From contig JAFXAQ010000054.1 in the NCBI GenBank assembly GCA_017516925.1, positions 1 to 35,299 on the forward strand: a DNA stretch of 35,299 nucleotides, in the 5' to 3' direction. Shown here in pieces: positions 1 to 35,299 of this stretch. This stretch comes from Oscillospiraceae bacterium. Its GTDB lineage: Bacteria; Bacillota; Clostridia; Oscillospirales; Oscillospiraceae. The first letter of the stretch is position 1, and every line of letters begins with the position of its first letter. The position numbers and the translations under genes are program-made. The notes under the pieces are model-generated. The model saw only the letters and a list, made by a program, of their open reading frames with translations. It made no database searches and had not been told where the DNA came from.

Positions 1-312
1 ACTTGGTCAAATTATTCGGGTGCAAAAATTAGCGGAACTGGAAAAATTACAGAAATAGAGTATGGCACTGGCTTTTTTACAAATTTCACTTACTCGAGTG
101 TTTCTGGTGGTGTTGAGACACCCTATCGATATATTACCGTAGGTATAGGCAAGCACATACAAGTTCTTGTCCGACAAGAAACTTTTGATGGCTTTGCAGT
201 GGGCGATTCTGTACGATTTGACGGTGTTATTGGAGATGGAAATGGCGTTGATATTTATGTGGTCGGCAGTGAACCTGCAAGCAATCCGCAACCTCACATT
301 TTCAAAAACTGA
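1..312 (+). CDS. C-terminal part of an unknown protein (cut by window edge)
   Basis: Frame 1 is open from the first base to a TGA at 310-312 and gives 103 residues. The start lies outside the window. The visible part is rich in beta-branched residues and glycine and has alternating strands (GKITEIEYGTGFF, RYITVGIGKHIQVLV, VGDSVRFDGVIGDG), which resembles an OB-fold-like beta barrel. That resemblance is an impression, not a family match. No catalytic motif is visible. An overlapping 65-codon ORF in another frame (167-364) is less convincing. The gene is followed within 80 bp by a hairpin terminator that is part of a 109-bp repeat. Confidence 0.6.
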   Translation, partial: TWSNYSGAKISGTGKITEIEYGTGFFTNFTYSSVSGGVETPYRYITVGIGKHIQVLVRQETFDGFAVGDSVRFDGVIGDGNGVDIYVVGSEPASNPQPHIFKN

Positions 313-337
313 TTTCCCTCTTTTGGTGATAGCACCA

Positions 338-446
338 CAGGCTGCAATTAAGGACAACAAGTAATTTTGTTGGCATTATAAAGCAAAAATCCGTCCGAGA
401 AATCGGGCGGATTTTTTGTCCACGCAGGGTAGGTTGTGATATTGAC
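338..446. repeat. 109-bp perfect direct repeat, left copy
   Basis: Bases 338-446 are identical to 1888-1996 at an offset of exactly 1550 bp. The repeat contains codons that could end a reading frame (QAAIKDNK followed by TAA), a rho-independent terminator, and at its right end the TTGTGA that serves as a -35 element in the other copy. In this left copy no matching -10 follows. The two copies bracket the GH28-like gene. Confidence 0.9.
386..417 (+). terminator. Rho-independent terminator (in left repeat copy)
   Basis: The stem AATCCGTCCGA / TCGGGCGGATT has one G-T wobble and a GAA-type loop, and is followed by a run of six T. It lies downstream of the partial gene at 1-312. An identical copy lies at 1936-1967. 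Confidence 0.8.
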
Positions 447-530
447 CAAGACAGGGGACGGTTCGGGAGGAAGCGGGGGGGCGGATCGTGGGTGGTGTGC
501 AGGGAATGCATATATGCGCTCCCTATGGGG

Positions 531-1769
531 TTAATTTCCTATGGTGGTATTGAGGAATTGGATGTTTTCTGCGTATTTTACGGTCATGGGCAGCGGCTCG
601 TAGCTTTGACCGGGGGTCATCAGGTAGCCGGTACAGGGGCGCTTTTCACACCATGTGCTGTCTGTTTGGGTGAAGCTGCAGTTTACAAAGCGGATATCCT
701 TCACGATGGCATCCGGTCTGCCGCAGATGTAGGGTAGCTGTGGGGAGCGGCAGGTCACATTTGTAAATTCCAGATCCCGGATGCCGGCAACCTTTACCTC
801 TTCCCGGTCACCGGCTTTGATGTAGATGGGATGGCCGGCTGCTTCAATGGAAAGATCCCGGAAACGAAAATTTTCCACAAGGGTCGCCTCTCTGCCCACA
901 TCGGTGATCTTCTCCGAACGCACCAAGGTAGGAATATACAGAGAAATGCCCACGGAGCAATCGGTCATAGTGATATTTTCCATGGCCACATCCCGAATCA
1001 CGCCGTCATTGACCCAGCCGATCCGCAGACCTGCAGAGTAGCTGGTCAGCCGGCAATCGGAAAAACGGATACGCTCGCAGGGCTTGTTTTCCTTCAGAGT
1101 GGCGCTGTTGGCACGGGTGACCAGACAATCGTCAGAGCAGTGGATGTCACAGCCCGTGACGGTCACATCCCGGCTGCAGTTGATGTGCACACCGTCGTTA
1201 TTGGGGTATTCCACGCTGCATCGGATGGTAATATCTTTCACGGTCACAAAATCGCAATCGTGGATCCAGTAAGACCAGCCGGCAGGCTGATTGACCATGG
1301 TCACATCCCGGATGGTCAGGTTGCGGCAGCCCACGGCAAGCACCACACGGGGAGGGGTGAAGCCGTCGATGCGCTTATATTTGCAAATGCGGTTTTCCGG
1401 GTCGGGGACAACAAAGTGCTGACCGTTGCAGTCGATGGCGCCGAAGCCGGTGATGGCGGCATTCTCACATTCGTGGAGCAAAATCAGGCAGCTGTTGCTT
1501 TTCCGGGGCGCTAACTCCCAATCCATGTGGGTCAGCTCCTTGAAGTCTTGGTAGTCTGCTATGTTTTCGGAGCCCAAAAGGGTGGCATCGGCAGCAATAT
1601 GCAGCTCCACATTGCTGCGCAGCAGGATAGAGCCGATCTTGAAAATACCGCCCTCTGCAATGACCTGACCACCGCTGACGGCAGCTGCGTCGATGGCGGC
1701 CTGCACCGCTGCGGTGTCCAAAGCCCTGCCGTCACCCACAGCACCGAAATCACGGATATAAAAATTCAT
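531..1769 (-). CDS. Glycoside hydrolase family 28-like (polygalacturonase-like) protein
   Basis: The protein has 412 residues from the ATG at 1769, which has a GGAGG six bases upstream. The longer frame to 1910 runs back into the repeat and is unlikely. The N-terminus (YIRDFGAVGDG, residues 4-14) is the usual opening of right-handed beta-helix pectinase-fold proteins. Residues 190-197 (NNDGVHIN) and 212-215 (SDDC) match the NTDG and DD catalytic motifs of GH28. The usual GHG and RIK motifs are not evident: the corresponding area reads SAGLRIGW. No signal peptide is visible, so an intracellular enzyme acting on oligogalacturonides or a related sugar is plausible. The gene points opposite to its neighbours and is flanked by 109-bp direct repeats. 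Confidence 0.8.
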   Translation of the reverse strand: MNFYIRDFGAVGDGRALDTAAVQAAIDAAAVSGGQVIAEGGIFKIGSILLRSNVELHIAADATLLGSENIADYQDFKELTHMDWELAPRKSNSCLILLHECENAAITGFGAIDCNGQHFVVPDPENRICKYKRIDGFTPPRVVLAVGCRNLTIRDVTMVNQPAGWSYWIHDCDFVTVKDITIRCSVEYPNNDGVHINCSRDVTVTGCDIHCSDDCLVTRANSATLKENKPCERIRFSDCRLTSYSAGLRIGWVNDGVIRDVAMENITMTDCSVGISLYIPTLVRSEKITDVGREATLVENFRFRDLSIEAAGHPIYIKAGDREEVKVAGIRDLEFTNVTCRSPQLPYICGRPDAIVKDIRFVNCSFTQTDSTWCEKRPCTGYLMTPGQSYEPLPMTVKYAENIQFLNTTIGN

Positions 1770-1827
1770 AAAATACCTCCAAAGAAGAAAAGAGATCGTT
1801 TTGCTTTTAGCGTTTTGCACTTTAATA

Positions 1828-1836
1828 AGTATAGCA
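1828..1836 (-). promoter_or_regulatory. Extended -10 promoter of the GH28-like gene
   Basis: On the minus strand TGCTATACT forms an extended -10 (TGnTATACT) about 60 bp upstream of the start codon. No good -35 is seen, which is compatible with an extended -10 promoter. Confidence 0.4.
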
Positions 1837-1887
1837 CAAAATAGGGGGGAAGGAAAGGGGAAATCGAACATTTTGCTGTCTGCGGTC

Positions 1888-1996
1888 CAGGCTGCAATTA
1901 AGGACAACAAGTAATTTTGTTGGCATTATAAAGCAAAAATCCGTCCGAGAAATCGGGCGGATTTTTTGTCCACGCAGGGTAGGTTGTGATATTGAC
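1888..1996. repeat. 109-bp perfect direct repeat, right copy
   Basis: This is identical to 338-446. The copy holds the terminator at 1936-1967 and the -35 element (TTGTGA, 1984-1989) of the promoter for the small ORF at 2036. The arrangement looks functional here, whereas the left copy has lost the -10. Confidence 0.9.
1936..1967 (+). terminator. Rho-independent terminator (in right repeat copy)
   Basis: This is the same hairpin and T-run as at 386-417, located within the right copy of the direct repeat. Confidence 0.75.
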
Positions 1997-2012
1997 TACC
2001 GCGTATTATAAT
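1984..2012 (+). promoter_or_regulatory. Promoter of the 21-codon ORF
   Basis: TTGTGA (1984-1989), a 17-bp spacer and TATAAT (2007-2012) lie 23 bp before the start codon at 2036. The -35 is inside the 109-bp repeat and the -10 is just outside it. Confidence 0.6.
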
Positions 2013-2035
2013 AGCTTCGTAAAGGAGTGAAGGAT

Positions 2036-2101
2036 ATGGACACTTACGTAGCAGGTGCAACAAACACGGCCTTATCAAAAGGAAAATCTGATTATCCATA
2101 A
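2036..2101 (+). CDS. Small ORF, 21 residues, unknown
   Basis: The ATG at 2036 has an AAGGAG eight bases upstream, a near-consensus promoter and, right after the stop, a strong terminator at 2103-2130. The peptide is MDTYVAGATNTALSKGKSDY plus a final P. It has no hydrophobic segment and no motif that I recognise. The complete transcription unit (promoter, ribosome site, ORF, terminator) is the main argument that it is expressed. It could also be a short RNA gene in which the ORF is incidental. Confidence 0.45.
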   Translation: MDTYVAGATNTALSKGKSDYP

Positions 2102-2102
2102 C

Positions 2103-2130
2103 AAACACGCCACCCGGGTGGCGTGTTTTT
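2103..2130 (+). terminator. Rho-independent terminator after the small ORF
   Basis: AACACGCCACCC / GGGTGGCGTGTT forms a perfect stem followed by T residues, directly after the stop codon of the 21-codon ORF. Confidence 0.8.
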
Positions 2131-2139
2131 AAGTCCTTC

Positions 2140-2168
2140 TTGCCAGTTCCTGTCGAATATGGTATAAT
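2140..2168 (+). promoter_or_regulatory. Promoter of the YwaF-like membrane protein gene
   Basis: TTGCCA (2140-2145), a 17-bp spacer and TATAAT (2163-2168). The promoter overlaps the in-frame TTG at 2140, which excludes that codon as the translation start and favours the ATG at 2191. Confidence 0.7.
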
Positions 2169-2190
2169 GCTGCCATTGGGGGGTAGAAAA

Positions 2191-2964
2191 ATGCTTGAAT
2201 TTTTAAATTATTTCTTTGGAAAAGGCGAAACTGTAGAGTTCACCAATTTTACCCTGGCGCATTTTATGCCGATTTTGGTTGTGGCGGGAATTATCTTTTT
2301 GATTTACCGATTCCGCAGAAACATCCGGGATCTGAAAAATGAGATGACGTTTCGTTACATCCTCGCTTTCATCTTAATTATCAGCGAAATGTCCTATTAT
2401 TGGCGGCTGATTGGCATACCTGCGCTGGGACCAAACCCCATTGACCATCTTCCCATTGCGGTGTGCGGCTGGGTGGCAATCTTTGGAAGCTATATGGTCA
2501 TCGGCAAATCCCAAACACTGTTTGATTTGTGCTATTTCTGGACCCTTGCCGGCTCCACCTTTGCCCTGATTACCCCCACTGTCATCTCCTACACCGGCCC
2601 AACCCGGTTCCGCTACTATCAATTCTGGGCAGAGCATCTTGTGAGCTATGTGGCAATTTTCTATATGATTTTTGTCCACAAAATGCGCCCCTACAAGAAA
2701 TCTATTGTAAAAGCGTATGTTGGTCTGGGTGTTCTTGCGGCAATTGCCTATTTTGCCAACCGGCTGCTGGGTCCCGGCGCAAACTATTTGTTTATGGCAC
2801 GTCCGGAGGACACCCCCTCGGTTCTGGACATTCTCCCGCCAAACTTTGCCCTGCGGCTTTTCGTAATGGCTGCTGTCATCACCGCTTTGTTCCTTCTGGC
2901 TTATCTTCCCTGGTATCTCAAGGACAAGAAGCAAACAGAAACCACACAGGCGGTTACAACATAA
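2191..2964 (+). CDS. YwaF/TIGR02206-type integral membrane protein
   Basis: The start at ATG 2191 follows a G-rich ribosome site (GGGGGG, 2177-2183) and gives 257 residues. The upstream in-frame TTG lies on the promoter. The protein has about six or seven hydrophobic segments, for example around residues 23-40, 55-70, 87-103 and 230-245. It also has the DHLPIAVCGW segment typical of the TIGR02206 (YwaF) family of membrane proteins. The biochemical role of the family is not established. It is a single-gene unit with its own promoter and a shared bidirectional terminator after it. Confidence 0.75.
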   Translation: MLEFLNYFFGKGETVEFTNFTLAHFMPILVVAGIIFLIYRFRRNIRDLKNEMTFRYILAFILIISEMSYYWRLIGIPALGPNPIDHLPIAVCGWVAIFGSYMVIGKSQTLFDLCYFWTLAGSTFALITPTVISYTGPTRFRYYQFWAEHLVSYVAIFYMIFVHKMRPYKKSIVKAYVGLGVLAAIAYFANRLLGPGANYLFMARPEDTPSVLDILPPNFALRLFVMAAVITALFLLAYLPWYLKDKKQTETTQAVTT

Positions 2965-2969
2965 AAATC

Positions 2970-3008
2970 CAGCCCCCCGTTTCCTAACAGGAAACGGGGG
3001 GACTTTTT
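2970..3008. terminator. Bidirectional terminator between the YwaF-like gene and hflC
   Basis: The perfect 12-bp stem CCCCCCGTTTCC (2973-2984) / GGAAACGGGGGG (2990-3001) has a 5-base loop. T-rich tracts lie on both exits, so it can serve both converging genes. Confidence 0.85.
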
Positions 3009-3876
3009 AGCCCATCAGGATTTTGGCAAGCTCAGAGTCCTTGTCCAGAATGATGGTTTTTTCATCTCCGGTGAGGCTTTGCTTCAGCGCATCCAGCGCC
3101 AGGGTAAACTCATAGAATTCCTTTTTCTCCGCAGAGTCGTAGGCCTTTGCCAGCATACGCATATACTCTGCCTCGCCCTCCGCCTCCAGCTTGGCAGCCT
3201 CCGCCTGGGCATTGGAAACCATAATGTTTACCTGCTTATCCACATCGTTGCGGATAATGGATGCCTCGTAATTTCCGTCTGCGGTATATTTTTCCGCCAT
3301 CTGGTTTCGCTCGGAAATCATACGGGAATACACCGCATTGAGGTTGGATTCCGGCAAATCAAACTGCTTGATTTTTACATCCTCCACACAAATTCCATAG
3401 GTAGCAGCCTGTTTGTCCACTGTGGTGGTAATGCCCTCATAAATCTCATTGCGCTCTGCGCCGTCATTCATATTGATAATGTCCGCCTGGGCCAGGGTGC
3501 CCATAGCAATCTTCATTGCTGTGTAGGTAATGGCATTGAGCCGTTCCTCTGCCTTTTGAGAAGTACCCAAGGTCCGGTAGAACTGCTGCGGGTCAGAAAT
3601 TTTCCACAGAATATAGCAGTCCACCGTCATAGTCTGCTTATCCGAGGTCAGCACCTCAGAAGGGGGGATATCATAAATCTGGGTGGCCTTGGAATAGTAC
3701 TTCACACTGTCCACAAAGGGGATTTTAAAGTGCATACCGGCGCTGTCCACGGTGTCCACAATCTCAGAGAACCGGAAAACGCAGGCATACTGGTTTTCCG
3801 CCACTGTGTAATAGCCGCTGCCGACGACGATTAAAACCGCCAGCACAATTACTGCGATAATAATTGCTTTTTTCAT
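3007..3876 (-). CDS. hflC: HflC-type SPFH membrane protein
   Basis: The protein has 289 residues with an N-terminal membrane anchor (about residues 4-24) followed by an SPFH/prohibitin domain and a charged, alanine/glutamate-rich coiled coil near residues 205-250. In characterised bacteria HflC pairs with HflK to form a membrane cage around the FtsH protease and modulates its activity. Its start ATG overlaps the hflK stop by 4 bp (ATGA), so the two subunits are probably co-translated. Assignment as HflC rather than HflK rests on gene order and on the shorter N-terminus. Confidence 0.85.
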   Translation of the reverse strand: MKKAIIIAVIVLAVLIVVGSGYYTVAENQYACVFRFSEIVDTVDSAGMHFKIPFVDSVKYYSKATQIYDIPPSEVLTSDKQTMTVDCYILWKISDPQQFYRTLGTSQKAEERLNAITYTAMKIAMGTLAQADIINMNDGAERNEIYEGITTTVDKQAATYGICVEDVKIKQFDLPESNLNAVYSRMISERNQMAEKYTADGNYEASIIRNDVDKQVNIMVSNAQAEAAKLEAEGEAEYMRMLAKAYDSAEKKEFYEFTLALDALKQSLTGDEKTIILDKDSELAKILMG

Positions 3877-4868
3877 CCGTTATTCTCTCCCTTCACCATA
3901 GACTCCAATGGCAGCAGCATATCCACATTGCTGCCTGTGCCGGTGTTGATATACAGCTTCACGCCGGGCAAAATCTGAGAAATCGCCTCATAATACATAC
4001 GGCTGCGGGTAATTCCCGGGTTTTGCTGATACTCGGTGTACATCGCCTCAAACATCGCAACCTGCTGGGTTGCCTCGTTAATACGCTTCTGCCGCAAGAA
4101 TTCTGCATTTTGCAGCAGCTTATCTGCCTGGGCCTGGGCATCCGGCAGCTTGGCATTTTGATATGCCTTGGCATCGTTGACTACCGCCTCTGCCTGTTGC
4201 TTGGCGGTTTCCACCGCCTTAAATGCCTCATTGACCTCCTGGGTAGGCGGCTCAGCATCCTGAATGCGCACATCCACCAGCGTCAGTCCAATATCATACT
4301 CCTCCAAAATCTGGGAAACCAACTCTTTCACCTGCATCTGGATATTCTCCTTGCCGTCGGTAAGCACCCCATCCACAGAAGTAGAGCCCACCACATTCCG
4401 CACCTGGCTTTGAATCAGGTTCCGCAAAATGGTTTCCGGGTCGTTGGAGGCATAAAGATAGCGCTCTGGGTTGGAAATCTTATACTCCACGAAAAAGTCC
4501 ACGTTGACAATGTTGTAATCGCCGGTAATCATGGTGCTTTCCCCGGTGTTTACCGCATAATCTCCGTCACTTTCTGTGGTGTAGCCCAGTTCAATTTTCT
4601 GGTAGACATTTACATCCACCTTCTGCACCTGCTGAATACCGAAGGGCAGCTTGAAATGCAAGCCCGCATCGGTGACGTCTGTCACCTTGCCAAAGGTGGT
4701 AACCACCGCCTGCTGCTTGTCATCCACTGTGTAAAAACAGGTCAGCAGCAAGGATAGTACTGCCACCGCCGCCAGCACAAGCAAGACTGTGCGACCAAGC
4801 TTTTTCAGATCAATCTCTTTACCCCCGGAGGAGTTGGGAGACCATCTGTATGTTCCGTTTTTATCCAT
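3873..4868 (-). CDS. hflK: HflK-type SPFH membrane protein
   Basis: The protein has 331 residues: a short polar N-terminal stretch of about 25 residues, one membrane helix (about 28-47), an SPFH domain containing TVDDKQQAVVTTFGKV, and a C-terminal coiled coil rich in A, Q and E. It is the likely partner of the downstream HflC. Its start overlaps the end of the upstream DUF1836 gene by 8 bp, so the three genes form one operon. The DUF1836 link suggests that a dedicated regulator sets the level of the complex; that is an inference. Confidence 0.85.
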   Translation of the reverse strand: MDKNGTYRWSPNSSGGKEIDLKKLGRTVLLVLAAVAVLSLLLTCFYTVDDKQQAVVTTFGKVTDVTDAGLHFKLPFGIQQVQKVDVNVYQKIELGYTTESDGDYAVNTGESTMITGDYNIVNVDFFVEYKISNPERYLYASNDPETILRNLIQSQVRNVVGSTSVDGVLTDGKENIQMQVKELVSQILEEYDIGLTLVDVRIQDAEPPTQEVNEAFKAVETAKQQAEAVVNDAKAYQNAKLPDAQAQADKLLQNAEFLRQKRINEATQQVAMFEAMYTEYQQNPGITRSRMYYEAISQILPGVKLYINTGTGSNVDMLLPLESMVKGENNG

Positions 4869-5430
4869 TTTCTGTTTCCTCCTTACATTTTATTAGCATA
4901 TTTTCCGCCTCCTGCCGCATCCGGGCAGCCAACCAGGCAGTGAGCATTATCCGCAGCGCCTGCTTCACCCGTTGCTTTGCCCCGGGAACCGGTTCCTGAT
5001 AATCCGCCAGCATCTTATCCAGAAGCAAATCCCGGTCCTCTTCCGAATACAGCTCCTTAACACGGGCTGCCAAACGGACAAACATAAAATACAGCTGTGT
5101 GTCATCGATGACATCGTCGCTTTCATCGTTAAGCTGTCCGTTTACATACCCCAGCAAGCCGCAAATCTGCTCCATGGGCAATATGCTTTTGAGCATATTG
5201 ATGGTCAAAATACGGCAAAGCTGCTCCTGGGTATAGCGTTTTTTCTCCGGCGGCGTTAAAAAACCCCGCTTAACCCAGTTTTGCACCGTATGGGGCTCCA
5301 GCCCTGCCAGCTCGGAAACCTGACTGAGCACCATACCCCCGGCTAAGAACATCGCATCAAACAGCTGTGCAATATTCTCCGTCTCTTGGCGGGATTTTTT
5401 GAGCACCGTTCCGGGGATCGTCCATTCCAT
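4861..5430 (-). CDS. DUF1836-family protein with MerR-like DNA-binding domain
   Basis: The protein has 189 residues. Residues about 35-75 hold a helix-turn-helix resembling the MerR type (VSELAGLEPHTVQNWVKRGF), followed by the mostly helical DUF1836 region. The start ATG at 5430 has GGAGG in front. As first gene of the hflK-hflC operon, with palindromes in the promoter spacer and over the ribosome site, it is likely an autoregulator of the operon. No ligand-binding residue can be read from the sequence. Confidence 0.75.
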   Translation of the reverse strand: MEWTIPGTVLKKSRQETENIAQLFDAMFLAGGMVLSQVSELAGLEPHTVQNWVKRGFLTPPEKKRYTQEQLCRILTINMLKSILPMEQICGLLGYVNGQLNDESDDVIDDTQLYFMFVRLAARVKELYSEEDRDLLLDKMLADYQEPVPGAKQRVKQALRIMLTAWLAARMRQEAENMLIKCKEETENG

Positions 5431-5442
5431 CTGTATTCACCT

Positions 5443-5454
5443 CCATAATTATGG
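5443..5454. promoter_or_regulatory. Palindrome CCATAATTATGG over the DUF1836 leader
   Basis: A perfect 12-bp palindrome lies between the -10 element and the ribosome site of the DUF1836-hflK-hflC operon. It is a plausible operator for the DUF1836 protein itself. Confidence 0.4.
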
Positions 5455-5461
5455 TACCTTG

Positions 5462-5490
5462 ATAATATCATATGGTCACGTGACTGTCAA
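5462..5490 (-). promoter_or_regulatory. Promoter of the DUF1836-hflK-hflC operon, with palindromic spacer
   Basis: On the minus strand TTGACA (5485-5490), a 17-bp spacer and TATTAT (5462-5467). The spacer contains the perfect 10-bp palindrome GTCACGTGAC (5475-5484), placed where a MerR-like regulator would bind. Confidence 0.7.
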
Positions 5491-5607
5491 TAGCAATTTA
5501 ATAACTTTTTGTAAACAAATATTGCCTTTTCCGTTATTTTGCTCTTTACGAACAGTCAAAAGTGTTGTACAATATACTATATGTATAATGCAGGAGGTGT
5601 GGGCTCG

Positions 5608-5955
5608 GTGAATTGCCTGAAATGTGGAAGAGCGGCAAAGGAAGGACAGGTGTTCTGTCCCGATTGTCAGGAGAAGATGGCAAAGCATCCTGTGAAGCCA
5701 GGTGCCGTTATCCACCTTACCCACAGAGAGGTGCCTCTGCCGGACAAAAAATCTGCAGCTAAGAGCCGGGAAGCAACGCCGCAGGACCAGCTTTTACAGC
5801 TGCGCAAAATGATACGCTGGCTGGCAGCAACAATCACCTTGTTGTCCCTGCTGCTGTGCGCTGCTGCCGGAATGCTCATACATACCCTCACAGAGGAGAG
5901 CGCTGTCCCGGCAATTGGGCGGAACTACACCACCGCCCAAACCCCAAAACCCTGA
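5608..5955 (+). CDS. Zinc-ribbon protein with one membrane helix
   Basis: The GTG at 5608 is preferred because GGAGG (5593-5597) lies 10 bases upstream. It gives 115 residues. The protein begins with a two-CxxC zinc ribbon (C3, C6, C18, C21), continues with a basic, proline-containing linker, and has one hydrophobic helix at about residues 70-92 with a short tail. A cytoplasmic ribbon on a membrane anchor is likely. Function unknown. It lies directly in front of the parS sites and parA and may be transcribed with them. Confidence 0.65.
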   Translation: MNCLKCGRAAKEGQVFCPDCQEKMAKHPVKPGAVIHLTHREVPLPDKKSAAKSREATPQDQLLQLRKMIRWLAATITLLSLLLCAAAGMLIHTLTEESAVPAIGRNYTTAQTPKP

Positions 5956-5956
5956 A

Positions 5957-5972
5957 TGTTTCACGTGAAACA
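5957..5972. promoter_or_regulatory. parS site 1
   Basis: TGTTTCACGTGAAACA is a perfect 16-bp palindrome identical to the Firmicutes parS consensus bound by Spo0J/ParB. It lies in the 67-bp gap before parA. Confidence 0.97.
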
Positions 5973-5987
5973 TTCCCCAACACCACT

Positions 5988-6003
5988 TGTTTCACGTGAA
6001 ACA
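5988..6003. promoter_or_regulatory. parS site 2
   Basis: This is a second identical 16-bp parS palindrome. It starts 31 bp after the first, about three helical turns, so both face the same side of the DNA. Confidence 0.97.
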
Positions 6004-6022
6004 AGCTTGAAAGGAACACACT

Positions 6023-6784
6023 ATGGGTAAAATACTTGCTGTGGTAAATCAAAAGGGCGGTGTAGGAAAAACCACCACTGCTGTGAACCTGACTGCCACG
6101 CTGAAAGACCTTGGAAAAAAAGTTTTGCTTTGCGACTTTGACCCACAGGCAAACGGAACCTCCGGTTTGGGCGTAGATAAGCGCCGTTTGAAGAACTCCG
6201 TTTATGATGTAATTATCAATGAAATTCCTGCTGCAGACGCTGTTGTTTCCACCCCCTATGGAGACGTGCTGCCATCCTCTGCAGATTTGGCTGGCGCCGC
6301 CGTGGAATTACTCACGGTTAGCGAGCCTAATTTCCGGTTAAAAAATGCACTGGACAGTATCAAAAACAACTACGATGTGATTTTCATTGACTGTCCGCCC
6401 TCCTTGGAATTGCTGACCGTCAATGCTCTGGCTGCTGCAGACGGCATATTGGTGCCGGTGCAGTGTGAATATTTCGCCCTGGAGGGCTTGGCGGACCTGA
6501 TGACCACCCTGCGACTGATTAAAAAGAAAATCAATCCCGCCTTGGAAATCTTCGGTGTCGCCTTAACGATGTTTGACGGACGCACCAATTTTTCCACCCA
6601 GGTTGCCCAGGAAGTGCGTCGGCATTTCCCCGGTAAGGTTTTTGCCAACGTCATTCCCAGAAATGTCCGCCTGGCAGAAGCCCCCAGTCACGGTCTGCCG
6701 GTAACGGTTTATGACAAGCATAGCCGTGGTGCTGCCGCTTACAAGGCTATGGCCGAGGAAGTTGTAAAAAAACTGAAATACTAA
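6023..6784 (+). CDS. soj: Chromosome partitioning ATPase ParA/Soj
   Basis: The protein has 253 residues, normal for Soj. The deviant Walker A motif KGGVGKTTT lies at residues 10-18, and the DFDPQANGTSGLG (about 39-51) and IDCPPSLE (about 121-128) motifs of the ParA family are intact. Soj is an ATP-dependent dimer that binds DNA nonspecifically, acts with Spo0J in origin segregation and in several Firmicutes regulates DnaA. It lies directly behind two parS sites and is followed after 15 bp by parB. Confidence 0.95.
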   Translation: MGKILAVVNQKGGVGKTTTAVNLTATLKDLGKKVLLCDFDPQANGTSGLGVDKRRLKNSVYDVIINEIPAADAVVSTPYGDVLPSSADLAGAAVELLTVSEPNFRLKNALDSIKNNYDVIFIDCPPSLELLTVNALAAADGILVPVQCEYFALEGLADLMTTLRLIKKKINPALEIFGVALTMFDGRTNFSTQVAQEVRRHFPGKVFANVIPRNVRLAEAPSHGLPVTVYDKHSRGAAAYKAMAEEVVKKLKY

Positions 6785-6799
6785 AGAAAGGGTGATTTT

Positions 6800-7663
6800 G
6801 TGCCCCCGAAAAAAGGATTAGGCAGGGGAATGGGCGCCCTCATTCCCATTGAGGAAGAAATTCCCGCAGAGAGCAGCGCCTATCGGCTTTTGCCACTGCA
6901 CCGGGTAGAGCCCAATCCGGGTCAGCCCCGTCATCAGTTTGACGAGGAAGAACTGCAGGCGCTGGCAGATTCCATATCTCTCCACGGTGTTGTGCAGCCC
7001 CTCACCGTCCGGGAGCTTTCCCCGGGATTTTTCCAGATTATTGCCGGTGAGCGCCGCTGGCGTGCCGCAAGGCTTGCAGGTCTTTCCGAAATCCCCGCTG
7101 TGGTGATTGAAGCGGATGACCGGAAGGTTATGGAGCTGGCGCTGATTGAAAACCTCCAGCGGCAGGACTTAAACCCCATCGAAGAGGCTATGGGCTACCG
7201 CAGCTTGATGGAGGAATATGGCTTAACCCAGGAAGAGGTTGCCACCCAGGTGGGAAAATCCCGCCCAGCGGTGGCAAACGCATTGCGGCTGCTGCTTTTG
7301 CCGGAAGCCATTTTGGAAATGGTGCAGTCCGGTGCGCTGTCTGCCGGTCACGCAAGAGCCATTTTGTCCGTCAAGAACGAGAAGAAGCAGCTGGAGGCCG
7401 CCAAGAAAATTATCAATTTAGGGCTGTCTGTCCGGCAGGCGGAAAGTCTCTGCAAAAACCTTTCCAAGGAACCCAGCCTGAAGCAGCAGACCATCACTCT
7501 GGCTGTGGATTACATTGCCGAGTGTGAAAAAAGCCTGTCCAAGCAGCTGGGGCGTGGTGTCAAAATTGTCAACGGCAAGCGAAAAGGCCGGTTTGAGCTG
7601 GAATATTACGGTCCGGAGGATTTACAGGTCCTTCTGGATGCGCTAATGAAGATAAAAAAATAA
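6800..7663 (+). CDS. spo0J: Chromosome partitioning protein ParB/Spo0J (CTPase, parS-binding)
   Basis: The protein has 287 residues from a GTG start at 6800, preceded by AAAGAAAGGG. The N-terminal ParB/sulfiredoxin-like domain contains GERRWRA at residues 83-89, the CTP-binding box of the family, and ENLQRQDLNP follows. A central helix-turn-helix (LTQEEVATQVGKSRPAVANA) recognises parS, and the C-terminal part is for dimerisation. It should bind the two sites at 5957 and 5988, spread as a CTP clamp and load SMC. Confidence 0.95.
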   Translation: MPPKKGLGRGMGALIPIEEEIPAESSAYRLLPLHRVEPNPGQPRHQFDEEELQALADSISLHGVVQPLTVRELSPGFFQIIAGERRWRAARLAGLSEIPAVVIEADDRKVMELALIENLQRQDLNPIEEAMGYRSLMEEYGLTQEEVATQVGKSRPAVANALRLLLLPEAILEMVQSGALSAGHARAILSVKNEKKQLEAAKKIINLGLSVRQAESLCKNLSKEPSLKQQTITLAVDYIAECEKSLSKQLGRGVKIVNGKRKGRFELEYYGPEDLQVLLDALMKIKK

Positions 7664-7675
7664 GGAGAGAATAAT

Positions 7676-7894
7676 ATGGAAAAGAAACTGTACCGGTCCC
7701 GGAAGGACAAGCAGATCGCCGGTGTTTGCGGCGGTATCGCAGCATATTTTAAAATCGATGCCTCTATTGTTCGCCTGATTTGGGCGCTGGCAATTCTGTG
7801 CGCAGGCACCGGTCTGCTGGCTTACATTGTTTGCGCCTTTGTAATTCCGGAGGCACCGGAGGATGATTTTGTAACTGTGGAGGAAAATGCTTAA
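7676..7894 (+). CDS. Small PspC-domain membrane protein
   Basis: The protein has 72 residues. The PspC domain fills almost the whole protein: KLYRSRKDKQIAGVCGGIA, then YFKIDASIVRLIW, then one hydrophobic helix at about 40-60. PspC proteins are membrane proteins linked to phage-shock-type envelope stress responses; small stand-alone forms are common in Firmicutes and mostly uncharacterised. The stop codon overlaps the serS start by one base (TAATG). Confidence 0.85.
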   Translation: MEKKLYRSRKDKQIAGVCGGIAAYFKIDASIVRLIWALAILCAGTGLLAYIVCAFVIPEAPEDDFVTVEENA

Positions 7895-9225
7895 TGTTAG
7901 ACATTCGTAAAATCAAGGAAAATCCCGATGCAGTCAAGGCCGGGTTGAAGGCCAAGGAAGTGGACTGCGATGCTGTTGTGGACAAAATTCTGGAGCTGGA
8001 TGTACAAATCCGGAGCCTGAAAACCTCCACAGAAACCCAGACCGCCCAGAAGAACAAGCTGGCTAAGGAAAACGGCAAGCTGTTCGGTCAGAAAAAGGGC
8101 GCTGAAAAGCGTGGTGAAGACACCGCTGCTCTGGATGCGCAAATTGCCGCCAATTCTGCAGAAAGCTTAAAGCTGGATGCGGCAATCGCAGAAGAAGCGG
8201 AGCAGCTGAAAACCCTGAGTGTGGAATTTAAGACTGCTATGCTGAGCCTTCCCAACCTGCCTGACGAGGACCTGCTCCCCGGTGGCAAGGAAAACAACCA
8301 GCCCCTGCGTTATGTGGGTGAAAAGCCCGCCTTTGACTTTGAACCCAAGCACCACGTAGATTTGTGCCAGAACCTGGGTCTGATTGACTACGAGCGAGGC
8401 GTTAAGCTGGCTGGCGCCGGTAACTGGATGTACACCGGAATGGGCGCAAGACTGGAATGGGCGCTGCTGAACTACTTCATTGATACCCACACCGCCGACG
8501 GCTATGACTTTATTCTGCCGCCCCATATGCTGGAGTATATGTGCGGCGAAACTGCCGGTCAGTTCCCCAAGTTTGCCGACGAGGTTTACAAAATTGCCAA
8601 CCCCACCGACGACCGCACCCACTATATGCTGCCCACCGCAGAAGCGGCCCTGTGCAGCATTTACCGGGATGAAATCCTGTCTGAGGCAGACCTGCCCAAG
8701 AAGCTGTTTGCCTACACCCCCTGTTTCCGCCGGGAAGCAGGCTCCCACCGTGCCGATGAGCGAGGTATGGTCCGGGGTCACCAATTCAACAAGGTGGAAA
8801 TGTTCCAGTTCTGCAAACCGGAAGACTCCGATGCTGCTTTCGATGAGCTGGTTACCAAGGCAGAAAAGCTGGTGGAGGGTCTGGGCTTCCACTTCCGTAC
8901 CGTGAAGCTGGCTGCCGGTGATTGCTCCGCATCTATGGCAAGAACCTATGATATCGAAATTCTTATCCCCTCCATGGACGGCTATAAGGAAGTCTCCTCC
9001 GTGTCCAACGCAAGAGATTATCAGGCGCGCCGTGGCAATATCCGCTTCCGCCGCGAGGAGACCGGCAAGCCCGAATTCCTCCACACCCTCAACGGCTCCG
9101 GTCTGGCAACCTCCCGTATTTTCCCTGCATTGGTAGAACAGAATCAGCGCGCAGACGGCTCCGTGGTGGTGCCGGAATGCCTGCGTAAGTATTTGGGCGG
9201 TTTGGAGATTATTGAAAAGAAATAA
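7894..9225 (+). CDS. serS: Seryl-tRNA synthetase
   Basis: The protein has 443 residues, slightly longer than the usual 420-430. The N-terminal helical arm (about residues 1-110) is the tRNA-binding coiled coil. The class II catalytic core shows motif 2 (FRREAGSHRADERG, about 278-291) and motif 3 (GSGLATSRIFPALVEQNQ, about 401-418). It charges tRNA-Ser with serine. The start overlaps the stop of the PspC gene, so it is probably translated from the parAB transcript. Confidence 0.95.
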   Translation: MLDIRKIKENPDAVKAGLKAKEVDCDAVVDKILELDVQIRSLKTSTETQTAQKNKLAKENGKLFGQKKGAEKRGEDTAALDAQIAANSAESLKLDAAIAEEAEQLKTLSVEFKTAMLSLPNLPDEDLLPGGKENNQPLRYVGEKPAFDFEPKHHVDLCQNLGLIDYERGVKLAGAGNWMYTGMGARLEWALLNYFIDTHTADGYDFILPPHMLEYMCGETAGQFPKFADEVYKIANPTDDRTHYMLPTAEAALCSIYRDEILSEADLPKKLFAYTPCFRREAGSHRADERGMVRGHQFNKVEMFQFCKPEDSDAAFDELVTKAEKLVEGLGFHFRTVKLAAGDCSASMARTYDIEILIPSMDGYKEVSSVSNARDYQARRGNIRFRREETGKPEFLHTLNGSGLATSRIFPALVEQNQRADGSVVVPECLRKYLGGLEIIEKK

Positions 9226-9272
9226 TCCTCGCAAAAATATTATGTAAACCAAAAAAGAAAGGAAATACAATT

Positions 9273-9737
9273 ATGAAGAAAATGAAGAAACCCTCCTGGT
9301 GGAACGAGTTTAAAGAGTTTGCCATTAAGGGCAACGCGATGGCACTGGCTGTTGGTACTATTATTGGCGCCGCCTTCAAGACCATCACCGACAGCCTGAC
9401 CAACCACATCATTATGCCCATTGTCTCCATTTTCCTGGGCGGCATTGATTTCGGCGAGATGAAAATTGTGCTTCCCCGCCTGTTTGGTGAAGCGCCTCTG
9501 GACGAGGCCGGCCAACCCATCCTCAACTACCTGTACTACGGCAATTTTATTTCCGCTGTGATCAACTTCTTTATTCTGGCGCTGGTGGTTTTCTTCCTGG
9601 TCAAGGGTCTGAACCGTCTGGCTGAAATCGGCAAGAAGAAGGAAGAAGAGGCTCCCGCTGTTCCGGAAGCACCCCCTGCTCCGTCCAACGAAGAGGTTCT
9701 GCTGACAGAAATCCGGGATTTGCTGAAAAATAAGTAA
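9273..9737 (+). CDS. mscL: Large-conductance mechanosensitive channel
   Basis: The protein has 154 residues. The N-terminal FKEFAIKGNAMALAVGTIIGAAF (split here: FKEFAIKGN then MALAVGTIIGAAF, about 8-30) is the amphipathic helix plus first membrane helix of MscL. The second helix is at about 90-112, followed by a charged cytoplasmic helix. MscL opens under membrane tension and protects against hypo-osmotic shock. An AAAGAAAGG ribosome site precedes the ATG. The C-terminal tail is rich in E, A and P and is somewhat longer than average. Confidence 0.95.
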   Translation: MKKMKKPSWWNEFKEFAIKGNAMALAVGTIIGAAFKTITDSLTNHIIMPIVSIFLGGIDFGEMKIVLPRLFGEAPLDEAGQPILNYLYYGNFISAVINFFILALVVFFLVKGLNRLAEIGKKKEEEAPAVPEAPPAPSNEEVLLTEIRDLLKNK

Positions 9738-9742
9738 AACAT

Positions 9743-9771
9743 TTGACAAAATCCCAGGTTTTTCCTATAAT
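9743..9771 (+). promoter_or_regulatory. Promoter of the nfnA-nfnB operon
   Basis: A consensus TTGACA (9743-9748), a 17-bp spacer and a consensus TATAAT (9766-9771), 42 bp before the start codon. This is the strongest promoter match in the window. Confidence 0.85.
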
Positions 9772-9812
9772 AAGAAGGCTGTAAATCTGAAAACAAAGAA
9801 GGAAGGATTCTT

Positions 9813-10667
9813 ATGTTCAAAATTGTAGGTAAGCGTGAGCTGAACGAGGCAGTGACCCTGCTGGAGGTAGAGGCTCCCTTTATCGCAAAGAAGGCAAAGG
9901 CTGGTCAGTTCATCATTTTCCGTATTGATGACAAGGGCGAGCGTGTGCCCCTGACCATTGCCGGTTATGACCGGGAAAAGGGCACTGTGACCATTATTTT
10001 CCAGAAGGTCGGTTTTGCCACCAAGGCTCTGGGCAGTCTGGAAATCGGCGAGTACATTCAGGACTTTGTTGGTCCTCTGGGCAAGCCCACCCCTGTGGAA
10101 GGCAAGAAGAAGGTCTGTGTGGTTGGCGGCGGTGTTGGCTGCGCCATCGCATTGCCCTCTGCGGCTGCTTTTAAGGAAGCCGGTGCGGAGGTTACCGTCA
10201 TTGTCGGTTTCCGGAACAAGGACATTGTCATCCTGGAAGAGGAGTTTAAGGCGGTTGCTGACAACTTTATCCTGATGACTGACGATGGCTCTTACGGTCG
10301 TCACGGTCTGGTCACTGAGCCTTTGAAGGAAATGCTGGAGGCCGGCGAAGCCTTTGACGAGGTTCTGGCAATCGGACCCATTCCTATGATGAAGTTCGTA
10401 TCCCTGACCACCAAGCCCTTTGGCACTCATACCAGCGTCTCCCTGAACCCCATTATGGTAGACGGCACCGGTATGTGCGGCGGCTGCCGTGTTACCGTGG
10501 GCGGTGAAACCAAGTTTGCCTGCGTGGACGGTCCCGAGTTTGACGGTCATCAGGTTGACTTTGCCGAGCTGATGAGCCGTAATAGCCTGTACCGTGGCCG
10601 TGAGGCTGAGGTTACCGAAAAGCATGCCTGCCGCATGGAAGCCATGGGCAAGGAACTGATTAAGTAA
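9813..10667 (+). CDS. nfnA: Nfn-type transhydrogenase, small (FAD/[2Fe-2S]) subunit
   Basis: The protein has 284 residues of the ferredoxin-NADP reductase-like family. It has an FAD-binding beta barrel with RVPLTIAGYD (about 48-57), an NAD-binding domain with CVVGGGVGCAIALP (about 104-117), and a C-terminal [2Fe-2S] site (GTGMCGGCR, then a later FACVDG). Together with the downstream GltD-like subunit it matches NfnAB, which couples NADH and ferredoxin oxidation to NADPH formation in anaerobes. PyrK or sulfide dehydrogenase subunit SudB are related alternatives, but the adjacent NfnB-like gene favours Nfn. Confidence 0.85.
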   Translation: MFKIVGKRELNEAVTLLEVEAPFIAKKAKAGQFIIFRIDDKGERVPLTIAGYDREKGTVTIIFQKVGFATKALGSLEIGEYIQDFVGPLGKPTPVEGKKKVCVVGGGVGCAIALPSAAAFKEAGAEVTVIVGFRNKDIVILEEEFKAVADNFILMTDDGSYGRHGLVTEPLKEMLEAGEAFDEVLAIGPIPMMKFVSLTTKPFGTHTSVSLNPIMVDGTGMCGGCRVTVGGETKFACVDGPEFDGHQVDFAELMSRNSLYRGREAEVTEKHACRMEAMGKELIK

Positions 10668-10680
10668 GGAGGAAATTGCA

Positions 10681-12063
10681 ATGGCAAATATGTCTTTGGT
10701 AAAAAATCCGATGCCTGAGCAGGATCCTCAGGTACGTGCCCGGAACTTCAAGGAGGTTACCCTGGGCTACACTGCCGAAATGGCAATCGACGAAGCCAAC
10801 CGCTGCCTGGGCTGCAAAAACCCCAAGTGTGTGGAGGGCTGCCCCGTCAACGTAAGAATCCCCGAGTTCATTAAGAAGATTCAAGAGGGCGACTTCAAAG
10901 CCGCTTATGAAATTATCACCTCCACCAATGCGCTGCCCGCCCTGTCCGGACGTGTCTGTCCTCAGGAGACCCAGTGTGAGTGCAAGTGTGTCCGTGGCAT
11001 TAAGGGTGAGCCGGTTGCCATTGGTCGTCTGGAGCGTTTTGTTGCCGACTGGTACCGTGAGAACGTCAACGCTATGCCCGAAAAGGTTGCCTCCAACGGC
11101 AAAAAGGTTGCGGTTGTGGGTTCCGGTCCTGCCGGTATGACTGCCGCCTCCGATTTGGCAAAGAAGGGCTATCAGGTCACCATGTTCGAGGCTTTACATA
11201 CTGCCGGCGGCGTGCTGGTTTACGGCATTCCCGAATTCCGTCTACCCAAGGCAATCGTGGCTAACGAGATTAAAAAGCTGGAGGCACAGGGCGTGGAAGT
11301 GATGACCAATATGGTTATCGGTCGTGTGCTGACCATCGACGAGCTGTTCGAAATGGGCTACCAGGCTGTGTTTGTGGGCTCCGGCGCCGGTCTTCCTATG
11401 TTTATGAACATCCCCGGCGAAGCCCTGAAGGGCGTTATGTCCGCCAACGAATACCTGACCCGTACTAACCTGATGAAGGCTTACGACGAGGATTACGATA
11501 CTCCCATCGTCAAGTCTAAGGCTGTGGCTGTTGTGGGCGGCGGTAACGTGGCAATGGACGCTGCCCGCTGCGCTATGCGTCTGGGCGCTGAGAACGTTTA
11601 CGTTGTTTACCGCCGTGGCGAAGCAGAAATGCCCGCCCGTCTGGAGGAGCAGCACCATGCAAAGGAAGAGGGCATCGAGTTCAAGACTCTGTGCAATCCT
11701 GTGGAAATTCTCGGTGACGAGGACGGACGTGCCTGCGGCATTAAGTGCATCCGTATGGAGCTGGGTGAGCCGGACGCTTCCGGTCGCCGCCGTCCCATCG
11801 AAGTTCCCGGCAGTGAGTTCGTTTTGGACGTGGACACCGTCATTATGTCTCTGGGCACCAGCCCCAACCCCCTCATTCGCTCCACCACCCCCGGTCTGGA
11901 AACCAACCGCAAGGGCTGCCTGATCGTGAACGAGGACGAAATGACCACCCGTGACGGCGTGTTTGCCGGCGGCGATGCCGTGACCGGCGCAGCCACCGTC
12001 ATTCTGGCTATGGGCGCAGGCAAGAAGGCTGCCGCAGCTATTGACGCTTATCTGAATAAGTAA
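10681..12063 (+). CDS. nfnB: Nfn-type transhydrogenase, large (GltD-like) subunit
   Basis: The protein has 460 residues, the usual size for NfnB/GltA-like NADPH-binding subunits. The N-terminal cysteines (CLGCKNPKCVEGCPVN at about 38-53, and CPQETQCECKCVRG at about 93-106) form the two [4Fe-4S] sites. An FAD site (VVGSGPAGMTAASDLAKKG), a second nucleotide site (VVGGGNVAMDAARCAMRLG) and the FAGGDAVTGAATVILAMGAG end follow. It starts 13 bp after nfnA behind a GGAGG site. A free-standing glutamate synthase small subunit is the alternative, but no gltB lies nearby. Confidence 0.88.
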   Translation: MANMSLVKNPMPEQDPQVRARNFKEVTLGYTAEMAIDEANRCLGCKNPKCVEGCPVNVRIPEFIKKIQEGDFKAAYEIITSTNALPALSGRVCPQETQCECKCVRGIKGEPVAIGRLERFVADWYRENVNAMPEKVASNGKKVAVVGSGPAGMTAASDLAKKGYQVTMFEALHTAGGVLVYGIPEFRLPKAIVANEIKKLEAQGVEVMTNMVIGRVLTIDELFEMGYQAVFVGSGAGLPMFMNIPGEALKGVMSANEYLTRTNLMKAYDEDYDTPIVKSKAVAVVGGGNVAMDAARCAMRLGAENVYVVYRRGEAEMPARLEEQHHAKEEGIEFKTLCNPVEILGDEDGRACGIKCIRMELGEPDASGRRRPIEVPGSEFVLDVDTVIMSLGTSPNPLIRSTTPGLETNRKGCLIVNEDEMTTRDGVFAGGDAVTGAATVILAMGAGKKAAAAIDAYLNK

Positions 12064-12072
12064 TTACATAGT

Positions 12073-12106
12073 AAAAATCCCGGACTGTGAAGTCCGGGAT
12101 TTTTTG
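12073..12106. terminator. Bidirectional terminator between nfnB and remB
   Basis: AAAAATCCCGGACT / AGTCCGGGATTTTT is a perfect stem with a GTGA loop and a T-run. The genes on both sides converge on it. Confidence 0.9.
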
Positions 12107-12349
12107 TTATTTCAGACGTTTTTCCAAAGTTGCGGAAGAAAGGGCTGTTAAATGCACACGGTTAAGACCGTATTCTGTAGTAAGCACAAAGCTTTTTGGT
12201 AAGTCATCACAGGGAATCACCTGTCCCTCCTGCTCAGCCTTGGTTAAAAATTCTCTTGTGCGCTTGGAAGTGCTGGTGTTATCCATATCAAAAATACCGA
12301 TAATGGAACTCTCCCGCACCGCCAAATCATTGCCAATCGAAAGATACAT
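12107..12349 (-). CDS. remB: RemB/YaaB-like DUF370 protein
   Basis: The ATG at 12349 gives 80 residues, beginning MYLSIGNDLAVRESSIIGIF. This is the DUF370 fold of Bacillus subtilis YaaB (RemB), a relative of the matrix-gene regulator RemA. The longer frame start at 12385 only adds residues without homology. In B. subtilis the gene lies between recF and gyrB. Here it is the last gene of the leftward gyr block and is separated from rnhA by a transposase remnant. Only a weak ribosome site precedes it, perhaps because of that insertion. Confidence 0.85.
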   Translation of the reverse strand: MYLSIGNDLAVRESSIIGIFDMDNTSTSKRTREFLTKAEQEGQVIPCDDLPKSFVLTTEYGLNRVHLTALSSATLEKRLK

Positions 12350-12536
12350 CTTCTTACACCCTACCCTTGCATATCCTCTGCCCATTTTAATGGGTTTCCG
12401 TCAATATATTTCCAAATTTCCAAAAAGTCTTCACGTCCTCTTACAATATGATCGTAAAAGCCTTTTTGCCAAACAGAAAAACCTGCCTGCTTTGTAACAA
12501 TTCCCTTCATTTGGTTCACAACCGTTTGAATCGTAA

Positions 12537-12556
12537 GGGCGGTCATTGGCCGCCCG
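12537..12556 (+). repeat. REP-like palindrome inside the RAYT gene, copy 1
   Basis: GGGCGGTCATTGGCCGCCCG is the exact reverse complement of 12703-12722. It is itself an imperfect hairpin (GGGCGG / CCGCCC) and is preceded by GTAA. Confidence 0.7.
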
Positions 12557-12702
12557 TCCTCATCTGTTAAGATTTCAAACAGTATGTGAATATGATTTGG
12601 CATCACCACAAAATTTTCCACACAAATCGCAGAATAATGTGCAGAAATATCCGTTATGGTTTTTTCTACAATCTTGCCCAATTCTGATAATTGCACATCT
12701 TC

Positions 12703-12722
12703 CGGGCGGCCAATGACCGCCC
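12703..12722 (-). repeat. REP-like palindrome inside the RAYT gene, copy 2 (inverted)
   Basis: On the minus strand this reads the same 20 bases as copy 1, preceded by GTAGG. The two copies are in opposite orientation 146 bp apart, an arrangement like paired REP elements (BIMEs). They encode in-frame residues GAVIGRPED and DGRPMTAL. Confidence 0.7.
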
Positions 12723-12854
12723 CTACTTGATCCCAAAATAAATTTTGTCTATTTTTTGTGCATACTGTAATAAAATATGCATTTGGACTACTGTAATCAA
12801 AATCACGCAGGCGAATTTGTTTTCTTTTTGAAAATCGTTCATTGTTTTAAGAAT

Positions 12855-12881
12855 AATCAGGCGGCTTAAAGCCGCCCGATT
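12855..12881 (-). terminator. Hairpin after rnhA
   Basis: On the minus strand AATCGGGCGGCT, loop TTA, AGCCGCCTGATT, followed by the T-rich ATTCTT. The stem is 12 bp with one G-T wobble and begins directly after the rnhA stop codon. It may reduce read-through to the RAYT remnant and remB. Confidence 0.6.
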
Positions 12882-13319
12882 TTATTGAAATTTTTTTGTT
12901 TCTGCCACGGCTAAAGCATCACAGCGGTTGTTTTTTGGGTTCTCTGCGTGGCCTTTGACCCAGTGGTAGCGGAGCTGGTGCTGCGCCGTTAGGTCAAGGA
13001 GAATTTCCCACAAATCAGGATTTAACGCAGGTTTTTTATCAGCCTTTTTCCAGCCGTTTTTCCGCCAGCTTTCCGCCCAGCCTTTACTTAGACCGTCTAT
13101 GACGTACTTGCTGTCGGAATACAGCTCCACGATACAGGGCTCCTTCAGGGCTTGCAGTCCGGAAATTACGGCAGTCAGTTCCATCCGGTTGTTGGTGGTG
13201 CTTGCTTCGCCGCCAGACAATTCCTTCTCCACTCCATTGTATTCCAGGATGGCGCCCCAGCCACCGGGGCCGGGGTTTCCGGAACAAGCGCCATCGGTAT
13301 AAAGTGTTACCGTTTTCAC
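12882..13319 (-). CDS. rnhA: Ribonuclease HI
   Basis: The protein has 145 residues, typical for bacterial RNase HI. The acidic catalytic residues are all visible in their motifs: [16 protein letters not shown] (D8), RMELTAV (E), [10 protein letters not shown] (D) and NRCDALA (D). It degrades RNA in RNA-DNA hybrids, such as R-loops and primer remnants. The GTG start overlaps the gyrA stop by 4 bp (GTGA), so translation is probably coupled to gyrA. Confidence 0.95.
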
Positions 13320-15823
13320 GCCTGCTCTTCCTCTTCTTCGATGGCTTCCACACGCTCCAAAGACACCAGCTGGTTGCCTTCTTCAATGCGCATAATGATA
13401 ACACCCTGCACATCCCGCTTATACACATTGATGCTGGAAGCCGGCACACGGATAATCACGCCGCCGTTTTCAATGAGCATAACATCGTCGGTTTCGCTGA
13501 CCACACGGCAGCCGGCAACTCTACCGGTTTTCGGGGTAATATTGTAGTTCTTAAGACCCTTACCGCCTCTGGACTGGGGAATCTTCTCCCCGTCGGGACC
13601 GGTACGCAGGTACTCCGGCAGTTCGGTACGCTTACCATAGCCGTTTTCGGTGACAGTGAGCAGGGTTTTGCCCTCCTCCACCTTTTCCGCACCGATGACA
13701 ATGTCCTCGCCGGTTAACATAATTCCGCGGACACCGGCAGCGTCACGACCCATAGGACGAACATCGTTTTCGTTATAGCAGATTGCCATACCGTCCCGGG
13801 TAGCCAGAATAATATTATCATTGCCGTTTGTCCGGATAACGTTAATCAGCTGGTCACCCTCGTCCAGCGTAATGGCACGGATACCGGTCTTTCTGCGGGT
13901 ATTGAGGGCAATAAAGGGAATACGCTTAACAGTGCCCTTCCGGGTGACCATCATCAGGTATTCATCCTCGTGGAATTCCCGAGTCACAACCAGCGCAGTA
14001 ACCTTTTCCTCCTGCTCCAGAGGCAGCACATTGACCATTGCAGTACCCCGGGCAGTTCTGCCTGCCTCGGGAATTTGATAGCCCTTGCGATGATGGACAC
14101 GACCTCTGTCTGTAAAGAACAGCAGGTGGTCATGGGTAGAGGCCACGTACAAGCTCTTAACGTAGTCCTCCTCCTTCAGATTCTGGGCATTGACACCACG
14201 TCCGCCTCTAGACTGGGTTCTGTAGAGGTCTGCAGGCATCCGCTTCACATAGCCCTGATTGGAGATGGTAAAGACACACTGCTCCTCCTCAATCAGGTCC
14301 TCAATGTCAATTTCGTCCTCGATTTCCTGAATTTCCGTCTTACGCTCGTCACCGAACTTGTCCCGGATTTCCGTCAGTTCTTCCTTCAGAACGCCCTTGA
14401 GCAGCTGGGGATTTGCCAGCAATTCGTTGAAATATTTAATTTTTTCCTGCAGCTCGTCAAATTCTGCCTGGAGCTTTTCTCTGTCAAGACCCTGCAAGGC
14501 TTTCAGGCGCATATCCAAAATTGCCTGCGCCTGCACATCGTCCAAGCCAAAACGCTCGCACAAACGCTCCTTGGCATCGTCGTAGGCGCTGCGGATAATC
14601 CGGATAACCTCGTCAATATTATCCTGGGCAATGAGCAGACCCTCCAACAGGTGGGCACGCTCCATCGCCTTACGCAGGTCAAACTGGGTGCGGCGAGTCA
14701 GCACTTCCATCTGGTAGGTCAGATATTCGTCGATAATCTGCCGCAAGGAGAGAATTCTGGGCTGCTTCTGGTCATCCACCAGCGCCAGCATAATAATGCC
14801 AAAGCTAGACTGCAGCGCAGTCTGCTTAAACAGATTGTTCAATACCACCTGGGGATTGGCTGTTTTACTCAGCTCAATAACAATACGCATACCCTTCCGG
14901 TCCGTTTCGTCACGGAGGTCGGAAATATTCTCCAAGCGGCGGTCCTTTACCTGCTCAGCAATATTTTTAATCAGCTGGCGCTTATTCACCTGATAAGGCA
15001 GCTCCGTCACGATAATACGGGTGCGGTCACTGCCAAATTCTTCAAATTCGGTACGGGCACGTACAACCACCTTGCCACGACCGGTGGCATAGGCAGCGCG
15101 GATACCGCTGCGACCCATAATGATACCGCCGGTGGGAAAATCCGGTCCGGAAATATGCTCCATCAGGTCCGGCATAGAAATTTCCGGGTCATCCAGCACT
15201 GCCAGACAGGCGTTGATAACCTCTGTCAGGTTATGGGGCGGAATATTCGTTGCCATACCAACGGCAATACCAGAGGAACCGTTTACCAGCAGGTTAGGGA
15301 AACGGCTGGGCAACACCCGAGGCTCTTTGCGGCTCTCGTCAAAGTTGGGATCCCAGTTGACCGTCTCCTTATCAATATCCCGGAGCATTTGATTACTGAG
15401 CTTCGACAGTCTTGCCTCCGTGTAACGGTAAGCAGCCGGGGGGTCACCGTCCACGGAACCGAAGTTACCGTGGCCGTCCACCAGCATATAGCGCATAGAG
15501 AAATTCTGCGCCAGACGCACCATTGCGTCATACACAGAGCTGTCACCGTGGGGATGGTACTTACCAAGCACATCACCGACACAGGTTGCAGACTTTTTAA
15601 AAGGCTTATCGGAGGTCAGACCGCTTTCATACATGGTGTACAAAATACGGCGGTGCACCGGCTTCAAGCCGTCACGCACATCCGGCAGCGCTCTTCCAAC
15701 GATGACGCTCATTGCGTATTCAATATAAGATTTTTCCATTTCTTCCACAAGGTTACTCGTGGTAATCGCCTGGTCCGGGAACAGAATGTCCTCGGGCTTA
15801 TAATTGCGGTTATGCTTTGCCAA
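13316..15823 (-). CDS. gyrA: DNA gyrase subunit A
   Basis: The protein has 835 residues. The breakage-reunion domain includes [17 protein letters not shown] (quinolone-resistance region, with Ser and Asp at the positions usual in sensitive strains) and [10 protein letters not shown] with the catalytic tyrosine. The C-terminal beta-pinwheel has the GyrA box-like QSRGGKG. The very acidic C-terminal tail is EEEEEQA-like. With GyrB it introduces negative supercoils. It lies 16 bp after gyrB. Confidence 0.98.
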
Positions 15824-15839
15824 TTTGCGTCACCTCCTC

Positions 15840-17765
15840 TTAGATGTCGATATTGATTGCGTATTTTGCATTACGCTCGATCCATTCCTTACGGGGTTCT
15901 ACCTGCTCACCCATCAGCACAGTAAAAATTTCGTCTGCCTTCCGGGCATCCTCCAGGGTAATCCGGCGCAAAGTGCGCTTTTCCGGGTCCATCGTGGTAT
16001 CCCACAGCTCCACGGCATCCATTTCGCCCAAGCCCTTGAAACGGCTAATTTCCACCTTGGCGCCTGTTTCACCACGGAGCTCAGCAGAAACCAAATCTCT
16101 TTCCTCATCGGAGTAGGCAACACGCTCGGTTTTGCCACGCTTTAGCTTATAAAGAGGCGGCACAGCGGAATAAACAAAGCCGTTTTCAATCAGCGGCCGC
16201 ATATACCGGAAGAAGAAGGTCAGAAGCAGGGTCCGGATATGGGCACCATCCACGTCCGCATCGGACATAATGATGATTTTATGGTAGCGGAGCTTTTCCA
16301 AATTAAAATCTTCACCGATACCGCCACCCAAGGCGATTATCAGGGGAGAAAGCTTGTCGTTACCGTAGATTTTATCGGCTCTTGCCTTTTCCACGTTGAG
16401 CATTTTACCCCACATTGCCAAAATTGCCTGGAACCGGGAATCTCTGCCCTGAATGGCAGAGCCTGCAGCGGAGTCACCCTCGACGATGTACAGCTCGCAC
16501 AAAGCCGGGTCTTTTTCATTGCAGTCCTGCAGCTTATCCGGCATACCGCCGGACTCCAGTCCGGTTTTGCGCCGGGCATTGTCTCTTGTCCGACGGGCTG
16601 CCTCTCTTGCCCGGTTTGCCATCATTGCCTTTTCCAAAATAACCTTGGCGGTGGCAGGATGCTCTTCAAAATAGGATGCCAGCTGTTCGCCCATAATCTG
16701 CTCCACCAGAGTACGGATATAGGCATTACCCAGCTTTGCCTTGGTCTGACCTTCAAACTGGGCGTCGGTCAGCTTTACGGAAATAACGGCAGAAATACCT
16801 TCCCGGCAGTCCTCGCCGGAAACCTTATCGTCACCCTTGATAATACCCACCTTGGCGCCATAAGCGTTGAGCACACGGGTCAGGGCCGTCTTAAAGCCGG
16901 TCTCATGCATACCGCCCTCAGGAGTACGCACATCGTTGGCAAAGGATTGAATGGTTTCATTGTAGTTATCGTTATACTGAATGGCGATTTCCGCGCTGGC
17001 ATCATCCTTGGAGCCACTCATATAGATGATATCTGTGTGGATAACCGTCTTTTTCTTGTTGGTAAATTCCACAAACTCCCGGATACCGCCCTCGTAGCAC
17101 ATGGTTTCCGTTTGAACTTCCTCTTCCCGGGCATCGGTGATGGTAATGGAAAGACCGGCATTGAGGAATGCCTCCTCCCGCATACGCTCGTGGAGGGTCT
17201 CATAGCTGTAGATTACCTCATCAAACATCTCCGGGTCCGGCTGGAAGGTCACTTCGGTACCGGTTTTGTCCGTTTTGCCCACAATCTTCATTTCCTGGGT
17301 AATCTGACCCCGGGCAAACTTCATTTCATAAATATTGCCGTTCTTGTAAACCCGGGCAGTAAGCCATTCAGAAAGGGCATTGACCACAGAGGCACCCACA
17401 CCGTGCAGACCGCCGGAGACCTTATAGCCACCGCCGCCGAACTTACCGCCTGCGTGGAGCACAGTAAACACAACCTCCAGAGCAGGCTTGCCGGTCTGGG
17501 GCTGAATATCTACAGGAATACCACGACCGTCATCCGTGACGGTCACGGAGTTGCCGGGGTTGATGGTAACGGTAATGTGCTTACAGTAGCCTGCCAATGC
17601 CTCATCAATGGAGTTATCCACAATTTCGTACACCAGATGGTGCAAACCGGAAGCAGAGGTGGAACCGATATACATACCGGGGCGCTTGCGAACAGCCTCC
17701 AGGCCTTCCAGAACCTGAATTTGCTCACCGCCATATTCCTGTGTTACTTTCGTTTCGTCAGACAT
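15840..17765 (-). CDS. gyrB: DNA gyrase subunit B
   Basis: The protein has 641 residues. It contains the GHKL ATPase domain (YEIVDNSIDEALAG and VTDDGRGIPVD), the transducer domain, the Toprim domain with EGDSAAGSAIQGRD and DADVDGAHIRTLLLTFF, and the C-terminal KGLGEMDAVELWDTTMDP tail. ATP hydrolysis drives supercoiling by the GyrA2B2 complex. It starts about 20 bp after recF in the usual Firmicutes order. Confidence 0.98.
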   Translation of the reverse strand: MSDETKVTQEYGGEQIQVLEGLEAVRKRPGMYIGSTSASGLHHLVYEIVDNSIDEALAGYCKHITVTINPGNSVTVTDDGRGIPVDIQPQTGKPALEVVFTVLHAGGKFGGGGYKVSGGLHGVGASVVNALSEWLTARVYKNGNIYEMKFARGQITQEMKIVGKTDKTGTEVTFQPDPEMFDEVIYSYETLHERMREEAFLNAGLSITITDAREEEVQTETMCYEGGIREFVEFTNKKKTVIHTDIIYMSGSKDDASAEIAIQYNDNYNETIQSFANDVRTPEGGMHETGFKTALTRVLNAYGAKVGIIKGDDKVSGEDCREGISAVISVKLTDAQFEGQTKAKLGNAYIRTLVEQIMGEQLASYFEEHPATAKVILEKAMMANRAREAARRTRDNARRKTGLESGGMPDKLQDCNEKDPALCELYIVEGDSAAGSAIQGRDSRFQAILAMWGKMLNVEKARADKIYGNDKLSPLIIALGGGIGEDFNLEKLRYHKIIIMSDADVDGAHIRTLLLTFFFRYMRPLIENGFVYSAVPPLYKLKRGKTERVAYSDEERDLVSAELRGETGAKVEISRFKGLGEMDAVELWDTTMDPEKRTLRRITLEDARKADEIFTVLMGEQVEPRKEWIERNAKYAINIDI

Positions 17766-17787
17766 AATACATACTCCTTCATTAGGG

Positions 17788-18888
17788 TCATTTGACTGCG
17801 CCGTTTAAAATTTCAATGGTTTTTCCTAATTTTGTAAATCTCCCAGGCTCGCAGCAGGTAATAAAAACCTGCCCCTCGGTAATTTGATTTAACACAAAGT
17901 CCTGCCGTCCCGGGTCCAATTCCGACAGCACATCATCCAACAGCAGCACCGGCAGCTCCCCGGTCTGGCTTGCCATCAGCTGACGCTGTGCCAGCTTCAG
18001 GCTGATGGCGCTGGTACGCACCTGACCCTGGGAACCAAAGGCTTTCAAACTCAAGCCCGACAAAGAAACGTCAAAATCATCCTTGTGGGGTCCGGTTAAA
18101 CATTGGTTACTCTCCAGCTCTGCCCGATAATGGCTTTCCAGATGGCTTTGCAGCTGTCCGGTGAGCACATCCACCGGGGCAAAGGGGTCATCTACCGTGG
18201 AAACTGTCCGATATTGTAAGGAAAACTCCTCTTTCCCACCGGAAAACAGCTGATGATATTTTTTTGCGTGCTGAAAAAGTCCTTCATAATATCTGGCACG
18301 GTAGGAAATCAGCAGCGCACCCACCTGACACAGCCGGGTGTTGTACTCCGGCAAAATTTCCAAAAGCCCGGGATTTTCGTACCGGTCCTTCAAAATTTTG
18401 TTTTTCTGCTCCAAAATCCGGGTATATTCCGTCAGCGCAGCTTCATAATTGGGTCGCAGCTGACAAAGGCAGTGGTCCGTCATTTTTCTCCGGGCAGAGG
18501 CTCCGGCTTTGAGCACCATCAGGTCCTCCGGACAAAAAAGCACTGTTTGCAGAACACCGGATATTTCTCCGGCGGTTTTTTTCTTCACACCGTTGAGATA
18601 TAACTGGCGGGGTCTTGCAGTGGGAAACAGCAGCCAGCGCAGGCTTTGCGCCCGTTCCTGAGAAAAAATATTGCCCTCCAGCTGTCCAACCTCTGCCCCT
18701 AATTTGATAAGCTCTCCGGTTTTTTGGGTACGGAAGCTTTTTCCGCTGCCCAAATAAATCACTGCTTCCAGAAGATTGGTTTTTCCCTGGGCATTGTCAC
18801 CCACAATCAGGTTAACACCCGGGTCAAAATCCAACGACAAGGCACTGTAATTCCGGAAATTTTCCAGCGTAATATCCTTTAGCTTCAT
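17788..18888 (-). CDS. recF: DNA replication and repair protein RecF
   Basis: The ATG at 18888 overlaps the yaaA stop (ATGA) and gives 366 residues, the normal RecF length. The longer frame to 18903 runs into yaaA. It has a Walker A motif GDNAQGKTN at residues 30-38, LKLAQRQL in the signature area and the Walker B/D-loop [11 protein letters not shown]. RecF loads RecA at ssDNA gaps and stalled forks together with RecO and RecR. Confidence 0.96.
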
Positions 18889-19109
18889 TGCTTTTCTATG
18901 CAATACAGGCTTTCTTCAAAAGAAAATTCGTCCCCGGGGTACAGCTTTTTTCCCCGCATGGTGCAAATTTCTCCGTTTACCTGCACAAGTCCCTCCTGAA
19001 TAACCGCCTTTGCCATACCGCCGGAGGCGGTGGCATTGGCAAGCTTCAGGGCTGCTTCCAATTTAATAAACTCTGTCTGAATTTTCAGGTGCATTTTGTT
19101 GTTTTTCAT
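18885..19109 (-). CDS. yaaA: S4-domain RNA-binding protein YaaA
   Basis: The protein has 74 residues and is a single S4 domain: [21 protein letters not shown], then [20 protein letters not shown]. It is at the conserved place between dnaN and recF. The start is 1 bp after the dnaN stop and its own stop overlaps recF. The S4 fold binds RNA, and the family is associated with ribosome assembly. The exact role is not evident here. Confidence 0.92.
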
Positions 19110-19110
19110 A

Positions 19111-20217
19111 TCAGGTCGTAATCCTCACAGGCAGAACCATATAAGAGAAGTCCTGCTTTTCATCCACAGGGGTCATCACAATGGGACTGATGCCGTTGGT
19201 CAGCTCCAAAACAACCTCTTCACTGGGAACTGCCCGCAAATCATCGCACAAATACCGCACATTAAAGCCAATTTCCAGTTCCTTGCCGTCACCTGCCAGG
19301 GAGCAACGGTCCTCAGCGGCGCCGATGGTGGTGTTGGTTTTCAGCAGCACAACCTGGTCCGAGAACACGCACCGCACAGGGCTTTTATACTTTTCAGAAA
19401 CAATCAGGCCCACACGCTCAATGGAGGAGGTCAGCTCTGCCACATTGGCAGTCAGCTTCACAGGGCAATTGGAGGGCACCACCCGGCGCCAATCCAAAAA
19501 TTCGCCCTCCAGCAGGCGGCAAATCAGGGTTGCCTCCCCAATACGGAACATGATATGCTTGCTGCCCAGGGTAAACGCTGCTGTTTCATCGGTGTCCTGC
19601 AGAATTTTTTCCACTTCCTTCAATCCCTGAGCAGGCACCACAAAGGAAAGCTCACGGCCGGTGGCTTCCTCCGTGTGATAGGTACGGCGCGCCAGACGGA
19701 AGCCGTCCACAGCAATGGCGGAAACCGCATTTTGCTCCACCTCAAATTTCACACCGGTATGGATAGGTCTGCCCTGGTTTTCCGAAACAGAGAAAATCGT
19801 TCCGGAAATCAGGTCCTTCAAAGCCTCCTGGGGAATCCGGATGCTTCTTCCCTCGCCCACATCCGGCAATTCCGGATAATCCTCTGCGCTTTCTGCAGAA
19901 ATGGAGAAGGAAGCGTAGCCGGCACGGATGGAAACCTTAAAGTTTTCATCCACAACCACCGTCACAGGACCCTCCGGCAAACGGCGGATAATATCACCGA
20001 ACAGCTTTGCCGGCAGCACACAGGTACCGGGGTCAGAAACCTCCGCATCAATTTGGTAGGTAATGGCTGTTTCCATATTAAAGCCTGTTAAATGCAGACC
20101 GTTTCCTGCCTGGCATAAAACACCCTCCAAAACGGAAATTGCGCTTTTTTGCGCCACGGTACGGCTGGTAATATTCAAGCCGTTCATCAGCATACTTTTT
20201 TCACAGATAAAACGCAT
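19111..20217 (-). CDS. dnaN: DNA polymerase III beta sliding clamp
   Basis: The ATG at 20217 is preferred because AAGGAAG lies eight bases upstream, whereas the in-frame GTG at 20226 is next to that site. This gives 368 residues, the normal clamp length. Three repeated clamp domains are recognisable, with the typical start [15 protein letters not shown], and [15 protein letters not shown] opening the second domain. The end is [19 protein letters not shown], close to the canonical clamp C-terminus. It tethers polymerase III and partner proteins to DNA. Confidence 0.97.
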
Positions 20218-20240
20218 GGAATACACTTCCTTTTCTGTTT

Positions 20241-20273
20241 AATATAAAAAATTTATATAAATAAATAAAATAA
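20241..20273. other. AT-rich stretch of oriC (candidate unwinding region)
   Basis: Thirty-three bases consist only of A and T. They lie between the dnaN start and the candidate DnaA-trio at 20276-20293. The position fits the DNA unwinding element of oriC. Confidence 0.6.
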
Positions 20274-20275
20274 GG

Positions 20276-20295
20276 CAGTAATAATAGCAGTAGGG
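20276..20295. other. Candidate DnaA-trio with adjoining G cluster
   Basis: The plus strand reads CAG TAA TAA TAG CAG TAG followed by GG. Read 3' to 5' these are GAT/AAT/GAC triplets, as in the basal unwinding system described for Bacillus subtilis. A DnaA box-like sequence (20304-20312) lies on the expected side and the AT-rich stretch on the other. Confidence 0.5.
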
Positions 20296-20302
20296 ATTTT
20301 TT

Positions 20303-20445
20303 TTGTGGAAAACTGTATTTTCGCTTACGGCTGCAAGGATTTTTTATCCACAGGCATTTTGTGGAAAGAAATAACTTTTCCACAGCTTCTGTAGAGACAA
20401 AGGAGAAAAAGGGTTTTCCACAGATTATTTATCCACTTTCCACAA
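20303..20445. other. oriC: oriC DnaA-box cluster between dnaA and dnaN
   Basis: A perfect DnaA box TTATCCACA lies at 20344-20352. One-mismatch boxes are TTATCCACT (20429-20437), TTTTCCACA (20376-20384 and 20414-20422) and its complement TGTGGAAAA (20304-20312). Weaker boxes (CTTTCCACA type) lie at 20360-20368 and 20436-20444. With the AT-rich stretch and the trio this makes the dnaA-dnaN gap the likely unwinding part of the origin. Confidence 0.9.
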
Positions 20446-20452
20446 GGGTTGT

Positions 20453-21766
20453 TTATAACCGGGAATTGATATTTGCGGTAATGTCCCGGATATGGTTTTT
20501 CAGGTTTTCATCTCCGGTTTTCAGGGCTGTTTCCACCTTCTTAATGGAGTGAAGAACGGTGGAATGGTCTTTGCCCAGCTCTTTACCGATATCGGTGGTG
20601 CTCAGGTTTGTCAGCTTTCGGATTAAATAAATGGCAACCTGACGGGCTTCTGCGGTTCCCTTGTTACGTAAGGTACCCCGCAGAGTCTGCTCATCCACAG
20701 AGTAGAAGCTGCAAACCTGGCTGATAATCAGGTTCGGCGTAGGCAGTGCGTTACCTTCGCTCTTGTACATCTCGGAAATGCAGCGAGCCACATTTTCCAG
20801 AGTCAGCTCCATAGCATTAAGGTCCACATATGCCCGGAGCTTCTTTACGGTGCCTTCAATTTGCCGTACATTGTTGGTCACATTCTTGGCAATGTAATCG
20901 CAAATTTCCACGCTTAAATCCAGCGCCAGGGAGATGGCCTTGTTTTTAATAATTGCCATCCGGGTTTCATAGTCCGGAGGCTGAATGTCTGCCAGCAAGC
21001 CCCATTCAAAACGGGTGCGCAATCTGTCCTCCAAGGTCAGCATATCGCCGGGCTTCCGGTCAGAGGTCATCACAATTTGCTTGTGTTCTTCATAAAGCTT
21101 ATTGAAGGTGTGGAAAAATTCCTCCTGTGTGGACTCCTTACCGGCAATAAACTGAATATCATCAATCAAAAACAAATCTGCTTCCCGGTATTTGTTCCGG
21201 AATTCAATATTTTTACCGCTTTGGATGGCAGAAATCAGCTCATTGGTAAACTGGTCACCCTTGATATACACCACATTGGTATCGGGATTGCCCTTCCGGA
21301 TTTCATTGGCAATGGCGTAAAGCAGATGGGTTTTGCCGATACCGGGAGGTCCGTAGATAAACAGAGGGTTGTAGGTCTGACCGGGGTTGTTGCTGACGGC
21401 AATGGCGGCACCGTGGGCAAACCGGTTGGAAGGACCTACCACAAAATTATCAAAGGTAAACTGGGGATTAAAGTCCATAGAGCTTTTCTGGGCACCCTTG
21501 GAACGGTAAACCTCCAGCTCGTCCTCACCGAAGACAATCAGCTTGGCATCGGAATTGAAAATTTCCTTTAAGGCATCCTGAATGTGACCGGCATATCGGG
21601 TGGCGATAATTTCCCGGTGAAACTCCAGAGGAGAGTGAATAATCAGCTGTTCTTCATTCAGCTCGATAATATCCACATCGTCAAACCAGGTGGAAACGGT
21701 AACAGCATCCATATGCTCTTCCAGATAATTTAAAATTTTCGCCCAAACATAGGCAGAAGATAACAT
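20453..21766 (-). CDS. dnaA: Chromosomal replication initiator DnaA
   Basis: The protein has 437 residues. Domain I spans about 1-75, domain II is a very short linker, and the AAA+ domain begins with FTFDNFVVGPSNRFAHGAA. The Walker A motif is GPPGIGKTH, the Walker B motif is LFLIDDIQF, and the C-terminal signature DHSTVLHSIKKVE belongs to the box-binding helix-turn-helix. It binds the DnaA boxes on both sides of the gene. The start ATG at 21766 has AAAGGAG upstream. The protein is near the short end for the family. Confidence 0.98.
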   Translation of the reverse strand: MLSSAYVWAKILNYLEEHMDAVTVSTWFDDVDIIELNEEQLIIHSPLEFHREIIATRYAGHIQDALKEIFNSDAKLIVFGEDELEVYRSKGAQKSSMDFNPQFTFDNFVVGPSNRFAHGAAIAVSNNPGQTYNPLFIYGPPGIGKTHLLYAIANEIRKGNPDTNVVYIKGDQFTNELISAIQSGKNIEFRNKYREADLFLIDDIQFIAGKESTQEEFFHTFNKLYEEHKQIVMTSDRKPGDMLTLEDRLRTRFEWGLLADIQPPDYETRMAIIKNKAISLALDLSVEICDYIAKNVTNNVRQIEGTVKKLRAYVDLNAMELTLENVARCISEMYKSEGNALPTPNLIISQVCSFYSVDEQTLRGTLRNKGTAEARQVAIYLIRKLTNLSTTDIGKELGKDHSTVLHSIKKVETALKTGDENLKNHIRDITANINSRL

Positions 21767-21825
21767 AAAAACGGCTCCTTTCGTCTATTTCAAGCCCTGG
21801 AAAAGGGTATAACTATTCACCGTAA

Positions 21826-21854
21826 ATTTTATCACATTTTTGCAAAAAAAACAA
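21826..21854 (-). promoter_or_regulatory. Candidate dnaA promoter
   Basis: On the minus strand TTGTTT (21849-21854), a 17-bp spacer and TAAAAT (21826-21831). The DnaA boxes at 21861-21883 lie just upstream of the -35, which fits autoregulation by DnaA. Confidence 0.45.
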
Positions 21855-21860
21855 GTAAAA

Positions 21861-21883
21861 TTATCCACAAGACCTGTGGAAAA
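21861..21883. other. DnaA boxes upstream of dnaA
   Basis: A perfect TTATCCACA (21861-21869) and TGTGGAAAA (21875-21883) form an inverted pair in the dnaA leader. Together with the cluster after dnaA this resembles the bipartite origin of Firmicutes. Nothing else was recognised in the rest of the 21767-21960 gap apart from the terminator. Confidence 0.8.
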
Positions 21884-21911
21884 AAGTAAAGCTTTTTCAA
21901 GGGTTTTTGGG

Positions 21912-21946
21912 CAAAAAAAAGAGACCGCAAAAGCGGCCTCTTTTTG
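21912..21946 (-). terminator. Terminator of pta
   Basis: On the minus strand AAAAGAGGCCGC, loop TTTT, GCGGTCTCTTTT followed by more T. The stem has one G-T wobble and lies about 18 bp after the pta stop codon. Confidence 0.8.
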
Positions 21947-21963
21947 GTAGATTTTTTCTGAAA

Positions 21964-22962
21964 TTACACCAGCGCGGCAGTGATAATTGCCATCTTGTAC
22001 ACCTCGTCTGCATTACAGCCGCGGCTCAGGTCATTGATAGGCGCAGCCAGACCCTGCAGGATGGGACCGTAAGCTTCAAAGCCGCCCAGACGCTGGGCAA
22101 TTTTGTAGCCGATGTTGCCTGCTTCGATGCAGGGGAAGATGAAGGTGTTGGCATAGCCGGCCACAGGAGAGCCGGGGAACTTCAGCTGACCGACCTCGGG
22201 AGCAACCGCAGCGTCAAACTGCATTTCGCCGTCGATCATCAGCTCCGGGTCCATTTCCTTGGCAACGATGGTGGCATCGTGGCTCAGCTGCACAGTGCCG
22301 CCCTTGCCGGAGCCGTTGGTGGAGAAGGAGAGCATTGCAACCTTGGGGTCAATGCCGAAAACCTTGGCGGTCTTGGCAGTTTCCACAGCAACCTCAGCCA
22401 GCTTCCGGGCAGCGGTCACAGTGACGTTGCCTTCCTTGTCCACGCTGTCCTCATAGCTGAGGTTGATAGCGCAGTCGCCCATAGCGATTTTCTCGTCGCC
22501 ACGAACCATAATGAAGCAGGAGGAAACCAGGTTTGCGCCCTTCTTGGTCTTCACCAGCTGCAACGCAGGACGGACGGTATCGGCGGTGGAGTAGGTAGCG
22601 CCGCCCAGCAGGGAGTCAGCGTAGCCCATTTTCACCAGCATGGTGCCGAAGTAGTTGCCCTTGGACAGCGCCTTGCGGCAATCCTCAGCGGACATCTTGC
22701 CCTTACGCAGCTCCACCATCTTTTCTACCATAGCATCCATACCCTCGTAGGTAGTGGGGTCGATAATTTCCACACCCTCGATATTGAAGCCACCCTTGGC
22801 AGCATTTGCCTTGACCTCTTCGACGTTGCCGATGAGGATGGGGGTCAGAAAGCCGCCCTCTACCAGTCGGGCAGTTGCCTCCAGAATACGGGCATCGTGA
22901 CCCTCGGTAAAGACAATTTTCCGGGGATTGGCCTTCAAAGTCTCAATCATTGCATTAAACAT
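21964..22962 (-). CDS. pta: Phosphate acetyltransferase
   Basis: The protein has 332 residues, the normal length of short-form Pta. Typical segments are KIVFTEGHDARILEA near the N-terminus, SFSTNGSGKG in the middle and ANTFIFPCIEAGNIGYKIAQR near the end. It converts acetyl-CoA and phosphate to acetyl phosphate; acetate kinase would then make ATP, but no ackA is in the window. A phosphate butyryltransferase is a less likely alternative. It is a single-gene unit with its own promoter and terminator. Confidence 0.93.
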   Translation of the reverse strand: MFNAMIETLKANPRKIVFTEGHDARILEATARLVEGGFLTPILIGNVEEVKANAAKGGFNIEGVEIIDPTTYEGMDAMVEKMVELRKGKMSAEDCRKALSKGNYFGTMLVKMGYADSLLGGATYSTADTVRPALQLVKTKKGANLVSSCFIMVRGDEKIAMGDCAINLSYEDSVDKEGNVTVTAARKLAEVAVETAKTAKVFGIDPKVAMLSFSTNGSGKGGTVQLSHDATIVAKEMDPELMIDGEMQFDAAVAPEVGQLKFPGSPVAGYANTFIFPCIEAGNIGYKIAQRLGGFEAYGPILQGLAAPINDLSRGCNADEVYKMAIITAALV

Positions 22963-23011
22963 TTTTATTCTCCTCCATTAACGGGCATTGTGCCCAAATT
23001 TATACAGATAA

Positions 23012-23040
23012 ATTATACATCAAAAATCCTTGGTGTGCAA
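23012..23040 (-). promoter_or_regulatory. Promoter of pta
   Basis: On the minus strand TTGCAC (23035-23040), a 17-bp spacer and TATAAT (23012-23017). A small hairpin GGGCA/TGCCC (22983-22995) lies in the leader just before the ribosome site. Confidence 0.6.
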
Positions 23041-23076
23041 CTGTTTCCGGGCAATAAATATTTATAAAAATTTAAT

Positions 23077-23105
23077 TTGCTATTTCCTATAGTTTTTGCT
23101 ATGAT
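23077..23105 (+). promoter_or_regulatory. Promoter of the NfeD-SPFH-DUF6440 operon
   Basis: TTGCTA (23077-23082), a 17-bp spacer and TATGAT (23100-23105), 34 bp before the ATG at 23139. Confidence 0.6.
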
Positions 23106-23138
23106 AAAAATGAAAAAACCTATGAAGGAGGGATCTGT

Positions 23139-23591
23139 ATGAATTGGGCTGCGTTCATCTGGCTGGTGCTGTTTATCTTATTTTTGATGGCAGAGGCCTC
23201 TACGGTTGTGGTGATATCTCTATGGTTTGCCGTAGGCGCACTGACAGCAATGATTGCCAGCTTGCTTGGAGCAGAGCTTTGGCTGCAGGCAGTTCTGTTT
23301 GCGGTGGTTTCCATTGTTTTGCTGTGTGCACTCCGGCCGATTGTAAGAAAGTATTTTACTCCGAAGCTGACCAAGACCAATGTAGATGCCCTGGTGGGCA
23401 CCTCCGGTCTGGTTACGGAGAAAATAGACAACACCTTATCCCGGGGACGGGTGAAGCTGGGGGCGATGGAATGGACCGCCAGAAGCACTTCCGGGGAGAC
23501 GGTGGAAGTAGGCACCTTAGTCCGGGTGGACCGGATTGAGGGCGTTAAGGTATTCGTTACTCCTGTGGAAGTAACGGCACAGGTAAAATAA
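23139..23591 (+). CDS. NfeD-like membrane protein
   Basis: The protein has 150 residues: two to three hydrophobic segments in the first half (about 4-24, 27-45 and 50-68) and a C-terminal OB-fold-like domain (GLVTEKIDN, then VEVGTLVRVDRI). This is the short NfeD family, which is nearly always encoded next to a stomatin/SPFH protein, as here 15 bp downstream. The pair is thought to act in membrane microdomain organisation. A GGAGGG site precedes the ATG. Confidence 0.88.
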   Translation: MNWAAFIWLVLFILFLMAEASTVVVISLWFAVGALTAMIASLLGAELWLQAVLFAVVSIVLLCALRPIVRKYFTPKLTKTNVDALVGTSGLVTEKIDNTLSRGRVKLGAMEWTARSTSGETVEVGTLVRVDRIEGVKVFVTPVEVTAQVK

Positions 23592-23606
23592 TAAGGAGGT
23601 TTTTGT

Positions 23607-24494
23607 ATGGAATGGATTGTTATTGGTGCGGTTTTGGTAATTTTATTTTTGATTATTATTTCCAATATTGCGGTTGTTCAGCAGTCCCGGGCGTATGTTA
23701 TTGAGCGTTTGGGTGCGTTCCAAAGTGTTTGGGGTGTAGGCCTGCACTTTAAAGTTCCCTTTATTGACCGGATTGCCCGTCGGGTGTCCCTGAAGGAGCA
23801 GGTTCTGGACTATCCGCCCCAGCCTGTGATTACCAAGGATAATGTTACCATGCAAATTGATACCGTGGTGTATTTCCAGATTACTGACCCCAAGCTGTAT
23901 ACCTACGGCGTAGAGCAGCCGATGGCGGCTATGGAAACCCTGACGGCTACTACCCTGCGTAATATTATCGGCGATTTGGAGCTGGATCAAACCCTTACCT
24001 CCCGAGACGTGGTCAATACCAAGATGCGTGCCATTTTGGACGAAGCCACCGACCCCTGGGGCATTAAGGTCAACCGTGTGGAGCTGAAAAATATTCTGCC
24101 TCCTCAGGACATCCAAAGCTCTATGGAAAAGCAGATGAAGGCAGAGCGTGACCGCCGTCAGGCAATCCTGCAGGCGGAGGGTCAGAAAAAGTCTGCAATC
24201 CTGATTGCAGAGGGTGAAAAGGAGTCTGCTATTTTGCGTGCAGACGCAGAAAAGCAGGCAGCCATTTTGAAGGCAGAGGGCGAGGCACAGGCCATCCGCA
24301 CGGTGCAGCAGGCACTGGCAGATTCTCTGCAGATGCTCAACGAAAAGGCGCCCAATGATCAGGTGATTAAGCTCAAATCCATCCAGGCGATGGAAAAGGT
24401 GGCTGACGGAAAGGCAACCAAGATTATCATTCCCAGCCAAATGCAAGGTATGGTAGGCTTGGCAAACGGTATCGTTGAAGGCGTGAAGGAATAA
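23607..24494 (+). CDS. qmcA: Stomatin/QmcA-like SPFH membrane protein
   Basis: The protein has 295 residues. One N-terminal membrane helix (about 4-24) is followed by an SPFH/band 7 domain with SRAYVIERLGAFQ and VGLHFKVPFIDRI. The long coiled coil rich in A, E and K (about 175-245) contains repeated AEGE and AEGQKKSAIL units. It is the usual partner of NfeD and probably forms oligomeric rings in the membrane. This is the third SPFH protein of the window besides HflK and HflC. The stop overlaps the next start by one base. Confidence 0.88.
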   Translation: MEWIVIGAVLVILFLIIISNIAVVQQSRAYVIERLGAFQSVWGVGLHFKVPFIDRIARRVSLKEQVLDYPPQPVITKDNVTMQIDTVVYFQITDPKLYTYGVEQPMAAMETLTATTLRNIIGDLELDQTLTSRDVVNTKMRAILDEATDPWGIKVNRVELKNILPPQDIQSSMEKQMKAERDRRQAILQAEGQKKSAILIAEGEKESAILRADAEKQAAILKAEGEAQAIRTVQQALADSLQMLNEKAPNDQVIKLKSIQAMEKVADGKATKIIIPSQMQGMVGLANGIVEGVKE

Positions 24495-24685
24495 TGGCAA
24501 AGAAAGAAAAGCGGTTTCTGAAAACCTATTCTCAGGATTTGGGCAGCACCCAAATCTGGGTGGATAAGCAAACAGGTATCAATTATCTGTTTATCCAGTC
24601 CGGCTATGCCGGAGGATTGACGCCGCTATTAAACCGTGACGGCACCCCTGTGGTAACCCCGGTACCCAAAGAATACGACGAATAA
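24494..24685 (+). CDS. DUF6440-like small protein
   Basis: The protein has 63 residues, with the core DKQTGINYLFIQSGYAGGLT followed by PLLNRDGTPV. This pattern occurs in a family of small cytoplasmic Firmicutes proteins (DUF6440) without known function. Its ATG overlaps the stop of the SPFH gene (TAATG), so it is probably co-translated with it. Confidence 0.75.
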   Translation: MAKKEKRFLKTYSQDLGSTQIWVDKQTGINYLFIQSGYAGGLTPLLNRDGTPVVTPVPKEYDE

Positions 24686-24690
24686 GAAAA

Positions 24691-24840
24691 AGGGGGTGTC
24701 TCAAAATGTATGAGACACCCCCAAAAATAAATATTTATTTGTAGGGAACGGCCTATGTGCCGTTCCAAAAGTGTTTATTCTGTAATTTTTTCGGAATGAC
24801 ACATAGGTCATTCCCTACATATGCATTTTGAGACAGCACC
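24691..24840. mobile_element. MITE-like palindromic element, complete copy
   Basis: About 150 bp with imperfect terminal inverted repeats that share TGTCTCAAAATG. The left end also folds back into a GGGGGTGTCTC / GAGACACCCCC hairpin. Two internal arms (GTAGGGAACGGCCTATGTGC and the complement of the segment at 24794-24818) are inverted copies of each other. No ORF is present. It begins 5 bp after the stop codon of the DUF6440 gene and fills most of the 250-bp gap to the next gene. A half copy lies at 28781-28862. Confidence 0.75.
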
Positions 24841-24877
24841 TTTTCGTAAACAATCCGTAAACAAACGAAAAAAGCGG

Positions 24878-24905
24878 TTGAAATCTTTGCATTTTCCCAT
24901 ATAAT
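24878..24905 (+). promoter_or_regulatory. Promoter of the zinc-ribbon membrane protein gene
   Basis: TTGAAA (24878-24883), a 16-bp spacer and TATAAT (24900-24905), 30 bp before the ATG at 24936. Confidence 0.6.
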
Positions 24906-24935
24906 AGCCTTATAAAAATCTAAAGGTGCGTTTTT

Positions 24936-25340
24936 ATGGGAAATTGGTTTCGTAATTTTACTGCCCGGCTGGGCGCAGGCTTCCGCCATTTTATGCAGGG
25001 CCGGTACGGCACAGACAAGTTAAATACCGCAATTTTGCTTGCCGGTGTGGTCGCCTGCCTGCTGTCTATGTTTTTACGGCTGCCTCTGCTGAACTGGCTG
25101 CTGACCCTTTTTTCCTATGTGTGTATGGGCTGGGCAATTTTCCGGATGCTCTCCCGGAACACCTACAAGCGGTACGAGGAAAACCGGAAATATCTGCGCC
25201 TTTTGGACCAGCTGAAGGACAAGGAGCATAAATATTATGCCTGTCCCCGGTGCCGCCAGACAGTGCGTGTCCCTCGGGGAAAGGGGAAAATTTCCATCAC
25301 CTGTCCCAAGTGCAAAGAAAAGTTTATAAAGAAAACATAA
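24936..25340 (+). CDS. Membrane protein with C-terminal zinc ribbon
   Basis: The protein has 134 residues. A basic N-terminus is followed by two membrane helices (about 31-48 and 52-70) and a charged linker. The C-terminal zinc ribbon has two CxxC knuckles (CPRC and CPKC) separated by RQTVRVPRGKGKISIT, which resembles MJ0042-type or DZR-type ribbons. It looks like a cytoplasmic sensor or adaptor domain on a membrane hairpin. Function unknown. It stands alone with its own promoter. Confidence 0.75.
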   Translation: MGNWFRNFTARLGAGFRHFMQGRYGTDKLNTAILLAGVVACLLSMFLRLPLLNWLLTLFSYVCMGWAIFRMLSRNTYKRYEENRKYLRLLDQLKDKEHKYYACPRCRQTVRVPRGKGKISITCPKCKEKFIKKT

Positions 25341-25360
25341 CAGGCATTTTAGCGCCTGTT
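25340..25360 (+). repeat. Terminator-like hairpin, left copy, without T-run
   Basis: ACAGGCATTTTAGCGCCTGTT differs by one base from the hairpin at 25625-25646. It is not followed by T residues. The two copies bracket the structured element and the palindrome at 25512-25573. Confidence 0.65.
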
Positions 25361-25363
25361 CGG

Positions 25364-25508
25364 TCTATCTAAAAAGCATTTTTTGATAGACTGACAGAGG
25401 TCAAAGGAGCACCAAAGACAAGCAACTCGAACCTGTAGACGTACAGATGGTACGGTAAGGTTCGCGTTGTGCAGTAAGGCAAAACACCTTGCGTAGCAAG
25501 TGCTTTTT
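25364..25508 (+). ncRNA. Candidate structured RNA element, copy A
   Basis: The element has a hairpin TCTATC/GATAGA (25364-25369 with 25385-25390), an almost invariant core (25391-25425, 34 of 35 bases equal to copy B), and a long stem 25423-25433 with 25459-25469 enclosing the invariant CGTACAGATGGTACG. A terminal hairpin CTTGC/GCAAG is followed by CTTTTT (25504-25508). Against copy B (35051-35196) three base pairs change in a compensatory way (A-T to G-C twice, C-G to A-T once). I do not recognise the family. The strand is assigned from the T-run. No clear promoter is seen. Confidence 0.6.
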
Positions 25509-25511
25509 CAC

Positions 25512-25573
25512 AATCCCTCAGTCAAAAATCAAAGATTTTTGCCAGCTCCCTTTACACAAGGGAGCCTTTTTAA
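25512..25573. repeat. Palindromic dispersed-repeat candidate (CCCTCAGTC type)
   Basis: Two adjacent hairpins are visible. One has AAAAATC / GATTTTT arms within CCCTCAGTC...GCCAG. The other is GCTCCCTTT / AAGGGAGC with an ACAC loop followed by a T-run. Similar paired palindromes are, from general knowledge, frequent between genes of related gut Clostridia. Only one copy is in this window. Confidence 0.45.
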
Positions 25574-25624
25574 AATCCCATATAAATCTGTGTTTTGATG
25601 GTTTGGGGGTTCTTTGACGCTCTG

Positions 25625-25651
25625 AACAGGCGTTTTAGCGCCTGTTTTTTC
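25625..25651 (+). terminator. Rho-independent terminator before glgB
   Basis: AACAGGCG, loop TTTTAG, CGCCTGTT followed by TTTT. It lies 285 bp after the stop of the zinc-ribbon gene and may be its original terminator, displaced by the insertion of the intervening elements. Confidence 0.75.
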
Positions 25652-25718
25652 TTATTGGGATTGACGAAGTGAACAGACCGGGGTAAAATAATAGAAAGAT
25701 TTTTAGGGGAGGTATTCT

Positions 25719-27695
25719 ATGCAACATAAGATTTTGAAAATTGACCCCTATTTGACGCCTTACCGCAAGGATTTTGATTTGCGGATGGAAAATTACGAGA
25801 AAAAGAAAAAAGAAATTCTCTCTGCTGGACAGAGCCTTTCGGATTTTGCCAATGGGCATACCTATTTTGGCTTTCACCGAGCCGATGGCGGTTGGTGCTA
25901 CCGGGAGTGGGCGCCGGCGGCGGACAGGCTTTATTTAACCGGTGATTTTTGTAATTGGCAGCGGTATGCCCACCCAATGACCAAAAAAGAAAACGGCGAA
26001 TTTGAGCTGTTTTTGCCGGGAGAAAATGCCCTGCCGGAGGGTAGCCGGGTGATGACGGTGGTGCAAAACGGACAGCAGGAGCTGGAGCGAATTCCGGTGT
26101 ATATCACCCGGGTAGAGCAGGAGCCTGACGGCGCCTGGAACGGTGTCATCCGGCACCCAAAGGAATTTCCCTGGACGGACGGGAAATTCAAGCCCAAAAA
26201 GGACTTATTCATTTACGAATGCCATATCGGTATGGCGCAGGAAGCGGGAAAAATCGGTACCTACCGGGAGTTTACCGACCATATTCTGCCCCGCATTAAA
26301 AAATTAGGCTACAATACCATTCAGATTATGGCCATTATGGAGCACCCCTATTATGCCTCCTTTGGCTATCAGGTGACGAACTTTTTTGCCCCCTCTTCCC
26401 GGTTTGGCGAGGCAGAGGACCTGAAAAACTTAATCAACACCGCCCACGAAATGGGAATTGCGGTGCTTTTGGACGTGGTGCACTCCCACGCCTGCAGCAA
26501 TACCCGGGAGGGTATCAACGAATTTGACGGCAGTGACTGTCAGTATTTCCATCAGGGTACCCGGGGAGAGCATTCTGCCTGGGGCACCAAGTGCTTTGAT
26601 TACGGCAAAAATCAGGTGCTGCATTTTTTGCTCTCCAACCTGAAATATTGGCTGGAGGCGTACCATTTTGACGGCTTCCGCTTTGACGGTGTTACCTCGA
26701 TGCTTTACCTGAACCACGGTCTTGGGGTGAGCTTTACAAGCTATGACAGCTATTTTTCCATGAATACCGACACCGAAGCGGTAACCTATTTGCAGCTGGC
26801 AACGGAGCTTGTCCGGGAGGTAAAGCCCCAGGCGATTTTGATTGCGGAGGATATGTCCGCTATGCCGGGTATGTGCCTGCCGGTCAAACAGGGTGGTATC
26901 GGCTTTGACTACCGTCTGGCCATGGGCGAGCCGGATATGTGGATTAAAACGGTGAAGGAAATCCCGGACGAAAGCTGGGATTTGGGGTATCTTTATTTTG
27001 AACTGACCCAGCGCCGACCCAAGGAAAAGGTCATCGGCTACTGCGAGTCTCACGATCAGGCGCTGGTGGGGGATAAGACCTTGATGTTCCGTCTGTGCGA
27101 CCAGGAGATGTACTGGCATATGGGGAAGGCTGACCAAAGCCTGGTGATTGACCGGGGTATGGCGCTGCATAAGCTGCTCCGGCTGCTGACAGTAAGCTTA
27201 GGCGGCGAGGGCTACCTGACCTTTATGGGTAACGAGTTCGGCCATCCGGAGTGGATTGATTTTCCCCGGGAGGGGAACGGCTGGAGCTACCATCATTGCC
27301 GACGTCAGTGGTCACTGGCAGATAACAAGGACCTGAAATACGGCTATTTGCAGGAATTTGAAAAGGAAATGGTGAAAACAGCCAAAAAGCTGAAGCTGTT
27401 CAAGGGCAATCCCCAACAGCTGTGGCTGGATAACCATGCCAAACTCCTGGCATACCGGAAGGGACAGGGTATTTTTGCCTTCAACCTGCATACGGAAAAA
27501 TCCTACGAGGGCTTTTTCCTGCCGGTGGGAGAGCCGGGGGCATATCAGGTGGTTTTTGCCTCTGACGATTTCTGCTTCGGCGGGCAGGGCAGAATTTACC
27601 ACAATTGCTATGAGGCGGTTTGGCAGGACGGAAATTGGGGCGTAAAGTTGTATTTGCCCTGCCGCACAGCGTTGGTATTAAAAAAGATAGGATAA
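25719..27695 (+). CDS. glgB: 1,4-alpha-glucan branching enzyme, eukaryotic-type
   Basis: The protein has 658 residues. A CBM48 domain (about 40-130, with YREWAPAADRLYLTGDFCNW) precedes the GH13 catalytic domain. The catalytic residues are in GFRFDGVTSML (nucleophile Asp), IAEDMSAMP (acid/base Glu) and YCESHDQALVG (Asp). The wording of these motifs and the end (MGNEFGHPEWIDFPREGNG) follow the eukaryotic GBE1-like branch found in some bacteria. The protein transfers alpha-1,4 chains to 1,6 positions in glycogen. No other glycogen gene is adjacent. AGGGGAGG precedes the ATG. Confidence 0.93.
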   Translation: MQHKILKIDPYLTPYRKDFDLRMENYEKKKKEILSAGQSLSDFANGHTYFGFHRADGGWCYREWAPAADRLYLTGDFCNWQRYAHPMTKKENGEFELFLPGENALPEGSRVMTVVQNGQQELERIPVYITRVEQEPDGAWNGVIRHPKEFPWTDGKFKPKKDLFIYECHIGMAQEAGKIGTYREFTDHILPRIKKLGYNTIQIMAIMEHPYYASFGYQVTNFFAPSSRFGEAEDLKNLINTAHEMGIAVLLDVVHSHACSNTREGINEFDGSDCQYFHQGTRGEHSAWGTKCFDYGKNQVLHFLLSNLKYWLEAYHFDGFRFDGVTSMLYLNHGLGVSFTSYDSYFSMNTDTEAVTYLQLATELVREVKPQAILIAEDMSAMPGMCLPVKQGGIGFDYRLAMGEPDMWIKTVKEIPDESWDLGYLYFELTQRRPKEKVIGYCESHDQALVGDKTLMFRLCDQEMYWHMGKADQSLVIDRGMALHKLLRLLTVSLGGEGYLTFMGNEFGHPEWIDFPREGNGWSYHHCRRQWSLADNKDLKYGYLQEFEKEMVKTAKKLKLFKGNPQQLWLDNHAKLLAYRKGQGIFAFNLHTEKSYEGFFLPVGEPGAYQVVFASDDFCFGGQGRIYHNCYEAVWQDGNWGVKLYLPCRTALVLKKIG

Positions 27696-27700
27696 AAAAC

Positions 27701-28774
27701 ATGAAAAAGAGAATGCTTTTGTGGCTATTGTTGCCGGTGCTTTTGTTTGGCTGCCGGCAAGCGCCGGTTCAGGAGGCTATTGCAAGCCTGCCGGAAACCA
27801 CCCAGATGGAAACTACCGAAGAAACCGTACCGGAAACAACGGTAGAGGAAAAAATCACGGTGTATCCGGGGGCTACGGAGTATTTCCTGGGGGAGATTAC
27901 GGACTATTCCTGGGAGCAGGAATTTCCGCCGGAATACGTGATGATACATTTCTGCAGCGCAGTGGTGAACCATTTCGATGACCCCTATAACCACGAATAC
28001 GTGCGGCAGACCTTTACCGATGCCGGTGTCAGCGTGCATTATATTGTGGACCGGGAGGGACAGATTTTCTGCTACATTCCCGAGGACCGTTCCGCCTGGC
28101 ACGCAGGCTACGGCACCTGGCTGGACGATGAAAAGTACACCAATAAAATGAACAAGTACTCCATTGGTATCGAGGTAATGGGTATGGGTACCTACAAGGA
28201 GATGTCCGGCTACCTGCATAAATGGCAGTACAATAAAATTCCCAAGGAGGATTTGGGCTTTACCGATGCCCAATATGCTGCGCTGAAGGATTTGGTGGCA
28301 GATATTTGCCAGCGGCATAATATCCCTCTGGACAGGGACCACGTGATTGGTCACGACGAGTTCAGTCCCAAGAAAAATGACCCGGGAGAGCTCTTCCAGT
28401 GGGACCGGATTATCCCTGCAAGGGGGGAGCCTTGTCCTGTGACCGTAGAAACGGAGTTTACGGTGGATGATGGCTTGCATGTAACTGTTACCAACGAGAG
28501 CCAAAAGGAAATTGACAGCATCGCAATCTATACTTTGTGGTATGATGGGGAAGGTCAGCCGGTGGACGTAGCCGGGGAGCTGGCGCCCAATGCGATGCGG
28601 GATACCTTGCCGGAGGTGGGCAAGGAAAAAATCAGCAGCTATATTTTCCCCACAGTGGAAGGGGCAACACAGGCAAAGCAGGTGGTAGGTGCAATTTACT
28701 ACACCGACGGAACCTCCTGGGAAAAAGAAAATCTTTCCCAATGGCTGATTGAGCACATCTGCATTACAAAATAA
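27701..28774 (+). CDS. Lipoprotein N-acetylmuramoyl-L-alanine amidase (Amidase_2 type)
   Basis: The start at ATG 27701, eight bases after AGGA, gives 357 residues. The longer frame overlaps glgB. A lipoprotein signal ends at the lipobox LLFGC (Cys18), followed by a T/E-rich linker. The Amidase_2 domain (about 65-250) shows VMIHFCSAVVNH, SAWHAGYG, IGIEVMG and the zinc-site end VIGHDEFSPKKNDPGELF. It cleaves the amide bond between muramic acid and the stem peptide. A beta-rich C-terminal domain of about 100 residues follows, role unknown. It lies 5 bp after glgB. Confidence 0.88.
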   Translation: MKKRMLLWLLLPVLLFGCRQAPVQEAIASLPETTQMETTEETVPETTVEEKITVYPGATEYFLGEITDYSWEQEFPPEYVMIHFCSAVVNHFDDPYNHEYVRQTFTDAGVSVHYIVDREGQIFCYIPEDRSAWHAGYGTWLDDEKYTNKMNKYSIGIEVMGMGTYKEMSGYLHKWQYNKIPKEDLGFTDAQYAALKDLVADICQRHNIPLDRDHVIGHDEFSPKKNDPGELFQWDRIIPARGEPCPVTVETEFTVDDGLHVTVTNESQKEIDSIAIYTLWYDGEGQPVDVAGELAPNAMRDTLPEVGKEKISSYIFPTVEGATQAKQVVGAIYYTDGTSWEKENLSQWLIEHICITK

Positions 28775-28780
28775 AAAAGC

Positions 28781-28862
28781 GGGTGTCTCAAAATGTATGA
28801 GACACCCCCAAAAATGAATATTGATTTGTAGGGAACGGCTTATGTGCCGTTCCCAAAAGCCT
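28781..28862. mobile_element. MITE-like element, left half only
   Basis: The sequence matches 24695-24775 with few differences, including the GGGTGTCTC/GAGACACCC hairpin and the GTAGGGAACGG arm. The right half is missing. It begins 6 bp after the amidase stop codon. On the minus strand the hairpin is followed by a T-run (GCTTTTTT), so it can terminate the carbonic anhydrase gene, whose last codons and stop lie in it. Confidence 0.75.
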
Positions 28863-29307
28863 TTTCTGCCAGGCTTACATAAACCTCCGCATCCTTGTGA
28901 ATGTAATCAATTTGTTCCTGGGTCAGGGGCTTGACCACCGTTGCCGGGTTTCCCAAAATCAGCGACCCTGCCGGGGCATTCATTTTTCCGGTAACCAAAG
29001 CCCCGGCGCCTACCATGCAGTTGTCCCCAATGACAGCGCCGTTCAGCAAAATACTGCCCATACCGATGACGCAGTTGTTTCCCACGGTGCAGCCGTGCAA
29101 AATGGCGCCGTGTCCCACCGAGCAGCCGGTACCCACGGTAACCTCCTCGTGTAAAACGCAGTTATCCTGAATGTTAGAGTTATCTCCCACGGTAATTTTT
29201 CCCATATCTCCCCGGAGGACAGCTCCGTGCCAGATGCCTACGTTATTTCCCAATGTCACATCTCCCGTGACGGTGGCCCCGGGGGCAATATAAACCTTTT
29301 TTTCCAT
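28840..29307 (-). CDS. Gamma-carbonic anhydrase-like hexapeptide protein
   Basis: The protein has 155 residues from the ATG at 29307; GAGG lies six bases before it but abuts the upstream in-frame ATG at 29313. The protein is a left-handed beta helix of hexapeptide repeats (for example ITVGDN, CVIGMG, AVIGDN). The histidines in VLHEEV and VGHGAILHGC fit the zinc ligands of the YrdA/gamma-CA family. Carbonic anhydrase or acyl-transferase-like function is possible; only homology supports the former. The last residues (GNGT) and the TAA come from the adjoining MITE half. Confidence 0.85.
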   Translation of the reverse strand: MEKKVYIAPGATVTGDVTLGNNVGIWHGAVLRGDMGKITVGDNSNIQDNCVLHEEVTVGTGCSVGHGAILHGCTVGNNCVIGMGSILLNGAVIGDNCMVGAGALVTGKMNAPAGSLILGNPATVVKPLTQEQIDYIHKDAEVYVSLAEKAFGNGT

Positions 29308-29340
29308 AATCATACCTCGTTTTTTCTTTAGTGTAACACA

Positions 29341-29372
29341 ATAAACCTGAAGAGGCAAGCCTCTTCAGGTTT
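29341..29372 (-). terminator. Terminator of the PepSY lipoprotein gene
   Basis: AACCTGAAGAG / CTCTTCAGGTT is a perfect 11-bp stem with a short loop, followed by T-rich sequence on the minus strand, 50 bp after the gene's stop. Confidence 0.75.
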
Positions 29373-29421
29373 ATTATTTTGCCTGCAATGAGGAAAAACA
29401 GGCAAAGCCCATATGCGGTTA

Positions 29422-30087
29422 TCAGTCCTCAAGGTCCTTCTCGCTGTGGATGATTTTGCCGGTGAAGGCATCAATGTCATAGTCATAATCGTAGCTACCG
29501 GCTTCAAAGGAAATTTCGTAAATCAAGGTTCCCTTCTCGTTATCCAGCTCCACGTCCAAATCCCGGACATCGGCAGCTTTTACCTTGGCGTGGTCAAAGG
29601 CGATGGATGTTGCCTTGTCAGCGGAAATTTTTTCCTTAGTGTCGGCGCTGACAACCTCTTCGGGTTTCGGGTCTGCCTCGTTGGACGCAGCCGGTACTTT
29701 CTTTTCCGGCTCCTTTTCGCTTAGCAGGATGCTTCCGGTGTAGGCATCGATATGATAGTCGTAGTCATAGTCCGTGGTCTCAAAGGAAATTTCATAGACC
29801 AGCTGAGCGTTTTCGGTGTCCAGGTCAATATCCAGGTCCCGGATGTCAGCCTCCTCCACCTGGGCGTGCTTCAGAGCAATGACCTTTGCCTCCTCCTGGG
29901 TGAGCTTTTCCTTAGTGATTGCCTGGGTTTCCGTGGGCGCCGGTGTGGTTTCCACAGGCGCTTCGGTGGTGGTTGCCACCGGTGCCGTGGTGGTCTCCGG
30001 GATGGTGGTGGGTGCTTTGCTGCTGACACAGCCGGTCATCGCCAATACCAAAATCAGAACAATCGCAGTCAAAATATGCTTTCTCAT
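29422..30087 (-). CDS. Lipoprotein with two PepSY domains
   Basis: The start at ATG 30087, with CCTCC (GGAGG) eight bases upstream, gives 221 residues. The lipobox LAMTGC puts the lipid anchor at about Cys20. A T/P/E-rich linker follows. Two tandem PepSY domains follow (about 70-140 and 155-215), each ending in a YDYDYxIDA(Y/F)TG motif. The domains are close copies of each other and indicate internal duplication. PepSY domains often inhibit proteases or bind calcium-rich or cell-wall partners. The substrate here is unknown. Confidence 0.85.
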   Translation of the reverse strand: MRKHILTAIVLILVLAMTGCVSSKAPTTIPETTTAPVATTTEAPVETTPAPTETQAITKEKLTQEEAKVIALKHAQVEEADIRDLDIDLDTENAQLVYEISFETTDYDYDYHIDAYTGSILLSEKEPEKKVPAASNEADPKPEEVVSADTKEKISADKATSIAFDHAKVKAADVRDLDVELDNEKGTLIYEISFEAGSYDYDYDIDAFTGKIIHSEKDLED

Positions 30088-30111
30088 AGAAAATTCCTCC
30101 TTTGTTTGGGA

Positions 30112-30147
30112 CAAAAGACCGGGCAGAGCCTATGTTCTGCCCGGTCG
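30112..30147 (-). terminator. Terminator of the perR-rubredoxin-rubrerythrin operon
   Basis: GACCGGGCAGA / TCTGCCCGGTC stem with a 7-8 base loop and a TTTT run on the minus strand, about 40 bp after the rubrerythrin stop codon. Confidence 0.85.
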
Positions 30148-30184
30148 GTTTATGCAAGGGGCGACCGGGGTCGCCGATTGATTT

Positions 30185-30778
30185 TTACTTGAAATATCTT
30201 TCAAGCAGGCCCTTCAGGGCAACGCCGTGGCGAGCCTCGTCACGAGCCATCTCGTGAACAGTGTCGTGGATGGCGTCCAGGCCGTTCTTCTTAGCGCAGC
30301 TTGCCAGGTCAAACTTACCCTGGGTTGCGCCAAACTCGCAGTCCACGCGCCAAGCCAGGTTGTCCTTGGTGGTAGCCTTCATATTGGGCTCCAGGTCCTC
30401 ACCCAGTAGCTCTGCAAACTTAGCAGCATGCTCAGCTTCTTCGTAGGCAGCCTTTTCCCAGTACAGGCCGATTTCGGGATAGCCCTCCCGGTGGGCAATG
30501 CGAGCCATGCACAGGTACATACCCACCTCGCTGCACTCGCCGTTAAAGTTTGCCATCAGCTGGTCAAAAATATACTTCTTGTCTTCTGCGCTGATGTCGG
30601 GATTGTTCTTCACGGTCTGTGCGTAAACGCCATACTCGTGGACGGCAGCCAGCTTCTGCTCGCCGACCTGCTCTACGAACTTGGAAGCGGGAACCTTACA
30701 GACGGGGCAGGTGAAATCGGCAGCCAGCTCATCGGCGGTGTGAACATAACCGCAAACGGAACAAACAAACTTTTTCAT
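30185..30778 (-). CDS. Reverse rubrerythrin
   Basis: The protein has 197 residues. The rubredoxin domain comes first (C6, C9 and C25, C28), followed by the di-iron four-helix domain with FNGECSEVGMY, EEAEHAAKF and the late helix EMARDEARHG. This domain order defines reverse rubrerythrins, NADH-linked peroxidases of anaerobic Clostridia that remove hydrogen peroxide and oxygen. It is the last gene of the operon with perR and rubredoxin, consistent with derepression under peroxide stress. Confidence 0.92.
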   Translation of the reverse strand: MKKFVCSVCGYVHTADELAADFTCPVCKVPASKFVEQVGEQKLAAVHEYGVYAQTVKNNPDISAEDKKYIFDQLMANFNGECSEVGMYLCMARIAHREGYPEIGLYWEKAAYEEAEHAAKFAELLGEDLEPNMKATTKDNLAWRVDCEFGATQGKFDLASCAKKNGLDAIHDTVHEMARDEARHGVALKGLLERYFK

Positions 30779-30819
30779 AATCAGTATTCCTCCAAAATAT
30801 GTGTTTTATAATTTAATAA

Positions 30820-30942
30820 TTAGTTTTCTTTTTCTTCTTCAAATTGGTCGGGGCCTACGCCGCACAGGGGGCACTCGTAGTCCTCAGGCAGCTCGTCACC
30901 TTCATAGACATAACCACAAACGGTACATACGAACTTTTTCAT
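30820..30942 (-). CDS. Short rubredoxin-like protein (40 residues)
   Basis: The ATG at 30942 overlaps the perR stop (ATGA). The product has C6-x2-C9 and C24-x2-C27 knuckles in [15 protein letters not shown] and [13 protein letters not shown], a one-iron rubredoxin site. The spacing between the knuckles is only 14 residues, as in the rubredoxin domain of rubrerythrins, whereas normal free rubredoxins have about 29. It is probably the electron donor for the rubrerythrin encoded 42 bp downstream. It may derive from a rubrerythrin domain. Confidence 0.88.
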
Positions 30943-31346
30943 ACTGCTTCACCACTTTTCATTAAATTTAAGCATTGACGGCACGTGCCGGAAAAAGCAA
31001 CCTGGTAATCGGCAATCTTGCCTCCGCAGCAGCCCTCTGCCGCTTCATACAAGGTTTCCGGTATCTGCATTTGGTGCAGATCAATTACCGCGTCGCACTG
31101 GTTACAGATAAAATGCACATGGGGGTCGGTATTTGCGTCGAACCGTTCCACACCGTGAACCGTTGCCACACTGGACACAAGGCCCTTTTCCTTAAACAGG
31201 GCAAGGTTCCGGTAAACCGTACCCATTGCCAGGTCGGGGATTTGGGCTTTCAGATCTGTAAAAATCTTTTCCGCAGAGGGGTGGGCGTTGGTGTGGCGGA
31301 GATACTCGAGAATGGTGTCTCTTTTTTTGAAGTGCTTTGCCTGCAT
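30939..31346 (-). CDS. perR: PerR-like Fur-family peroxide regulator
   Basis: The protein has 135 residues. The winged helix contains [15 protein letters not shown] (about 43-57). A structural zinc site is formed by C81, C84, C122 and C125. The residues RFD (D70), PHVHF (H76, H78) and VIDLH (D89) match the PerR regulatory metal site of Bacillus subtilis, in which the histidines are oxidised by peroxide. Asp at the last position favours PerR over Fur. An inverted Fur/PerR-type box overlaps its transcription start, so it should repress itself and the two redox genes after it. Confidence 0.88.
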
Positions 31347-31366
31347 GACATCACCTCGTTCTTTCT

Positions 31367-31387
31367 AAATGAGAATAATTCTTATTT
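31367..31387. promoter_or_regulatory. PerR/Fur-box-like operator
   Basis: AAATGAGAATAATTCTTATT plus T is a 7-1-7 type inverted repeat (TGAGAAT-A-ATTCTTA, one mismatch). It lies just downstream of the -10 element and covers the expected transcription start. Confidence 0.7.
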
Positions 31388-31395
31388 ACATCCAG

Positions 31396-31424
31396 AGTAT
31401 AGCATGGTATTTTTTCTTTGTCAA
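31396..31424 (-). promoter_or_regulatory. Promoter of the perR operon
   Basis: On the minus strand TTGACA (31419-31424), a 17-bp spacer and TATACT (31396-31401). Confidence 0.8.
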
Positions 31425-31456
31425 CACTTTTTTGAAAATTTCCGAAAAAATATTTT

Positions 31457-31485
31457 TTGACAGTCCTCATAAAATTTGATACCAT
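31457..31485 (+). promoter_or_regulatory. Promoter of mrnC-rqcH
   Basis: TTGACA (31457-31462), a 17-bp spacer and TACCAT (31480-31485). It diverges from the perR promoter with 32 bp between the two -35 elements. Confidence 0.55.
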
Positions 31486-31507
31486 AATCCCCAGAGGTGA
31501 AAAGACC

Positions 31508-31912
31508 GTGGAAAACTACTTTGAAATACAGTGGACACCGGCGCAGGTCAATCAGGTTACCAATTTGGGGCTTGCCCACATTGGCGACGGCGTTTATGAG
31601 CTGCTGTGCCGTACCTATTTAATAAAGAAAGGCGATAAGACTGTGTTGAAGCTCCACAGAGATGCGGTGGACCTGGTAAAAGCGCCGACACAGGCAAAAT
31701 TTGCCGATAAGCTGAAGCCGCTTCTGACGGAGGATGAGCAGGCCTATTATCGCCGTGGCAAAAACAGCCACACCCATGCAGCGCCGAAGTCTGCCAGCCC
31801 TCAGGAATATGCAAAAGCCACCGGTCTGGAGACCCTGTTTGGCGCATTGTATTTGTTGGGAAGGACAGACCGGCTCAACGAATTGTTTGGAATTTTAATG
31901 AACGAGGAATAA
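31508..31912 (+). CDS. mrnC: Mini-ribonuclease III
   Basis: The start at GTG 31508 follows AGAGGTGA (31493-31500) at proper distance; the longer frame begins on the promoter. The product has 134 residues. It is an RNase III catalytic domain without a dsRNA-binding domain: GLAHIGDGVYELLCR holds the first acidic residues and ATGLETLFGALYLLGR the second cluster. MrnC matures 23S rRNA ends in Firmicutes. It ends 2 bp before rqcH. Confidence 0.92.
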   Translation: MENYFEIQWTPAQVNQVTNLGLAHIGDGVYELLCRTYLIKKGDKTVLKLHRDAVDLVKAPTQAKFADKLKPLLTEDEQAYYRRGKNSHTHAAPKSASPQEYAKATGLETLFGALYLLGRTDRLNELFGILMNEE

Positions 31913-31914
31913 TT

Positions 31915-33666
31915 ATGGCATTTGATGCTTTTTTTCTAAAGGCGGTACTTTCGGAAATCACCCCGGTGGCATTGGGCGCCCGGGTGGAGAAAATCCACCA
32001 ACCCAGCCGTGACACGGTGATTTTCCACCTGCGGTGCGAAACCGGACGGCAAAAGCTGCTGTTTGCCCCCAACCCGGCGGCGCCCCGTCTGCACTTTACT
32101 GCCTCCAGTCCGGAAAATCCGGACCAGCCTCCTATGTTCTGTATGCTTTTGCGCAAGCACCTGTCCGGTGCAAGGCTTTCCGGCATTTCCCAAATGGAAA
32201 TGGAGCGTATGGCGGAGTTTATTTTTGACTGTACCGACGAAATGGGCTATCCCGTGCAGAAAAAGCTGATTGTGGAGCTGATGGGAAAAACCTGCAATTT
32301 ATATCTGGTGGACGGTCAGGGGCGGATTTTGGATTGTCTGCGCCGTGTTGCCCTGGACGAAAGCGCCAAACGGGCGGCGCTGCCCGGTTTTCACTACCAA
32401 AAGCCGGAGGAAATTACCAAGCAAAACCCGGAAAAGCTTACGAAAGAAGATTATGTAAACCTATTAAGGCGCCCGGGTGCAGATGTTTTGGCAGACCGGT
32501 TGATGGACAATCTGGGCGGTTTGTCTCCTCTGGTCTGCCGGGAGGCGGTGTTGTTTGCCACCGGGGAAACAGACACCCGGGTAGATAGCTTGGAGGTGGA
32601 GGCTGTGGCAGATAAGCTGCAGCTGTTCTTCGCCGAGCACCTTGCGCACCCCAAGCCCTGGTACTATCCCCTCCCTGACGGCACACCCAAGCAATTTGCC
32701 TTCTGTCCCATTTATCAGTACGGAAAAACAGAGCAGGTAGAGAGCTTTTCCGGGCTGATGGACAGCTATTATATTGTAAAAGACCGGAAGGATGCCATGC
32801 GGCAGAAAAGCCAGTCGGTGCGAAAGACGGTCAGCAATCTGGTGCAGCGATTGACCCGCAAAATTGCGGTACAGGAAAAAGAACTGGCGGAAACCCACAA
32901 CCGGGAGCGCTTGCGCCAGCTGGGGGATATTGTCACTGCCAACCTGCATAAAATCACCAAGGGACAAAGGGTTTTGCAGGCGGAGGACTTTTATGACGAG
33001 CAAATGCCGGTGATTGATATTCCCCTGTCGGTCACTTTGTCGCCCCAGCAGAACGCGGCGAAATTTTATAAAGATTACACCCGGATGAAAAATGCGGAAA
33101 AGGAGCTGACCCGGCAGCTTGCTCTGGGTCAGGAGGAACGAAGTTATCTGCAGAGTGTTCTGGAGGAACTAAACCGGGCGGAAACCGAGGCTGAGCTGGA
33201 GGAAATCCGGCAGGAGCTGCAGTCCGGGGGCTATTTGCGCAGCGACGGCAAAAAGCGGTTAAAGCAGGCAAAAAGCAAACCTATGGAGTTTGTTTCCACC
33301 GATGGCTATAGGATTTTGGTGGGCAGAAACAACCGGCAAAATGAGGAGCTGACCTTCAAAACGGCACGGCGGGACGATTTGTGGCTCCACGCTTCCAAGG
33401 TTCACGGCTCCCACGTGATTATCCTTTGCGGCGGCACAACACCCCCGGACGACACGGTGACACAAGCGGCGCAGCTGGCGGCGTTTTATTCCGAAAGCAC
33501 CGGCGGTCAGAACATTGCGGTGGATGCGACCCAGGTGAAGCAGGTAAAGAAAACCCCCGGCGCCAAGCCGGGCATGGTGATTTACCACACCTACCGCACT
33601 GTCGTTGTTAACCCCTACAGGGATATTGTGGTGGACCCCTTAAATGCAGAAAAAAAGGATGGGTAA
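31915..33666 (+). CDS. rqcH: Ribosome quality control protein RqcH (NFACT/FbpA family)
   Basis: The protein has 583 residues. It has an N-terminal NFACT-N domain (MAFDAFFLKAVLSEI, then HQPSRDTVIFHLR), a central helix-hairpin-helix and coiled-coil region (about 280-430), and a C-terminal NFACT-R domain with GRNNRQNEELTF and DLWLHASKVHGSHVII. RqcH binds stalled 50S subunits with peptidyl-tRNA and adds alanine tails. Older annotation as fibronectin-binding protein refers to the same family. Start ATG 31915 has GAGGAATA just before it. Confidence 0.93.
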   Translation: MAFDAFFLKAVLSEITPVALGARVEKIHQPSRDTVIFHLRCETGRQKLLFAPNPAAPRLHFTASSPENPDQPPMFCMLLRKHLSGARLSGISQMEMERMAEFIFDCTDEMGYPVQKKLIVELMGKTCNLYLVDGQGRILDCLRRVALDESAKRAALPGFHYQKPEEITKQNPEKLTKEDYVNLLRRPGADVLADRLMDNLGGLSPLVCREAVLFATGETDTRVDSLEVEAVADKLQLFFAEHLAHPKPWYYPLPDGTPKQFAFCPIYQYGKTEQVESFSGLMDSYYIVKDRKDAMRQKSQSVRKTVSNLVQRLTRKIAVQEKELAETHNRERLRQLGDIVTANLHKITKGQRVLQAEDFYDEQMPVIDIPLSVTLSPQQNAAKFYKDYTRMKNAEKELTRQLALGQEERSYLQSVLEELNRAETEAELEEIRQELQSGGYLRSDGKKRLKQAKSKPMEFVSTDGYRILVGRNNRQNEELTFKTARRDDLWLHASKVHGSHVIILCGGTTPPDDTVTQAAQLAAFYSESTGGQNIAVDATQVKQVKKTPGAKPGMVIYHTYRTVVVNPYRDIVVDPLNAEKKDG

Positions 33667-33680
33667 CCATCCTTTTTTCT
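33652..33680. terminator. Bidirectional terminator with the rqcH stop codon in its loop
   Basis: AAAAAAGGATGG / CCATCCTTTTTT forms a 12-bp stem. The loop GTAA contains the TAA stop of rqcH (33664-33666). It also faces the converging deacetylase gene, whose stop lies at its other edge. Confidence 0.85.
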
Positions 33681-34452
33681 ATGTAAATAGTTTATCTATT
33701 GTCTCAAAGCGGTAGCCGGCAGCTTCCCACTTGGTCAGCAGCTCGTCTAAAATCTCTGCGTTGGTTTTGGAGGTAGAGTGCAGCAGAATGACTGCCCCAT
33801 TGTGGCACCGGGGCAGCAGCTTGGAAAAAGCCTGCTCTTTGGTGGGCTGGGCATCGTTGTTCCAGTCTGCATATGCCAGACTCCAAAACACTGTTTTATA
33901 TCCCAATTCTTTTGCCTGACGCAGGTTCTCCTGACTGTAGTTTCCCTGGGGCGGACGGTAGAATTTTGGAAGCTTCTTCCCGGTGGTTTCCAAAAACAGC
34001 GCCTCCAAATCCGCAAGCTCCCTGGCAAAAGCCTCCGGGTCTGTAATTTGGCGCATATCCTTGTGGTGCATGGTGTGGTTGCCCACAATGTGTCCCTCCT
34101 CCACCATCCGCCGCACCAAATCGGCATTTTTTTCAATGTAATTGCCTACCAGAAAAAAGGCGGCTTTTACGTTATGCTTTTGCAAAATGTCCAGAATTTT
34201 TTCCGTGCAGCCGTTTTCGTACCCGGCATCAAAGGTCAGGTACAGCACCTTTTGTGCGGTGTCTCCTATGTAGGCGGCATCATATTTTTTCAGCTGCTCA
34301 GCCGAAACGGCTGCCTGCGGTGACTGCCCCTCCCGAGGAAAGCTCAGTCCCCAGGACCCGGTGGTTACCGCCGGAGAAAACAGCAGGCGGATGCTCATTA
34401 TCACACCCAGACAAACAGCGCCCAAAATAATCCATAAATCTTTTTTCGGCAT
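33679..34452 (-). CDS. Polysaccharide deacetylase (PdaA-like)
   Basis: The ATG at 34452 follows GGGAGGG and gives 257 residues. The frame to 34494 would start inside the hairpin near the bioY stop. An N-terminal signal anchor (about 6-24) is followed by a NodB domain with LTFDAGYENG (catalytic Asp), GNHTMHHKD (zinc histidines), RPPQGNYS and ILLHSTSKTNAEIL. The wording resembles PdaA, which makes muramic delta-lactam in spore cortex. Cell-wall deacetylation in general is secure, the exact substrate is not. The start region is buried in a hairpin. Confidence 0.87.
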   Translation of the reverse strand: MPKKDLWIILGAVCLGVIMSIRLLFSPAVTTGSWGLSFPREGQSPQAAVSAEQLKKYDAAYIGDTAQKVLYLTFDAGYENGCTEKILDILQKHNVKAAFFLVGNYIEKNADLVRRMVEEGHIVGNHTMHHKDMRQITDPEAFARELADLEALFLETTGKKLPKFYRPPQGNYSQENLRQAKELGYKTVFWSLAYADWNNDAQPTKEQAFSKLLPRCHNGAVILLHSTSKTNAEILDELLTKWEAAGYRFETIDKLFT

Positions 34453-34486
34453 AGACAATCCCTCCCGGGACAATCTATGCCGAAAA
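34443..34486 (-). promoter_or_regulatory. Long hairpin sequestering the ribosome site and start of the deacetylase gene
   Basis: TTTTCGGCATAGA (34474-34486, read on the minus strand) pairs perfectly with TCTATGCCGAAAA (34443-34455). The pairing continues through wobbles to CCC/GGG with the loop GGGA. The GGGAGGG ribosome site and the start codon (34450-34452) are both inside. The hairpin begins 8 bases after the bioY stop codon. Confidence 0.75.
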
Positions 34487-34494
34487 TTTTTCAT

Positions 34495-34998
34495 TTATAC
34501 AAGGCGTCTCAGCCGTTTTGTTAAAAACAGGGCGAGCCCCAGCTTGACAGCATCCGGAAGCAGATACGGCGCCACGCAGACGGCAAGGGCAGCCCCAAAG
34601 GAGCCGTGGAAATAAAATGCCCGGTACCACACGGCGCCCACTGCGTAACAAGCAACCAGCGCTGAAAGCATGGCAAATAAAGTGCGCTTTGTGATGTAGT
34701 GGGCGCCCCAGTACACAAGTCCTGCCACCAAAAAGCCCCATAAAAAGCCCCCGGTGGCGCCAAGGAGCATTCCCACACCGCCCCGGAACCCGGAAAACAC
34801 AGGCAGCCCCACAGCCCCCAACGCCAGGTAGACCCCAATGGAAGCAGTGCCCCATTTGCCGCCTAAAAGCCCCAAAGTCAGCAGTGCGGCGAAGGTCTGC
34901 AATGTAAACACCAGATTGCCCACCGGGATACACAGCCAGCTGCAAAGGCAAAGCAGGGCAGAAAACAGACCGCAAAGGCATATTCTTTTTACCCGCAT
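34495..34998 (-). CDS. bioY: Biotin transporter BioY (ECF S component)
   Basis: The protein has 167 residues and about six hydrophobic segments. The segments FTLQTFAALLTLGLLGGKWG and GAVGLPVFSGFRGGVGMLLG, followed by TGGFLWGFLVAG, are the conserved BioY core that binds biotin. No EcfA or EcfT gene is adjacent, so it either uses a shared energising module or works alone. GGAGG lies nine bases before the ATG. No clear BirA operator was found upstream. Confidence 0.92.
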   Translation of the reverse strand: MRVKRICLCGLFSALLCLCSWLCIPVGNLVFTLQTFAALLTLGLLGGKWGTASIGVYLALGAVGLPVFSGFRGGVGMLLGATGGFLWGFLVAGLVYWGAHYITKRTLFAMLSALVACYAVGAVWYRAFYFHGSFGAALAVCVAPYLLPDAVKLGLALFLTKRLRRLV

Positions 34999-35050
34999 TT
35001 TTTCGCCTCCTATTACAAACAGGTGTTTTCAACGAGTGAAAACACCTCAG

Positions 35051-35196
35051 TCTGTCAAAAAGTACTTTTTGACAGACTGACAGAGGTCAAAGAAGCACCA
35101 AAGACAAGCAAACCGGACCTGTCGGCGTACAGATGGTACGTTAGGGTCCGGTTTGTGGAGTAAGCCAAAACAGCTTGCGACAGCAAGATATTTTAG
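35051..35196 (+). ncRNA. Candidate structured RNA element, copy B
   Basis: This is the second copy of the element at 25364-25508, with a preceding hairpin AGGTGTTTTCA/TGAAAACACCT (35031-35047). It has hairpin TCTGTC/GACAGA (35051-35056 with 35071-35076), the invariant core, and a fully paired 11-bp stem (35109-35119 with 35145-35155). CTTGC/GCAAG followed by ATATTTTA ends it. It lies divergent to bioY. It could be a structured RNA or DNA recognised as a hairpin. The assignment of strand rests on copy A. Confidence 0.6.
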
Positions 35197-35202
35197 GAAA
35201 CG

Positions 35203-35242
35203 GATTGCCACAACCAGTGTTGCGACACTGGTTTCGCAATGA
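35203..35242. repeat. Palindromic dispersed-repeat candidate (GGATTGCCA...CGCAATGAC type)
   Basis: GGATTGC...GCAATGA outer arms surround a CCAGTGT/ACACTGG hairpin. The form is like short palindromes common between genes of related Clostridia (general knowledge). Nothing else was recognised in the remaining 35243-35299. Confidence 0.4.
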
Positions 35243-35299
35243 CAACTTAATATCGGCAGATTGCTTTTTCAATATTGTTGTGTTTTGGCGATTTGGGGG

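Follow-up and report, generated by a model that had tools for sequence, protein, structure and literature searches.

A dispersed structured element of Oscillospiraceae lying between duplicated terminator-like hairpins, a probable MITE of the IS1182 type

The structured sequences found at two places in a 35,299-bp contig of an Oscillospiraceae bacterium (the whole stretch of DNA analyzed here, referred to below as the window) belong to a dispersed element of gut Clostridia that we interpret, with a probability of roughly 70%, as an IS1182-type MITE, which would be mobilized in trans, insert at terminator hairpins, and duplicate the whole hairpin. This explanation is preferred since the element has inverted-repeat ends, IS1182 insertion sequences of the same genus have similar ends, and these insertion sequences are flanked by the same hairpin duplications. 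Judging from the compared genomic copies, mobility and hairpin duplication are well supported, and the partnership with IS1182 is likely within the genus.

Organization of the element

The unit is approximately 264 bp long, with copy A occupying positions 25361–25624 of the window. A left palindrome and an inner left end come first, then the covarying hairpin with a conserved flank, a hairpin resembling a terminator, and the variable middle; the unit closes with a right end, in which the inner left end is repeated imperfectly and in inverted orientation. Copy B is laid out in the same way and is incomplete, the contig ending inside the unit. The parts of both copies and of their surroundings are as follows.

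25339–25360, no strand: target duplication of copy A, left copy, AACAGGCATTTTAGCGCCTGTT; a terminator-like hairpin directly 3' of the upstream + strand gene
25361–25393, + strand: left-end palindrome of copy A, CGGTCTATC...GATAGACTG
25395–25422, + strand: inner left end of copy A, CAGAGGTCAAAGGAGCACCAAAGACAAG; repeated imperfectly and inverted at the right end, with which it is predicted to form the outer stem of the whole-element fold
25423–25469, + strand: core hairpin of copy A, with a covarying basal stem, an internal loop, and the apical stem-loop CGTACAGATGGTACG
25470–25507, + strand: conserved 3' flank of copy A, GTAAGGCAAAACACC, and terminator-like hairpin, CTTGC..GCAAG with a T-run
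25508–25588, + strand: variable middle of copy A, including the dispersed repeat module CCCTCAGTC...GGGAGCC at 25515–25566
25589–25624, + strand: right end of copy A, TGTGTTTTGATGGTTTGGGGGTTCTTTGACGCTCTG
25625–25646, no strand: target duplication of copy A, right copy, AACAGGCGTTTTAGCGCCTGTT; a T-run is next
35021–35047, no strand: target duplication of copy B, left copy, AGGTGTTTTCAACGAGTGAAAACACCT
35048–35079, + strand: left-end palindrome of copy B
35081–35187, + strand: inner left end, core hairpin, and terminator-like hairpin of copy B
35188–35299, + strand: variable middle of copy B and the first part of its right end, with the repeat GATTGCCAC...CGCAATGACA at 35203–35244; truncated by the contig end

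An earlier, sequence-only reading of this DNA described a two-copy element whose copy A ended at 25508. Both points have to be revised, as copy A runs to 25624 and the MAG from which it comes (1.65 Mb in 67 contigs, 84% complete) gave 31 blastn matches to it, many of them partial or at contig ends. The terminal hairpin with a T-run noted in that reading (25488–25506) is internal to the longer unit. The base-pairing details were confirmed when the sequence was re-inspected: the long stem pairs as proposed in both copies (25423–25433 with 25459–25469 in A, 35109–35119 with 35145–35155 in B), the pairs A25430–T25462 and C25426–G25466 of copy A are replaced in copy B by G35116–C35148 and A35112–T35152, respectively, the mismatch T25427/C25465 of copy A is a C–G pair in copy B, and A25367–T25387 in the first hairpin is a G–C pair in copy B. 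The tip CGTACAGATGGTACG, described as invariant, occurs at exactly two sites in the window with up to two mismatches allowed (0.02 expected).

The dispersed repeat modules listed for the variable middle are not the same in copies A and B, and in element copies this region often contains other dispersed repeats. In one copy (L023/L030, contig C10 of genome G000, 39–448), the core tip is interrupted by an insertion with GGCTGAGAGAACTCGAACC at one border and the inverse of this sequence at the other. The window also contains an unrelated pair of repeats (24691–24880 and 28776–28855), a candidate MITE with other ends. Its palindromes are GGGGGTGTCTCAAAATGTATGAGACACCCCC and GGAACGGC..GCCGTTCC, and its ends are of the GGTGCTGTCTCAAAAT type.

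Duplication of the target hairpin and empty sites

Copies A and B are each flanked on both sides by direct repeats of a terminator-like hairpin. The repeats around copy A (25339–25360 and 25625–25646) are identical at 21 of 22 bases. For copy B, the identical 27 bases of its hairpin repeat are found after a right end on contig C56, which has at least 100 bases in common with the end of the window; the right end of copy B is taken to be on this contig, the adjacency being presumptive because the shared overlap lies within the repeat.

Among 119 unique full copies with both flanks, drawn from the genus and from SIG506, direct repeats were found for 86, compared with 9 of 357 swapped-flank controls. 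The duplicated hairpin is about 18–40 bp long. The right flank opens with a hairpin within 0–4 nt in 112 of the 119 copies; moving the start point by 25 nt or 40 nt lowered this number to 10 and 15, respectively. Among the 85 copies with both a repeat and a hairpin, 62 have a repeat whose end is within 0–1 nt of the 3' hairpin foot, and the foot itself lies 18–40 nt from the element boundary. The duplicated length therefore tends to track the structure of the target, not a fixed stagger. The correlation between repeat length and hairpin end in these 85 copies is only 0.63, because some alignments extend past the hairpin.

The same arrangement was observed in other families, where 67 copies with both flanks were available among 79 loci outside the first set: direct repeats were found for 44 of 67 copies vs. 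2 of 201 controls, and 60 of the 67 have a hairpin at the start of the right flank vs. 10 and 9 at the shifted positions. This count excludes two real copies with flanking hairpins (L427, L435) and one from the own genome of the window (L432), and it contains, as copies without repeats, two loci at which the right end was anchored early (L426, L437). A regulatory leader, one of the options of the sequence-only reading, is not supported, because most of the tested copies (86/119 and 44/67) are situated between two copies of a terminator-like hairpin. A scan of 284 sequences, many of which surround copies and some of which overlap, yielded 135 pairs of same-stem hairpins 60–7000 bp apart, 79 of which are spaced by 250–299 bp.

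At least four T within the 8 nt after the right hairpin were found in 51 of 74 cases and at least four A within the 8 nt before the left hairpin in 55 of 74, both being counts without a control; by their position and T-runs, the duplicated hairpins are probably working terminators. The two hairpins are identical in 42 of the 74 ungapped pairs, and 11 further pairs are gapped. Mismatches in the ungapped pairs affect 24 of 304 loop positions vs. 19 of 1692 stem positions, a contrast that is in part expected because the way hairpins were defined is biased toward intact right-hand stems. Two pairs contain a compensated stem change, and the two copies of a hairpin sometimes differ by several loop bases at once.

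Matching repeats are absent from 33 of the 119 and 23 of the 67 copies. Many of these copies have a different hairpin on each side, as recombination between copies would give, or have no left palindrome. The 33 exceptions include copies devoid of both the left palindrome and the left hairpin, and also tandem or composite units, e.g., the tandem pair in L221. A test of orientation (56 LR, 25 -R, 14 L-, 5 --, and 19 short) was too permissive to discriminate.

The upstream gene of copy A is present in 55 of 61 genus genomes. At four of the 30 loci examined, own locus included (L391, L398, L407, and L414), this gene is followed by a single hairpin and a gene whose start resembles that of the glgB-like gene, which in the window lies downstream of copy A and has alpha-amylase and CBM48 domains; there is no element at these empty sites, and the covariance model finds no core in them. 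One more locus (L392) was not counted as empty, having no clear synteny, and the remaining loci have other downstream genes or were unflagged. Together with the inverted-repeat ends and the whole-hairpin duplications, the empty sites bear out the suggestion of the sequence-only reading that this might be a mobile hairpin element.

Conserved core fold and its distribution

The structured core is strongly constrained. In the genus copies, the basal stem is 92% Watson-Crick, compared with 46% when the 3' letters are shuffled (the largest value in 500 shuffles was 53%), and in helix 1 of 40 genus sequences 72 cells are changed on both sides and one on one side only. In 48 sequences from across the class, 95.7% of cells pair (72.4% after shuffling), 180 cells are doubly changed (53.9 after shuffling), and the covariation score is 0.604 (0.167 after shuffling); none of 500 shuffles reached any of these values, and slid controls remained far below them, the covariation counts being inflated by related rows. 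The proposal that the structure is under selection with its single-stranded blocks kept, made from two copies, is thus upheld by covariation far above shuffled controls in a larger set. In line with that reading, which took the element for a candidate new family, the core matches no Rfam family: the window and 20 loci with further copies gave no match in Rfam 15 at E-values up to 1. A possible known RNA, Gut-1 at L439 627–707, was rejected, as its 33 bits are below the gathering score of 50 and it lies outside the element.

When 12 divergent elements were folded singly, the outer stem formed by the two ends and the core hairpin were predicted in all 12, and a second long-range helix between the 3' flank of the core and the right end in 10, the exceptions being L256 and the minimum-energy fold of copy A itself. 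In 55 dereplicated elements, this second helix has at least six pairs in 33. Its own complementarity (median 9.3) exceeds that of swapped partners (7.6 for all pairs, 7.15 across the genus border), and the same holds for the outer stem (12.2 vs. 8.6 and 7.95, respectively); the distributions overlap, with 27 (second helix) and 19 (outer stem) of 132 swapped pairs reaching the own median.

Of the non-Watson-Crick cells class-wide, 36 are G·T, 3 are A·C, and 32 are of other kinds, 12 of the 36 G·T being at one pair and hence not independent; in the 25-sequence set the respective numbers are 13, 1, and 13. Since a wobble on one strand is a mismatch on the other, this bias is indicative of a folded + strand, and it hints at a role as single-stranded RNA or DNA. 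The genus set has 11 G·T vs. 8 A·C. According to dinucleotide shuffles, composition accounts for the strand difference in folding energy in the genus set and one further group, and there is a modest strand preference (mean z from -1.5 to -2.9) in four small groups (10, 11, 3, and 2 members). Our best guess is that the core fold functions in the element's own single-stranded RNA or DNA form.

Matches to copy A by blastn were found in 6 of 40 genomes of relatives, own genome included, all within the genus, and in none of 15 genomes outside it. A degenerate right-end pattern (at most two mismatches) occurs in 17 of 101 genus genomes, again including the own one, and its reversed control in none. 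The exact right-end pattern was found in 117 stretches of a collection of named species, of which 116 come from Oscillospiraceae, Clostridiales, or Eubacteriales MAGs, Candidatus Faecousia species among them; the single Microbulbifer match is taken for chance.

Covariance models reach further. With a model built from 40 genus copies, matches were obtained in 12 of 197 genomes of the order, own genome included, representing 7 of 110 genera. The search of Clostridia proposed with the sequence-only reading, performed with a second model (25 sequences), found the core in 34 of 391 genomes of the class, own genome included, and in 26 of 223 genera at E ≤ 1e-4, these E-values being rough because of a short calibration. 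The matched genomes often contain at least 10 scored copies each. In all of the 27 class-level loci examined, the hairpin and the tip are plain, and the right end comes next in nearly all. The left palindrome is absent in several, e.g., L484, L498, L500, and L503.

Copies adjoin unrelated genes, in agreement with the statement in the sequence-only reading that the element is not tied to one gene. Six copies (L421, L433, L445, L484, L500, and L503) have neither the left palindrome nor the left hairpin and seemingly stand directly after the stop codon of a gene, most of them with a single terminator-like hairpin beyond the element; given this position, they could be part of the 3' UTR. A phage or plasmid origin was considered and rejected: phage records searched with copy A and plasmid records searched with its relative L487 gave no match, and specific patterns had one and two matches in viral contigs. 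A 15-mer scan of viral contigs returned 62 stretches, the pattern being too short to inform, and those loci are excluded from all counts.

The IS1182 partner and alternative explanations

The IS1182 insertion sequences of the genus have ends similar to those of the element. By eye and within the genus only, the left end of an insertion sequence, CAGTCTGTCAAAAAACTT (L365), is recognizable in left palindromes of the element, e.g., in L107 and L111, the left half of the palindrome in these other copies corresponding to the left end of the IS1182 elements, and the right end of the insertion sequence, GGGGTTCTTTGACAGACTG, is similar to that of the element, GGGGGTTCTTTGACACTCTG. Whole-hairpin repeats of up to 64 bp surround six of the nine insertion sequence copies with both ends visible (L364, L365, L370, and L373 by script, L363 and L375 by eye). 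The other three comprise two with different hairpins on each side (L374, L385) and a shorter, broken copy with none (L372).

Transposases of the PF13751 type were found in 3 of 14 carriers tested, and in genome G044 the element encoding such a transposase has a similar right end followed by a hairpin. Of 136 genus genomes, 22 match a 248-aa part of the G044-type transposase at E ≤ 1e-20. All four transposases tested score 382–401 bits against the NCBIfam IS1182 model (cut-off 270), and both of the two tested against Pfam contain DDE_Tnp_1_6, DUF772, and DDE_Tnp_1. The element and an IS1182 transposase occur together in some genus genomes (G044, G130, and G022), and in G130 an insertion sequence and the element lie side by side within one pair of repeats (L363).

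The IS1182 elements of the genus have no structured core; among 37 IS-related loci, the core is present in L363, where it adjoins an insertion sequence, and in L358. Core-less elements with hairpin duplications also exist, namely, L178 (core deleted), L404, and the unit at 3514–4159 in L319, none of which has a core according to the covariance model. The L319 unit and L291 (SIG506) are composite elements of another kind, with similar ends and placed between duplicated hairpins. An autonomous element with the core was sought, and none was seen among the matches listed. No IS1182 transposase was detected in the window's own genome, a MAG that is 84% complete and whose contigs often end in these repeats, and none scored above the cut-off in the 11 carriers from other families, three of which have sub-threshold fragments.

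Under the IS1182-type MITE model, a DDE transposase of the IS1182 family would act on the element in trans. The terminator hairpin of the target would be extruded as a cruciform, and the 3' ends of the element would be joined to the two 5' feet of the hairpin. Repair would then copy the entire hairpin, so that a copy of the terminator would stand on either side of the element and the upstream gene would retain its own. Counting against this model are the lack of IS1182 transposase matches in the own genome and above the cut-off in the carriers from other families, the presence of PF13751 in only 3 of 14 carriers, the element and insertion sequence copies without matching repeats, the limited correlation of repeat length with hairpin end, and the class-wide conserved interior, unusual for a simple deletion derivative.

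A broader reading is tentative, with the odds somewhat against it. Copies across the class could be strand-specific structured nucleic acids without a match in Rfam 15, parasitic on structure-seeking transposases, for which the + strand fold, as RNA or single-stranded DNA, would be needed for the spread into terminators, the hairpin duplication leaving the ends of host genes intact. Such a fold would consist of a closing helix made from the element's own ends, the covarying hairpin with its near-invariant tip, and the second long-range helix.

Rather improbable is a SINE-like RNA parasite, whose + strand transcript would fold with the terminal inverted repeats as a closing helix and be copied into terminators by a reverse transcriptase of the host or of a mobile element. 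Target-primed copying would fit target duplications of variable length, and the class-wide covarying fold with G·T far in excess of A·C (36 vs. 3, and 13 vs. 1 in the 25 sequences), the folds predicted for the 12 elements (outer stem and core hairpin in all, second helix in 10), and the lack of an autonomous core-bearing copy among the matches listed all suit an RNA. However, the ends are common to DDE insertion sequences making the same duplications, and core-less elements make them too. Moreover, G·T and A·C are about equally frequent in the genus set (11 vs. 8), where composition accounts for the difference in folding energy between the strands, and the second helix is predicted in only 33 of 55 dereplicated elements.

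A multicopy stand-alone RNA, regulatory or housekeeping, that merely happens to be near terminators would account for the strong covariation, the conserved single-stranded blocks, and the internal terminator-like hairpin; it is very improbable nonetheless, as copies are bounded by duplicated host hairpins and adjoin unrelated genes, empty sites exist, and the right-end pattern occurs in only 17 of 101 genus genomes. Equally hard to maintain is a REP- or BIME-like element mobilized by a TnpA-REP-like Y1 (HUH) transposase, despite the palindromic extragenic repeats, Y1 matches in six of seven carriers tested (carriers only), and a weak Y1 match in the window (12361–12780, - strand; 24.8 bits, cut-off 23) whose size is that of REP-associated tyrosine transposases: no Y1 match was found in carrier G001, which is 99% complete, and the whole-hairpin duplications speak against the HUH mechanism, since target duplications are not expected from HUH elements.

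Comparison with known systems and significance

The nearest known systems are IS1272 and TnSha1, IS1182-family elements of staphylococci, which, according to the available portions of two papers (PMC5678879, PMC4923244), target inverted repeats, often terminators, by structure and not by sequence. In this they resemble the proposed partner, which likewise has an IS1182-family transposase and hairpin or terminator targets set by structure. In these sources, however, insertion deletes or replaces the stem-loop without target duplication, IS1272 removing it or deleting it in part, whereas the element described here duplicates the whole hairpin (86/119, 44/67). A hairpin duplication is drawn as possible pathway b in the legend to Figure 13 of the 2017 paper (PMC5678879), as far as its accessible text goes.

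MITEs of Methanosarcina acetivorans have been assigned to an IS1182 partner, ISMac2 (PMC3852290), and are similar to our element in being short, non-autonomous, and IS1182-assigned; their direct repeats are apparently 4 and 0 bp (by the inferred order of the columns), and neither hairpin duplication nor a structured core is described in the part of that paper available. BOX, SPRITE, QMITE2, and similar bacterial MITEs with structured transcripts (PMC10969869) are also dispersed, intergenic, structured, and in some cases terminator-like, and the available sections of this source describe no whole-hairpin target duplication and no class-wide fold for them. According to the accessible part of a survey (PMC9208149), IS1182 is among the families over-represented between convergent genes.

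In the open literature, which was the scope of our search as distinct from subscription papers and ISfinder, we came across no mobile element described as duplicating an entire target hairpin. Long, variable repeats are reportedly listed for IS1182 in ISfinder.

Counting 86 and 44, the copies with direct repeats provide 130 natural insertions in which the duplication of an entire hairpin, its length seemingly set by the structure of the target, can be studied. In the portion of the 2017 paper available (PMC5678879), this outcome of transposition is drawn only as a possibility. By duplicating the terminator on which it lands, mobile DNA would be able to insert into a genome and do little damage. 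Finally, with a fold that is present in 34 of 391 genomes of the class and has no Rfam family, the question of whether a MITE can carry a functional RNA becomes directly testable.
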